From the NCBI GenBank assembly GCA_022578965.1, contig MU400535.1:124001-188000 (forward strand): a DNA stretch of 64,000 nucleotides, given 5' to 3'. The stretch is from Xylaria sp. FL1777. Its lineage: Eukaryota > Ascomycota > Sordariomycetes > Xylariales > Xylariaceae. The notes beneath the pieces were generated by a model. That model saw only the letters and a list, made by a program, of their open reading frames with translations. It did no database searches and was not told the DNA's origin. The position numbers were made by a program, and so were the translations under genes. Positions 1 through 64,000 of this stretch are shown here, one piece after another. The first letter of the stretch is position 1; the number at the start of each line of letters is the position of its first letter.

Positions 1-291
1 TAAATCTGGGTCTGCTAATAGATTTAGGAGGGCCTGAAAAGGCCCCGTTGCCAACATGTTTATGCTGGGACCGGATGTCCTGGCATGTTGCGAACTCGGT
101 GGTCCGAGGCAAATCTTCAATTTTCGCAAGCTACCAGACAAGATCACTACGAAACTCGAAGTCAGTTATCGCCATCTTGAAGGTGACCTATGAGCGGGTC
201 AGAACGTGGGAAGATCCTGGAATATGATTCTGGCCCACGAAAGCGCTCTATAGTCTCGAAAGTCGCCAAAACAAGAAAATGGCTCCGACAA

Positions 292-684
292 TTACTTACT
301 GTCGGAGACGGCGGGCGCTAAGACATTCTCAAACTCCCCACCAACGCGAGTCAAAAACAAACAGAGCGTTTGAACTCTCCGCCTAGCATCCTGTCCCTGT
401 GGGCTCAGAAACCCTCCCGGTTTTGTGAGGTGTCCCGACAAACGGTGACTCTGGCCATTCAGTATAAAGCGGTTTTTCCCGTAGAAGATAGCAGATGCCT
501 CCTGATACATCTGCACATTCACAAGAAAGAGGTACAGCACTGTTACCTTATCACGGGCTGTGAGACCGAAAAGGGTGTAGTTATAGAGAACGATGCCGTA
601 TTTTGAAATCAACAGGTAGGACAGTATGTTGGTTCGTAACTCTGCCGGCAGATCGAAGAAACGGAAACTTGAGGTCGAAGTCAT
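292..684 (-). CDS. F-box-like fungal protein, N-terminal exon (gene incomplete or decayed)
   Basis: The reading frame starts at 684 and opens with an F-box-like helix (FFDLPAELRTNILSYLL, about residues 9-25). It continues with the 'EASAIFYGKNRF' pattern common in fungal proteins that pair an F-box-like head with a degenerate tail. It stops at 292, but the last codons read AC-A/GTAAGT, a good splice donor at 300/299. Splicing to the AG at 249/248 would add about 28 residues and stop at 162 (156 aa in total). I cannot confirm that ending from conservation, and a further open stretch lies closer to position 1. The gene could therefore be a short protein, a longer gene leaving the window, or a decaying copy. 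No substrate can be inferred. The F-box-like head is fairly clear; the 3' structure is not. Confidence 0.45.
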   Translation of the reverse strand: MTSTSSFRFFDLPAELRTNILSYLLISKYGIVLYNYTLFGLTARDKVTVLYLFLVNVQMYQEASAIFYGKNRFILNGQSHRLSGHLTKPGGFLSPQGQDARRRVQTLCLFLTRVGGEFENVLAPAVSDSK

Positions 685-844
685 CTTGAAGTCTTTCTGT
701 AAGGGAGAGATATGACGAAGCCCAGAGGGCTATACAAGGACAAGAACGATATTGATAAAGTGCAAGGTATTCCATAAGGGTGTTGGGATGATACGGTTGA
801 GAGTAATATGTACCAATATCACTGCTTCAATTTGCCGAGTTAAA

Positions 845-875
<31 letters not shown>

Positions 876-1449
876 AAACAATAGCCTGCGTTAAGAAAGT
901 TACGGATATGATTTTTCGATATTCATAGCTAGGATCAGCCTTATAGATGTCTCTCGGTTCACATTGGTATAATGATATGGTGGTCTGGTGATCTGGGAGG
1001 GTAGATAGAGACTCAAAGAAGAATGGTTTTAGACGATGGAAATCATTCATTTCCAAGCAAGTTTCATCATGGTTTTTAGGTGAGTATGTAGGTAGGCACT
1101 TCTGATATGTTGCCATGCCCACCCATCCTACATCATGAAATGGGTAATAGGATGATGGACGGGGCGGCCTAACGTGGAAGAGGGATGTCCCCGCCCATGC
1201 AATTAGGGATGCCGATATGCATATCAGAAACACGATAGGCATATATCAGGTGGGGCCACCTTCCTAACCTACCATGCATGCCGGATTGAGTAGGAGGTAG
1301 GTCCACTGGAGCTCTAAGCTTCAAATTCAACAACGTCTTGCGTTGACTACGGGCCACATACATCTTCGTTCTTCGTATCTTATTCGCAGCGCGAGTCTTG
1401 ATTCGTACTGATCTAGCATTCTTAGGGAAATGCAGCAACGATACTCAAA
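685..1449. other. Intergenic spacer with divergent promoters
   Basis: This spacer lies between the F-box-like gene (minus strand) and CFT1 (plus strand). I see no convincing coding sequence; the short open frames lack family resemblance. It contains a TA microsatellite and ends in a C/T-rich stretch before the CFT1 start. Confidence 0.5.
845..871. repeat. (TA)n microsatellite
   Basis: An uninterrupted run of alternating A and T, about 13 units, in the F-box/CFT1 spacer. It is a simple repeat with no evidence of function. Confidence 0.9.
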
Positions 1450-4400
1450 ATGCAGTGCTACGCGGAGTTGACACCTCCTACCGCCGTCACACATTCCATT
1501 AGCCTGCCATTTCTCTCGGCGCAAAGCAACAACCTCGTTGTCGCGAGGTCTTCTCTTCTTCAGATTTTCACCACCAAGTCGGTGTCCGCCGAGCTCGATA
1601 ATGCCCAGAATTCCCAGTTACAGTCATCTGCTGCCGACCAACCCTACGATGCACGTATCAATGACGACGATGGACTCGAGGCTTCTTTCCTCGGCGCCGA
1701 TTCCGCCCTCGTTCGGTCCGATCGCTCACACTACACGAAGCTCGTCCTCGTCGCAGAGTTTCCGCTTGCCGGAACAGTGACCGGGCTTGCGAGAATTAAG
1801 TCTCGGTTGTCGCTGTCTGGGGGAGATGCTCTTCTGCTTGCATTCAAGGATGCGAAACTCAGCCTGGTCGAATGGGACCCTGTAAAACACTCAATTCGAA
1901 CCAACTCGATCCATTACTATGAGCAAGAGGATTTACAAGGCAGTCCATGGGCTATGCCGTTGAGTTATTATGTCAACTTCCTTACTGCGGACCCGGGAAG
2001 CAGGTGTGCTGCCCTGAAGTTTGGGACGCGTAGCCTTGCTATTATTCAATTCAAATCGCTCGAGGAAGACGTAGATATGCAGGATTGGGACGAGGAGCTT
2101 GATGGCCCTCGCCCAGTAAAAGACCCGTCTGCTACGCTTGCAAATGGAACTAGCAGGAATCAAGACACACCGTTTTCAACTTCATTTGTCCTACGCCTGC
2201 CCAATCTTGATCCCAGTCTCATCCATCCCGTGCACATTGCCTTTCTGTATGAGTATAGAGAACCTACCTTTGGTATTCTCTCTTCTTCGTCTGCTCCTTC
2301 TTCAGTCCTTAGGAGGAGGGATCAGTTGTCCTACATGGTCTTTACTCTTGATCTTGAGCAAAGGGCGTCTACAACAATTCTTTCGGTAAATGGGCTTCCA
2401 CAAGACCTATTCCGTGTGCTTGCGCTTCCGGCGCCAGTTGGCGGTGCCTTGTTGGTCGGGACGAATGAATTGATCCATATTGACCAGTCTGGGAAACCCC
2501 ATGGCGTTGGTGTGAACTCCTTTTCAAAGCAAGCGACTTCATTCAGCTTAATTGACCAGTCCGAGCTCGAACTCAAGTTAGAAGGCTGTCAGATTGAGAT
2601 AATATCTGCTGAGAATGGCGAACTTCTGATGGTGCTTAGTGATGGCCGTCTTGCGCTTGTCACATTTAGAATTGATGGCCGTACAGTGTCAGGATTGAGC
2701 GTTCAATTAGTTGGGCCAGATACTGGCGGGAATATCATCCCAACACGCACCTCAACTCTCAGCAAGCTTAGCCGAACGTCATTATTCGTAGGAAGTGAGG
2801 ATTCTGATTCCCTAGTAGTTGGCTGGACACGAAAACAGAGCCAATCAGAAAAGCGAAGGCGTCGGCTACACGATGCTTCTCTTGATCTTGATATGGACGA
2901 TGAAGATATGGAAGATATGGAGGACGACGATGATCTTTATGGCGAGGAGTCGGCGCCTACAAGACAAGTTTCGAACGCCGCTAATGGTCATGGAGGGCGA
3001 TCGGGCGAACTCGTATTTCGTATACATGATTCCCTCGTTAGCATTGCGCCAATACGCGACTTCACTCTCGGTAGGAATATTAGATCCAAGAATGGGGAGC
3101 AATCGAATCAAGAAGGCGTGACGAGTGAGCTTAGCCTTGTTTGTGCGGTAGGAAGGGGGGATTCCGGTTCAATCGCAATAATAAACAGAGCTATCCAACC
3201 AAGCGTCATCGGACATTTCGAGTTTCCAGAAGCTAGGGGATTCTGGACAGTTGCGGCACAGAAGCCCATACCCAAATCCTTACAGGGCGACCGGGGTACA
3301 ACCTCCTTAGGAGCCGACTACGACGCTTCAGCGCAATATGATAAATTTATGATCGTGTCAAAGGTGGATCTAGATGGATACGAGACATCAGATATCTACG
3401 CTTTGACGGGGGCTGGATTCGAAGCGTTAACAGGTACTGAATTTGACCCAGCTGCCGGTTTTACTATCGAGGCTGGGACAATGGGTCAGCATATGAGAAT
3501 AATTCAAGTCTTAAAAACTGCAGTCCATTGTTATGACGGAGGTGAGAGAAGGGAGCTCAAGATCTTCGTAATGATACTAATGAAACTCTCTAGACTTTGG
3601 CCTTAGTCAAATAGTACCTATGCTGGACGAGGAAACTGGGGCGGAACCAAGGATTGATTATGCCAGTATAGCAGACCCTTACATTCTGCTCGTTCGAGAT
3701 GACGCAAGCGTATTCATTGCAAAAATGGACAACAATCTGGAACTAGAGGAACTTGAGAAGGACGACACCTCATTGGCTTCGAAGAAATGGATAACAGGCT
3801 GTCTTTACGAAGATAAATTCGGTGTTTTCTTAAGGACTTCTAGTGATAAAGGCACAAAACCCGGAGAGAACATAGTAATGTTCTTATTGAGCAAGACTGG
3901 TGCGCTATATGTATGTCAAATCGAATTAAAGGAGATGGAAATGTGCTAACACTAATGTTAAGGTCTACGCTCTCTCTGATCTCACGGCACCTATATACAC
4001 CGCCGAGGGATTATCATACCTGCCTCCTATACTTTCTGCAGACTATGCAGCGAGGCGTGGAGCATCCCGAGAAACTCTCAAAGAGATTTTGATTGCTGAT
4101 CTCGGAGATCACACGTCTTACTATCCCCATCTCATTGTAAGCTTCCCAAGTAGCTGCCTACTTTCTCAATTACTTACCTACTCCAGACTCGGAACAGCCA
4201 AAATGATGTGACCATATACGAACCGTTCCAAACCGCTTTGGAACCTACCGCGGAGCTTTCTCGGTCGCTCCATTTCCTGAAATTGTCAAATCCCACTGTG
4301 GCAAATACCTTGGAAACAGTTACAGAGGACGACGTGGAAGGACAAAGGACATATCCGATGCGAAGGTGCGATAATATTGCCGGATACAAGACCCTTTTCC

Positions 4401-6018
4401 TTCCCGGTGACTCTCCACAGTTTATTCTCAAATCTTCGAAGACCCTACCCAAAGTCATTGAGCTTCAAGGTAGTGGTGTGCGCGGCATGAGTTCATTTCA
4501 TACGGAAGGCTGCGAGCGAGGGTTCATCTATGCAGATTCGCAAGGTGTGGCACGAGTCTGTCAAATATCAACTAGCAATACTACTTATGCTGAACTCGGG
4601 ATGTCTTTGCGGAAACTACCTTTAAACATCGACACACACACTGTCACCTTCCATCCAACGTCGGAAACGTTCGTCGTTGGTTGCGACATCTTGAAACCTT
4701 TCGAGCTACCCAAAGACGACGACTATCACAAGGAATGGCACTTGGAAAAAGACTTACAACTTAAACCCACAGTCGAGCAAGGGCTAATCAAACTCATTAA
4801 CCCTATGACATGGACGGTTATTGACACACTTGGGGTGGAACCTTTCGAAACAGTCATGTGCGTGGAAACATTATACTTGGAGGTTTCAGAGTCAACTAAT
4901 GAGCGCAAACATCTTATCGCCGTCGGAACTGCCATATCCCGTGGAGAAGACTTGCCAATTAAAGGTCGAGTTCTTGTATATGACATAGTGGCTGTTATTC
5001 CCGAGCCCGGCCGGCCGGAGACGGACAAGAGGCTCAAGCTCATCGCAAAAGAAGATATTCCACGCGGCGCAGTGACGGCGCTCTCCGAAATCGGTACACA
5101 AGGACTCATGCTGGTGGCGCAAGGGCAGAAGTGTATGGTACGTGGTTTGAAAGAAGACGGCTCGCTTCTACCTGTTGCATTCATGGATATGAGCTGCTAT
5201 GTGACGGCAGTTCGCGAGTTAAGAGGGACTGGGCTCTGTCTCATGGCCGACAGCGTTAAAGGCGTCTGGTTTACTGGTTATACCGAGGAGCCTTATAAGA
5301 TGATCCTTTTTGGGAAGAGCTCAACCAAGTTGGAAGTACTCACAGTCGAGTTTCTCCCTGAGGGAAGCGAACTTTTCCTTGTAGCCTGTGATTCGGATGG
5401 TGGCATCCATATTCTAGAATTCGATCCAGAACGTGAGTTTAATTCTTCTTATTATGCATAACCTTTGGTATTCGCATCTAACGACCAACAGACCCGAAAT
5501 CTCTCCAAGGTCATCTACTTGTACATCACACTTCTTTCTCTACCGGTGCGAATTTACCAACTCGCAGCGTGCTTTTACCACGGACACTACCAGCTACGTC
5601 CGACTACTTCTCCCAGCATCAAACAAATGGAGGTTCACCAGCTCCTCGAGCCCCACCCATCATCCTGTTTAGCTCACCAACTGGCGTCCTTGCCACACTA
5701 TCAACTCTATCTGAGCCGCAGTACCGCCGGCTGTCATTCTTATCTGGGCAGCTACTCTCTTCATTGCCGCATCACGCGGGTCTTAACCCCAAAGCCTATC
5801 GTGCTCCCGTGTCGACTGGTGCCGTGGGGCGGTTCCCACCAGGCGTCGATGCTGGAATGGGGCGCAACATCGTCGATGGTGCACTCTTAGCACGATGGAA
5901 CGAGTTGGGTGCTGGCCGCAAAGCCGAGATTGCGGGGCGCGTCGGATTCGCTGACGTAGATGAGGTGCGCGAGGTGCTTAGGGAAGTGCTGGGCGCCAGT
6001 GGGCTAGGATACCTCTAA
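1450..6018 (+). CDS. CFT1: CFT1, CPSF160-type subunit of the mRNA cleavage and polyadenylation factor
   Basis: Large scaffold subunit of the nuclear pre-mRNA 3'-end cleavage and polyadenylation complex (CPSF160/Cft1). My model has five exons: 1450-3541, 3594-3910, 3963-4136, 4187-5432 and 5492-6018, giving 1451 aa, the usual length. The four introns are 50-59 bp with GT..AG ends, and the first has a clear ACTAAT branch point. The N-terminus (MQCYAELTPPTAVTHSISLP) and the junction-spanning segments DFGLSQIVPMLDEETGAEPR, NDVTIYEPFQ and FDPEHPKSLQGHLLVH match the family. They fix the splice sites and show no frameshift. Acidic low-complexity segments occur near residues 215-220 and 480-495, as in other fungal Cft1. 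The C-terminal third is the CPSF-A beta-propeller region. Its neighbours are unrelated in function. Confidence 0.96.
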
Positions 6019-6373
6019 TTATACCATACGAAAATGCGAAAGGGGGGTTCTGAACTTTCCTCGAGACGTTGAAAATTGGGAAGGCCCGGTTTGTCTTGTA
6101 TTAGGAGCCACTAGAAAGGGGAAGTTCTAGGAGTTTGGGCGGAGGGCTTCTCCTCGCTTTGTATTATTAATTGCTGGTTGTTGAGAATACGAATATGATA
6201 TTGTATTAGACGACCGTCATGAAACACCTGATACCATTCGCATGTTCCTATCCGAATGTGAATTACCCTGAATAACCCAGGTGGGGATGCTAAGTCTCAC
6301 TTCCCCTTACGAAAAACCCATGACGCCGCAAAATACACTGCATCTCAGCATCCTATCATCACCTAACCCTGAT
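6019..6373. other. Convergent 3' spacer
   Basis: Short spacer between the ends of CFT1 and the Pal1-like gene. It presumably carries both 3' untranslated regions. I see no other gene. Confidence 0.5.
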
Positions 6374-6549
6374 CTAATCCTTCATTTTCTTGCCCGTTTT
6401 GAGATCCCGCTCAATCGTGTACGAAGGCTCACCCTTGCCTTTTAGGTCGTCGGGATGATATTGCTACGTCGACGGTCAGCCACAATGCCCTAGGACATCA
6501 ATCACATACCCTTTCTTCCTTCAAGCCTAAATCCTCAAGCCTTATATAC

Positions 6550-6585
<36 letters not shown>

Positions 6586-7111
6586 AAAGAAAAGAAATAC
6601 ATAAAACAACGAAGAAAGCCGGGACTGTAACAAAACCACTCACCACATGCTCGTACCGTCTGTACGCGCCGCCGGCCGCGTCCTGCTCGCGCATGACGTC
6701 GGCGCCCTCCTCGTAGTCCATGACGTCGCCGGTGAACTCGTCGACTTCCCCGGGGGCCACCGAGGCCGTGCCCTGCAGCGGCACGTGGCGCGTGACGGCG
6801 TCGACGATGTTGACGGCCGGCGTCGCCCGCAGCGCCTCGCGGTTGCCCTCCCGCACGGCCGCCAGCGGCGCGTACCGCGCGTCCCGGTTGCGCGAGGCCA
6901 GCGCCGCGTCGTAGGGCCCGCCGTGGTGGTAGATGCCGCCCGGCACCACGTTGTCCAGCGAGTCGATCTGGTCTGGGCGTGGCTGGTTCGCCTTTCGGAG
7001 GTGCGGGGAGCGGTTCGCGAGCTTGGTCTCGCGCTTTATCTGCTCTAGGGGGCTTGGGGCGGACATCTTGGGCGGGTTCGGGGGGGTGTTGTAGGTTTGT
7101 TGTTGGTTCAT
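6374..7111 (-). CDS. Small Pal1-family-like fungal protein
   Basis: A two-exon gene of 185 aa. Exon 1 is 6644-7111; exon 2 is 6374-6463 and ends with the conserved tail DDLKGKGEPSYTIERDLKTG. The first exon carries the block LDNVVPGGIYHHGGPYDAAL (about residues 52-71), which resembles the core of Pal1 cell-morphology proteins. It also carries VPLQGTASVAPG and MDYEEGADVMREQDAAGG, typical of a widely conserved small fungal family. If the Pal1 relation holds, a role in polarity or endocytic membrane sites is possible, but this is only family-level inference. Reading through the donor would add an artefactual Thr-His/Tyr-Ile tail from the microsatellite in the 180-bp intron. An in-frame ATG at 7066 is an alternative start. 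The coding part is strikingly GC-rich. Confidence 0.8.
6544..6585. repeat. (TA)n(TG)n compound microsatellite inside an intron
   Basis: About ten TA units run directly into about eleven TG units, within the intron of the Pal1-like gene. It is likely length-polymorphic and would alter intron length, not the protein. Confidence 0.9.
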
Positions 7112-8296
7112 GGGTGTGTACGCGCCGCGGGTGTGTATATGTTATTGATGTAGATAGGTGGAAGAGAGTTGGAAGAGAGGTGGAAGCTGGTGGGAAGTTC
7201 TGATGTTGTTGGGTTGTTCGAGTCGAGTGTTTAAATACTTAGGTAGTCACTGAAGCGAAGAGGGATCTAGTCCAGTGTGTCTCCTGTATATTTTCTTTGG
7301 AATTCGTTGATCAGAAGAGTACCTAGCTTCTAAGACAGTGAAGACGAGAAGAAGGTGTTATCGGAATAATATAGAGGGCACGATATATGAAAACTTGTCT
7401 ACCTAATTCTTTCTACCTAGTCCTCCTAATCCGATTCGTTACTTCGTTACACAGCTTTGCACCGGAAGCATCATGCTATCATACATACCCACCCAAATAC
7501 CCACTGGCGAGCATTGCGTATGCGTACGTGTAATGGCTGAGTCGAAAGGTATGATGTAATTCTCGGGACCTGGGTTGGTGTTGAGCGGCTCAAACTGGAG
7601 GACGGGACCCACAGGCGGCTCTGCACTACTGGAGCCAGTGACGCAAGATCAGTGCAGGGGTCTTTATACTGTAGATACCAGTATCTTGGATACATAGGTA
7701 CATATTGACATCCTAGCAGTTCTGATCTTATCTTGACGAAAAAGGGAACGAACATCCAATGACTGCCAACCGAATACAAGGTGTTGGTCATATTTGATTT
7801 CCTACTGTATGTAGAGTGATTACATGTGAATACCTACATATATCTAAGAAACTGGATTTTTGTAACTTATGATGCTCCCATGAGGTAGTGAAAACCGGGG
7901 AGCAATCGGTACTCGGGTACCTGTATGATGGTACCTACAATAGTCTTTACTAACTACCTATGTACTTCAACTATTTCGACTTAAGGACTAAAATGCAACA
8001 CAATTGTCTGTATTGCAATTTTAGGTTGAGGCCCTGCGCTAGCTAAGGTACATGTAGGATACTGGTACCTTACAGTAAGGTGGGTCGGGCCGCCAAGCCA
8101 GTGACAGCTATGATAACACCCGCCTATGGTTATACCTTGGCAGGTGAATAAATCAACCTGCACACCTTAACAAGACCTCTTCATATTCCGGCGATCATGT
8201 ATTCACCCTTGTCATTGTTTCAACAGAATAATTGGATGAGCTGTATATCTGTTTTAGGATTCCAGCAGTTCATGCCCCTGAAACTATGTGCCCAGA
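7112..8296. other. Divergent promoter region
   Basis: About 1.2 kb between the Pal1-like gene (minus strand) and USB1 (plus strand). It is AT-rich and contains several TACCTA/GGTACC words. I see no gene; open frames here resemble no family. Confidence 0.5.
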
Positions 8297-9693
8297 ATGG
8301 CCCTTGTAGATTACTCCGACTCCGATGAGTCTGAAGAAGTCATCAGTCCTCCGACCAAAAAGCAGAAGACATCAGATAGCCATACGGCCGCCATTACAGC
8401 AAAAGACGTGCTCCCGCCTCTCCCGTCTGCCTTCCACGACCTATATGCGTCCACAGTAAGGGTCAGCGCAAGCGATGATCCAACGATGCACCAGGGCCGC
8501 AAGCGTGTGAATCCTCACAAGGTCGGCCATTGGCCGAGTCACTTATACATCGAGTGTGAGTTCTCATCCATCTCACAAGCATTTCATTTCACCTTCACGT
8601 CTCTGCTTTTAATTCACCCTAGACTCATCACAATTCCTCTTCCCATACATATAGATATACATACGTACCCAATCAATACAACATCGTATAATCAAGTGAA
8701 TAAAAACAATGATACACAAACGGTATTTGATGATAAATTAACCAGAAAACAGGGCACCCAACACCGCCAGAACGAGCAACTCTCACCAAGCTCCTCTCAA
8801 CCCTCCAATCCACCCTTCCCTCACCGCCATCCTCTTCTTCCCTATCATCCCCATCATCACCCCCGTCAAACCCCCAATCCATAACCTCCTTCCTAACCTC
8901 CGACCTCGGCGCACCACAGCCTCTCCACATAAGCCTCTCGCGCCCAATCGTGCTGAGCACAGCGCAAAAGGCCGCATTCCTATCCGATCTCGAAACGAGC
9001 ATCCGTACAAGCGGCATCGCGCCCTTCGAGGTGCGACCGCTGGCACTGCAATGGCACCGGACAGAGGAGTCGTCGCGCTCGTTCCTCGTGCTGCGGGTCG
9101 GCAGCCGGCAGCCTTCTGCGACTACTACAATAACACCAACAACAACACTCGACAAGGGCAAGAAACAAGAAGATGCGGGTGAAGAGCACGCCGGCCAAAA
9201 CACAGTAAAAAAACAAGAAGAAGAAGAAGAAGAAGAAGAAGAAGCGGAAGGGGAGGGAAATTCTAGTGCTAACAACAACAACAATAATAATAATAATAAT
9301 AACAAAAACACATCCGCAAACCCACACCTCACACCCCTCCTGCAGCGCTCCAACGCCCTCGTCACGGCCTTCGGCCAGCCGGCGCTATACGCCTTCGCGG
9401 GACGCGAAGGAGAGGCCGGGAGCGCAGACGACGCCTTCCACGTCTCCATAGCGTGGTCTCCGGCGCCGCCGAGCGCGGAGGTGCGGCGCCTGACGGACGA
9501 GGCGTTCGATGGCGCTTGCGATGATGGCGTTGGCGTTGGCGTCGGCACAACGATCAGGGATGCTGTGCGCGGCATGCGTGTCCGTGTCGAGGGTATCAAG
9601 GCCAAGATCGGGAATGTCGTGACGCACGTACCGTTGCCTGATGCCAGGGGTTGGAGGAATGATGATAGAGGCCGCGGGTTATTCGGCGTCTAG
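8297..9693 (+). CDS. USB1: USB1, U6 snRNA 3'-phosphodiesterase
   Basis: A 2H-phosphoesterase that trims and modifies the 3' end of U6 snRNA in the nucleus. Exons are 8297-8555 and 8753-9693, giving 399 aa; the 197-bp intron splits a Trp codon. The start at 8297 gives the family-typical [14 protein letters not shown]; an in-frame ATG at 8288 would add three residues. Family signatures are [37 protein letters not shown], the first catalytic HxS motif (PLHISLSRP) and the second (DAFHVSIAW). The C-terminal [10 protein letters not shown] motif is also present. Unusually, the segment between the two HxS motifs contains a poly-Glu run followed by a poly-Asn run, encoded by trinucleotide repeats. The catalytic motifs are intact, so the enzyme is probably functional. 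Confidence 0.93.
9215..9302. repeat. Coding trinucleotide repeats (GAA)n and (AAC/AAT)n
   Basis: Two trinucleotide tracts lie in the second exon of USB1: AAGAAG repeats (9215-9244, poly-Glu) and AAC/AAT repeats (9271-9302, poly-Asn). Both stay in frame. They insert low-complexity sequence between the two catalytic HxS motifs. Confidence 0.9.
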
Positions 9694-10243
9694 AACACCT
9701 GGTACTAACTAGCGAGGAATAAGATATTGAAGACTTACTTAGACGTTGGTATAGGGTAGTGTTCACTATTCATGTCACCAAGCATCATGACTATTTCGCG
9801 GTAGTAATATGTAAGGTAATTTAGCTGTGTAGGCTACTTAAAATACAAAGATGTCCCCTAGTATAATAAGTATGACAGGTTAAGATGAACTGTATTGAAA
9901 ATAATATTTTTGCCATGCCTTGCGGTCCACATGAATAAAAAAAGAATGCCCCTGAAACTCCGCCAATATGGTTGTAGTAATTCTGAAGATGCTCATGCTA
10001 GGCGAATATCAAATTCCCCTCTTATGCTATATAGAAAAAGGCCGCCATCGAACGAAACATAATTCCGATCGTAGCCTCTATCTGGTTCCAAACCAGATCA
10101 TGCAATCAATGCTGCACGCTTTGTATCCACAATCATCGTTCTTGTATATACAATACAACATGCGCCTAGGTATGCAATTTCAAGTGAACTAAAGAAAACA
10201 AGAAGATAACGGCCAAATAAAGCATAAGCAAGAATGATAAAAT
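9694..10243. other. Convergent 3' spacer
   Basis: AT-rich sequence between the ends of USB1 and ERO1, presumably 3' untranslated regions. I see no gene. Confidence 0.5.
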
Positions 10244-12291
10244 CTACAACTCATCGAAGCTTGGACGTTCTAAATGCCAAGTTCGTGGTGTGACGGGGAG
10301 TCCAATGTAGAACTCCCAGAAACGATTGAGTTCGAAGACCAAGATCGAGAGCCTAGAGCAAGGACATCAGTATAAGGAAAGGAGTTGGGCCCATGATAGG
10401 CATTGACAAACTCACAGTAGTTTAGGGAAGCCGATCCAACCCCCAACGACTATTTTAACCGCATGAGTGACCCGGTTCATCTCCACCCAAAATTGGTCTT
10501 GCGTATTTATAGGTTTCTTTAGCTTTTCGGATAACACGATTTCTTCCTCTTCGCCAAAATCAAAATCATCATATTCGCTATCCCGTTCATTCTGAACATC
10601 GGCAGATTTAGTTTCCGACTCCGTAGGAGTAGTATCTTTCCGTGAGTCTGGCGAGATTCTGACAGCATGCGGTTTCTTTGCACGGTCTGGAATCGGTGAT
10701 ATTACCTGCGGTTCACCCACCTTCGCAGCCTCTGCCATGGCCCGGAACTGGTGATGCGCTCTTACCGAACTGCTAAGTCGCGCGTAAGTGTTAAATAGTG
10801 CAACCAATTCCGTTCGTTTGAGCTCCGGAACCTCGCCACTATCATTATCTGTTTCAAACAGAACTTTCAGCGCCGTGCCATAGCCTGAGGTTTGCAATTT
10901 ACCCCATAGTCGGCATTTGTCGCAGCCGACACAGTCCATTAAGCGGCTCACATTCCGGAACCGGTTTCGAAAATCTTCTTTCAAAGAGGGGCCCTCGCCG
11001 TTCTTGAACATCAAACTCTCATCGAATATTTGGGGAACAGAGGACGATGCCTGTGTAACCGCTAGGACCTTGGCCTTCGTGGCAGCATCTTGGTCTGGTT
11101 CCCCTGTACAAAAGGTATAACTTTGCAGATAGGGGCCAAGTTTCGCCACGGCGCGAGTGAGTAGCGCGTAGTTGAAGTATAGATTCGAGATGCGTTCAGG
11201 GTGGGTAAGTAACCTCTCGGTATAGCACTTCAGGTTTGGTTGCCACTGGCCTGTGGTTTGGTTGAGGAAATCCCAGCAGAGATGAGTGCTAATGCTTGAA
11301 TGCATGCCTGATATTACGCGGTAAAAAACGCGCTTCTCGAGACATTCATCTTCATTTTCCAGACCAGTCTGGGCAAACGACGTACTAGGGTCTTCATGGT
11401 GTTGCTGATAGATCTGTTGTCGCTCTGCCGATTGAAGGACATTTCGAAAATCTTGGGCGGCTGGTCCCTGCAGTAGCGAGGACATACCCAAAGAGGCTGA
11501 CTGAGGGAATGATGACTTTTGAAAACAGTTTTCTCTATATATAGCATCCCATACCATCTTGGCGCCTTCGCCAGCAAAGCCAGTGAATCGCTCCGGGTTA
11601 TGTACTAAGCTCACGTAGTCGCCCTTAGAACTCGTGGTCTCGTCCTCCGGTACACAGTAGTCACGCTCGTCGCATTCGTCGTCATATTCCACTATACAAC
11701 TTTCACCCACATCTTCTCCCAATAGGCCTTGTAGTGGTCGTTGTGGCTTCTCCTCTTGTACTTTCTTTCCAGGATGCTTTGCAGAGGGGCCCACTAGCTT
11801 TCCCAGCTCGCTTGCTCTCCATATCTTGGGAATATCTTCTTCATTATCTATCGTGTTGACGGCGCATGCGATGTTGCCACACATGCCATTCTCGTCGTTC
11901 CAGAATGGACATCTCTTGTTAAAGAGGTTTAGTCGGTAGTATGAGAAGAAGTCGGATTCCTTGGTCAGCTCGTCGATGACGGGTTTCACCCTTTCGTTGA
12001 GGTTCTCGAGGGTCTGGTAGGAGACACAGGCATCGCTCACGATGGACTTGGGCGAGAACTGGTAGATGGCACTGTTAGAGACGTGGTGGAGGAGACGTGA
12101 CGGGGTGACAGTTGCCGCGGTCGCCGGCGCGCGGGTAACGAGAAGGAGTAGAGGAGAAGCTGTAGAGAGCAGTGGGAACAACATACTGCACAAGAATCAT
12201 CTTGCTCTCCCTTGGCTGTGGTCTTGCACTGCGCCGGCGATGTCCAGAGCGCAAAGACTGTCAGGAAGAAGAGCTTGCCAGCAGACGGCAT
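10244..12291 (-). CDS. ERO1: ERO1, endoplasmic reticulum thiol oxidase
   Basis: FAD-dependent oxidase of the ER lumen that re-oxidises protein disulfide isomerase. Three exons, 12187-12291, 10416-12058 and 10244-10352, give 618 aa. The first exon encodes a signal peptide (MPSAGKLFFLTVFALWTSPA). It splices with a GTATGT donor and CTACCAG acceptor into FSPKSIVSDACVS. A longer frame starting at 12193 reads intron sequence and is not the real N-terminus. The shuttle cysteines lie in NGMCGNIACAV, and the catalytic CxxCxxC motif is DCVGCDKCRLWGK, followed by the family pattern LQTSGYGTALKVLF. The last exon supplies ILVFELNRFWEFYIGLP, completing the conserved C-terminal helix. The protein is expected at the luminal side of the ER membrane. 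Confidence 0.95.
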
Positions 12292-14276
12292 ACCGGCGGC
12301 AGATGGGGTCGCAACAATTATGGACACTTTTCTCAAACGATTATAGTATCGAGACCGGGCGTGTCGTCGTAGGAAGCACCGGTGGCCAGTAGGGCAAAGG
12401 CAATGCGCGATCAATGACACCCTCCTGCTTCATTCGGCAAATGCAAAATGCAGAGGGGAGACGGCGGGACAGTCGAGCGAGAGTGGCCCCGGTCTGTGAA
12501 GGTATGTGCGGGCGAACACTGTAGCAAGGAGGAAGCGGGTGAAGCGGGTGAAGTGGCCAGAATATGGAATTTAGCCAGATATTAGATTCTATAAAACGGG
12601 TAGGCAGGTACTATAACGGGAATGTGCAGGCTGTGCAGAGAGCACCTGCAGACCGGATCGAGGGTTGCCACTCTGTTGATTTTCATTCGTGTAAACCCAA
12701 CGACAACAACCTTGGTACCTACTTGGTATGTTGCATGTACCTGTAGTTATACTTAGGTATGATGCAGGCAGATACCGGTGTCCATGTGGAAAGAAAGACT
12801 TAGGTATCCAAGCAGTTGAATACAGAAGATAAGATACTGATACGTCTGCTGTGGGTAATGCTAGATGTACCTAGTAGTAGCGTAACACAGTACAGGTATT
12901 GTACTGTACATGTATATAGATAATTTGCTAAGCCTGGCTAACAAGTTATTTGATACATAAAGAATGAGTCGTGTCAAAAAATCTTTCACTTCTTCAAGGC
13001 GGCGGCAAACAATCCGAAACAATCGCAACGTGTTCTTTTAACACTGCTGATTGCCTATTAATAATGCGGCAGGTACCGTTCGAGATGTAGTATACTTAGT
13101 GTACAGTATTCTGACCATGAGAATCGAACAATTCAACGTCATACCAGACGATTACAGGCAGGTGGTTCGACACTAGCACGAGTTCTGTACGAGCCAGAAC
13201 TCTTGGTGGCTTGTCTCGGCAAGTCGGGACATTGAAAGTCAGGGGTACTGGACTAGGGTCATGGGTATTAGTAAACACCGTACTTAGCTAAGGTGTAGAA
13301 CTACTGTAAGTTGTCAGCCACCTACTGACTGGAATAGATAGATACGAATGAATTGATGCATGAACCAAAGAGGTAGGTACCTACCGTGCCTGAATAGATA
13401 GTAGAGTATAAAATAATAGTTGAAGTCGAACAAACTTGACATTTGTCTCAATAGGTGTTCCCGGCGGCCATGCTGCGGTCTTGTGACTCGCACGCATGGG
13501 ATCGCTCCCATGGGATCTGCCGTGCCTTAAGTAGGTACATGAGTAGTTGCATATGAGCGTCAGGTGGGATTGGTCAATTGCTGGACACCTCTTAAACCTC
13601 TTGATTGGCGTTGTTACTGCTATTTGTATACTACAGAATCTCCGTATTCGTTAATCCGGAGTTGTTGTTGTTCATGGTAGTCATAGAGTGATAGGGAAGA
13701 GAATTCAGCAGCACTACTGTGCCTTCACAAGAAAACATGCAAGCGGTTGGTCATACATTATTCATTTTCATTCATTTCCCGCATCAGATATACTACCATA
13801 GGCCAAAAGGTTATTAACCGAGTTCGGCAGGCATGCGGAGCTCTGCTGAATTACAATGTATGTCTCTGGCCAATCCCTGCTCCGCCTTCAGGTGTAGTGT
13901 AGTATGGATCTCGGAACAAGGTCAAGCGAGAGCTTGATAACGCTCTCATACTGTTCCCAGACTCATATAATGCCAAATTCCATCAGTCCTGTGACGTACA
14001 ACTCGTCAAAGACGCCTGTATGTGCTGGCCGACAAGAAACCAAACAACCGGAAACCCCCACTTCGGCCGAAATCGGTCGCAGCTTTGAAGTTGGTCGGTC
14101 AAGGCCCATGAGGGACAGATCCGTCGATGAGTCGAGAAGAATGGTCATCAGTCGTCGAAAAATAAACCCATATCAATATCAAATGCGACAGCGCTATGCA
14201 GTGGAGGTAGATAGGAGTACTCGATAAAGGGATGGCGGGGTGTTTGCTGCCTCGGAGATGCGTTGTCTCAAACCCG
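12292..14276. other. Intergenic spacer, no gene seen
   Basis: About 2 kb between ERO1 (its promoter lies at the left end) and the 3' end of CKS1. It is rich in TAGGTA/TACCTA words, for example a near-palindromic GGTAGGTACCTACCG around 13372-13386. Several frames of 60-107 codons exist, but they show no family pattern, codon bias or splice logic. Confidence 0.45.
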
Positions 14277-14809
14277 TTACGACGGCTGAAAGTTAAGCGG
14301 ACGCCTTGGGGGTCTGTATTAGTCACCCTGTCTCAGAGATAGATTCGCTGTAGCACTCACTTAAAGAGTAGGATATGCGGCTCGGGCTCATGGACTTCAT
14401 AATGTTCCCAGCCCAGGCTCTATGTCACGCCCGATCAGTTCATGTCCGTCCTTGTGCTACCTGGGTCAAATCAGGCGAAGAGTGCGACATACCTGGGTAA
14501 TACCCATCGCGCGCCACTCGTCCTCCCACAGCAACTTCAGAGTGCCCTTGGTTGTGTCGTGGTACTCCTTCGGAATCGCCTTGAGCATGGCCTTGGGAAG
14601 CTGCACGTGTCGGTATTCGTACTCGTCATCTGAATAACTAGAAGCGCAAGTTAGCGACATAATCATCGTGTGGAAGCTGGACTAGGTCGGTTGGCCTACC
14701 GAGCAGAGTAGTGGATCATCTCGATGAATTCTTCAAGTCGCGCCCGCTCGCTATCCTTTAAGGGCCGGGGCTCTTGATTGCGACGCGACATGTCAACGTC
14801 CAACGGCAT
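14277..14809 (-). CDS. CKS1: CKS1, cyclin-dependent kinase regulatory subunit
   Basis: Small adaptor that binds Cdk1 and recognises phosphorylated substrates. Four exons, 14700-14809, 14493-14637, 14361-14419 and 14277-14304, give 113 aa. The protein contains the full CKS fold: [68 protein letters not shown]. It ends RPLNFQPS, the usual fungal tail. The last exon has only 28 coding bases. At the third donor the bases read AA/GTGAGT, so retention of that intron would end the protein at ...LLFK by an immediate TGA, removing only the RPLNFQPS tail. An ATG encoding MSRRNQ lies six codons downstream of the chosen start. Confidence 0.95.
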
Positions 14810-15596
14810 GGTGCTCGATTGAGAGTGATAGTACGGGGCCGGGAAAGGACTGAGGCTGCACCCTAGTAGGTATGGATCTAAAGGAGACAAATCCGAGTAC
14901 TGCAGAAGTGACTTATGGGGAAAATATGAAGACGCGAAAAGGAAAGGTAGGTGCTGGAGACCAGAGTTATATACCCTGAAACGCGCGTGTCTGTGTCACC
15001 TGTAAGAAAGGTTTGTCCCGTGATGTTTGGGAAGCAGGCGCAAGCTACAATCAGGTTTTTGTGATCTTTGAGAAGGCACCCTAAAAGCTATAAGCTGCTT
15101 GAAGGTGGGAGAGGCGTCCCGGGCAACAATCTTGTCGAAAAAGCTGGAGAGTGCTAACACCTAGGTAATCACGATAGTACGATTAATGGAGGGGAAAGTC
15201 AACAAAGCTATGCCTATAAAAGTATTATTCTCTTGTTAGGTACACCATCCCCTCCTGTAGGTTTATCGATTAGATAGCATCATAGCCACTGCTTGGTCCC
15301 TCGGCAGCTTATCAGTCGCACACTATCTGGGGCCGAAGCTGGGGGAACCGCGGCCTAACGCCACATTGTGGCTTATCTCTCCACAAGCACCCAACCCACA
15401 ACCCAAAGACGGCCCTGAAGGTCTCTGTTGTTTCGCTTGGCATGTTGGTTCCATCTCGATGCAGGCAGGACCACGTTGAGCTTATTGACTGATACTGATC
15501 CTGGCGTGCTCCCCTTCTACGCTACCGGTATTTACTACCTACCTAAATACTTACCTACCTAAGTACATATCCAGACAGCAAGCCAACCCCCACGTC

Positions 15597-15623
15597 CATA
15601 CCTGCCATACCTGCCATACCTGC
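15597..15623. repeat. 9-bp tandem repeat, three copies
   Basis: CATACCTGC is repeated three times without change, upstream of the RSC4-like gene. It is likely polymerase slippage. Confidence 0.85.
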
Positions 15624-15716
15624 CTGTAGCTAGACAAAGCCCTTCTCGAATTTGTGATTGCCAAGTCGAGGGCGGTGTCTTTTGGCTCGAACGCATTCCT
15701 GAGCCCTGCAGCACTA

Positions 15717-15743
15717 CCTACTGCCTACTGCCTACTGCCTACT
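15717..15743. repeat. 7-bp tandem repeat, nearly four copies
   Basis: CCTACTG is repeated three times plus a partial copy, about 80 bp upstream of the RSC4-like start codon and probably within the 5' leader. Confidence 0.85.
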
Positions 15744-15824
15744 TTCTGACCCCCTCCGCAATCAACCGCGTCAAGCTTCCGCGCTACGTGCGCCTCGCTC
15801 ACCTTCCAGTTGCAGCATCTGGCA

Positions 15825-18586
15825 ATGGAGAGCAAGCGCAAAGCTAGCGGCACCAACGGACTAGAGATGGCCGCCGACAACGACCGCGCTGCGAAGCGTC
15901 GCAAATTAATCGAGGTGAGTCTTAGTCGTCCCGTTTCCCATCCTGCGTCGACGTTTGCGATGCGACAGTTTCGCGATGCTTTGCGACAGAGACGTCGTCC
16001 ACCAGTGCGCGTGCGTTGCGACTGGCCAGTAGCAGGGCCCAGCTACGACAGCTGTCTGATACCATGCGCGATCCAATGCCTTCCTTGTTCCTAGCCAATC
16101 CACCACCGAAAAGAGGACCCGATCCTCTCACCTTGCACGCAGGTCGATCACTTCAAACACCTATCCTCCTCCCCACCTGCCCTTTACCGATCGACCGATC
16201 GCATTATTACACTTTGGCTGACAAGGGCACGGTCTTCTAGGAATATGGTGACCTGGCAGATGGCGAGACGAGCGAATCTACGACAGCATACGGGTTAAGC
16301 ATCCTTGAGTCCATCAGGGCTACAACAGACAAGAAGTATGTATATGGGGGACCTTGCTGAATCTGCCATAATGGGCATCCATCTTCTACTAGCCAAGATT
16401 ACATGAACCGTTTTTCAACAATGCCACAAAGGTCTTATGTGTGCATGCTAACAATACTTCACAGCGGTCGTGCGGTGTCTCCCTACTTCGAAGCGCTTCC
16501 TTCACGATCGGAAAACCCACAGTACTACAAGAAGATACGACTCCCTTTATCACTTGAGGTAATTGAGCGCAAACTCAGAGAGCAACAATACTCCACATTA
16601 TCTTCTCTCGAGAGTGACTTTAAACGCCTAGTCTCCAATGCAAAAGAGACCAACGATCGAAGCTCTACTATTTTTGGCGACGCAGAACGTGTACGCAAAG
16701 CCGTGAGCAATTTAATGGTCAAGCACAACCCTGCTTATAAATCAGGCAATTACCAAGCAGTGCCTACACCACTTCCTCCTACTCCTGAACCAGAGGATGA
16801 TGAGGATAACGAAGAGGCTAATGGCGAGGTGGATGAGGATATTGGGGCACAGACTACCGGGGAAGATGATGCAGAGCCATTATCACAAGGTGATGTTGAC
16901 GACCCCGAGGAAGGAGATGAGGAAGAAGAAGATGGAGAGGAAGATGAGGAGGACGACGAGGACGAGGACGAGCAAGAGGGAGACAATGACGAGGACACTC
17001 ATCCAAAACGCCGACGGGGTTCATCGTGGAGAAAGGCTGACCCTGGACCTTCCCGAGATTCTGGAACACCAGCTCAGAATTCCATCCTGCGTACCGGCAA
17101 AGCAGATCACTATTATGAAGGTATCCCGTTCAGCAAGCTCAACTTCCAGCAGGCTCAAGAGAAGGTTATTGAGGAATTAATTCGTAAGAAAGAGGAACCG
17201 TAAGCGTTACTCATGCGTAAATGTCGAAGTATTGGCTAATGAAAGCACATAGCGACGACTATCCGTATTTCGAACCATTCATTTATCTTCCCCCGCGGAC
17301 TCTGAGAGACTATTACGAGGTTATCGCGGAACCTCTTTCACTTAAGGCCTTGCAAAAACAGGTTCGTGGCCAGCACGGTCGAGCGGAAGCAACATATGTC
17401 AGCGACTTCAAAGGTTGGGCTGCCTTCGAAGACCAAGCCAGCCTCATATGGAAGAATGCTTATCACTACAACGAGGACGGTAGTGACATATTCACGATGG
17501 CGCAGGAACTTGAAGTTAGTCTGGATATTCACCAAATCTATAGATGGATACTAACTAGCATAGGAAATGTTCCAAGAACTTCTCAAAGAAGCTAAAGAGA
17601 ATGTGCCAGAACCACCTCAACCTAAGATCAAGTTAAAGTTGCCGCAGGCTGTGGAAACTTCGGGGCATCCAAAGAAGATTACCATCCATGTTGGTGGGAA
17701 AACAAGTGCAACAGGATCCCCAGCTCCAGCAACGGGGCAGTCTGGAGAGAGCGAGGCAACGCGGAATGAGACTCCTGTAAACAGAAATCCATTTGGTGGT
17801 GTGAGTTCAGCTGGTACATCAGTCAGCCTGAGTCAGTTAGACAAGGCACGAAGTATGTCCGCGTCTGTAGGCCCACCCAGCCCGAGCGTGATGGGCGTAA
17901 CGAAGACCGAGGATATCGTGCAAACCGCACCCATTACTCGGCCACAGGCTACACCCACAACTTTTCATCATTTCGTCCCAGTGGTGGTGAATAATGCTCC
18001 AACCCCAATACCCAACGGTAATGCTCCACAATACCAACAACCTCCTCCACCTCCGCCACCCCCTAAGAAAAGTGCTACGGATATCCTAGAAGCACAGAAA
18101 TATCGGCCTCAACCAATTAGTTAGTATATCCATTTCCCACTCACAATATTTTTACTAATCACGCCCTCAGGGGAAGCGGACGCTCTCATGCCGAGATTAG
18201 TCATTACGACTCATCCTTCAGCTCAAGTCGAGAACAAGCTTATAGCGACCTTCTCCGCTAGCGTGACCGAATATCAGCAGGAGATTGTCGTCAATATACC
18301 ATTAAGTCATTTCCGACTACAATTCAAACCCCTGGTCGCGCCATTCTTAGAAACGGAACACCGAGAATGGAAGCTCAACGTAATACACGACACAACACGG
18401 TTATTTCCCTCATCAGTGTCATTTGATAAACGAGGGGAACCGATTTTTGACGTCACGTTACGGTATGGGATCAACCGGCTTGAGGTGACGCTTATTGCGG
18501 CACTCCCGAGAGGCGAGAGGGCCCTCAATGGTCTGAATATGGAGATGGAGAGATTTGTCCTACACATGAATTTACTCAAGCATTGA
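15825..18586 (+). CDS. RSC4-like tandem bromodomain protein of the RSC chromatin remodeller
   Basis: Six exons, 15825-15914, 16241-16335, 16465-17199, 17253-17514, 17564-18119 and 18171-18586, give 717 aa. Bromodomain 1 (about residues 63-145) begins RAVSPYFEALPSR. Bromodomain 2 (about 308-390) begins DYPYFEPFIYLPPR and contains the canonical acetyl-lysine-binding NAYHYN. In bromodomain 1 the equivalent stretch is NAKETND, so the usual Tyr-Asn pair is altered. A long Asp/Glu-rich linker separates the two. A proline-rich stretch precedes the C-terminal domain (PRLVITTHPS ... FVLHMNLLKH), as in fungal Rsc4 homologues. It probably binds acetylated histones in the nucleus. The start MESKRKAS is preferred over an in-frame ATG five codons upstream. 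The acidic linker is a GA-rich purine tract (about 16790-16990) with spurious frames on the other strand. Confidence 0.88.
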
Positions 18587-20697
18587 TGTGTTGCTTGTTG
18601 CGCGCCAACAATTCCCAGTGGAAAATTCGCAGAAAAATATACTGCCCCGATCGATGTTGGCACGCTATTTCCATCTCCCTCCAGGGCATGGGACTCACTT
18701 CGCTGCTCGGTGATCAACCAAGCACCAGCTGTTGAGGATGAAGTAGCCCGAGTCTCCTTGACTCCATATCTAGCCCTGCAGGATACTAAGCGACTTCGCG
18801 CTTATATTAAACTAATAGCTCACGATATCAGCTCCCCTACTCATAACGGCAGGCTTGTGCCATAGCCCTATAGCTGACTCGAGGTAGTCGTTGACTTTGT
18901 ATGGTTAAGCATTTTTCTTGCTTGGTTTGGAGTCCGGGGTGATACAAGTGATTACAGTAAAATGGTTGGGAGGGCCATTCCGATCGGTCAGATTGTGCCT
19001 GCTTCTTGATTGCTGTGTACGAATATTATACCTCCTTTGGTGTTTGTGGTGGCTAGAGCCAGATATGTGATAAAAGACGCCTGTCTGTACTGGGATCAAA
19101 CAGTTTACAGGTGTGCCAAGTACGTATCACGCTTTGTAAATCAAGTAATAAATGAGTAGTATGATGCGCTAAACACCACATTTGTCTTCCTGCGGGCTTC
19201 TGACGAACAAATCACTTCAACACGAATTATCGAGTGCTCCTAGATAACGATATAGATTGATATCCGTAATCCGATCAGGTCACATCATGTATAAACTTAG
19301 ACAAAAAGTAGGTCTGTATCTATCTGACCAGAACGGCGACGGCTCTCCCATATCACGTCGAATCCATAACAATCGACAAGTCCATCAACCTGCGACTTCT
19401 CAACTCCTCAACTCCTCGGTCGAGGAGTTTGAAAAGCGGCAAATGCTGACCCCAGAAACCTATACGACTAAGTCATTGTAGAAGCAGCTACACTACGGTA
19501 TGCCTTGAACCTGGCCTCTTCTATCGTGCACTTGCGCTAGGTGGCAAACGAGTGCGTGAACACGAATCTACCGAAGAATGCATTCACATGATTAATCTAT
19601 GGAGCATAGATTCTTTGAACAGGAAGGATATATGGCGCACTTAACTCATTCACCACGACTCCTGAGCGCGTTCCTGGATGAGATATATCATGATTTTCGT
19701 GATGCTATTTTTTTTTTTTTTTTACCGAGCAACTCATTTCCCCATTTCTGTAAATTCGTCACGATAGAAACGAAGCCGAGCCATAGAGATTAAAACGTCT
19801 AACTAACTCTGACGGGTCGAGTTGGAAGACGAATATAGAACATAATGGAATCCTATCGTGCCACTCATATTTAACGGACCTGAAGATAAAGGTCGGATAT
19901 TTCGTTTCTCCTGGAGGGTTGAAATTTAATCTCGACAAACGCCGCTGGGCCAGATCGTCTGTTGGAAAACACTTCCTTTCAGAAGTGATATTGTTGGCTC
20001 GTACTCTCTTCATGTGCTGTTGCATGTGGTTATGTGTAAGGCACTACAGCAGTGTTATACCGCATATGTATCCCTTGTCCCAACCTACCTGTTTATACGT
20101 GCAGATTTCCACTGGCCTGTTTTAATAGGACAGAAACGGACTTGTACTGCAACTGCTAGATCAGACTTTCCAATCTACCTAAATCAGTGGCGCTAATAAT
20201 ATCCACATTGCTTCTTCAAGAAAGCTAGTTAGATAGATAGGCTCCATACCTAGTGTTGATTTAAAGCAAGATAATTATCTACATATGTAGGCTAACAGGC
20301 AGGTACCTAAGGTATACATTGTATACTTGAGTACTTATGTAATGTCTGGCTGGTGTGTGTTGGGCGAGTGTTAGGTGCTGAACTATAATTGTGTTTTAGT
20401 GGTGCCCGGCGTCCTGCCTGCAAGAAATGCTTCACGCTAGAAGACCCTGATTCAGCTATCGACTCTTATCTAATGGCTAGCCCGGTTAACCCGACAGCTA
20501 GAGGTGGGGTTTTCCTGCTCACCGCTCACCGCTTGGAGGGGAGGCAGAATTTTTTTTCATACAGTCCCTCCACAAAGCGGGCTATTTGCACAATTACCGT
20601 GCCTAATAAGTTGCCCGCAGAGTTCCTGTCCCTCCCAAAAAATCCTGTCCTCCGGCATTCCTTTCCCACTCTTCATCTCCCCTGAACGCACGCAAAG
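18587..20697. other. Intergenic spacer and Hsp70 promoter
   Basis: About 2.1 kb without a convincing gene. Contents include a perfect hairpin (AACTCCTCG-GT-CGAGGAGTT, 19410-19429), a 16-base T run (19708-19723), and a C/T-rich leader just before the Hsp70 start, typical of highly expressed fungal genes. I found no clear triple heat-shock element by eye. Confidence 0.45.
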
Positions 20698-22867
20698 ATG
20701 GCCGAAGAAGTCTACGATGGTGCCGTCGGCATCGATTTGGGTATGTTGCGACAAGGGCGCCCCGTCGTCGCGGCGGGGATTCCGTGATGTGATGCTGCTA
20801 CACGAGCAAGGGCTGACGGCTGCTGTGCCTCGACTTATAGGTACCACCTACTCCTGCGTCGCCATCTACGAGGGAAACAATGTCGAGATCATTGCCAACG
20901 AGCAGGGTAGCTTCACCACCCCGTCCTTCGTCTCCTTCAACGAGAAGGAGCGTCTGATCGGTGAGGCCGCCAAGAACCAGGCTGCCATGAACCCCCGCAA
21001 CACCGTCTTCGATGTCAAGTAGGTCGACAGCCGCCGTCTTGATTGGATATAGCGATATAGTCCATCAGACTGCCACCCAATCACCCGAAGCACCGCGTTC
21101 TAATGTGTATTCTCCATCACAGGCGATTGATTGGCCGACCTTTCAGCGACCCCGTCGTCAAGAAGGATATTGAGTCATGGCCCTTCAAGGTCATTGAGCA
21201 GGGCAGCTCTGGCAACCCTATTGTCGAGGTCGAATACCTCGGCGAGACCAAGACTTTCTCCCCCCAGGAGATCTCTGCCATGGTCCTCACCAAGGTAAGC
21301 CATATCCAGGCAAGACCGTGAGTTCGCCCACTGCTGCTGACACGCGCTGCGTAGATGAAGGAGATTGCCGAGACCAAGCTCGGAAAGAAGGTGGAGAAGG
21401 CCGTCATCACCGTCCCGGCCTACTTCAACGACAACCAGCGCCAGGCCACCAAGGATGCTGGTGCCATTGCCGGTCTTAATGTTCTTCGTATCATTAACGA
21501 GCCCACGGCCGCTGCTATTGCCTACGGTCTCGGATCAAACAAGAGCAATAAGGAGCGCAATGTTCTGATCTACGATCTTGGTGGTGGTACTTTTGATGTG
21601 TCTCTCCTAAACATCCAGGGCGGTGTCTTTACCGTCAAGGCTACCGCTGGTGATACCCATCTTGGTGGCCAAGATTTCGATACCAACCTTCTAGACCACT
21701 GCAAGAAGGAGTTCCAGAGGAAGACCAAGAAGGACATCTCCGGCGACCCCCGTGCTCTCCGCAGACTCCGAACAGCTTGCGAGCGTGCCAAGAGGACTCT
21801 TTCCAACGGTGCCCAGACCACAATCGAGATTGACTCGCTCTTCGACGGCGAGGACTTCTTCCTTCAGATCACCCGTGCCCGTTTCGAGGACCTCAACGCC
21901 AAGGCTTTCGCTGGTACCCTGGAGCCCGTTTCCCAGGTTCTCAAGGATTCTGGTGTCGAGAAGAGTGGCGTTGACGAGATCGTCCTCGTCGGTGGTTCAA
22001 CCCGTATTCCCAAGATCCAGAAGCTGCTGAGCGACTTCTTCAACGGCAAGAAGCTCGAAAAGAGCATCAACCCCGACGAGGCTGTTGCCTACGGTGCTGC
22101 CGTGCAGGCCGGTATCCTTTCTGGAAAGGCTACTTCGGCTGATACCTCCGACCTCCTTCTCTTGGACGTTGTTCCTCTATCTCTTGGTGTTGCCATGGAG
22201 GGCAACATCTTCGCTCCTGTCGTCACTCGTGGTCAGACCGTCCCTACCATCAAGAAGCGGACATTCACCACTGTTGCCGACAACCAGCAGACCGTCCAGT
22301 TCCCGGTCTACCAAGGCGAACGTGTCAACTGTGAGGACAACACCTCACTGGGTGAATTCACTCTCGCCCCCATCCCTCCTATGCGGGCCGGTGAGGCTGT
22401 TCTCGAGGTTGTTTTCGAGGTCGATGTCAACGGTATTCTCAAGGTCACTGCCACTGAGAAGACCTCTGGCCGTAGTGCCAACATCACCATCGCCAACTCT
22501 GTCGGCAAGCTCTCGTCGACTGAGATTGAGAACATGATTAACGGTAAGCCCTTATGACGAAAACGACTAAAACTACAGCTTGCTAATGTAGAACACAGAC
22601 GCCGAGAAATTCAAGAACAGTGATGAGGCTTTCAGCAAGCGATTCGAGGCTAAGCAACAATTAGAATCCTACATCAGCCGTGTTGAGGAGATTATCTCCG
22701 ACCCGACCCTCTCCCTCAAGCTCAAGCGTGGCCAGAAGGACAAGATCGAGGAGACTCTTAGCGAGGCCATGGGTCAACTTGAGCTCGAGGACTCAACCGC
22801 TGATGACCTAAAGAAGAAGGAGCTAGCTCTGAAGAGGCTAGTGACAAAGGCGATGTCATCGCGATAA
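20698..22867 (+). CDS. SSB1: SSB-type ribosome-associated Hsp70 chaperone
   Basis: Cytosolic Hsp70 of the Ssb subfamily, which sits at the ribosome exit tunnel and folds nascent chains. Five exons, 20698-20740, 20841-21018, 21123-21294, 21355-22543 and 22599-22867, give 616 aa, the usual Ssb length. The ATPase signatures are all present: [31 protein letters not shown] and [17 protein letters not shown]. The substrate-binding domain follows ([29 protein letters not shown]). The C-terminus ends ...[10 protein letters not shown] without the EEVD motif of Ssa proteins, supporting the Ssb assignment. Introns cluster in the first 650 bp and near the 3' end. Coding sequence is strongly C-biased at third positions, as expected for a highly expressed gene. 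Confidence 0.96.
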
Positions 22868-25655
22868 GCACGTTAATGATATTTCCGGTATTAATCATTG
22901 GGACATAAACGGGCGCTGATTAATTTGCGCAAAGGGGGGCGTCTACACACGAAGCGTCCATATTGCGAATGGTGGACACGTCCCGACGGCATAAGGTTTG
23001 AATTCGATGTGTCTTGACATGTATGGGGTAAAGATAAAAGTATTCTGGGATGATTCATGCCTTTCGTCGGAACTCTTATAACGCCCTCTATTGTCTCTGA
23101 CCTCTCACGCGACCAATCATCTGGTTCACGGCGCGCACTTGCATGTAGACTAGGAAGACTGGGAATGAGGAGGGTAAACACCTTCAACGACAAATGAAAC
23201 ACGATTTAAAAATAATTTGATATGAGTTTTTATCCTCCGTGCTGTCCAGAAAGCGTCGTATTTAGACCAGTATTTCTTCACGATTCTGCATAGGGATGAG
23301 CCTTGATTCCATATCGGCTTAGTTGTTCCCTGGCAGCCCTTAGATATAATATTGTAGGATCCAAAGTGGCCATTATATGAGAGTCTATGAAGACGCTTCA
23401 TAGTGTAGCGTTTCACAGCGATTCCCTAGAGTCGAAAAGAAATAAGACAGTTGATTATATGTAGCTAAATTATGTCCCAGTAAGAAACTAGGATATTTTC
23501 TTTATGGGACGCCCAAATCTAACCGGACGTTTTCAAGTGATCAGTCAGATTCAAACGGTAATTCGCCTCGAGCTCAAAACGTCGCAGAGGGAACGCAGAT
23601 CTCGCCGAGTGCAATGTATTTCCCGCGATCTAGTTCCCGGCATATTCTTATAAGACGGCCCATCCGTCAAAAATCTTCTCAATACGGGCGGGTGTCTATA
23701 GATTTGCCGTAGACTTTTCCGCGCCTTGTCTGACCGACTGGATTGGAACCATAAGTTAACTGTGCAGTGTATGTTGCATATCACTACCGTTAGTGCTATG
23801 GGTAGTCTTCCCGGCAAGTGATGCCTAGCATTCAACGTCCTAGAGCAGGACGTGTCGCAAGACTTCACGGCTTTTTATCGTGGTCGCGATATCTCAACCC
23901 AAGCTGAGTTGTAATCGCGCTGCAAGTCCTTGGGGGTGTCTTGTAGAACATAGGATTTGTAACATTTATAACATTCGTCTATCCCAAGATCTTGGCAAGC
24001 CAAGGAGACTCTATGGTGAGGGTTCGAATGCTGCGACGGACCAGCTGCATAAGGATTGTTAGAGTTTTGGAAAGAGAGGAGAGCGGACGTATTCGTGAGG
24101 CTATTTCGCGGGCTCGCTGTAGTCTCAATTAAAGATTTTTATAAATAGCTCATCTGGATGTTTCTCGAAAGTTTATTGAAGATCTCTTCACCGTCACGCG
24201 GCTTGCAAGGGGTATCCTGGAGTCGAGCTCGTTCGGAACGTTCGATAATATCTGCGCGGAAAGAATGCAAATCCGTATCTTGGATGAAACCTATCCTTGT
24301 CGGAGATCTGGATCGGTCACGTTTATCTCGTCTAACAGACTTAAATAAGACATGTCGAACTTCGTTCTTCCTAATTAGGGACAGCATGATGAGCGCGTCG
24401 GATTAAGTTTCTTACATGAATTGGTGTTGATGGCGGAGAGGGATGAGGCCACGGCAAAATGAGATGTTATGAAGGAGACGGTCGAGGATGCGAATTCAAA
24501 GGCTCTTGAAAATACTAGTATTCTTGAAATCCTAAGCAGGCAATTAACTCGGCGGTTGCTATTTTTATTATAGAGGATGCCCAAAATATATTTTGAAAGT
24601 CCGTTAATACAGTATTTATAACGCCTATCTACAAGGCCTTTCAAGTAAATTGCAGAGTGGCCATGAAATGCCCTTACCAATGTTGTAGATTAGGTAGCTT
24701 AATAGTTCAATAAGTCGGTATAGGCCTGTAGAGCCGAGTTTCCATAATATTTCAATGCTACCTATTGTTGCACTCTTTTTTTACATAAGTGGAAAGATTC
24801 AGAATGCTTCCTGTTGAATTGACCTGATAATTTGTAGAACATGAGTTGACTGATATACATACTCGCGATATGAGAACCACTATTCCCAGCGATCTTGTAC
24901 TCGACCAAGTACCCAGATTTTCAACTATGCGTAAGATGATTTGCCTCACACGTTGTGAGCTGGCCTCTTTCCCTATCTCATAAATTTTCTACTCAGGGTT
25001 GAAGACGGGAGTCTTCCTCGTGATACATCCTTACTGCGTACATCTGATGATTTACCTTGGCGCAGGATTAGTTCGTACGTATTGTGAGATACCGAATTGG
25101 CTTTTTATATCCCACCCCGGTCGGCGCCGAAAAAGTGTCTGGAAACCGCCTGATCACGACATAGCGAGCTACAAGAAATAGATTCTTCTAAGAAAAGCTC
25201 TTTCAATGCCAGCCAGTGGTTGGCACCTTTCCACCTTGGATAGCTAAGCCAATAGATGACATCACCATAACACCACAACCGTAACACCCACGACCATAAT
25301 ATCAACGCCATAGCGCCACCATACCGCAGTCCAAGCAAAGGTGGGGAACATAACGATCTACCTACAGGTATCTAAAACAAAGAATATGTGAGGGGAAGGT
25401 CTTCCTCCCATCAACATATCTATTAAGCATAATCAAGCCAAGGGTATCTGAGCAGGTAAGTAGGTCAGTAAGTAAACTCAGTAGGCAACCAGAGTCATCA
25501 GCCAAGTCTTGGACCTAGACCTCTTCGAACAGAACATAGGATTGATGTCAGATCGAAATCTGGATCCCTATTGAAGGCAAATACCCCTCCCATAAGAACA
25601 AGATCTATAAAATCATCAAACAATAGAAGCAGGACTCGCAAAGCCTCTCAACAAG
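22868..25655. other. AT-rich gene desert, possible decayed sequence
   Basis: About 2.8 kb with no gene I can support. Base composition is visibly more AT-rich and TpA-rich than the flanking genes, especially 23150-25000, as expected of old sequence decayed by RIP or drift. Overlapping frames on both strands at 24139-24406 (82 codons each) and on the minus strand at 24375-24680 look marginally protein-like but match nothing I recognise. No terminal repeats were found by eye. The last 200 bp are probably the promoter of the MDR gene. Confidence 0.4.
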
Positions 25656-26771
25656 ATGGCAAGCAACAGCAACAACCAGAAAAAAGAACAACAACCCAAT
25701 CCAAGCCCAAGCCCAAAGTCAAATACGATGCGCGCCTGGCTATACACCAAAGCAGGGAAGAGCCTAGCCTCGGCCCTGACGCTTCACCCAAGCGCCCGCC
25801 GCCCGCCTACGCCGCTCCCAGCAGACAAGCTGCTGGTGCGCGTGACGCACATGTCGCCGAACCCGGCAGACCACAAGGTGCCGGAGATAGGGCAGCTAGC
25901 TTCATTACTGATGACGCGCTCGTTCACGGCGTCGCCGGGGATGGACTACGCGGGCGTCATCGAGGAAGTCGGCGGCAGAGTTAACTCCTCTTCTTCTCCC
26001 GCGACCTACAAACCAGGCGACGCCGTCTTCGGGAGGATAGAGCAGACCCCCTTCGGGACCCTAGGCGAGTACATCCAGGCGTCCGCGACCGAATGCGTGC
26101 CGCTGCCCCCCTCCGTGTCCCCCGCCGCAGCCAGCACGCTGGGCACGGCGGCGCAGACGGCGTACCAGACGCTGGTGCCCTTCGTGCGCGCGGGCGCCGG
26201 CGACGAGGTCTTCATCAACGGCGGCAGCGGCGGCGTGGGCACGTACGCGATCCAGATCGCGGCGCGGGTGCTGGGGTGCGTCGTGACGACGTCGTGCTCG
26301 GCGCGCAACGCGGACCTCTGCGCCTCGCTGGGCGCGACCACGGTCCTCGACTACACGGCGACGGCGACGAGCGTGACCGAGGCCCTCCGCGCGCGCGGCC
26401 GCGTCTTCCGCCTCGTCGTCGACAACGTCGGCGGCAGCCCCGCGGATCTGTACACCGCTGCCGACGACTACCTCGTGCCCGAGGGCACCTTCGTGCAGAT
26501 CGGGGGCGACTTCTCGCTCTCCGCCCTGCGCGCCACCGTCTCGCGCGCCGTATGGCCGAGCGTCCTCGGCGGCGGCAAGCGCACGTATAAGTTCGTGCAG
26601 GTGCGTACGCGGCACGAGGATCTCGCGCAGCTGGCTAGGTGGGTGCAGGAGGGCAAGATCCGGCCTGTTATTGATGGTGACATTATCCCTTTTGAGGAGG
26701 CACCCAAGGCGTTCGAGAAGCTGAAGACGAAGCGCACGCGGGGAAACTTAGTGGTGAAGGTCTCAGATTAA
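25656..26771 (+). CDS. MDR-family NAD(P)H quinone oxidoreductase-like protein
   Basis: Intronless, 371 aa. A medium-chain dehydrogenase/reductase of the quinone oxidoreductase (zeta-crystallin, RTN4IP1/YIM1-like) type. The N-terminal GroES-like domain (about 25-160) contains MSPNPADHK and GMDYAGVIEEVG. The Rossmann domain carries the nucleotide-binding motif INGGSGGVGTYAIQIA, followed by DNVGG and FVQIGGDF. The catalytic zinc ligands of alcohol dehydrogenases are absent, so it is probably a zinc-independent reductase; the substrate is unknown. The first 24 residues are low complexity (Asn, Gln, Ser, Pro), and an ATG at 25728 (MRAWLYTKAG) is a plausible real start. The coding region, particularly 26080-26600, is extremely GC-rich compared with its AT-rich flanks. 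Confidence 0.88.
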   Translation: MASNSNNQKKEQQPNPSPSPKSNTMRAWLYTKAGKSLASALTLHPSARRPPTPLPADKLLVRVTHMSPNPADHKVPEIGQLASLLMTRSFTASPGMDYAGVIEEVGGRVNSSSSPATYKPGDAVFGRIEQTPFGTLGEYIQASATECVPLPPSVSPAAASTLGTAAQTAYQTLVPFVRAGAGDEVFINGGSGGVGTYAIQIAARVLGCVVTTSCSARNADLCASLGATTVLDYTATATSVTEALRARGRVFRLVVDNVGGSPADLYTAADDYLVPEGTFVQIGGDFSLSALRATVSRAVWPSVLGGGKRTYKFVQVRTRHEDLAQLARWVQEGKIRPVIDGDIIPFEEAPKAFEKLKTKRTRGNLVVKVSD

Positions 26772-27288
26772 AACCGTTCTCTCTCTCCCTCCTTTTTTTT
26801 TTGAGACTTCTTTTTCTCTCGCTTGATCATTGGATAAGAACCATGTGGATATCAATTGGGTTTTGAAGGCGTTACTATGGGATTGAATCAAGTCAACATC
26901 GAAGCATTTCATTCGGGTTATGGACAAGGCTTCAGCACTTTAACTAGCAAGAAAAACCAATATATATATTCGTCCTATCTATGCAAGACACTAGCATCTT
27001 TCCGACGGCCATGTCTAATGGTATTGTAAAACTAATCGTAAGGGCTCGTCGCGGCAGCTCAGGTCTATAATTCTTTGGTAGTGGGTCATTATATAGATTT
27101 GAAGGAATTTATATTTCGAGAAATAGGGCAATTCAAAGGTTAATTGCACCCATCTAAATTCCTACCTGCTTTGCTCTTCAAGACAAAGCTCGTTCAACGC
27201 CTGATATGATAATGCCTGGTTATGCTAGCAATGGAACGAGGAGAGGCAGAGTAGCTGCCAAATTAATGATAGGGGTACGCAAATCGCT
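26772..27288. other. Convergent 3' spacer
   Basis: AT-rich sequence between the ends of the MDR gene and HMG-CoA reductase, presumably 3' untranslated regions. No gene seen. Confidence 0.5.
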
Positions 27289-30200
27289 CTATCTCTTCTT
27301 TTCGGCGGCAGTGGTCATAGAGAGTCCACCAGGCGTCATTGCGCCACTTGGTGGGGCCGGTGTGGTAGAACGAGTTGGTGGTTGAGATCGATTGTGAGCC
27401 ATGTGTGCACTAACAAGGTGGCCAGCAGCGAGAGCGCTGCAAAGAGACAATTCGCCAGCAAGGACGGCAGCGCCAATAATCCGGGCAAGACGGCGAGCGT
27501 TGTCTCCAGGGTTTGTCGGGTGAGATCCTCGGACACCTAATAAGTCCAGCATGGCGCTCTGAGGTTCCAGAATCGTACCACCACCGAGCGTACCAACCTC
27601 GATCGATGGCATAGAGACGGCTATCTGGAGAGATCCGTTAAGACTAGAGAAGGGTTAGCAGATCGCGTTCATAGAAGCGTATGGAAGATATATGACCTAC
27701 TTCTTCATGGTGGTGATACAGTTGCCACTTTCAACCACCTGTGCCGGATCCTGTCCTGTTGCAAGGAAGATAGCAGCAACGATGTTAGAAGCATGTGCGT
27801 TAAAACCGCCGACAGATGCCGCCATAGCAGACCCAATAAGGTTCTTAGCGATGTTCAGCTCAACAAGAGCATCAACATCACTCTTCAGAACAGCTTTGAC
27901 CACATCAGGAGGAATAATAGCTTCGGCTACAATCGACTTGCCACGGCCGTCAATCCAGTTTAATGCTGCCGCCTTCTTGTCAATGCAGAAGTTTCCTGAC
28001 ACTGAAATGATGGACATATCATCGAAGCCAGCCTCATTAGCCATCACGCTCAATGCATGCTCCACACCTTTCGAAATCATGTTCATACCCATAGCGTCAC
28101 CAGTCGTCGTCTTAAAACGGATATAAAGATTAGTTCCGGCCATAGAGGTTTTCATGGTCTGCAGTCTAGCAAACCGAGACGTCGAGTTAAATGCTTTCTT
28201 CATCGTGTTTTGGCCTTCGTCTGAGTCAAGCCAGAGCTTAGCAGCACCAGCCCGTTCTAGAGTCTCGAAGCTAACACAGGGTCCACGGGTCATGCCGTCG
28301 CCAGTCAGCACAGTTACAGCACCACCTCCAGCATTGATGGCCTTCGAACCACGACTTGTACTGGCAACAAGCACACCTTCAGTGGTAGCCATAGGAATAA
28401 AATAGCTCTGACCGTCAATGACAAGGGGGCCGGCGACACCCACGGGGAGGGGCATATAACCAATAACATTTTCGCAGCAAGCACCGAGAACCTGATCCCA
28501 ATTGTAATTCTGGTAAGGTAGCTTTGACTGCTCTAGAAGACTCGTTGTGCCACCCGTTGCTCGTGTTCTCGAAATAATTGACCGCCGAACCTTGACAGCA
28601 CGTGTGCAATCTTTGAGACTCCTTTCCAAAGCGTATCCGGGGATTTTGCCCTTCAGAGATAAAGCGATAACCTCGCTATCACTCATTTCGTATATACGCT
28701 TTGCTTTGAGGAGAACATCTAACTCCTCGGGACTCCGCATAGTTTCAGGGGATGGAGGTGCCGAAGGGGGTTCCATAGGAATGGGAACGGGTGCTGGTTT
28801 TGGAGGAGCTCTTATTTGGACGCTCTCGTCATCAGTTTCAGCTGGAGTAACAGGCAGCGACGGCTTTCGTTTCGGTTGAATACCGCCCAGTGACAGTGTC
28901 GCTTGATCGCGAGGATCGTTGAACCTTTCAGCGGCTGCAAGGTCTTTGCGGTCAATAGGGTGATCCGGAGCATTTGGATCTTTGATTCCCCAGCGTGCGA
29001 CATTGAATAGATATCCATTGAGCGCGACGCTCATGGCAAGAGCAATTACAATCCATTTAGACAGTATCGGGTCTTCCAAACTCTCAAAGATACTGCCTAC
29101 CATACGTCCGCCTACGCCATATCGATGCAGCTGCGTGAAACCATATTCATCCTCTTGGCGGTATTCCGCCCCCGTGGACGGAGCTGCGTAATGTACCGAG
29201 GGGTATTCCAATTCATACTTGATGGGAGTAAGAACGGTTACCACCGTAGTTTTAGAATGACCTCTAGCGTTAAACAAAATCTCGTCCAGGCCGTTCGAAG
29301 CAACTTTGAAAGGATCCAAGGGAGGGAGGCTGACGACCCCTCCCAGGCCTCCGGACCACGATGTAACACCAGATAGGCCATTAGTTCTGAAAGGGATGGT
29401 AAAGATGTTTACGAGGTTGAGGCCAACGAAGCCAACGACCATCCAGAACTTGAATTTGGGTACACTGCCGCTCTTGGCATTCTTCCCAAACAAGGCCTCG
29501 CTAGCCCGATCTCCAGAGTCTCCTCTAGGCCAATCATTGCTGGAGGCAACATTCTCAGCAACTCGTCGACTAAAACCGTCATCTTCTAGAGCTCGGCGCT
29601 CCTCAAGGTGACGGCGCATACGGTTGACTTCGAGTTTGATGCTAAGAACGGCGGTGTAGAACGTAAAAAGAAGAATGCAGTCGAAGAATAAAATCCAAGC
29701 AGCCAGGAAACAGAATTGCTGAAGGCCTCCTTGCACGCCAGACGCAGCTCCAGCAACCAATATCACGATTTCGATGAGATAGTCGCGAACAATATTGAAA
29801 CCCGTGTCTTTGATAGCTCGCGACACAGCATACTGAATTACACCATCATTCGTACTGGAGATTGTCGACGACTTGCCTCCTTTGCCGGTCTGCTCGGGCT
29901 TTCTGTATTCAAGCGCATGAGATAGCACAGCGCTAGTCAAAGCAATATTCTTTTCAAAGCCAATCGTGACAACTAGGAAAGGTAGACCTTCCGAGAGCAA
30001 GACGAAACTGATAGGAACTCCAAGCTTGGTTGTGACGTTGAGACCAAAAAGGAACGCGAAAGTGGAGGAGAAGAGAACGCTGATTGCCAACCAAGCGTTT
30101 GAACCGAGCTTCTTCATGGATAAGAAGAGCGAAATGAACGTGAGATGCATAGAAAGGTAACCGAGAACCATGATGACAATGTCAAGTGTATCCGCATTCT

Positions 30201-30918
30201 TGAGCAGGTCTAGGAACTCGGAGTAGGCATTCTGCACCCAGCGTATAATGCTGTTGCTTGAATGGCCGCGGGCAACCTTCATAATCCATTTCTTCTGTTC
30301 ATCCTGGCCGGACTCGTTCTGACGCACTTCTTGGCTGGGGCCGTCGTTGGGGATCTCTTGGACAGCAGCGACAAATTCAGGAGCCTCGTTATACTTTACG
30401 GCAAAGGCCAGAGCGCTGTCCTGGGCATACGTAGCAATCGAGTTCGGGGTGGAAGGGAGATGGGCCACGGTTAGGTTGTCCGGGAGAGGCACAATATGCG
30501 CCAGAGGAGCTGTCTGCGCTGCATTCTCACTAGAGTCGGGGAAGACCAGAGTAATTAGAGCCAGATGATCAGCGTCCTGGGGAACCTTTGCATTGGAATC
30601 AGAAGCCTGCCACCTCCAGCCGGTCTCGGGACCAGCTCTCAGATTCCGGCTTCCATCCACCAGCGAGTCCCATTCAGCATTCCTTACGTTCCTCGTAGCG
30701 TCCAACAGACTCTCCTTCATAATGCCAACATAGGCGGTGCTGGCCAATAAGGCGATCAGAACGATGGTATGGACCGGGTGAGAACATGCAAGCTTGGAGA
30801 AGAATTGCAAAACGGGTGTGACTTTCTTATTCGCCTTGGAAGGAGGCGCATGGGGATCACTCGGCTGCTCACCGCGGAAGCGGGAGGGGAGAAACGAAGA
30901 GGCGGCAATCATGTTCAT
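27289..30918 (-). CDS. HMG1: HMG-CoA reductase (membrane form)
   Basis: Reduces HMG-CoA to mevalonate with NADPH, the committed step to ergosterol and other isoprenoids, at the ER membrane. Two exons, 27701-30918 and 27289-27643, give 1190 aa; the 57-bp intron splits an Asn codon ([15 protein letters not shown]). The N-terminal part has a membrane segment after residue 45, a large luminal-type loop, and then a cluster of hydrophobic helices (about 240-480) corresponding to the sterol-sensing domain. The catalytic half carries [28 protein letters not shown] (NADPH binding), [10 protein letters not shown] and GTLGGGT. The C-terminal catalytic His lies in [13 protein letters not shown]. Phosphorylation or sterol control is typical of the family but not visible here. 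No terpenoid cluster surrounds it, so this looks like the primary-metabolism copy. Confidence 0.96.
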
Positions 30919-33527
30919 GACTACGTCGACTGCATTAGAGACGTCTCTGTAATATGCACTTCGTCGAATGATGCGTTAGTTCTAGTACAAATAGCGCATT
31001 ATACCGGGTATCGATTACTCCCAGTGAGATTTATACGACCAGAGTGAGATGTGGGGAAAGGAAAGGCCTGGGGGTTGAGAGGGAGTCTAAGACAAGAGTT
31101 CTTTACCTATATAGAGGTCTCACACACGGTGAGAGTAGTGAGGGTGTTGAAACCGTGCCAATGAGAAGACGGCGTGGGAGGCAATGCCGTGTCACTCTAT
31201 GTCAAAGTGAAAGAAACAGGGTACTGGATATGGCTCATCGGCAGGTTGTCGGAGTTCTCAATGCCTCTGTCGGTGTGGGGGCCGAAGCTGATCAAGGTCA
31301 CCAGTTGATACACCGGGTTGATGTCGTTCGGCTTGACCAAGGACTGGCGACAATGAAAGGCCGCGTGAGGGTGGCGCGAAGGGGAGAGAAAGAACCCAGG
31401 ACAGGAGAAAAGAGAAGCGGATAACGAAGGGGTAGTGAAGGGGGTGGGATGGTGGTAATTGAGATTTAGACAGACTCGGGCTGGTGAAGAGAAATTTAGT
31501 GGGTTTATCGTGAGGCTTCGGCATCTTTAAAGGGCCCCTAAAATTACAAATATGGGCCCACCATGACCGCTGGCTCCTGGCAGTAGCGCACTCCTGGTTC
31601 TGTCCTATCTAGTGCTGTCCTGGGTACCCAGAATACCCACCTGCAGATGTACTACCATACCACCCCTGTCGGACGTACTGTACCTGGTAGTTGTAAGTAC
31701 GCAACCGTGAGTTTAGCATGCGCTAGCCGCTAAAGATACCCATGGAGAACATCTGAACCTCTCAGTTGTCTCTGAATACCCCAAAGCGAACTGCTCATTG
31801 AGGGTAATACGGAAGTCTTTGATCTCTGTTTGTTGCCGATATCGCCTAAAATGACAAGTATTTAGTCCGTCTACGCCTCTTTCCATCTTTAGTATGTTCC
31901 CTCCCGTTGGAAAACTCTAATGGACGTTTAGATATTCTGTCTACTGTACATTGTGTACCTACATATGACATGGCGCACAATACATGAAACTTAAGATATT
32001 GAATTTCAGTTCACCATGGATGAGCTTTCCAGCTCCCAAGTCTTCAATAATACCGCCATTATACATATACTACTACACGGTAGGTGCCGTGGAGATTTAC
32101 GTAAGCGTCATCTACCATTTACTCTAGAGCCATGTACCGGCAGTAAGACAAGAACTTTGGAGCGGATGGCCGTGGAAGACAAAAACCATGGGTCACGGTC
32201 AACGTGGACCGATGAAATAGCCGTATACTTTACGCTATACTCCCGGCTATGTGTTTATTGTACAGGATATGAAACCCTAAGCCGAGACACCTCACGAACT
32301 AAACGCTCTGCTCGTGCAAGACTGACAATGCCTTATCCCTACTTGAAGTGAAGGTGGGGAGGGCGCATGCATGATAACTATACTAAAACATCTACCAATG
32401 TGTATATACCGGTACTAGTATAGATGGAATGCCACCTACTGACACCTCTTCTAAAAAGGGTTCAAGCCGAACAAAGTATGAAGTGCCTAAGTAGAGACAA
32501 TTACAACGTTCTGCTATACTACAGATAGCTATGGCATTCTCGTATGGTTACTTGAGTCCAGTGCAAGGCACTTCAGTATTATGGCGATGGATATAGACAT
32601 ACTACCTATGTTTTGCTATTAAGACACACATTACATCTCGACTTTTTTCAGCATCTGTGCAAATAATTGGTAGGGATGTATACCTGGTATACTAAATGCT
32701 GACAATCTTACTGCGTAGTATACGCTACATTATCTACACTTCCTTAGGTAGGTACGCTAGATAGATACCTGTCTAAGTAAATACCTACATAATCAACTGC
32801 GCCAGTACGGCGCAAAGCAGAGAGCATAATCCAGTGGATCTCCCACAAGCTAATCAATGGATCATATTCCCGGTTGCTTACTCACCAACAATAAGGTGGC
32901 ATAGAAAAAAAAGCCAAAACATTGTGAGAATTAAGGCAACTCCCCGGGCCTATTATGGTGAGGTAGGTAGTACAGAGATTACTCATGCAACCAACTTAAA
33001 TACTGTGTAAGATAATCACGAGCGCATTGTGGCAGCAAACCAAGACAGCTGAGGGGCACGATCGAATTCCTTTGGTAAGTGATTATTTCGCAATTCGTGG
33101 GCATGACTGCTCCCTAAGTACTATAAGAATGCGGCGAGAAATGTCATGATGTAATTTGTAAACAGCGTCGATCATGTACAGTGTTGGCGCCGAACGCGAT
33201 AAATCCATCGTATCACAAAAGGTAGATGTGTTCGGGTGATAGCGTATTCGGCTGTCAAAAACCGGCAAGCATCCGAATCCGAAGCCTGGGAGGCTACTGG
33301 AGAGAGATCTGGACTAGGAAGATAGATACCCGGTCTAGAATCTGCAAGCACTGAACAAAGAGTCTGACATCTGACAATGTGGCGGATGATGCAAGCGAAA
33401 GCATTGACCTCCAGTAGATATTGCCACAACCGTTGGTAAGAGATACAATATGCGTAGATACATAGATGCATAGCTGACTACATGCTTCGAATCCACGGAC
33501 CCCTCCACAATCGTCTCTCCGACCTAC
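30919..33527. other. Intergenic spacer, HMG-CoA reductase promoter at left
   Basis: About 2.6 kb without a gene I can support. The first 600 bp probably hold the HMG-CoA reductase leader and promoter. The rest is AT-rich with TACCTA/TAGGTA words, for example 32745-32790. Small frames here show no family pattern. Confidence 0.45.
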
Positions 33528-34303
33528 CTATTGTGGTGCAGTGGCGGTCATCAAGCGAAGGACTTCCGGGCTCTGCATGCTTACAATCTTAGCGCCCGAT
33601 CCCTCCTCGACGGCCTTCTTGCACAGAGCCCAGCCGCCAGCGTCGACGGGCCTGGTGCACTCCTCAATGAGGTAAGTCCGAAATCCTTCCTTGGCGGCGT
33701 CTTCCGCGCAGCTCTTAACACAGTAATCACCGGCCAGCCCCACCACGTAGACGTCAGTGACGCCGTGGTCGCGCAGCAGCGTCGCCAGCCCGCTGTCGCT
33801 CACGCGCGGCGCCACGAACGGGTCGTAGAAGGGACTGTACATCTCGACGCGTCGGTCGGTGCCCTTCTCGACGATCTTGTCGAGCTTCCCGGCCTCCAGC
33901 TCCGGCACCAGCTCCGCCCCGTTCGTGCCCTGCACGCAGTGCACCGGCCACAGCCGCGACGAGTAGCTCTCGCTCGGGTTGTCCGGGTTCACGATGGTCA
34001 CGAAGTCGACGAACGGCTGCTTGCCCGCATGATTCGCCGCGAACGAGATGTGGTCTCGAGGGTGCCAGTCCTTGGTCGCGACCTTAAGGACAAACGGTAA
34101 CCCGAGCAGCTTGTTGATTGGCACGACAACGTCACGGCCTTCAGGAACGGCCAGCGAACCCTTCTATTTATTACTCTCTGTAAGTGGATTCTCGCAGACC
34201 CAGAATTTCGGGACAGGGCAAATTAAGTAAGTATACACACCGGAGGACAGAAGTCTTCTTGTACGTCCACCACAATCAATGCGGGTCTAAAATCGTCTGC
34301 CAT
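33528..34303 (-). CDS. PNC1: Nicotinamidase (isochorismatase-fold, Pnc1-like)
   Basis: Hydrolyses nicotinamide to nicotinate in NAD salvage. Exons 34241-34303 and 33528-34163 give 232 aa; the 77-bp intron falls after DFCPP and continues KGSLAVPEGRDVVVP, exactly the family junction. The catalytic triad is visible: Asp in VDVQEDF, Lys in VATKDWHPRDHISF and Cys in GLAGDYCVKSCAEDA. The metal ligands are the Asp of DVQEDF plus the Asp-His and His of DWHPRDH. The coding sequence is GC-rich at third positions and produces a long meaningless frame on the opposite strand. No other NAD-pathway gene is near. Confidence 0.94.
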
Positions 34304-35393
34304 GTTGATGGTGTATTAAACTTGTAGAAATGGGCGTCTGCCTGTTGTTTGATGCTGCCGCCCCTATCACCTCAATTCTTCTACCTAAGCCTACCGTTAG
34401 CCCTTTTCTTGACTGCTAGTGACAGCCTGATAAGCTCAAATGAGGGGACGATATGAAGTTTCTCACTTCAAATGAGTTAAGGACCCTGTTATTTTGCTTA
34501 GGTGGTTTCTGCAGACTGGCTGGTGCAGATAACGGGTACGAAAGGGATAATACAGTCAGCGCGGGGCTCATCTACGTTTTAGCCCAGCTCAAAAATCAAT
34601 GACTAAGACAAGATAGCTAACAACTACAACAACTACCTACCATAAGACAACTTAAACTCAAGGAGAGACATTCTCTAGTGAAATAAAAGGTATCATTCAT
34701 CCTATACAACATAATATAAGTCTATATCGCTTTCTTGTCCAATGCTATTCCTGAGTCGCCCGGAGCTCACATTGCTATGAAAGTTTTATCCCAGTGTCAA
34801 ATTGTCATAATACGTCTAGGTAAAATACTTCCTTTTTTTCTTATACATACCCAGAACTGAGAGGGAACCCCTTATTTTCAGCTTACGTGTAACACGATCA
34901 TGTTATGTCTTCACAAGGCGATGGGCATATCACGGCCTGTCGCAGAAATTGAGACATACCTTAACAACTGTGGTCAAAGTCCGAACTAGAAGAGTCTTCG
35001 AACAAATAATTATATTATAAAATGGATATCTATCCGAACAGGTTTACCTATTAAAGAACTCCGAATGAGTGAGGTAAATTGCAAGCAGTTGTGTATCTGA
35101 AACTTGCGAATGCGAGGGTCCAACAAAGGGTTGTTGAGTTAAGGGAACGGGATTAAAAAATAGCTGAGTCTTAGGATTTTAGGACGGTCCTTAGTCTTCA
35201 GGGGTCGTCTCCCAGAACCTTGGAAGTTAGTGACGATAGCGGTGGTCGTCCTCTCCTAAACTCACCCAACAACACTGCCGCAGCCCATTACATCCATACC
35301 GGTCCTTTTTTCTTTTCGCTATCACTTTATGCTCGTAACACGTCACGATCAGTCTCGTCACACCATCCAATCCAATCTCCTTAACTCCCGAGC
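34304..35393. other. Intergenic spacer, no gene seen
   Basis: About 1.1 kb of AT-rich sequence between the nicotinamidase promoter and the 3' end of the hydrolase gene. Nothing recognisable. Confidence 0.45.
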
Positions 35394-36687
35394 TCATGCA
35401 TGCTGCCTAATAAACTCACCGAGTTTCCGCGCCACCCCTGCGGAACTCTCCTCGAAGCCGATGATGTGACCGATCAGTATCGTATCATGCGGCGCGTCTT
35501 TCTCAATGTAAGTCTCGAGCTGATTCCCTTGGACGCGCTCCATCTCCCGAACCCATTCCGAGCCATCGACGACGAAGATCTCGGCCCCGCCGAATGCCAC
35601 AAGCATGGGGACGGGCGTCTTGAACGGGTGGCCTAGCGGCAGGATGTATGGGTGCTCCGGCGACGCACCGCCAATGTACGTCTTGGCGCCCCAGCGACAG
35701 AGCTCCAAGCCTAGGTAGTCGGTGTGGTAGTTGGGATTGCTCGTGATGACGAATTCAGGCCAGAGACTCTTAATAGGCGCCACCCAGGGAGAAAATAACG
35801 CGGCACAACTAGGCTGCGGGATGTTGAGCTTCTCTCCGTACTCGACGAGGTACCGGAGCAACGCGATCGCGAGGTTCCCTCCTGCGCTGTCACCGGAGAC
35901 CGTAATGTTAGATGCCGGGATCCCTAGTGTGCGCACGAGGTACAGGTAACTCGTCAGCGTATCCTGCAGCGCCGCGGGGAACGGCGCTGATGTTGGACGA
36001 CTCGCTAGACGATACTGAGGCGCAAAAATGTGGCTAACCTTGCCGTGCTTGCGAAAGAGGTCGGCCATGGGGGCTGTGGCAGCACTTCGTCCGTCCATAA
36101 TCACGAATCCGCCGCCGTGGATGTGAAGAACGACCGGCCCAACGTTGGCAGGATCGGCCGGCTTCTCTGGATACCACGTACCCCCGATTATAGAAGGCTC
36201 AACGCTTTCGCTCTCCAGTGGTCCGCGGTACATATCCTTGGGGAACGGCTCGATCTTCTCCCATCTGTCCTTCTCCTTTCCGGGCTCAAGTGATAGCGGT
36301 ACTGGTGTCTCTGTACGGGAGGTTAAAAAGACATATTCGGTGAAGATTCGAAGCATGAGGGATTGTTTGAAGTTCATCTATAACATCCAGAGTCAGCAAT
36401 TGCCATCTGAATCAAGAGCTTGGAAGGCTCTGAGCATATATAGCTCCAGAGTCATGATTATAGTCCGATTGGGAGACATCTATCCATTGCAAAAGACGAG
36501 GAGCAGGAAGAAAGCGAATCTCGAGATTCCTTACCGTAGGAAGCGGCCTCGCCCCCGGAAAGAGAGAGAACGCTAGAATCCACACTGGCAGACGGGCGAC
36601 AATTGTGCAAGAGTAAAGGAGTTTATATAAGACGCTGAGGACAGGGTACGACGCCAGAGGTCGCCCGGGAATGGTAACGGTAGGCAT
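35394..36687 (-). CDS. Alpha/beta hydrolase of the hormone-sensitive-lipase type
   Basis: Two exons, 36535-36687 and 35394-36377, give 378 aa. The first exon encodes an N-terminal hydrophobic stretch (YPVLSVLYKLLYSCTIVARLPVWILAF) that could anchor the protein in a membrane, then splices to MNFKQSLMLRIF. The catalytic domain has the oxyanion motif HIHGGGFV, the nucleophile elbow SGDSAGGNLAI, the acid Asp in FGGAEIFVVDGSEW and the His in DAPHDTIL. These are all hallmarks of HSL-like esterases. A role in lipid or secondary-metabolite ester hydrolysis is possible, but the substrate cannot be read from sequence and no biosynthetic core enzyme lies nearby. Confidence 0.9.
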
Positions 36688-38144
36688 TTTGAGGATCGAT
36701 CGATTCGACTGAAATTTGACTTATTTCCCCTTCTTCTAGATGGACGACTTGATGCCGCACCTTGGTGGAGTTCCGGGATTGGCTAAATAAAACAGAAGAG
36801 GAGAGGAAAACTTCTCCTTGGAATTACCTAGATTTTATCAGATTTCGGAACCGAGCACTGACGGGCAAGTTACGATGTATCAGTTCTCCTCACATTGTCT
36901 AGACTTCAGCTTAGCACCTGGCAGGCAGGCTGAATGTCTCAAATGAGGGCGGCTGATACCCAGGGGCGGTAGATCACTGCATGCCAAGGCAGCCCGGAGT
37001 GATATCAAGCCTGCGTCCCATCTAGCTCACCCTTGTACTACCATTGCGTGTCTTAAGACACGTGTTTAACAGCTTTCTTCTTCACTATCTTATCTTGATC
37101 ACTACCGAAATTTTTCTGGGGTATTTTTAACAAAGCCACTTCGAATGGATATTAATTGTTAGCATTGTCTACACTACATTATCTAGATAGCGTAGTATAT
37201 GCGTCCGATGTAGCTGATTATAACAAACAGGGATAATCATACATGCCCTTGGGTTAAACGCTAACTAGAACGATCCACACGGGCCGTTCCTAAGCATTTC
37301 TTTTTTTAGCCACTATTTACAGAAACATGTTTCTATGTGCGGGGTTTGTAATGTGATATTGGTGGCGATACGGGTACTTGCACTATTACAAACATGGCAT
37401 GGAAGGGATACTAGGTTGTCTCAGAGGATAAACATGTTAGACGACTCTGTCATAAATAGTTTTGCAAGTCCGACCATGAGAAGGTAGATTGTTCTTACAA
37501 GGATGTACCCCAACATATAATAACGAACTCAGTAATAATTAAGCCTACATAGGTATAAAACTCAGATGCAGTACAATGGTTTTAAGAACCAGTTCAGAGC
37601 ATATCATTGAAATCATGAACTGAATTTAGCTGATTACCTATTACACAAAATACCAACTATCTACCCTTCTTCTCAACACAAGGCGGGAGGCCTAACCGTG
37701 TAAACCGTCAACCATTCGGTAACAAAAGGCTGGACTTAACTTTACCTAAGAGCGTTAATGAGTTGTGATGTTCGAAGATTAGATAATAGGTTCAATTCCG
37801 CATTCCTTATACTATGATTGGTCATATATATTTTTAGTCTCGGATCAGTCTTTTCCCCCAGGTTTTCTCCGCGCCTAGACAGTAGTGCGGAGTGGTGGAG
37901 CGCCCATCGATACCTTCATCCCAATACCGTGTTAACACACCGATAGTACAATTATTTCCCGGTCATGAGTTCGGGTCCAAGATGCCGGCTTCGAACCGGA
38001 AATTGATTTATGCTGTACCCATGTATTTGATGGAAATGGACCGTTCTCCAAAAGACCTACCTCAGATATCCCAAATCTGAGACTCATCTATATACATTCT
38101 CATTATCTCACCCCCCAACATCAAGCATATACAGCAACCTCACC
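36688..38144. other. AT-rich intergenic spacer, no gene seen
   Basis: About 1.45 kb between two divergently transcribed genes (hydrolase, minus; dehydroquinase, plus). It is AT-rich, especially 37080-37800. A short tRNA T-arm-like string near 37985-38005 does not extend to a tRNA. Confidence 0.45.
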
Positions 38145-38597
38145 ATGTCACGAACAATCCTCCTAATCAACGGTCCAAACCTCAATCTTCTCGGGACGCG
38201 AGAGCCGCACATATACGGCAGCACGACGCTATCAGACGTAGTGTCGCAGGCCGAATCCCAAGCCTCGACCCTAGGCGTCACACTGCAGAGTTTCCAATCA
38301 AATCACGAAGGCGCCATCATCGACACGATCCAGGCAGCGCGCGAAAGTGTCGATGCAATAGTCATCAACCCAGGCGCCTTCACGCACACGAGCGTGGCGA
38401 TCCGGGACGCACTGTTGGGCGTCGACATCCCCTTCGTCGAGGTGCACGTCAGCAACGTCCATGCGCGCGAGCCTTTCCGCCATCACAGCTACTTCCAGGA
38501 TAAAGCCACCGCCGTCATCTGCGGTCTGGGCACCTTCGGGTATACCGCCGCGATCGAGTTCGCGGCGAAGCACCTGAAAATTAAAAGTCGGTTGTGA
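38145..38597 (+). CDS. Type II (catabolic) 3-dehydroquinate dehydratase
   Basis: Intronless, 150 aa, full length for the family. The enzyme dehydrates 3-dehydroquinate to 3-dehydroshikimate. In fungi the stand-alone type II form (qutE/qa-2) serves quinate catabolism, while the shikimate pathway uses the AROM fusion. Visible signatures are [16 protein letters not shown] with the catalytic Arg and Tyr, [21 protein letters not shown], the catalytic His in [17 protein letters not shown], and CGLGTFGY near the end. The dodecameric cytosolic form is typical. No other quinate gene (dehydrogenase, dehydroshikimate dehydratase, permease or regulators) is recognisable within the window, so it is either a solitary copy or outside a cluster. 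Confidence 0.95.
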
Positions 38598-39608
38598 GGA
38601 GGGAAAAGAGGGGGCGAGAATATGAGAATATGATATGAAGATTGGAGAATGCAAGAGCTCTAAACGCAAATTTACCTAGCTAGCTAGATAGACATTTAAT
38701 AATATTTTATCGGGTTTTCATGCTCCTTACCTACTGCGTACCTTGAGTTCCTGTCATGGCTAACTCTGTTAATTGACATATACTAAGTCTAAGCGCTAGC
38801 TTCATTCATGGTCAGCCGATAGCGGAACAATTCTAATATAACTTAACGTAATCATGAGTGAATATTCAGAACCGGTTAATCATTTATCCCGCAGGGTTCC
38901 CTTTTTCCGCTACCGCGAAATGCTCCGATTTTATATTTCTTTCTTTCTTTGATAGAACATTTTCTCTGCGTATTTACCACTCAACCTGTCTTCTAGTACT
39001 AAATAGTTACTACTGGATTGACAAGGGTATGACCCAGGGGTACGGGTTCCCATGCGCTCAAATACCTACTGTAATCCATTAATGATAGATCGTCGTCAGC
39101 AACAACCATGATACCCCTTTAACGACTATCGCTCACTTAGGAAGTTAGTATAATAAGGGCTTGAGCAGGAACCTATATAGTCTACTTGAATTACGATTAT
39201 ATTTCTTCGGCACAAGTGTCTATTTATGTGGCCACTCGGGAGACTCTAGATCAACGACTGGCAGTCTAGGCCTATGAGTATGTATAACTCTACCGCCTCC
39301 ACAATCTACGGAGGCCGTCCTAGGTAAGTAAGGGCCAAATAGCCTTGTCCATACGGTTTATATTGAACTCCAAAATCTGCAATCCATGTCTTCTGGATAA
39401 AACCCAGCCACATCCTCTCGGCCACGGCCGCGTCCCTAACTCCTAACTCGTATCATCAATCTGTCTGCATGCTGTATGAAATTCTCACCACATGCTAATA
39501 TTATGTTGTATCATGATCCTATCATCCGTTAGCGACAGCATTAAGAGGTGAATTATGCGGTATTCACAGACCTTGTCTTTGATTCCGCCGCTATTGATTT
39601 CCCCAAGT
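38598..39608. other. AT-rich intergenic spacer, no gene seen
   Basis: About 1 kb between the convergent ends of the dehydroquinase and the Gln-rich gene. Nothing recognisable. Confidence 0.45.
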
Positions 39609-40924
39609 CTACAGTTCCGTCAGAGCGAACTGTTGACGGACCTCTTCCAGCGGGATATCCTCGCCCCAAATAACTCCGTTCTCTCGGACCATTGACTCCA
39701 CATTACCCAAGTCAACATGGAATGTGGGATGTGGGTGGTCGCAAAGCCCTCGAGAGCAGCCAGTCAAGGCAGTTGCGAACGCGCCTAGGTCAGAAAGCCT
39801 TTGAGAAGTGGCATATTCGTTCTGCTCGGCCACGTAAGTAAGTAAGTAGGTATAAAGGCCACGACGATTTATGATTGCAAGGGGGGCAATTCTTACCTCC
39901 ATCCCAAACCTTCTCGCAATCTCTATCTCCCGCCTAATCGTCAGGTTGATATTGTATTGCAACAACCATGCCACCATGGTGGCCGGAAAACTCCGTTTCG
40001 GCATCGGATAGTTACACCACTACAACAATCGAAGTCAGCTAATATCGTTATTTCGAGCGCGAACTAGGAGGGGGTAGGGAGGGGAGGGAGATGTAAAGCT
40101 TATAGCGGACATGTCGGTATGAAAAGAGTGCTGTTTCGCCCCAAAAGTCCGCCTAAGGCTAGAAGGACACGACTCGATGATGTACCTACTTCGGCCATTA
40201 ATCCTGAGAGCTGCCGAAGGGCGGGCCTTATCACCGCTGTCCATACGACCTTATCCATCTGCTGGACGATTTCTGGGTTCAACGGTTTCATCGTCTTGTC
40301 CTCGAACCACTCCACGCGGTGAAGCTCGCATGCCTCGAGCAGCTCTAACGCCAGGCCTATAGCCATACGGCTGTTGCTTGTTTCCTATGGCGACTCGTAT
40401 CAGCATTGTTAAGCAGTAGGGCGTGCAGACGCCCTTGGACAACTCACCTGATCACTCTCGTAGGCAAATATGGCCAGTCTCATCATGTTAATGAGATGAG
40501 GAGAATCGCGTCGACTCTGTGTGCGTCTATACCAGCAATGAATATGTATCCGGAGAATGTGGTGGCGGAATAATCCCAATTCATCCATACTCAGGGGCCC
40601 GTTCTTCGGCACGTTGAGATTGATAACTGCAGGATAGCCGCTGCTTCTGATGGCTATGCTCCCGTATGCGTATTCTTGTGCGTATTGGCTGCTCCTAAGA
40701 GGCGGTGCGCACCATGAACGGGCGTGACAATGCGCAATTTCTTTAAAGACGCACGGTGGTATTTGAACCATTTCTTGAGTCTGCTGGTGGATCTGTTGCT
40801 GGATCTGTTGTTGGATCTGTTGTTGGAGCTGTTGTGGGATCTGTTGTGGGATCTGTTGTGAGATCTGTGGTTCGGTGCCTGGGGTAGGCCACGGAATCAA
40901 CTCGCTTGGACCGTAGAAAGACAT
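39609..40924 (-). CDS. Unrecognised Gln-rich protein
   Basis: I do not recognise this family. A consistent four-exon model is 40448-40924, 40190-40384, 39897-40019 and 39609-39821 (335 aa). All junctions are in phase 0 with GT..AG borders and plausible branch points. Supporting signs are open frames that join only through these introns (ESDQ/ETSNSR, SGLMAE/WCNYPM, RFGME/NEYATS). The N-terminal part has a Gln-rich repeat (QQIPQQ, QQQIQQQ) encoded by a 12-bp-period DNA repeat at about 40787-40875. The remainder is mixed helical sequence with no transmembrane segment. The frame is also open upstream of the chosen ATG back to a possible acceptor at about 40952, so a further 5' exon may exist. It could be a regulator or a fast-evolving lineage-specific gene; no function is proposed. 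Confidence 0.55.
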
Positions 40925-43137
40925 GGGGATCTGTACTTGTTGCTGAGCCTGTTAGTGGTTGTCTAGAATAGGTGAGGGTAACAGCCCCTTCGATTGTCCA
41001 AAGAGATTGTTTATAGAGGAGATAATAGCATGCTTTCATTTCTTTGAATATTCACGGAGAATAATACTGACCGGCTTGAATATACTAAAACGAGTATCCG
41101 TCTGTTGTTCTGGTGTATGTGGATACAAATTCAAGTCTGACGGTTCCAATGGAACGTTGGTGCTCGGAATAATAAATGAGAAGATGTAAGATGATTTGAA
41201 TAGGTTGGTACTCTGAATGCGTCGATTGTATAGATGATGAATGAACGAGGAAATATAAACTGTTTTGGATTGTAACGTATAGATTTCTCATGGCGGGTTT
41301 CAAGGAAAACTCTTGTTTACCGGACATCATATAGGCGCTACGGACCCCGGACATGAGATAGTGAACTACCTTAATAGTGACTGGAATAGCCATCAATAGA
41401 TGTGGTGCCTTATTTGTCAATCTTACTGGTCTTCGACCAAATTATGACTCTCACCAGGGTATAACCTACTACTTTAGAGTTGGCATAACATCAGCTCAGG
41501 AACAGAGCATTACATTGACGAGTGAGATACAACGGTTCCCCGCGATAAACTTACTGTCCTTTTCCTTCAATATATTTCCGAAGGGAATTATCACGTACTA
41601 CTCTAACGGTTGTAGCCTCATGTAACCTCGTTAGGTTTGACAGAACCATCTGTCATCTGTCACGCTAAGGAACTCAAAGAGAGATGTCAACTAAAAATCA
41701 CAAACTTAAACGATCATGCTGAGTAACGGCAGCCACTCTCCCACGGAGGCATATTAATAAATGCCATTTAAATCGAGAAATACAATCAACTAGAAGCAAA
41801 GGTACTCGTGTAATGGTCTTCCTCTTCCTACACTCCCTGGACAAGTAGTACTAACGGCACTCCAACCAGTACGAAGCCCTTGGCTTTCAACAACAACAAA
41901 AGAAGAATACAAACCCGTCACCGTCTTCGTTGGAGAAAATCGGAACTATATTTTAGGCTTAAAATTAAAGGTTGTGTGATAGATTAGTATATATGTATAT
42001 TTCATTATTCTGCTGCTGTCCAATATAGTTGCCCCTTTCAAAGCTGGGAAGTGCAGTAGTAGGGCTACACAAACACTCGATGAGTCATTCTATTGTAAAA
42101 GTCAAGTTAAGGACAAGCTACACCCGAAGCCTGAGTCCGTGATCTTCAATACGGATCGCACACCGCCTTCGAGGACTCTCCGTTAGTATCGGCCCTATAC
42201 ATTGGCATATCCATGGTCTCTCGGAACTTGGTACGTGTGTGTCCACCTCTTTAAATTCAGTATACTTGTAGACCCTCTTCCATTTTAGTACCATATTTAC
42301 CTTTTCAATGGCCACACTATAGCATGACGGTACTGCTCCATCTGCCTCCTTACAGTCAGCAACTCGTATGGTCGTGGACCTTGTGGGGAAAGGATGTCAT
42401 CCATAAGTGCTCAGGATATCAAACCTCATTCCATAGCAACCGGAGTCCCGGCTTGCTGGTTGCTTGCCTCAGTTAGCTACGGATAACATACAGCCCTTCT
42501 GTTTCGACTGCAATGTACCTCACTCAGGACATGGCATTCCACAAGGCAATCACCACTAAAACTAATCCCTTCATATAAACGGTTTATGACATTGTTGACA
42601 CGAAGGTCATGAGTGTAATCCTCATGATGACTGAAACAATTACCTTTCGTGTTCATCCACATAACAAGTTCCATTTTCTCTCACCCATATCTAGAATAGG
42701 AATGATAGTAGGTTGCTGCTCATGTTCACTATTACCTTTGCCCCTGAAGATCTATACCTTAGTCAGCTTTTGGAGTTCAATACTAAATATCTTGTTACTA
42801 TATTTCACTGGGAATCGTGAGATTGATAGTTATGTATAGGTTACTGCGTGGGGAGTGGTCTACTATCAAGAAAATATGTCTACTGCGAAACTCGGATTGA
42901 AAAGCTCGCTTAATTCGCTCGCTAAAGTATATTTTCATCACAAAGCAAATCAATGCTGACCGATAGCAGGAAGATGGCCGTACGACTACATCAAGCTGAT
43001 TCCGAGCTGATCCAGAGAGAGCGCCAAGCATATTTGTCGCCGGCCATTGTCACTTTCCCAAACGCCGATTGTAATACAACAATGGGGTTAACGCTGTCTT
43101 GCGCTCATCCTATCCTATTTCAAGTTCAAAATTAAGC
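40925..43137. other. Intergenic spacer, no gene supported
   Basis: About 2.2 kb. The left end may contain a 5' exon and the promoter of the Gln-rich gene. The remainder has only small frames on both strands with no family pattern. Confidence 0.4.
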
Positions 43138-44542
43138 CTACCGAAGCGGGGCTTGCATCTTCGGACGAATTGACCTCACTGCTAGGGATAATGTTCTCGA
43201 GTCATATTTCTTTGTCTGAGGATCCCACCATGCTTTGCAATCCACCACGAGGGTGGCATTTTGGGTACGAATCTCCACAAGACCAGACACTTTTATTGAG
43301 CCTCGAGGGGGATAAGCAGGTGCCCAACGCCATTTCTGTGCAAAACTCTTCTTGAACTTATCCCAGGGGCCACTCATGTGCTCCTGAGCCGTGCGAGTCA
43401 TGTATAGTTTTGCACTTGATATATTCGGGATGGCATTGTCTATGTTGGCTCCTTTGCCCAAGGTCTCAGGTGTTGTGGTTCCCGTAGACCTCTTGTCTAT
43501 GGAAGGTAAGGGGCTACCAGTTGACCTCCCATCAGCGCGGTCCTGAGAGGGCTGAGGTGACGAGGTCGAACTAGGTTTCCCCGGCGGTTTTCCGAACTGT
43601 TGGTAAATCCTTTCCACGGCTTCCTGCACAGTAGGTGTGGGATCCGTTTGAGACCCGAAGAACTTGGCGATATTCGTGGCGTTCTGTAGTATCAGTGCAT
43701 TCGTGAAGCTCCACAACGATGATGTGAGCGCTGAGGGCCAAAGTGCTTGCTGTGTCCAGAAGACGGCACCCGAATCAACAGGCTGCGAGGTCCATGTAAT
43801 ACCATTCCCACCACCAAAAGCTAACCTAGGCATAAGTTAGTCTATGTAATATCTCGGGAGAAGGGTCGGAAAGCATCGTACCCCTGTCGAACGAAAGTTG
43901 GCGGTGGCCTCGATGGAAACTCTACGGTAAGCCAATAACCGGAAATAGTCGGGGTCTTCTCACGTCGGCCTACGAATCGAGGATGGCCAGCAACAACACG
44001 ACGCGCTATCTCGGCAAGGTTGACTATCCCACGATTAGCAAATGAACGCCTGTGTGATGCCTCGGATATGCTGACCTCGTATGGAATCCATAAGGGGTTT
44101 GTTCCTGCTAGCTTTGACGTAGGCTTGCCACTCAGGATCAGAACCGCGGTACGGCAGCGACTCAACCGTCTTTGTGAAACCCGGGAACGGTATGAAAAAG
44201 GGCTCATCTTCTTCTTCCTCGAGTTCTCGGAGCTCCTCCTCAGTCAAGTCGAATTCAGCCTCGTCAACCAAGGCGATCAGGGTCCGCGTGGTAATCTCGT
44301 AGAAGGCATAAGTGAAAGCGGCTGTGATGAGGAAGTTCCTGTAGGCCAACGGTTAGGATAAACGGACATGGAAAGAGGGTGTGAGGTTGGGCGTACGAAA
44401 TCCTGGGCCGTTTCCTCCGAAATTTCACCCGTTGGATGCGGAGAACCTCAGGCTGTGGAGAGTTGGGAGGCCTAACTCGCGCGCCGAGGGAGAAGATCCT
44501 CGAGAGGATCCTCTGTTGTAGTAGACGAGATATTCGAAGCAT
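43138..44542 (-). CDS. Conserved fungal protein, probably mitochondrial membrane
   Basis: Four exons, 44397-44542, 44076-44338, 43882-44023 and 43138-43825, give 412 aa. The N-terminus is rich in Arg, Leu and Ser without acids (MLRISRLLQQRILSRIFSLG), like a mitochondrial targeting sequence. A hydrophobic stretch (NFLITAAFTYAFYEITTRTLIALV) follows and may span a membrane. Then come an acidic segment (EEELRELEEEEDEPFF) and a conserved-looking region (GSDPEWQAYVKASRN, NLAEIARRVVAGHPRF, WTSQPVDSGAVFWTQQALWPSAL). I know this pattern from uncharacterised fungal proteins but cannot give a function. Splice sites were placed where reading-frame continuity was restored; two donors (GTACGC, GTCAGC) are non-consensus, so exon borders are less certain than the gene itself. 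Confidence 0.75.
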
Positions 44543-45522
44543 GGTGGGCAGATTCTGGTTCTGAGGCGCGCCACGAGCCGGCGGCCGAAGGTAGAGGCCG
44601 CTCTCGTGTGCAAGCCGGCAATGAGCAGCGTGGAGCCGGACTATCTATAATAAAAGCTGCCGTGGGGGATGACTCGACCGATGCGCCTTTGAGGGCGGTA
44701 GCCTCGATTACGTAGCGCGACAAGCAAAATACCGATCTACGGCTGAGGCGATGGGGATGTTCCTGGAAGAGGTGGTGCGTGGTGGTTGCGAGTTCGCTGG
44801 TTGGGAAATAGTAACAATTTGTAAGTGCCTACTGTAGGTAACGTAGGTAGGCTGGAGGGGACCTGCACTAGGTAGATCTACTAGACAGGGTGCCAGGGAG
44901 TTGGGTGCCGCTTCGAAGAAATTCTACGTATATGCAGTAGATAGGTAGAGGTGTATGTATAGAGTACCGGTATGTAGGTAGGCCGACATGCGGAAAATGA
45001 TATACCGTACAAATGCACAGTACATACCGGATACCACTTTTCACACCCCGTACCTATATCGATACGTAGATACCTAGAGGTACTTACCTCCTACTGATTG
45101 AATGCGAATATTTTTATCACATAAAAACAAACTTACCTAGTAGTAGAGGAAGTCAAGCTTGCAAATCTCATGAATTCACACATGACACTTAATTCCGACA
45201 TTTCCTTGAGCATGTTCAGCAAGTCTCGAGGTTGTGTAATCCGGCAAATAGTAGATAGAACACCGTACATGATGTCCTTACTTAGAGGTAAGTAATACAC
45301 ATGTACTCCACAGTACCCATCAGATAAGTGGTAGCTGCGTTTTAATACTGTGCCAGCCTGCTTTAATCTACTACCTGCGTAAGTAGGTAAGCTTCAGTAC
45401 ATACGGATTATAGGTATCACCTTTCAACTTTACTACAGCAGAGGCTGGAACAATCTTGAATTGTCCCATCTGCTCGACTATCCCACGCAATTCAACCGAA
45501 GACGACATAGAATTCGCTCGCA
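44543..45522. other. Divergent promoter region
   Basis: About 1 kb between the mitochondrial-type gene and the Vps3844 gene, with dense TAGGTA/TACCTA words between 44830 and 45080. Small frames at its left end are not supported as genes. Confidence 0.5.
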
Positions 45523-46716
45523 ATGAAGCTCAACAGCTTCCTGCTCCCAGCACTGGCTGGCGTCGCCGCCGCCGCCGCCGATTCAGCACCACAACATGCC
45601 GAAGCATACATGCTCAGACACACCAAGCAAACCACAGCAGCTGAAGCTCCATCGATACCGAACTCCCTCGCTGAAGCCATCCTCCTCCAGCGCCTGAGCT
45701 CGCCCGATGAACCCTCGGCTCTTGGCCCGATTCCAGACTCCCTAGATGAAGATGAAGCTGTCTCCTATATCAATGACTTCGCGAAGCCCCCGCGGCCCCT
45801 GTTCGATGATTCGAGCGCCGACGAACCCAAGCAGCTCGTCATCGCCTTTTCAGGCATCAGCGCCAAACGCTACAAGCAACTGAAGGCCGCTATACCTCGC
45901 GTACCGCTTGCATTTACAGCCCCTGGCCTTGGCCCATTACCCGCTAAGGCCAGCTCGGGCTGCGCCTTTGGGCCATCCACCAACCCCAGGGGGAGCGAGT
46001 CGAGCAGATGCTGGAGTGGGAAGACACAATATCTGCAATACGATGTGACGAAGGTACGATGGCCGGTTTACACAACCTCCTTAATGATAAACAATCTCTA
46101 ACCTCGATCTTTGTAGGACAGCAACGTCATCCAACAACTCAGCCTCAGCCTCGCGGCGCTGAAATCCTACGCTAAGGAAGGCCTGATGGAGACGACCATT
46201 GTATTCCTCGACGAGGACTCGTCCCCCAGCGACGACGAGCTCCGCCGCCGCCAGCTGCGCTTCCAGAAGGAGACGGCGAACGGGCCATCGACGTCCGGCA
46301 CCACGTTCGTGTCGAGCACCCACGGCTCGCCCGACAAGGTCTTCAACGCCTTCGCGGGCCGTCCCACGGTGGTGCCCAACTGCTTCGTGTCCCAGAACGC
46401 CTGCGAGACGGCCACGAGCTCGTGCTCTGGCCACGGCGTGTGCGTCGACCGCTGGGGCAAGGACGACACGGATAACTCGTGCTTCTTCTGCCACTGCGGC
46501 AAGACCGTGGAACAGGATATCAAGGGCCACAACCAGGTGTTCTACTGGGGCGGCGCCACGTGCCAGAAGCGAGACGTCAGCACGCCCTTCTGGCTCTTTG
46601 CCGGCGTCACCATCGCCCTTGTGAGCACTATTGCCTTCTGCATCGGTCTGCTGTTCAGCGTTGGCGAGGAGAAGCTACCCGGCGTCATCGGGGCTGGTGT
46701 ATCAAGGTCTAAGTGA
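45523..46716 (+). CDS. Vps3844-type (DUF3844) vacuolar sorting membrane protein
   Basis: Two exons, 45523-46053 and 46117-46716, give 376 aa. It has an N-terminal signal peptide (MKLNSFLLPALAGVAAAAAD), a long luminal part and an EGF-like cysteine-rich module (NCFVSQNACETATSSCSGHG, then CFFCHCGKTVEQ). A single transmembrane helix (WLFAGVTIALVSTIAFCIGLLF) lies near the C-terminus, followed by a short cytosolic tail. This is the architecture of the fungal Vps3844 C-terminal-domain family, a predicted ER/vacuolar-pathway type I membrane protein. The family name suggests vacuolar sorting, but direct functional evidence is thin. Confidence 0.88.
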
Positions 46717-47126
46717 GGAAAGAAGAGGAAACGCAGTATGAGCCAGCATCTATCTATTGGAGTTGGTAGATCCTAGCCCCCTTGCAAAGAGGCATGCGAG
46801 CGCCGGACAGCAGACTCGAGGCAAATAGCCCTTGACGGTGGAGGCTAGTATAGTAGCAGCAGCAATAGGAGTATAGGTATGTTGGTCGGGATAGTAATTA
46901 CGGTTGTATCAATATGTATCGATACAGGCGAGAGAGAGAGAGAGAGGACGTTACGGCATCAGTCACTGGTAATTTCTCTCACAACCCACATGCACGGATA
47001 TCATGGCATCATTTTTAGTTTCATATCAAAAATACAGAAAGTATCGAAACGAAAAAGAGGTGATGGATGCTTCACATCAACATCATCTGTTGTTATATTA
47101 ACATCCGTAAGCGGGGGGGTATCATA
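46717..47126. other. Convergent 3' spacer with (GA)n
   Basis: Spacer between the ends of the Vps3844 and Ntr2 genes. It contains a short GA microsatellite at about 46930-46947. No gene seen. Confidence 0.5.
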
Positions 47127-48740
47127 TCATAATTCCATCTGCGTCTGCCTCACGGGCGTCGTCCCGAGACTCTCTAAGCCCCTCTCCCCAGGGGTTCCGG
47201 GGCCGTCTCTAAATTGATCTAATAGCGTCCTCGCCGCCATAACGGTGCTCTCCCCATCTACGTTCGCGTCGCTCCCGGCTTGGTCTTCGCCGCTGGCTTC
47301 CCCAGTTTCAGCCCCGGCGCCAGCGCCAGCAGCATCTGACATCATGAGGGCCCGGTACCGCTCCCCGGCTTCGTTTAGTAGTTTTTGGACCTCCGGTTCC
47401 CTCTTCACTATGCTCTCCCGCTCGGCCTTGAGCTCGGCTATGTGTGCGCGCATACGGATTAGGTTGGCCTCCTTCTGCTGCATGCGGGCCTTGAACTCCT
47501 CCACGAGCACGCTGAGATCCGGCAGAGGCGTGATTTTTGGCGGCACCGGGATCACGCCCTCCCGTGCCCCTAGCCGCTTCCGCTGCTGCTCCCGCTCTTC
47601 GGCCAGCCCGTCCATGCCGGCGCGCGTCTGCACCGCCTCGAACGCGGCCCTCCGCTCTGCTTCGGAATCGTCTGAGGCCGCCTCGCCGTCTGATCCGGCG
47701 CCTTCGGCGGCTGAGATCAACGACGCCATCTCAGCGCGATGTCGCTTGCGCGCCTCGCGCTCCGCCTTCTTGCCTAGAGATAAGCCGCCGTCCTCCACGA
47801 ACTCGTCGAAGCCCTCGCCAAGATCCTCATCCTCGGCCACGAGACGCGTATCTGCTTTGCTGCTGCTCTTCCGCGATAGTAAGGTCAGGTAGGAATCTCC
47901 TGCACCCCGCTCATCGTTGTCGTCGTCGGATAACGAGATGAAATCTTCCGTGTCTCGAGTACCCTTTTGCTTTGCGAGACGCGCCCGCCTCTCTTTCTTC
48001 TCGCGGATCTCGGCTTCTGTCAGAACAGCTGTTGTTGATGTCGACGGGCCGGCCGTTAGAGATGTGGATGTAGTAGTCTCGACGATCATGGCACCTTCAA
48101 GCTCGGAGGGATCAAGGGACATTTCGTCTTCTCCCGACTCCGTGTGTAGTCTGGAGAGGTCTTGCGGCGTGTTTGGTGTTGCAGACTGTAATTCGGAGAG
48201 ATATTCTTTGCTGTATCTCGGCCGGTCATCGTTGTCTTCCATCGACCGCATGGGCAGCCGGTTTAGAGGTAAGTTCTTCGATATGCCTTTTTTATAAGCG
48301 CTATTCTCGGTTGCGGAGGCAGCGAGGCTGGACTTTTTAGGCGTGAATACTTCCTCGCCTAGGACCATGGAATCATCATCGTCTGCTGTCGTTTCACTCG
48401 GCCCAAAAGAAAGCCGTGAGCTGGACTGCCGCTTCTTGGACTTTGTAAGCCCTGGCTTGGTGGTCGAAGGCCGTATCCGTACTGGCGCGCCGCCATCTTC
48501 TTGGTCCTCGGTTTCGTCTGTGCTATTCGATGTCTTTGTGTCTTCTCTGGGAGTTTCGTCGTTGATGTTAATGCTTTTACGTAGCGAAGATTGCTTGAAG
48601 GGCTTGCGACTTTTGAAGGTGGGTTGTAGTGCTGGCTCCTGAGGTTCGGGTGGAGGGTTTAACGACTCGATTGAAGGAGACTCGTCGTCGTCCTGGACTG
48701 TAATCTTCCGCGCCTTTCTCTTGGATCCAAACGAACTCAT
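47127..48740 (-). CDS. Ntr2-like spliceosome disassembly factor
   Basis: Intronless, 537 aa. The N-terminal half is low complexity with basic and Ser/Thr-rich sequence (MSSFGSKRKARKITVQDDDE). The central part shows the Ntr2 signature: KGTRDTEDFISLSDDD, then RLVAEDEDLGEGFDEFVEDG and an Arg/Glu-rich helix (KKAEREARKRHRAEMASLI). A coiled coil follows at about 405-465 (MQQKEANLIRMRAHIAELKA). Ntr2 works with Ntr1 to recruit the Prp43 helicase and take apart post-splicing and intron-lariat spliceosomes in the nucleus. The Gly/Ala/Asp-rich tail is poorly conserved. The GC-rich sequence makes long meaningless frames on the other strand. Confidence 0.82.
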   Translation of the reverse strand: MSSFGSKRKARKITVQDDDESPSIESLNPPPEPQEPALQPTFKSRKPFKQSSLRKSININDETPREDTKTSNSTDETEDQEDGGAPVRIRPSTTKPGLTKSKKRQSSSRLSFGPSETTADDDDSMVLGEEVFTPKKSSLAASATENSAYKKGISKNLPLNRLPMRSMEDNDDRPRYSKEYLSELQSATPNTPQDLSRLHTESGEDEMSLDPSELEGAMIVETTTSTSLTAGPSTSTTAVLTEAEIREKKERRARLAKQKGTRDTEDFISLSDDDNDERGAGDSYLTLLSRKSSSKADTRLVAEDEDLGEGFDEFVEDGGLSLGKKAEREARKRHRAEMASLISAAEGAGSDGEAASDDSEAERRAAFEAVQTRAGMDGLAEEREQQRKRLGAREGVIPVPPKITPLPDLSVLVEEFKARMQQKEANLIRMRAHIAELKAERESIVKREPEVQKLLNEAGERYRALMMSDAAGAGAGAETGEASGEDQAGSDANVDGESTVMAARTLLDQFRDGPGTPGERGLESLGTTPVRQTQMEL

Positions 48741-49469
48741 CTCGATTGCGTTCCTATAAGGAATGTGTAGTTGTCGAGAGTTGCGGTTGGTAAAGAAGGT
48801 ATGAGGTTGCTTCCGTTGTTACCTGTTGCGTAGATAAATAAGTCTAGGGAAATTCTTATCGATAACGACTTCATCTTATCCCTACGACGTAATGTAAGTA
48901 AGTAGGTACCACTTAATAGCCTCATCGACGGCCACAACAACGCATACGCATAGAAACAGATTGCTTTGAATGCAAGAAAGCTCGAAATGTACAGGGTTGC
49001 AAGAGCTGGATTGTTGAAAAGGTCTACAGTATACTGCACGCTGGATGCTCTAACGCTGCTTATTCGAATAAGAACTGAATAACTAATTGAACAACAAATA
49101 CCAACGACCATACTGCATTCCTAGCCCTTCAGAGTGAGATGATGCTCTATTTCCATTTACCAGTGTGGGCAAAGCTGGCCTCACGCTGCATGGGTGTTGG
49201 CGCCGGGAGGGAACACAGGTTACATTGAACCACTGGCAGGGCTTCGATTGGGGGCCTGCATCCGTAAGATTCGGCAAGAGGCGAAGCACAAGCCTGCTGT
49301 CTGTCTGTCCCCTGCGAATTCGCTGCTGCATTCAAGCAATCTGCGCAATGCTTAGGAAGGTCGACCTCGTCCCGTCCATAGATGAGCAGTCTAGACAGCT
49401 ACGAAATCAGACATCGTCTCCATCGGCATTCAATGAGTCTCTTATAGGAAAGTTGTGCTTGCCCTGCCA
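48741..49469. other. Divergent promoter region
   Basis: About 730 bp between NTR2 (minus strand) and the NOD-like receptor gene (plus strand). It marks the change from conserved genes to the accessory island. No gene seen. Confidence 0.5.
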
Positions 49470-52400
49470 ATGGCGTCCCGTGACGAATACCTAGTCGGGT
49501 GGATTTGCGCACTGCCTATAGAGGTGGCGGCAGCCAAAGCCATGCTTGATCGCATTCATGACAACATACCTTCGGATCAGAACATTGACGATGATAATAA
49601 CTACATTCTAGGGAGTCTCCAAGGCCACAATGTTGTAGTCGCATATCCAAAGTCCGGCGTGTACGGCAAGACATCGGTAGCGGGCGTGATCACGCAGTTG
49701 CACGCGAGCTTCAAATCCGTCCAGTTCAATGTGATGGTTGGCATTGCTGGGGGAGTGCCAGGTACAAAAGAGGATATTCGTCTCGGCGATGTTGTTGTAA
49801 GCAAATCAACAGCTGGCTGGCCGGGCGTTGTCCAATACGATGTGAACGAAGAGCGAGGGGAAGATCAACTTAATCGCGGTAAAGCGTTAAATCAGCCTAC
49901 ACCATTACTTCTCACAGCCATAGGCAAGGCTGAGACAGCGGCCATTTTCGATGAAAGTCATATCTCTCAGTACATTTCCAAGATCGTGCAGAGCGACTAC
50001 GTCACCTTTGTGCACCCGGGCCCAGAGCAAGACGTCCTCTTTGAGTCGAATTACGATCACACAACCGTACAGTCCGAGGAGGACGGATGCGACCATTGTG
50101 ACTCGGACAAGATCCAGCCTAGGCAGCCACGGGAGACACAGGATCCTACAATTCATTATGGCCGGATTGCGTCTGGTCATCATTTGATGCGCCACGCAGT
50201 GACTCGGGATAGGTTGGCGCATGAGCAAGGCGTCCTCTGTTTCGAGACGGCCGCAGCTGGCTTAAGGGATGCTGCTCAGTATTTGGTCATTCGAGGAATC
50301 TGCGACTATGCAGATTCGCACAGTTCCAAGCTCTGGCACTCTTACGCCGCCGCCGCAGCAGCGGCATATGCAAGGGAGATTCTTACATTCATTCCCACAA
50401 TTCCCAAGACTAGACCTCTGGCAACGAATACATATGCTGAGGCCGCGCCGGTTCTCAACGCTTTGCTCTTGACCAGACCCGAAGTTGACCGAAAGTCTCT
50501 CATCGCATTGAAAGGTCGCAGAGTTGACGGCACCTGCGAATGGCTCATACAACATCCCAGCTACCAAGAGTGGCTGATAGACGCCAATCTACCACTCCTC
50601 TGGATCTCTGGCGGCCCTGGAAAAGGAAAAACGATGCTGGCAATCTATGTTACTGAGGTCCTACAACCAGTAGTTGATGCTAACGATAATGTTCTCCTTT
50701 ACTACTTCTGTAGCAACCGTGACAAGAACCGGAACACCGCATTGACCATATTGAGAGGCATCATCCATCAATGGGTCGATCGACATCCACACATGGCACA
50801 ACATATCAAGAACTCCTTCGAGGGGACTGAAGCAACCAAATATACCGTGTCCAGCTTTGTCTCCTTGTGGAGGGTTTTCCTAACCCTTATTCGACAGAGT
50901 GCGTCTTCCCAGGTAATCTGTGTGCTAGACGGTTTGGATGAATGCGAAAAGGAATCTCTCAGGCAGCTTCTCGATGCTGTTGGAAATTATTTGTCAAACT
51001 CTCGGGATCAATCAAGTCAACGACTCAAGCTTATTCTTCTCTCCCGACCCCAGCCGGCTGTTCTGGAGAGTAGGCTCGGCCAATATCAGCAGATCAGGTT
51101 GGACAATTCCGACACAGAGGTTTCCCATGATGTTGAGAGGTATATCTTCGCCAAAGTTGCCGAACTGGCATCCGAGCAAAACCTCTCAGAAGAAATGGTC
51201 GCGCATGTTCAACAGACTTTATTGGCTGGCGCGAATGGTACCTTTTTGTGGGTTGGATTCGTTGCCAATGAGCTTCAGGGCAGGAGCCGGGATCAGTTCA
51301 ATGAAATTCTTCGTCGTGTGCCCAAAGGCCTTGGTGGTGTCTATCAGCGGCTGCTTCAGCAAATCGACGACAAGGAAGCGCTGGTGCCCATTCTTCAATG
51401 GATCGTTCTCGCCGCCCGGCCCCTCACAGTGAACGAATTGACAACAGCCACAGGAATCGAGGCTTCGGGCACCTTGCCGGCAACTCAAGTGATCAAGAAT
51501 CGACTCAGATTCTGCGGACTACTCGTCAAAATTGAAGAGGACGTAGTCAACCTGGTCCATGAGTCGGCAAAGGAATTCTTTCAGAGCGATCAAGTCAACA
51601 TCGAAGGGATCAACATGTTTCGCATGAATCAGAACACCCACAAGATTCTTATGCGGACCTGTCTAACACACGTCGAACGTGGATACGGATCTCCTGGAAG
51701 CATTGGCGAGAGGTCTGGCCACGATCCTCTTCTGCTTTATGCCAGTCAATATTGGCCCGTGCATTTCCATCACGCCATTGATGTGATTGACACATCATCC
51801 GAGTTCTCACGCCTATTCTTCCATGTAAATTCGCCAATTCGGGACGAATGGTGGAAGCATTATTGGGAGCAGGAGAAAAATGGCGGAAACCCGCCCTCGT
51901 TCACGCTCTTGCATCTCGCTGCGTACCTTGGCAACGTGACATGGGCTAAGATGTTGATCAGCGAGCATTCCCGCCTCATATCGCGAAAGGACAACTACGG
52001 ACGTACGCCACTACCCTGGGCCGTTAATCGAGGCCACCGAGACATGGTGGAATTACTACTTGACCATGGGGCTCGTGTTAATGCTAAAGATCGAAACAAT
52101 TTGACGGCACTCCATGTCGCGGTCACTGGGCAGCACAAGAGCATCGTGAATGTGCTGCTCGACCATGGTGCCCGTCTCGAGATCAAGTCTGACTATGGCG
52201 AAACAGCATTGATTCGAGCTATTCAGGCGAGTTCGAAGGAGATCATCCAGATATTACTTGAACACGGGGCGCGCGTGAACAAATTGCCAACTCCTCTAGG
52301 AGTTGCTTCTCTGAAAGGGCCTACCGACCCAATGGATGAGCGGGTGAAAGAACTATTGGGACTTCAGGAACAGATCTTCCTCGACAGATACAAGCAGGCG

Positions 52401-53468
52401 TCACGAAGGGTCGACATAGTCATGAAGACCCTGGGTCTTTCTTTCCGTTTTCCCATCATTCTTCAACTGGTAACATTGTATCTGAAGTATTCGGCATTCG
52501 ATCGCTGGGAAAGCATGTCTGTACTGCAGGAGCTCGTAGAGGAGAACAAAACGGACGAACTGCGAGAATGGGCCGAATCATATCGCGAATTCTTCGTACA
52601 GCTGATTGTGGCGAGAAATCCTCGAAGACTGAAAGCCATGACCGACCTGCCGACACAGGTACTTCGGGCGGTCGCTCCTGGAGATCTTAAAGCACTCCTA
52701 GTGATAGCGGTCCTCGTCGGCTCGGAATGTAAACTCGCAGCTGTGCGACACGGGTGGAGAGAAGGAGATACCATCACAGCCCGAGCATTTGCACATTGGA
52801 CCGCCATCGCCTACAACAGAGACGCAGCGGAGTTCCTGCATCACGGCGTCCGCGAGTTTCTAAACGATTTCGATGCCTGCGTCCAAAGTGGCAACCGGGA
52901 AGAGAACGTATTTCGGTCAGTGGTACTTTTGACGGCGCACTTCGCCATGCTCGAGAACAAGGAACCACAACCGATTGAGTACTTTTCTCGAGTCATCGCA
53001 GAGTTCTATGAAGGATATATCGGCGGCAGCCACGAGATCGAACTGTTTAGTGATGTAAATCAGGCTTGCGCCAATGAGCTGACCTTCATCAACGAAAACC
53101 ATGACTCCGTCAGATTGCGTTACTGCCTGACCAGTATCCTCCAATTCGCTCAGCACTCTCAAGAGAAGGGGCAGGACCGCTTTCTCAACGTATTTCCCGC
53201 AGCCCTTTTGATTCTCTGTCACGAGAATGCATTCGCCTACCGATGGCTGATTGGCGAGGCGATCCCAGAAGAAATGAGTGCCTTGATATCAACCCAACCT
53301 CCAGGATCGCTTCAAAAGCGGGCGTGCAAAGCCCTCGCGGAATGTTTGATCATTGGAAAGCAGTATGGCTTATCACTGCCTGCGGCGGCACTAAGACAAA
53401 GAGTAAAACAGCATCTGCACTCGTTACCGGGGGTCGATAATATGATAAATCAGATCGTCGGTTCATAA
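49470..53468 (+). CDS. Fungal NOD-like receptor: PNP_UDP - NACHT - ankyrin repeats - novel C-terminal region
   Basis: Intronless, 1332 aa from the ATG at 49470 (an in-frame ATG at 49455 adds five residues). Residues about 5-305 are a nucleoside-phosphorylase-like PNP_UDP domain (EYLVGWICALPIEVAAAKAM, VMVGIAGGVPG, CFETAAAGL, GICDYADSHSSK). The NACHT-type NTPase follows, with Walker A GGPGKGKT (381-388) and Walker B VICVLDGLDEC (482-492), then a helical segment (GVYQRLLQQID, ARPLTVNEL). At least four ankyrin repeats lie at about 811-955 (TLLHLAAYLGN, LLLDHGARVNAKDRNN). Fungal STAND NTPases of this layout are candidate non-self sensors in incompatibility and programmed cell death. The last ~375 residues (about 955-1332) are helical, are not ankyrin repeats and match no domain I know. 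The frame is fully open, so the gene appears functional. Confidence 0.93.
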   Translation: MASRDEYLVGWICALPIEVAAAKAMLDRIHDNIPSDQNIDDDNNYILGSLQGHNVVVAYPKSGVYGKTSVAGVITQLHASFKSVQFNVMVGIAGGVPGTKEDIRLGDVVVSKSTAGWPGVVQYDVNEERGEDQLNRGKALNQPTPLLLTAIGKAETAAIFDESHISQYISKIVQSDYVTFVHPGPEQDVLFESNYDHTTVQSEEDGCDHCDSDKIQPRQPRETQDPTIHYGRIASGHHLMRHAVTRDRLAHEQGVLCFETAAAGLRDAAQYLVIRGICDYADSHSSKLWHSYAAAAAAAYAREILTFIPTIPKTRPLATNTYAEAAPVLNALLLTRPEVDRKSLIALKGRRVDGTCEWLIQHPSYQEWLIDANLPLLWISGGPGKGKTMLAIYVTEVLQPVVDANDNVLLYYFCSNRDKNRNTALTILRGIIHQWVDRHPHMAQHIKNSFEGTEATKYTVSSFVSLWRVFLTLIRQSASSQVICVLDGLDECEKESLRQLLDAVGNYLSNSRDQSSQRLKLILLSRPQPAVLESRLGQYQQIRLDNSDTEVSHDVERYIFAKVAELASEQNLSEEMVAHVQQTLLAGANGTFLWVGFVANELQGRSRDQFNEILRRVPKGLGGVYQRLLQQIDDKEALVPILQWIVLAARPLTVNELTTATGIEASGTLPATQVIKNRLRFCGLLVKIEEDVVNLVHESAKEFFQSDQVNIEGINMFRMNQNTHKILMRTCLTHVERGYGSPGSIGERSGHDPLLLYASQYWPVHFHHAIDVIDTSSEFSRLFFHVNSPIRDEWWKHYWEQEKNGGNPPSFTLLHLAAYLGNVTWAKMLISEHSRLISRKDNYGRTPLPWAVNRGHRDMVELLLDHGARVNAKDRNNLTALHVAVTGQHKSIVNVLLDHGARLEIKSDYGETALIRAIQASSKEIIQILLEHGARVNKLPTPLGVASLKGPTDPMDERVKELLGLQEQIFLDRYKQASRRVDIVMKTLGLSFRFPIILQLVTLYLKYSAFDRWESMSVLQELVEENKTDELREWAESYREFFVQLIVARNPRRLKAMTDLPTQVLRAVAPGDLKALLVIAVLVGSECKLAAVRHGWREGDTITARAFAHWTAIAYNRDAAEFLHHGVREFLNDFDACVQSGNREENVFRSVVLLTAHFAMLENKEPQPIEYFSRVIAEFYEGYIGGSHEIELFSDVNQACANELTFINENHDSVRLRYCLTSILQFAQHSQEKGQDRFLNVFPAALLILCHENAFAYRWLIGEAIPEEMSALISTQPPGSLQKRACKALAECLIIGKQYGLSLPAAALRQRVKQHLHSLPGVDNMINQIVGS

Positions 53469-53946
53469 AGTACTGCGCCGCTTTAAGGGGCAAGGAGTTA
53501 TTATGGAGGGCCATTACCACATACTTCCGACAATTCAAAGAGCCAAAATATCAATTTCAAATACGCAATATTATAATTATTATTTCTATATGATGATCAT
53601 TCTGAAATAGAAAGTCAATCATAGTGAAATAAAAGGTTAATTGTAGTAAAATAAACAGTAGCTTGATTCTTCTACTTTGCCTCTGGCCTAACTTTTTATT
53701 GTCGGAAGTATGTGATGTGGTAATGGCCCACCGTTGGGAGTGGCAGCACAAAGCGAAAGCTAAGTAATGGATAATGGATAATGAAAAGAAAATACCTAAA
53801 CCGGCATTTTAATCACGTGTTTCATGTTACTACTTGTTGTATTACTCTTGAAAAGGTGAGAGTAACATTTCAAATCGAATTCTTTACGAAGTAATTGACG
53901 TTGAATGTAACTAGTGAATGGTAGTCTAGTTAAACATATAGTTTCT
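53469..53946. other. Convergent spacer between the NLR and ankyrin genes
   Basis: It holds the MITE-like element and otherwise AT-rich sequence with repeated GGATAATG-type words (about 53765-53785). No gene seen. Confidence 0.5.
53508..53729. mobile_element. MITE-like element with terminal inverted repeats
   Basis: The left end GGGCCATTACCACAT-ACTTCCGACAAT (53508-53534) is repeated as its reverse complement at 53698-53729, where one extra CACAT is inserted. The roughly 165-bp interior is very AT-rich and non-coding. Size and structure fit a miniature inverted-repeat transposable element. I see no clear target-site duplication, so a large folded 3' structure is an alternative. Confidence 0.6.
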
Positions 53947-56900
53947 CTATCCCACCAGCCGTTTCCAAAGGCTCTTCACGCCCGACCGAGCTGAACCCGC
54001 TTTACGCTTATGATCATTAGTTTGATTATTAGGCGCTACTTGGGGTATTGGCATACTTGACGTCGACTCTTCCTGGTGAGATAGCCCTGACGGGGGCATG
54101 ATAGTTGATATCGATCGGTCCGGCTTTGGTGAAGTTGATCGGCGATCCTTCATAAGTGCCAATTTAATTTGACGCTCAACCTCGGGGTCAGGGTCTCTCT
54201 TTCTGTATCCGGCTCTCTCGAGCCGTAGGAGAACGTCGCTATCCGAAATAAATTCTTCCCATGTTTTGCGTCCGGTTGGGAGGATATTAGGGTTCGCACC
54301 CCTATCGAGAAGCAAATCCATGATGGGAAGCATGCGCTTCTTGGCAGCGTAGTATAGCGCAGTCCTTCTTCCAGAATTCCCTACATCAAGGGAGTGGCCC
54401 TTTTGTAAGAGGACTTTGATCATAGGAACGCTGCCTATGATAACAGCCTGCTGTAAGCCTGTGGTCGCCCTGCAGCAGCGCGACTTGCTAAAAGCTAAGT
54501 TGCAGATCACTTTATAAGAATGGCTAGATGGCCCGAGATCTAGCCATTCTTCTGCAGTGCGGCCGCTCTCATCGACGAGGGCCTGAAGCTCTGCAATAAC
54601 ATAGCTGCCAAGCAGGACATTGACAGTAGCCAGATCCCGACTATGTATGGCTAGATGGAGAACGGACCATCCATGATTATCCTGTTGAGAAGCACTGGAT
54701 CTTACGCGGTTGTCTTCTAGGAGGCGCCGGACAACGTGAGAATGCCCCATGAAGGCGGCGTGATGTAATGCAGTCCAGCCGTGACATGTTGACTTGAGCG
54801 GGTCGGCTCGGTCTTGAAGAAGCAAATCCACGATGGAAATATGGCCCCCATTTGCAGCACAGTGTAATGGTGAGGTACCATAAGAGCTGACGGCATCGAT
54901 TTCGGCTCCTGCATCCAATAACAATTGCACAATAAGCCGATGGCCCTCTTCTGCTGCCCAATGTATTGCGGACCAGCCATCGCGATCAGAACAATTTGGG
55001 TCCGCACCATTTCTAAGTATCAATTTTACGAGGGCATTGCCAGAAGCTGCTGCTTCTGCTAACGGCGTCATGAGGCTCTTTTGAGATCCAAACTGTACTC
55101 CAGCACCACCGTCGAGAAGTAACAGAGCAATTGCAGACCTGCCGAGATTGGCTGCCCAAGCCAGAGCAGACTTTCCATCTGCGCTGATAGAATTGACGTC
55201 GGCACCGAGTGATATCAATCTATTAGTGGCGTCGAATTGCCCACAAACTACAGCCCAGATGAACGGAGAGATTCCATAATTGTCAGTGGTACGAACGTCA
55301 GCACCATGGCTATTCAACATATCTATGCCGCCGGTCGAGTCCGTCTCTGCAGCGTAATGCAGTGCTGTTTGGCCGTTGTCATCGCCTAAATTGATTAAGG
55401 CTTCGCCGCCGGCGTTCAGCAGTAGACTCAATATACTATCACTATGAAATTGACTCATGGAAGCATAGTGCAACGCCGTCCTGCCGTGTTTGTCTCGGCT
55501 GCCCAGACTTGCGCCTCCGCGGACCAAGGACTCAGTCAAGGCCAGATTGCCGGCTTGTACGGCGTGGTGAAGCGGTGTCATTCCCGAGTCGTCTTTGTCC
55601 TCCAAGTCGAGTTTTGTTACTAATGGGTTAATGTGCTCTTCGCTGTCGTCTGAAATGCTACTTGGAGCCTTAATGTCGTCCTGAAAGTCTAGATCTTCAT
55701 CGTCCAGCACACTGTACATGGAACCCCGCAACATTGCAAACCCTGGCCCATCATCTTCTAATGGTTGGTCGCTATCGACGTTTGTAGCGGTTTCGTCAAC
55801 ATCGCTAGGTAATTTCTGCAACGTAAGAAGGGCGATCTCTTTTATGTGCGCGGCGACGTGTAACTGGAGAGCGTCGCTCGAGAATACAGCACTGGAGTCG
55901 ATTTTGTCTGGGGGTTGAAAATCATCGCCAAACGGGCATTCGAGCACCTTTTCGAGGACTGGTCTCCGTGCTGCGCTGCTAAGAGTCCCGGCATGGGCTT
56001 CGGGGACACCATGCTCTTTGATGGAATGCTCTTGATACTGAGACTCCTGGTCGAAGATGATGGGATCGTGAGAAGGGGCTCTGCATTCCCATGTATGCCC
56101 GTGAGCATTCTGCATGTGGCTGATCCAGGCTTTTGACGTTTCAAATGTGAGCGGGCCAGTCCCATGTTGACCAGCTTCCAAGCAGTGTGTGAAGACACAA
56201 ACGAAAGGCTCCAGATCTCCGATGACATGATTGCTGAGGCATGTTAGTTAGATGTTATACTATAACAAGAATAATGATCGGCTTACTGCCACAACATTGA
56301 CTTCGCAGTGCTCTTGAACTCAATGATGACGCCGCAGTATGGGCACTCGTCTGTTGGTGGTAATGGTGGGAACGACAATTTGTTGTTCACAAGAACAGAC
56401 TTGGCCCGAGGAACCTCGGTTGTGGATCTGGCGTACAACGCCCCAACAGCAGTCTGTCGAGCAGTAGTTGCATTCGTTACCGGCACTGGCGGAGGGCCGG
56501 CTGGTCCCGATGTTTTGTCGATAGTCGCGGACTTTGGTAGCACGCTCGGAGCAAAACGCACGAGCGGAGAATTCTCCTTTATCTTGGGCAATTGAAAAAC
56601 AGTCGGGGTGGTTTGTGGTTTCTGAACACTCAGTTCAATGCGCCTTCGATGGGATCGCTGATAATACAGCCGTCGAAGTCGCAGCGCATTAGCTTCAACC
56701 AATGCTACGCGAAGTGAATCCGGCGCCATGGGATATCGGAAACGGATGTAGCATTCTGTATAAAGGCGCAACTCGGCTATCGCGTTATTTGCCTCTTCAT
56801 CATCGCGATACCCTTCAATCTTACGCGCTCGGTTGGCTTTCGCGGATTTTCGAACAGCATTGGATAGACGAAAGAGCCGTGTTACTGTCCCGCCGATTGT

Positions 56901-57486
56901 ATCGGTAATTTTCGAAATGTTCTCCGCTTCTTGGTCCACGTCACTGTCGGAATCGCTTGCATCGTAATCAGCTCTGCGCTTGAATTCCGAGTCGCCATGC
57001 TTTGATATGCGTTGTCTCTTTCTGCTCGGAGTTTGTGGAGGGTTATCAATTAGCTTCACTACCATATTGTGGAATTTCACATTAGCATATAGTCCTTGAC
57101 GTTCAGTCCAGCCAGATTCAGCTCTACAGATACTTACAAGATGCCAAAGTGTCACAAATGACGTCCAGGAGCTGGTGTATGATCTCTACGACTGTAGGAC
57201 TGAATCGGAGTCTGTAGTCTAACGAAACATTGAGCGGTCCGTAAACATCCATATTTGATGTCCACAGTGTAAAGCGTGCCAACTGGTCATCCATGATAGT
57301 AGGGTCGGGCACGACTTCGGGCAAGACTATATATTTATTGAAAAGGGCGTTGCATTGTGTTGCGTGTTCTGCGATAGTCGGGCAAAGACCATCTTGAAGG
57401 AAGACATCTTCAATAGAATCGTCTTGCATACGATCAAGACTTTTCATGGTGAGAGAGTTGTGCCAAAAATCCATGAAGCTGATCAC
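53947..57486 (-). CDS. C2H2-like / ankyrin repeat protein
   Basis: Three exons, 57138-57486, 56287-57058 and 53947-56233, give 1135 aa. The N-terminal region (FTLWTSNMDVYGPLNVSLDY, RLFRLSNAVRKSAKANRARK) is the helical domain common at the head of fungal C2H2 and ankyrin proteins. Zinc-finger-like segments follow at the exon 2/3 junction: DECPYCGVIIEF, then DLEPFVCVFTHC, AWISHMQNAHGHTWEC and HSIKEHGV. About twelve ankyrin repeats follow (about 590-1040; GMTPLHHAVQAGN, TALHYASMS, AIHWAAEEGH). The tail is basic and Ser/Thr-rich. Such proteins are often found beside fungal NLR and het loci; here it may act as an adaptor, but that is inference. It is divergent from the protease gene and convergent with the NLR gene. 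A MITE-like element lies beyond its 3' end. Confidence 0.87.
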
Positions 57487-58354
57487 ACTTTTGCGTTAAA
57501 AAAAATAAGGTCGATCAAGGGAAGCGGCTGAAATAAGTGAGCATCCGTCACATAAGGGAGCATCCGTCACGTAAGGGAGCATCTGTCACATAAGGGAATG
57601 CACAAACACCTAGCTAGGTTACACATATTATATGATTAAGCATTAATCAATCAGCGGTCGCACAATGCTGCTCCTCTGATACCCAACCTCTTGATTGGAT
57701 TGATACCTAAGGAAGTTTTATATTAGATATTCGGGTAATCTCACCAGGGCAATGTCCCCGGACGACATTTATGCGATCATTCACTTATACGTAGTATTGT
57801 AAGCGTCTCTCTGATATCCTAACAAATACCACTGCTTTTTGGACCCCACGCTTCTGTTGTGTGTGAGGGGAAAGCCAAACGAACGGGGTGCCTAAAACAG
57901 ATTGTTGAGGAAATATTGTACCTAATAATAGAATCGGAGTCTGCGGATGTGGTCGAGGAACTGGCTGCAACCTCGGGATCGATGTGACAGGCCCTGCCTA
58001 CTGCGTAAGATGAATGCTTCCAGGACAGATTGATCAAATTAGTAGGTATTAACAATATCTACCTACGTAGCTAGCAACATTTCTACTAATGTATACCAGC
58101 TTCTCTCGCTGGTGGCGGTTATCTGTTGGCTCACTTTGGCTCACCTTCTTGTCTTCGGCGATTTCTCGTGATCAATGCTTCGCTCGGTGGCTGACAGCCT
58201 CACTCCTTTTTGCTTTTGACGGTCCAAAGCCCAAAGTCACGTGGCGATCATACATATATGTGACGCTTACCGCAACACAGCTTTCAGCCTTACTCGAAAG
58301 AGCCATTTAAAAGTTCAATGAATCTTCGAATCCACCTGTTCTGGATACATAGTC
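57487..58354. other. Shared divergent promoter of the ankyrin and DUF7580-protease genes
   Basis: About 870 bp, AT-rich, separating two gene starts on opposite strands. A three-copy 19-bp tandem repeat lies about 52 bp upstream of the ankyrin start. No coding sequence seen. Confidence 0.5.
57538..57594. repeat. 19-bp tandem repeat, three copies, in a divergent promoter
   Basis: The unit (G/T)GAGCATCCGTCACATAAG is present three times head to tail with one or two substitutions per copy. Each unit contains CCGTCAC or CTGTCAC followed by A/GTAAG. Its position just upstream of the ankyrin gene suggests a possible regulator-binding array or a slippage product. Confidence 0.85.
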
Positions 58355-61300
58355 ATGGATCAAGATGAATCCCAGGGTCTGTTGAAGACCGTGCTTGGGT
58401 TCTTCGCTCGAAGACAACCGGAAAGGTCAGCGCGCACGTCATTGAAATCTAAGAAACGTGATGCTTGGCTACGGACGGATGCGTATCTGCAACATGATAC
58501 TGATGGAATCGGCGAAATTGACCCTGAGCGACTTGCGAGGACGCTACGCGCATTTGAAGAGTATATCGAGTATGACTCTGACCGAGACTCGGACTCCGTA
58601 AGTGTTCCTCATACAGGACAAGCTTCAGTCCATCAATAGCTCACCTCCTGCCCACAATTAACACAAGAGTATGAAGCAGATCTCACACCACAATGTGCCG
58701 TATCCAAAACTTCAGACGGTGCGCAACATGATCGAGCGTCCGAGCCATGGTCCGCATTCTAATCTGGGCACCACAATTCGCGTTAGTAAACGGGGACGTG
58801 AAAGTGATGCCATCATTGAGGAGCTCTCGTATTTAGACAGAGAGGCGAAGAAGCGCCGCGTTTTGCCTCGTGAAGAGCCGAGTACCGGCGACAACCTCGA
58901 AGACCCGGATGCTGACTCCGCGATAGTGACGAGGAAACACCTGGTGTCTTTAGACAATGCATTAAGGAAACACTGGGTATGTGTTTGTCGGAACTGCTCA
59001 GGGCTAAGCGTGAGACTTTCAGTGCCAAAGCGGAAAAAGAACTCAGAGATTGAGACGTCGTTCGAGGTCTTCTTCGTACGGTCTCTATCAGCAACTACGA
59101 TGCAGGAGGCCAAAATAACGGTCAAGTTAAGCGTTTGACTCTTCATGTAATGAATTATAACTGACATTTTCGGGGTAGAGATGTGAACAACAACATGACG
59201 AGGAGGGTATTTGAGCCTGTAGCCAGTGATATGTCTACTTTTGCTCATATATGCCAAAGCATTACCGACTCCCTCGGTCAGCGAAACTGCTTACACTTGG
59301 CTCTCGAGGATGGGTCATTCCAGAGGCTACGTCCGCAACCAAAGACCTTTGGCGGGGACCGAATGTCTCGGGCAGTGTCCTTGTCAGCTTTATTCAAACA
59401 TCAACAAGAATTACGTGGTAGTTCATCTGCATTGCCACTCAAGGGGAAACGAATCTTAGCTGTCACCTTGGCTACAGCTCTCCTCCCATTCTTGGAGACA
59501 CCGTGGCTGCAGCCGTCTTTCAATCACTCGAAGATACAGTTCTTTCAGCCATTGCAGGATGGAGAACTCCCCGATATCACGAAACCCTTTTTGGCCATGG
59601 AGCACATTCCGATCATCTCAGCGGGCAAGACAAACAATGGAGTTGATTTTGACAGCTCTAAACACAGGGTTCATCCCAATGCCAGTGTATTGGCTCTGGG
59701 TATACTTCTGTGTGAGCTTCACTATTGCACACCTGTGGAGCTGATGCAGAAGGACTCGGATGCCGCCAGGAACGTTAACACCGATTATTATACCAGCCTT
59801 GAGATGCTCAAGACTCTAGAAGTCGACGCTGGCGTGGATTACTATCTCGCTACGAAGGCATGCCTTCAGTGGGAGTACTATCCCCCCGGACAGCAGGCTG
59901 ACTTCGAATCTATCAGCGTACAACGGCTCTTCTATCAAAACGTTGTCAAACGACTTGAGGCCGAGATCTTCAAGTCTTGGGGTCTTCGAATAGAGGATTT
60001 GGGCTCTTTTGATCCTCGAGCGAATGAACTATGCTGGGGTCCCATCGGTCGAGAAGTTGTCCGCAATCAAACAGGCAGCGCCGATTCTTCCGAAGCACAT
60101 ACCGGAACACGGGCCCCTCAGCATCGGTCGCTTTCTGACAGCGCGCCTGTGAGCAACCCAACCCTCAACTCAGATATGGCGCTGCGAATACCTTCTTCAG
60201 GATCACCATTCCGTAGAGACCTCGCCGATGCTTCGAATAAGAGTTTGTACTTCTTTGACGCAAGCCACCAGATGGGATGTGAGCAAGAGTGAGGTGTTTC
60301 CTTCATGGCAATAATACTTCATCGTACTAATGACCTACCAGAAATCAACTTTCAAAAGACTGGATGGACAATCTTACGTCTTCGATTCATCATTATGTTG
60401 ACTCTTTCGACACTGTGCAACCTGGGTGCGGAACGTTCAAACCGGTGCGAATAGCGATTTTGGATTCCGGGTTTGACCCTGAGAATCCATTTCTGATGAC
60501 AGGAGACCAAGGACTAGATCCACGAATTAAATATGCGCAAAGTTTTGTACATCAATCAGAACCACACGATATCCGAGACGATATTGGCCACGGCACTCAT
60601 GCTCTCGGCCTTCTACTTAAGGTTGCCACCTGCGCTGAGATCTACATAGCCAGAATTGCTAATCGAGAAACTTTGGATCGTAATACTTACGACGATATTG
60701 CAAAGGCAAGACCCCGGCTCTATCGCAGAACAGACTTCGAGATGAAGCTAATGGTTTGCATAGGCTATCAACCACGCGGTTTCCGAATGGAAAGTGGACA
60801 TTATATCGATGTCATTCGGCATTCGTGAATATAACGAACCTATCAAAACAGCGATATCCAATGCACTACACAGTCAGACATTGTTGTTTGCTGCGGCATC
60901 GAACGATGGCGCAAATCTAGGCAGAGCTTTTCCAGCTAAATACCCCAGCGTCTTTTGCATACATTCAACCGATGGGAATGGTAACCCCTCCGCGTTCAAC
61001 CCGACAGCAGACGTCAAAGACGTCAATTTCAGTCTACTTGGAGAGCATGTCTCTTCGCACTGGCCGATCGGCATGAAAGGCTGCAATCAGCCTATCAATA
61101 CCATGTCAGGAACATCGGTTGCAACACCGATTGCCGCTGGGCTCACGGCCTCAATCCTGTCCTTTGTGCGGCAACAGGAACAGCACATGGCCCCAGGGAG
61201 CGATTTGCTCGGGCCGTGGCTGAAGGATGCCCATTCAATGGATGCGGTTCTGAAGCTTATGGTCAGACAGACGAGGGGGGCAGGTTACGACTATATCACG

Positions 61301-61384
61301 CCCCATGTACTCTTTGACAGAAGGTCAACAAGGGATCGTGTTTACGACAAGATCAATGATATCAGGAGACACATGTATGATTAG
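58355..61384 (+). CDS. DUF7580 - subtilisin-like (peptidase S8) protein, candidate gasdermin-activating protease
   Basis: Five exons, 58355-58597, 58668-59125, 59179-60288, 60342-60705 and 60764-61384, give 931 aa. The N-terminal half (about 180-545) has the DUF7580 pattern of fungal cell-death proteins: DNALRKHWVCVCRNC, CQSITDSLGQRNCLHLALED, LPLKGKRILAVTLATALLPF and HPNASVLALGILLCELHY. The C-terminal part is an S8 protease with Asp645 (ILDSG), His687 (DIGHGTHA), the oxyanion Asn772 (AAASND) and Ser843 (MSGTSVATP), all intact. There is no signal peptide, so it should be cytosolic. The fourth intron has a GC donor (AAG/GCAAGA) and a normal AG acceptor; the splice restores AINHAVSEWKVDIISMSFG. 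The gene converges, 62 bp away, on the gasdermin-like gene, and subtilases are known to activate fungal gasdermins by cleavage. Exon 2 borders are the least certain. Confidence 0.88.
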
Positions 61385-61446
61385 GAACATAGGAATAGGT
61401 AGTCTAGTCAATTAACACCCGTACATAATTGCATTTCAAGATCGTT

Positions 61447-62295
61447 TCACCGAAATCCAGCGGGGACGCAATAGACAATGCTATTCTCGGTCGCATCAGA
61501 AACTGTTTTCGCAGTCTCGATAGCAGACCCATCCACGTCCTCGACCAAAACAGCAGCATCATCATCCTCGTCTTCTTGTTTCCCACCAATGGCCAAGAAA
61601 GCCCCTTTGTTGTACTCTTCAAGCTTCAATTTCCGCCCAATCTTAAGCCTTTTGACGCGAAACGCAAACACAAATTCAGACTCACGATTGAATTCCGTAC
61701 AATCGTTACCCGCGCTGACCCAATGGCCCTTTGGACCAAATGTTGCACCCAGCGCATGCATGTCGACACCCATGTTCCCGGTGACTGCGGTGTTGCGAGA
61801 AGTCGAGTATTTGATCCTCGCGCCTTTGACGAGCTTTATGCCTGTGACGAGGAACAGCGTGGCGATGGGCGCGAATCGCTGCTTGGGCTCCCTCAGCCAC
61901 GTCTGCACCGCGGGTGCCTTGATGGCTTCCTCGACAAACTCCTGCGTCGGCTCAAACGCCAAAGTCGTCACGGAATCAAATGCGAACGCATTCACTGTTT
62001 CGTTCGAATGATCAACGCTTACTTCAGGGCCGAGGGGCAATCCGCCGGTAGCTAGCTGCAGGAACTGTGCATAAACACCCAAGCCGAGCCCTGTCTTGGT
62101 GGAAACGGTCTTCTTCCAGTCGGTTTCTACGACGGGTGGAATTGTGTCGGCCACGGTAGTCAAATTGCCCCTATTTAGAGGGTATTGCGGTGTTGACGTG
62201 GAGCGAATTATAGATCCAAGACATAGCGGCCCTGCTGGCGGGGGATGAATGAAATCAGACGTTGGACACAGAAAATACGTCTTTACAAATGACAT
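61447..62295 (-). CDS. Candidate fungal gasdermin-like pore-forming protein
   Basis: Intronless, 282 aa from the ATG at 62295. The frame is open upstream to an ATG at 62436, but the extra 47 residues look like leader sequence, and MSFVKTYFLCPTSDF is a family-like beginning. Main blocks are GPLCLGSIIRS (22-32), VETDWKKTVSTKTGLGLGVY (56-75), a region likely rich in beta strands (FAFDSVTTLAFEPTQEFVEE, LFLVTGIKLVKGARI) and EFVFAFRVKRLK (207-218). A charged tail (about 219-282, acidic near 240-255) ends the protein. Length, an N-terminal lipid-binding-like part plus short C-terminal tail, and the convergent subtilase neighbour fit the RCD-1/HET-Q1 gasdermin-like family. Those proteins are kept inactive by a short tail and freed by proteolysis to permeabilise the plasma membrane. 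The assignment rests on pattern and context; otherwise it is a conserved fungal protein of unknown function. Confidence 0.65.
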   Translation of the reverse strand: MSFVKTYFLCPTSDFIHPPPAGPLCLGSIIRSTSTPQYPLNRGNLTTVADTIPPVVETDWKKTVSTKTGLGLGVYAQFLQLATGGLPLGPEVSVDHSNETVNAFAFDSVTTLAFEPTQEFVEEAIKAPAVQTWLREPKQRFAPIATLFLVTGIKLVKGARIKYSTSRNTAVTGNMGVDMHALGATFGPKGHWVSAGNDCTEFNRESEFVFAFRVKRLKIGRKLKLEEYNKGAFLAIGGKQEDEDDDAAVLVEDVDGSAIETAKTVSDATENSIVYCVPAGFR

Positions 62296-63159
62296 GGCTT
62301 TGAGGCTTCGTTTTGCGACTTCGGGTTTTCCTTCAGACCTCCCCCGATCATTGTGTTCTTGAGTCCCCCTGACAAACTCGCAGTTATTTGTACCAGGACC
62401 CCCCACTGTCCTCCAATGTGTGGAACGGAAGTGCACTTTTTCCCCGAGATCCTACCACACTACCACATCGCAATCTAGGACTTTGTCCACACCGACTTGC
62501 GCCTCGTCAGGCTGAGCGACGACCATGGCTGTTCGTAAGCATGTGGCAGAAGGCAGGTATCACAACAGGGGTCGGCCCACCTGAAACCACGGAAGACTCT
62601 CGCCAGCAGATCTTGAAATCAATCGGGACGCCAACTCTCAGCCGGGCAGGTGGTTCTGGGGGTAATCTCTCGGAGTCTCCGACACGTCGGTATTCAGCGC
62701 TCCCGCGAGTTGGACCATGACGAGGACAGCCGACCCTCCATCTCAGAACAGAGGCGTTTATAGCGGGGTTATATGTTTGCTTGCCATGTTGGCGGCCATC
62801 CGTGCATCCATGCCTACTACCGTGCCATCTCTGCCATCTCTGCCAATGAGATTCACTTACAGCGCAGCACAACCCAGCCCAGGGAGTGAGGTATACCGGC
62901 CATTGGTTCTGTCGCAATTTCATCTTACTGTCAAATTTTCCATCCCCTATCTTTCAAGGCTGCCTTGCATCAATAATTCAAGCCACTCGAATTCTCCTGT
63001 TGCAAGTCCTGTGCGTATCTTGCTATTGTATATTGTATCGCCTCTGCTCTTCCTTGAGTAAACCAACCCTTGGGTATCCTAGATCTCAGATTCATCACTT
63101 ACACCTCCTGTGCTCCACCATCCACCATCAGCGCAGCTTCAATTTTCAGGAAAGGGATC
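62296..63159. other. Divergent promoter region
   Basis: About 860 bp between the gasdermin-like gene (minus strand) and the PAQR gene (plus strand). The right part is C/T-rich, like a fungal 5' leader. A tandem TGCCATCTC pair lies at about 62823-62840. Short frames on both strands are not supported as genes. Confidence 0.5.
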
Positions 63160-64000
63160 ATGACAAGAGCAGAGCTCAAGCAACGGCAGGTGCCGAAAGC
63201 CAACATGAGCACCATAAACGACACGAATCGGCCGAGGACTAAAGCGCGAACCGTAACTTTGGAGCAGATTTCAGAATGGCAGTCCGACAATAAGTATATC
63301 CTCAGTGGCTATCGGCCAGAGAAAGCAGACTACCTGGAGATCTTGACCAGCCTGACTTTCTTGCACAATGAGACCTGCAATGTGTACACGCATCTAGTCG
63401 GGGCTCTCGTCCTACCACTTATCGCAGGTACCTACTTGCGTTACCTGGCCGAGCCTCAATTTCTCAATGTGTCATCAACGGACTACACTATCTTTGGAAT
63501 CTATTTCTGGTGTGCGGAGACCTGCTTGGTCTTGAGCGCACTTTACCACCTACTGCAGCCCCATTCGCATGACGTGGAACAGTTCTGGCATGGAATGGAT
63601 TTGCTTGGTATTGTCATTGTGACAGTGGGCACCTTCTCTTCCGGCATCTACTATGTGTTCTTCTGTGAAGCAAGCTTGCAAAAGCTGCACTGGGCCATTG
63701 TCAGTCTCCCCGACAACTCGTCACCACTGGGGTCAAATCCACTCACTCATATGCTGACCTGGATCCCAGATCTTAACCACGGGCACAATCACCGGGGTGC
63801 TAATTTCAAACCCATCACTCAAGACACCGCGCTATCGGAATGTGAAGGCTGGCGCCTTCGTTATTTTTGGCGCTTCATCCTTCATACCCTTGCTGCATGG
63901 AGTTCAGCGATATGGGCTTGAATACATGCTCGAACACGCAGGAATGAAATGGTATCTCCTCGAGCTGACTTTCTATGGCACCGGAGTCGCCTTGTACGGG
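63160..64000 (+). CDS. PAQR / adiponectin-receptor-like (hemolysin III-related) membrane protein, 3' end outside window
   Basis: Partial gene. Exons 63160-63699 and 63770 to the window edge; the 70-bp intron has a GTCAGT donor, a GCTGAC branch point and a CCAG acceptor. The protein so far is 257 aa. It shows the PAQR pattern FLHNETCNVYTHLVGAL, then transmembrane helices, SALYHLLQPHS (first part of the metal site), SGIYYVFFCEASLQKLHWAI, and after splicing ILTTGTITGVLISNPSLKTP and GMKWYLLELTFYGTGVALYG. The final HxxxH zinc motif would lie beyond position 64000. Fungal members (Izh type) are seven-helix membrane proteins linked to zinc and sterol homeostasis. An ATG at 63205 is an alternative start. 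Unspliced reading would end falsely at 63921. Confidence 0.92.

Follow-up and report, generated by a model that had tools for sequence, protein, structure and literature searches.

A 64,000-nucleotide stretch of the genome of Xylaria sp. FL1777, hereafter the window, contains a subtilase gene and the gene of a 282-residue protein that converge almost end to end. The question raised by this arrangement is whether the two genes form a protease-activated pore system, and whether anything else in their neighbourhood belongs to it. Contig C30 (408,674 bp), on which the window is located, is part of a genome of 58.7 Mb. The best explanation, which we consider probable, is that of a fungal gasdermin cell-death locus, comprising a protease-gasdermin pair and a linked third gene for an ankyrin protein, which would act in the order sensor, protease, pore.

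The protease gene

The DUF7580-S8 protease gene occupies positions 58355-61384 of the plus strand. Its five exons (58355-58597, 58668-59125, 59179-60288, 60342-60705, and 60764-61384, the last including the stop codon) encode a predicted protein of 931 aa. The model is the same as that of public record P0121 (F5Y12DRAFT_795492, Xylaria sp. FL1777) apart from four residues at the first splice site, exon 2 of the record starting 12 bases further on, while exons 1, 3, 4, and 5 are common to both. Intron 4 (60706-60763) is of the GC-AG type, the rarer one. Two domains are recognized by Pfam, each with one intron inside. DUF7580 (PF24476) covers residues 170-497 (58932-59968, plus strand; E = 4.8e-31), with 109 bits against a curated cut-off of 27, and Peptidase_S8 covers residues 639-860 (60445-61168, plus strand; E = 1.9e-23). 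The catalytic set of the S8 domain is complete: Asp645 (60463), His687 (60589), Asn772 (60902), and Ser843 (61115, all plus strand), described as intact in an earlier note on this DNA, are present at exactly those numbers in the five-exon model. In residues 1-60 no stretch of 19 residues averages above 0 on the Kyte-Doolittle scale, and no signal peptide is apparent there. The two stop codons are separated by 61385-61446, which is the spacing of 62 bp that had been given before, and the genes lie tail to tail.

We know of no function for DUF7580, a point that counts against the best explanation, and no mention of the domain was found in the literature search. It looks pseudokinase-like. The order of helices and strands, as read by eye, appears kinase-like, and one gene on contig C135 gave DUF7580 and Pkinase matches over the same residues, both below cut-off. 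No kinase was found when the A4 profile was compared with the PDB, nor among the matches listed in a fold search with DUF7580, the list of which was filled by S8 entries. The active-kinase motifs HxD, DFG, and glycine loop are all absent from residues 166-500 of P0121. The role of sensing half of the protease, which the earlier note had assigned to DUF7580, is a candidate role, and the ankyrin protein described below, which that note left aside, is another candidate sensor.

The gasdermin-like protein and its tail

The 282-aa protein is encoded by a single exon on the minus strand (61447-62295). The ORF is intact, and the same Met start column is found in 35 of 39 aligned homologs. While no Pfam family was matched, comparison with solved structures by phmmer returned RCD-1-2 (8jyz_B, 1.1e-9) and RCD-1-1 (5.5e-6), RCD-1 entries alone falling below E = 0.01. 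The profile of alignment A2, composed of 10 rows (the window protein, seven homologs, the relative on contig C18, and a protein designated P0234), matched RCD-1-1 in the PDB at 2.3e-16, and also RCD-1-2 and the HET-Q1 pores (9uv9_A, 4.1e-8), which bears out the resemblance to fungal gasdermins proposed earlier. Furthermore, residues 58-239 are matched by the PADLOC model of bacterial gasdermin (bGSDM) at 1.2e-4. Judged by homology to the N-terminal domain of RCD-1 and HET-Q1, the protein is a fungal gasdermin (fGSDM); it is this homology to solved gasdermins that speaks to the gasdermin N-terminal fold, the lack of which the earlier note had named as refuting. An AlphaFold2 model obtained with 40 close homologs has a pLDDT of 41.8, too poor for use, and the want of a usable fold prediction counts against the best explanation.

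Conservation was measured on 120 listed homologs of the 307 found. A gasdermin homolog (P0116) occurs in Trichoderma reesei. In this set the block of residues 207-233 has a mean conservation of 0.92, the highest of seven blocks measured; residues 234-250 form the lowest (0.52), and residues 251-278 reach 0.83. A tail from about residue 218, as first proposed, agrees with the similarity to RCD-1, which stops at about residue 217. The block of highest conservation, however, extends to residue 233, and the tail is therefore better drawn as residues 234-282 (61450-61596, minus strand). This segment, the presumed inhibitor, has a net charge of -9 and a mass of 5.1 kDa; the charge after residue 233 ranges from -13 to -4 among the 120 listed homologs of the 307. 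Both positions named earlier as possible cut sites, Tyr228 (61612-61614, minus strand) and Phe233 (61597-61599, minus strand), are conserved. Phe233, as candidate P1 residue, is preferred because Phe is found there in 119 of the 120 listed homologs, against Tyr in 113 of 120 at position 228, and is the likeliest cut position to judge from the alignment. The gasdermin relative at C18 has Met at the Phe233 position, which counts against the best explanation.

Pairing of protease and gasdermin

A protein search of the 58.7-Mb genome placed gasdermins at no fewer than two sites, C30 and C18, and more distant ones may exist. In the same genome, DUF7580 occurs at 10 places and Peptidase_S8 gives 24 matches on 18 contigs, the two being joined at three loci, C30, C18, and C319. 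Since both gasdermin places face a DUF7580-S8 gene, across gaps of 62 bp (C30) and 47 bp (C18), the pairing is beyond chance. At C18, the gasdermin is of 299 aa (RCD-1-1, 1.8e-6) and lies tail to tail with the protease gene. The S8 genes on C40 and C19 are, by eye, subtilases of the secreted or vacuolar type, and no gasdermin-like ORF was seen within 10 kb around them.

At C319, the gene of the 252-aa protein P0234 (L009, 5075-5833, minus strand) is convergent to the third DUF7580-S8 gene, with 192 bp between them. P0234 was considered as a third gasdermin; its position suits, but it has no PDB match up to E = 10 and no PADLOC match. Profile comparison is weak, and the A2 profile is no test of P0234, itself a row of A2, which is kept as a candidate only. 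In the flank of the C319 cluster (L019, 1-7200) the GC content is 11-24% and every ORF is shorter than 90 aa; this flank resembles decayed repeat DNA.

In other fungi, pairing was assessed with 67 of the 120 listed gasdermin rows and 99 of the 113 listed protease rows, all of them named; excluded were rows of the window itself, rows without a name or from metagenomes, and the seven protease rows at the greatest distance. Equal contig size in bp served as a proxy for the same contig, which says nothing of orientation in those fungi. Synteny of the gasdermin family with S8 proteases, chosen beforehand as one of two points on which the proposal could fail, was found: among the matches listed, 28 gasdermin rows come from species in both lists, and contigs of equal size occur in 25 of them. 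The three unequal cases (Trichoderma virens, Metarhizium anisopliae, and Aspergillus wentii) may be separate assemblies. No equal contig sizes were seen between different species among the matches listed. For 17 such pairs whose locus tags are both numbered, the difference is 1 in seven, 2 in two, 20 in one, and more than 20,000 in seven, all of the last carrying JGI 'DRAFT' tags, taken as non-serial.

The linked ankyrin gene

Upstream of the protease gene, and transcribed away from it, lies the gene of an ankyrin protein (53947-57474, minus strand). The predicted model, which is approximate, has exons at 57474 (or 57429)-57138, 57058-56287, and 56233-53947 and gives 1116-1131 aa. Ankyrin repeats are recognized by Pfam, and the middle of the protein is Cys/His-rich and C2H2-like by eye. 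The N-terminal domain occurs in this genome at no fewer than four sites (C30, C18, C3, and C22), in all four of which a DUF7580 gene adjoins divergently. When a third-gene profile of 90 rows was run on the genome, both the N-terminal domain and the middle were recovered at C18 and C22, as was the middle at C27. The profile value for C3, 0.02, is no better than that of the best shuffled control (0.011), and the assignment of C3 comes from the protein search (1.3e-7). The third genes at C30 and C18 are accompanied by S8 and gasdermin. In 10 kb around C3 and C22, neither was seen by eye or in the S8 match list, so that the role of the ankyrin protein need not concern gasdermin, a further point against the best explanation.

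Two impressions from these loci were dropped. By eye, DUF7580 genes of C3, C22, and C27 seemed to have HeLo-type N-termini, for which Pfam gave no HeLo match, and a third-gene domain seemed fused into the second DUF7580 gene of C319, which the family profile did not match. DUF7580 genes without S8 were noted at L012 (3741-5656), L013 (4225-6218), and L015 (2549-4649), all on the plus strand; each is divergent from a Cys/His-rich gene, and their N-termini are alike, with no clear Pfam family.

Homologs of the third gene in other fungi, Trichoderma and Aspergillus among them, numbered 232, of which 120 were listed and 91 named rows used. Among the matches listed, a contig of equal size is shared with a gasdermin row in 27 of the 91, with a protease row in 37, with both in 10, and with either in 54; no equal-sized contig was found for 37 of the 91, which counts against the best explanation. 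Tag numbers, from which JGI DRAFT numbers were mostly excluded, only hint at gene order. They differ by 2 in 11 of 15 protease-ankyrin pairs (by 3, 4, 70, and 5437 in one each), and in 12 gasdermin-ankyrin pairs by 1 in seven, 2 in two, 4 in two, and 60 in one. By tags, the gasdermin is central in the four complete sets, from Aspergillus alliaceus, Ophiocordyceps australis, Pestalotiopsis fici, and Kalmusia. The protease is central in the window and at C18, and the protease-gasdermin block therefore appears reversed with respect to the ankyrin gene in one arrangement or the other. The ankyrin gene likely belongs to the protease-gasdermin cluster, its product being a putative sensor.

In one homolog, P0282 of Chaetothyriales sp. 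CBS 132003, TPR stands in place of the ankyrin repeats. The window itself also contains an NLR-type ORF of 1337 aa (49455-53468, plus strand), whose domains are PNP_UDP_1, NACHT/NPHP3_N, and ankyrin. A gap of 478 bp separates its end from that of the ankyrin gene, which places four immunity-type genes in a row at 49.5-62.3 kb.

Shared history of the genes

Trees were built by a simpler model from the window protein with 53 of the 67 named gasdermin rows, and from the window protein with 44 of the 99 named protease rows. Both mix fungal classes, the starred branches alone requiring at least two to three changes for Sordariomycetes and Eurotiomycetes, although many forks are weak and the gasdermin bootstrap is unsettled. 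Class labels cluster far above shuffled labels, which indicates a vertical signal as well. Among 26 gasdermin-protease pairs, gasdermin distances average 0.220 within classes and 0.229 across them, and protease distances 0.293 and 0.308, respectively. The distances of the two genes are correlated with r = 0.76 in the full set and again across classes (none of 2000 within-class permutations reached this value), and those of ankyrin and protease genes, over 37 pairs, with r = 0.93 (0.91 across classes; 0 of 1000 permutations as high). As linked genes share genealogies whatever their function, this points to joint inheritance, not to joint function.

An identity of 90% between proteins is high across fungal classes. 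This value is found between the proteases of Coniella (Sordariomycetes) and Periconia (Dothideomycetes), and 92% between those of Pyrenula and Periconia, the Pyrenula record being a metagenome bin that is possibly contaminated. The ankyrin, protease, and gasdermin genes travel as a block, the history of which departs from taxonomy. The mixing of classes fits either a block that was passed from class to class or parallel lineages of great age held by strong constraint. A single assembly prefix of Xylaria scruposa covers two divergent cassettes, and several lineages of gasdermin exist within Xylaria. Inverted repeats were considered as an explanation of the gene order, but of the four pairs in the window (14-27 nt, 78-93% complementary) none frames the block. 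The genome has 11 matches to the Starship captain (DUF3435), all of them on contigs other than C30, C18, and C319, and GC per kb at 53-63 kb (43-53%) falls inside the 43-59% of the 20 kb viewed.

Proposed mechanism and alternatives

In the favoured mechanism, gasdermin would be produced in an inactive form, restrained by its short acidic C-terminal tail. A trigger would be relayed via the ankyrin protein, the DUF7580 half of the protease, or both, upon which the cytosolic S8 protease would cut the gasdermin after Phe233, freeing about 5 kDa. Pores built from residues 1-233 could then form in the plasma membrane, and the compartment would be killed. The homology, the intact catalytic residues, the linkage, the conserved cut-site motif, and the shared history were established by computation; what we infer comprises the cut and its position, the formation of pores, the trigger, and the sensor step of the ankyrin protein. 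A broader proposal, possible but held with some doubt, is that the three genes, for an ankyrin sensor, a pseudokinase-protease, and a gasdermin, make up a portable death unit, passed on as a block and carried from one fungal class to another, whose ankyrin and DUF7580 core is reused without protease and gasdermin at C3, C22, and perhaps C27, the output end being exchangeable.

The ankyrin gene might instead be a separate immunity gene that is merely linked, the protease serving as both receptor and activator, with DUF7580 sensing. Published fungal pairs are indeed described as a pore former and a multidomain protease-sensor (PMC12881547, PMC10197012), and the third gene is found, too, next to DUF7580 genes that have neither S8 nor gasdermin; but many fungi have it linked to the pair, and its distances run parallel to those of the protease (r = 0.93), a result that linkage alone would likewise give. 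We regard such a two-gene system as unlikely, while still the strongest of the rivals. A determinant of allorecognition (heterokaryon incompatibility) like het-Q or rcd-1, by which death follows fusion of unlike strains and not infection or damage, would accord with the function of the characterised fungal gasdermins (PMC12881547), and with the two cassettes of Xylaria scruposa and the several lineages in Xylaria. Yet het-Q1 and het-Q2 are idiomorphs (PMC12881547), while both genes here adjoin in one genome, which makes this reading improbable. That the 282-aa protein is no pore former, placed beside the protease by accident, could be argued from its missing Pfam match and unusable predicted structure; against the gasdermin matches in the PDB and PADLOC, and the linkage in 25 of 28 listed species rows and at C18, it is barely credible.

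Relation to known systems

The cell-death locus favoured here resembles HET-Q1/HET-Q2 of Podospora anserina, with which it shares a gasdermin (profile match of 4.1e-8) and an S8 serine protease. HET-Q1 is cut at F238, releasing 40 residues of about 5 kDa (PMC12881547, PMC10989679), and the window protein likewise has a C-terminal tail of similar size and Phe at the presumed cut. HET-Q2, in contrast, is of 388 aa (PMC10989679), against 931 aa with DUF7580 in the window, and the idiomorphs het-Q1 and het-Q2 (PMC12881547) differ from the neighbouring genes and linked third gene of the window, which are not arranged as idiomorphs. Clustering with a protease gene is reported for about 80% of the gasdermin genes of fungi, and with an S8 gene for about 60% (PMC10989679, PMC10197012), and two-gene clusters of Q2L protease and fGSDM are known in fungi (Clave et al. 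2022, via reviews PMC10989679 and PMC10197012). With these the window shares a complete S8 protease and a conserved gasdermin neighbourhood, and the protease-gasdermin pair alone is of a published kind (PMC12881547, PMC10197012).

Two features go beyond the known pair, namely the ankyrin gene linked to it and the history of inheritance as a block. Architectures named in the reviews include ANK, TPR, WD40, NLR, and "other predicted kinase-like domains" (PMC12881547, PMC10197012); in the portions of these reviews available, neither DUF7580 by name nor an ankyrin third gene was found. Three-gene gasdermin clusters are mentioned in general (PMC12881547), and no description of an ankyrin-protease-gasdermin set was found in the literature searched, which included part of PMC9815663 and outside which lies the main paper, Clave et al. 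2022. The stimuli of fungal gasdermin pathways are called a major open question (PMC12881547), and the conserved ankyrin partner provides a definite candidate for the upstream component that is missing, as Phe233 does for the cut site. RCD-1 of Neurospora crassa has a homologous pore-forming domain; it is activated without cleavage by the encounter of two allelic forms (PMC12881547), whereas activation by cleavage is proposed for the window gasdermin. Movement of the whole set from class to class as a unit, if it occurs, would make it a counterpart of the mobile defence systems of bacteria. In bacterial gasdermin systems, too, the pore former is encoded together with a protease (PMC12881547, PMC10197012), and the bGSDM model matches the window protein (1.2e-4); the window system differs from them in being fungal, in its other accessory domains, and in its convergent genes.
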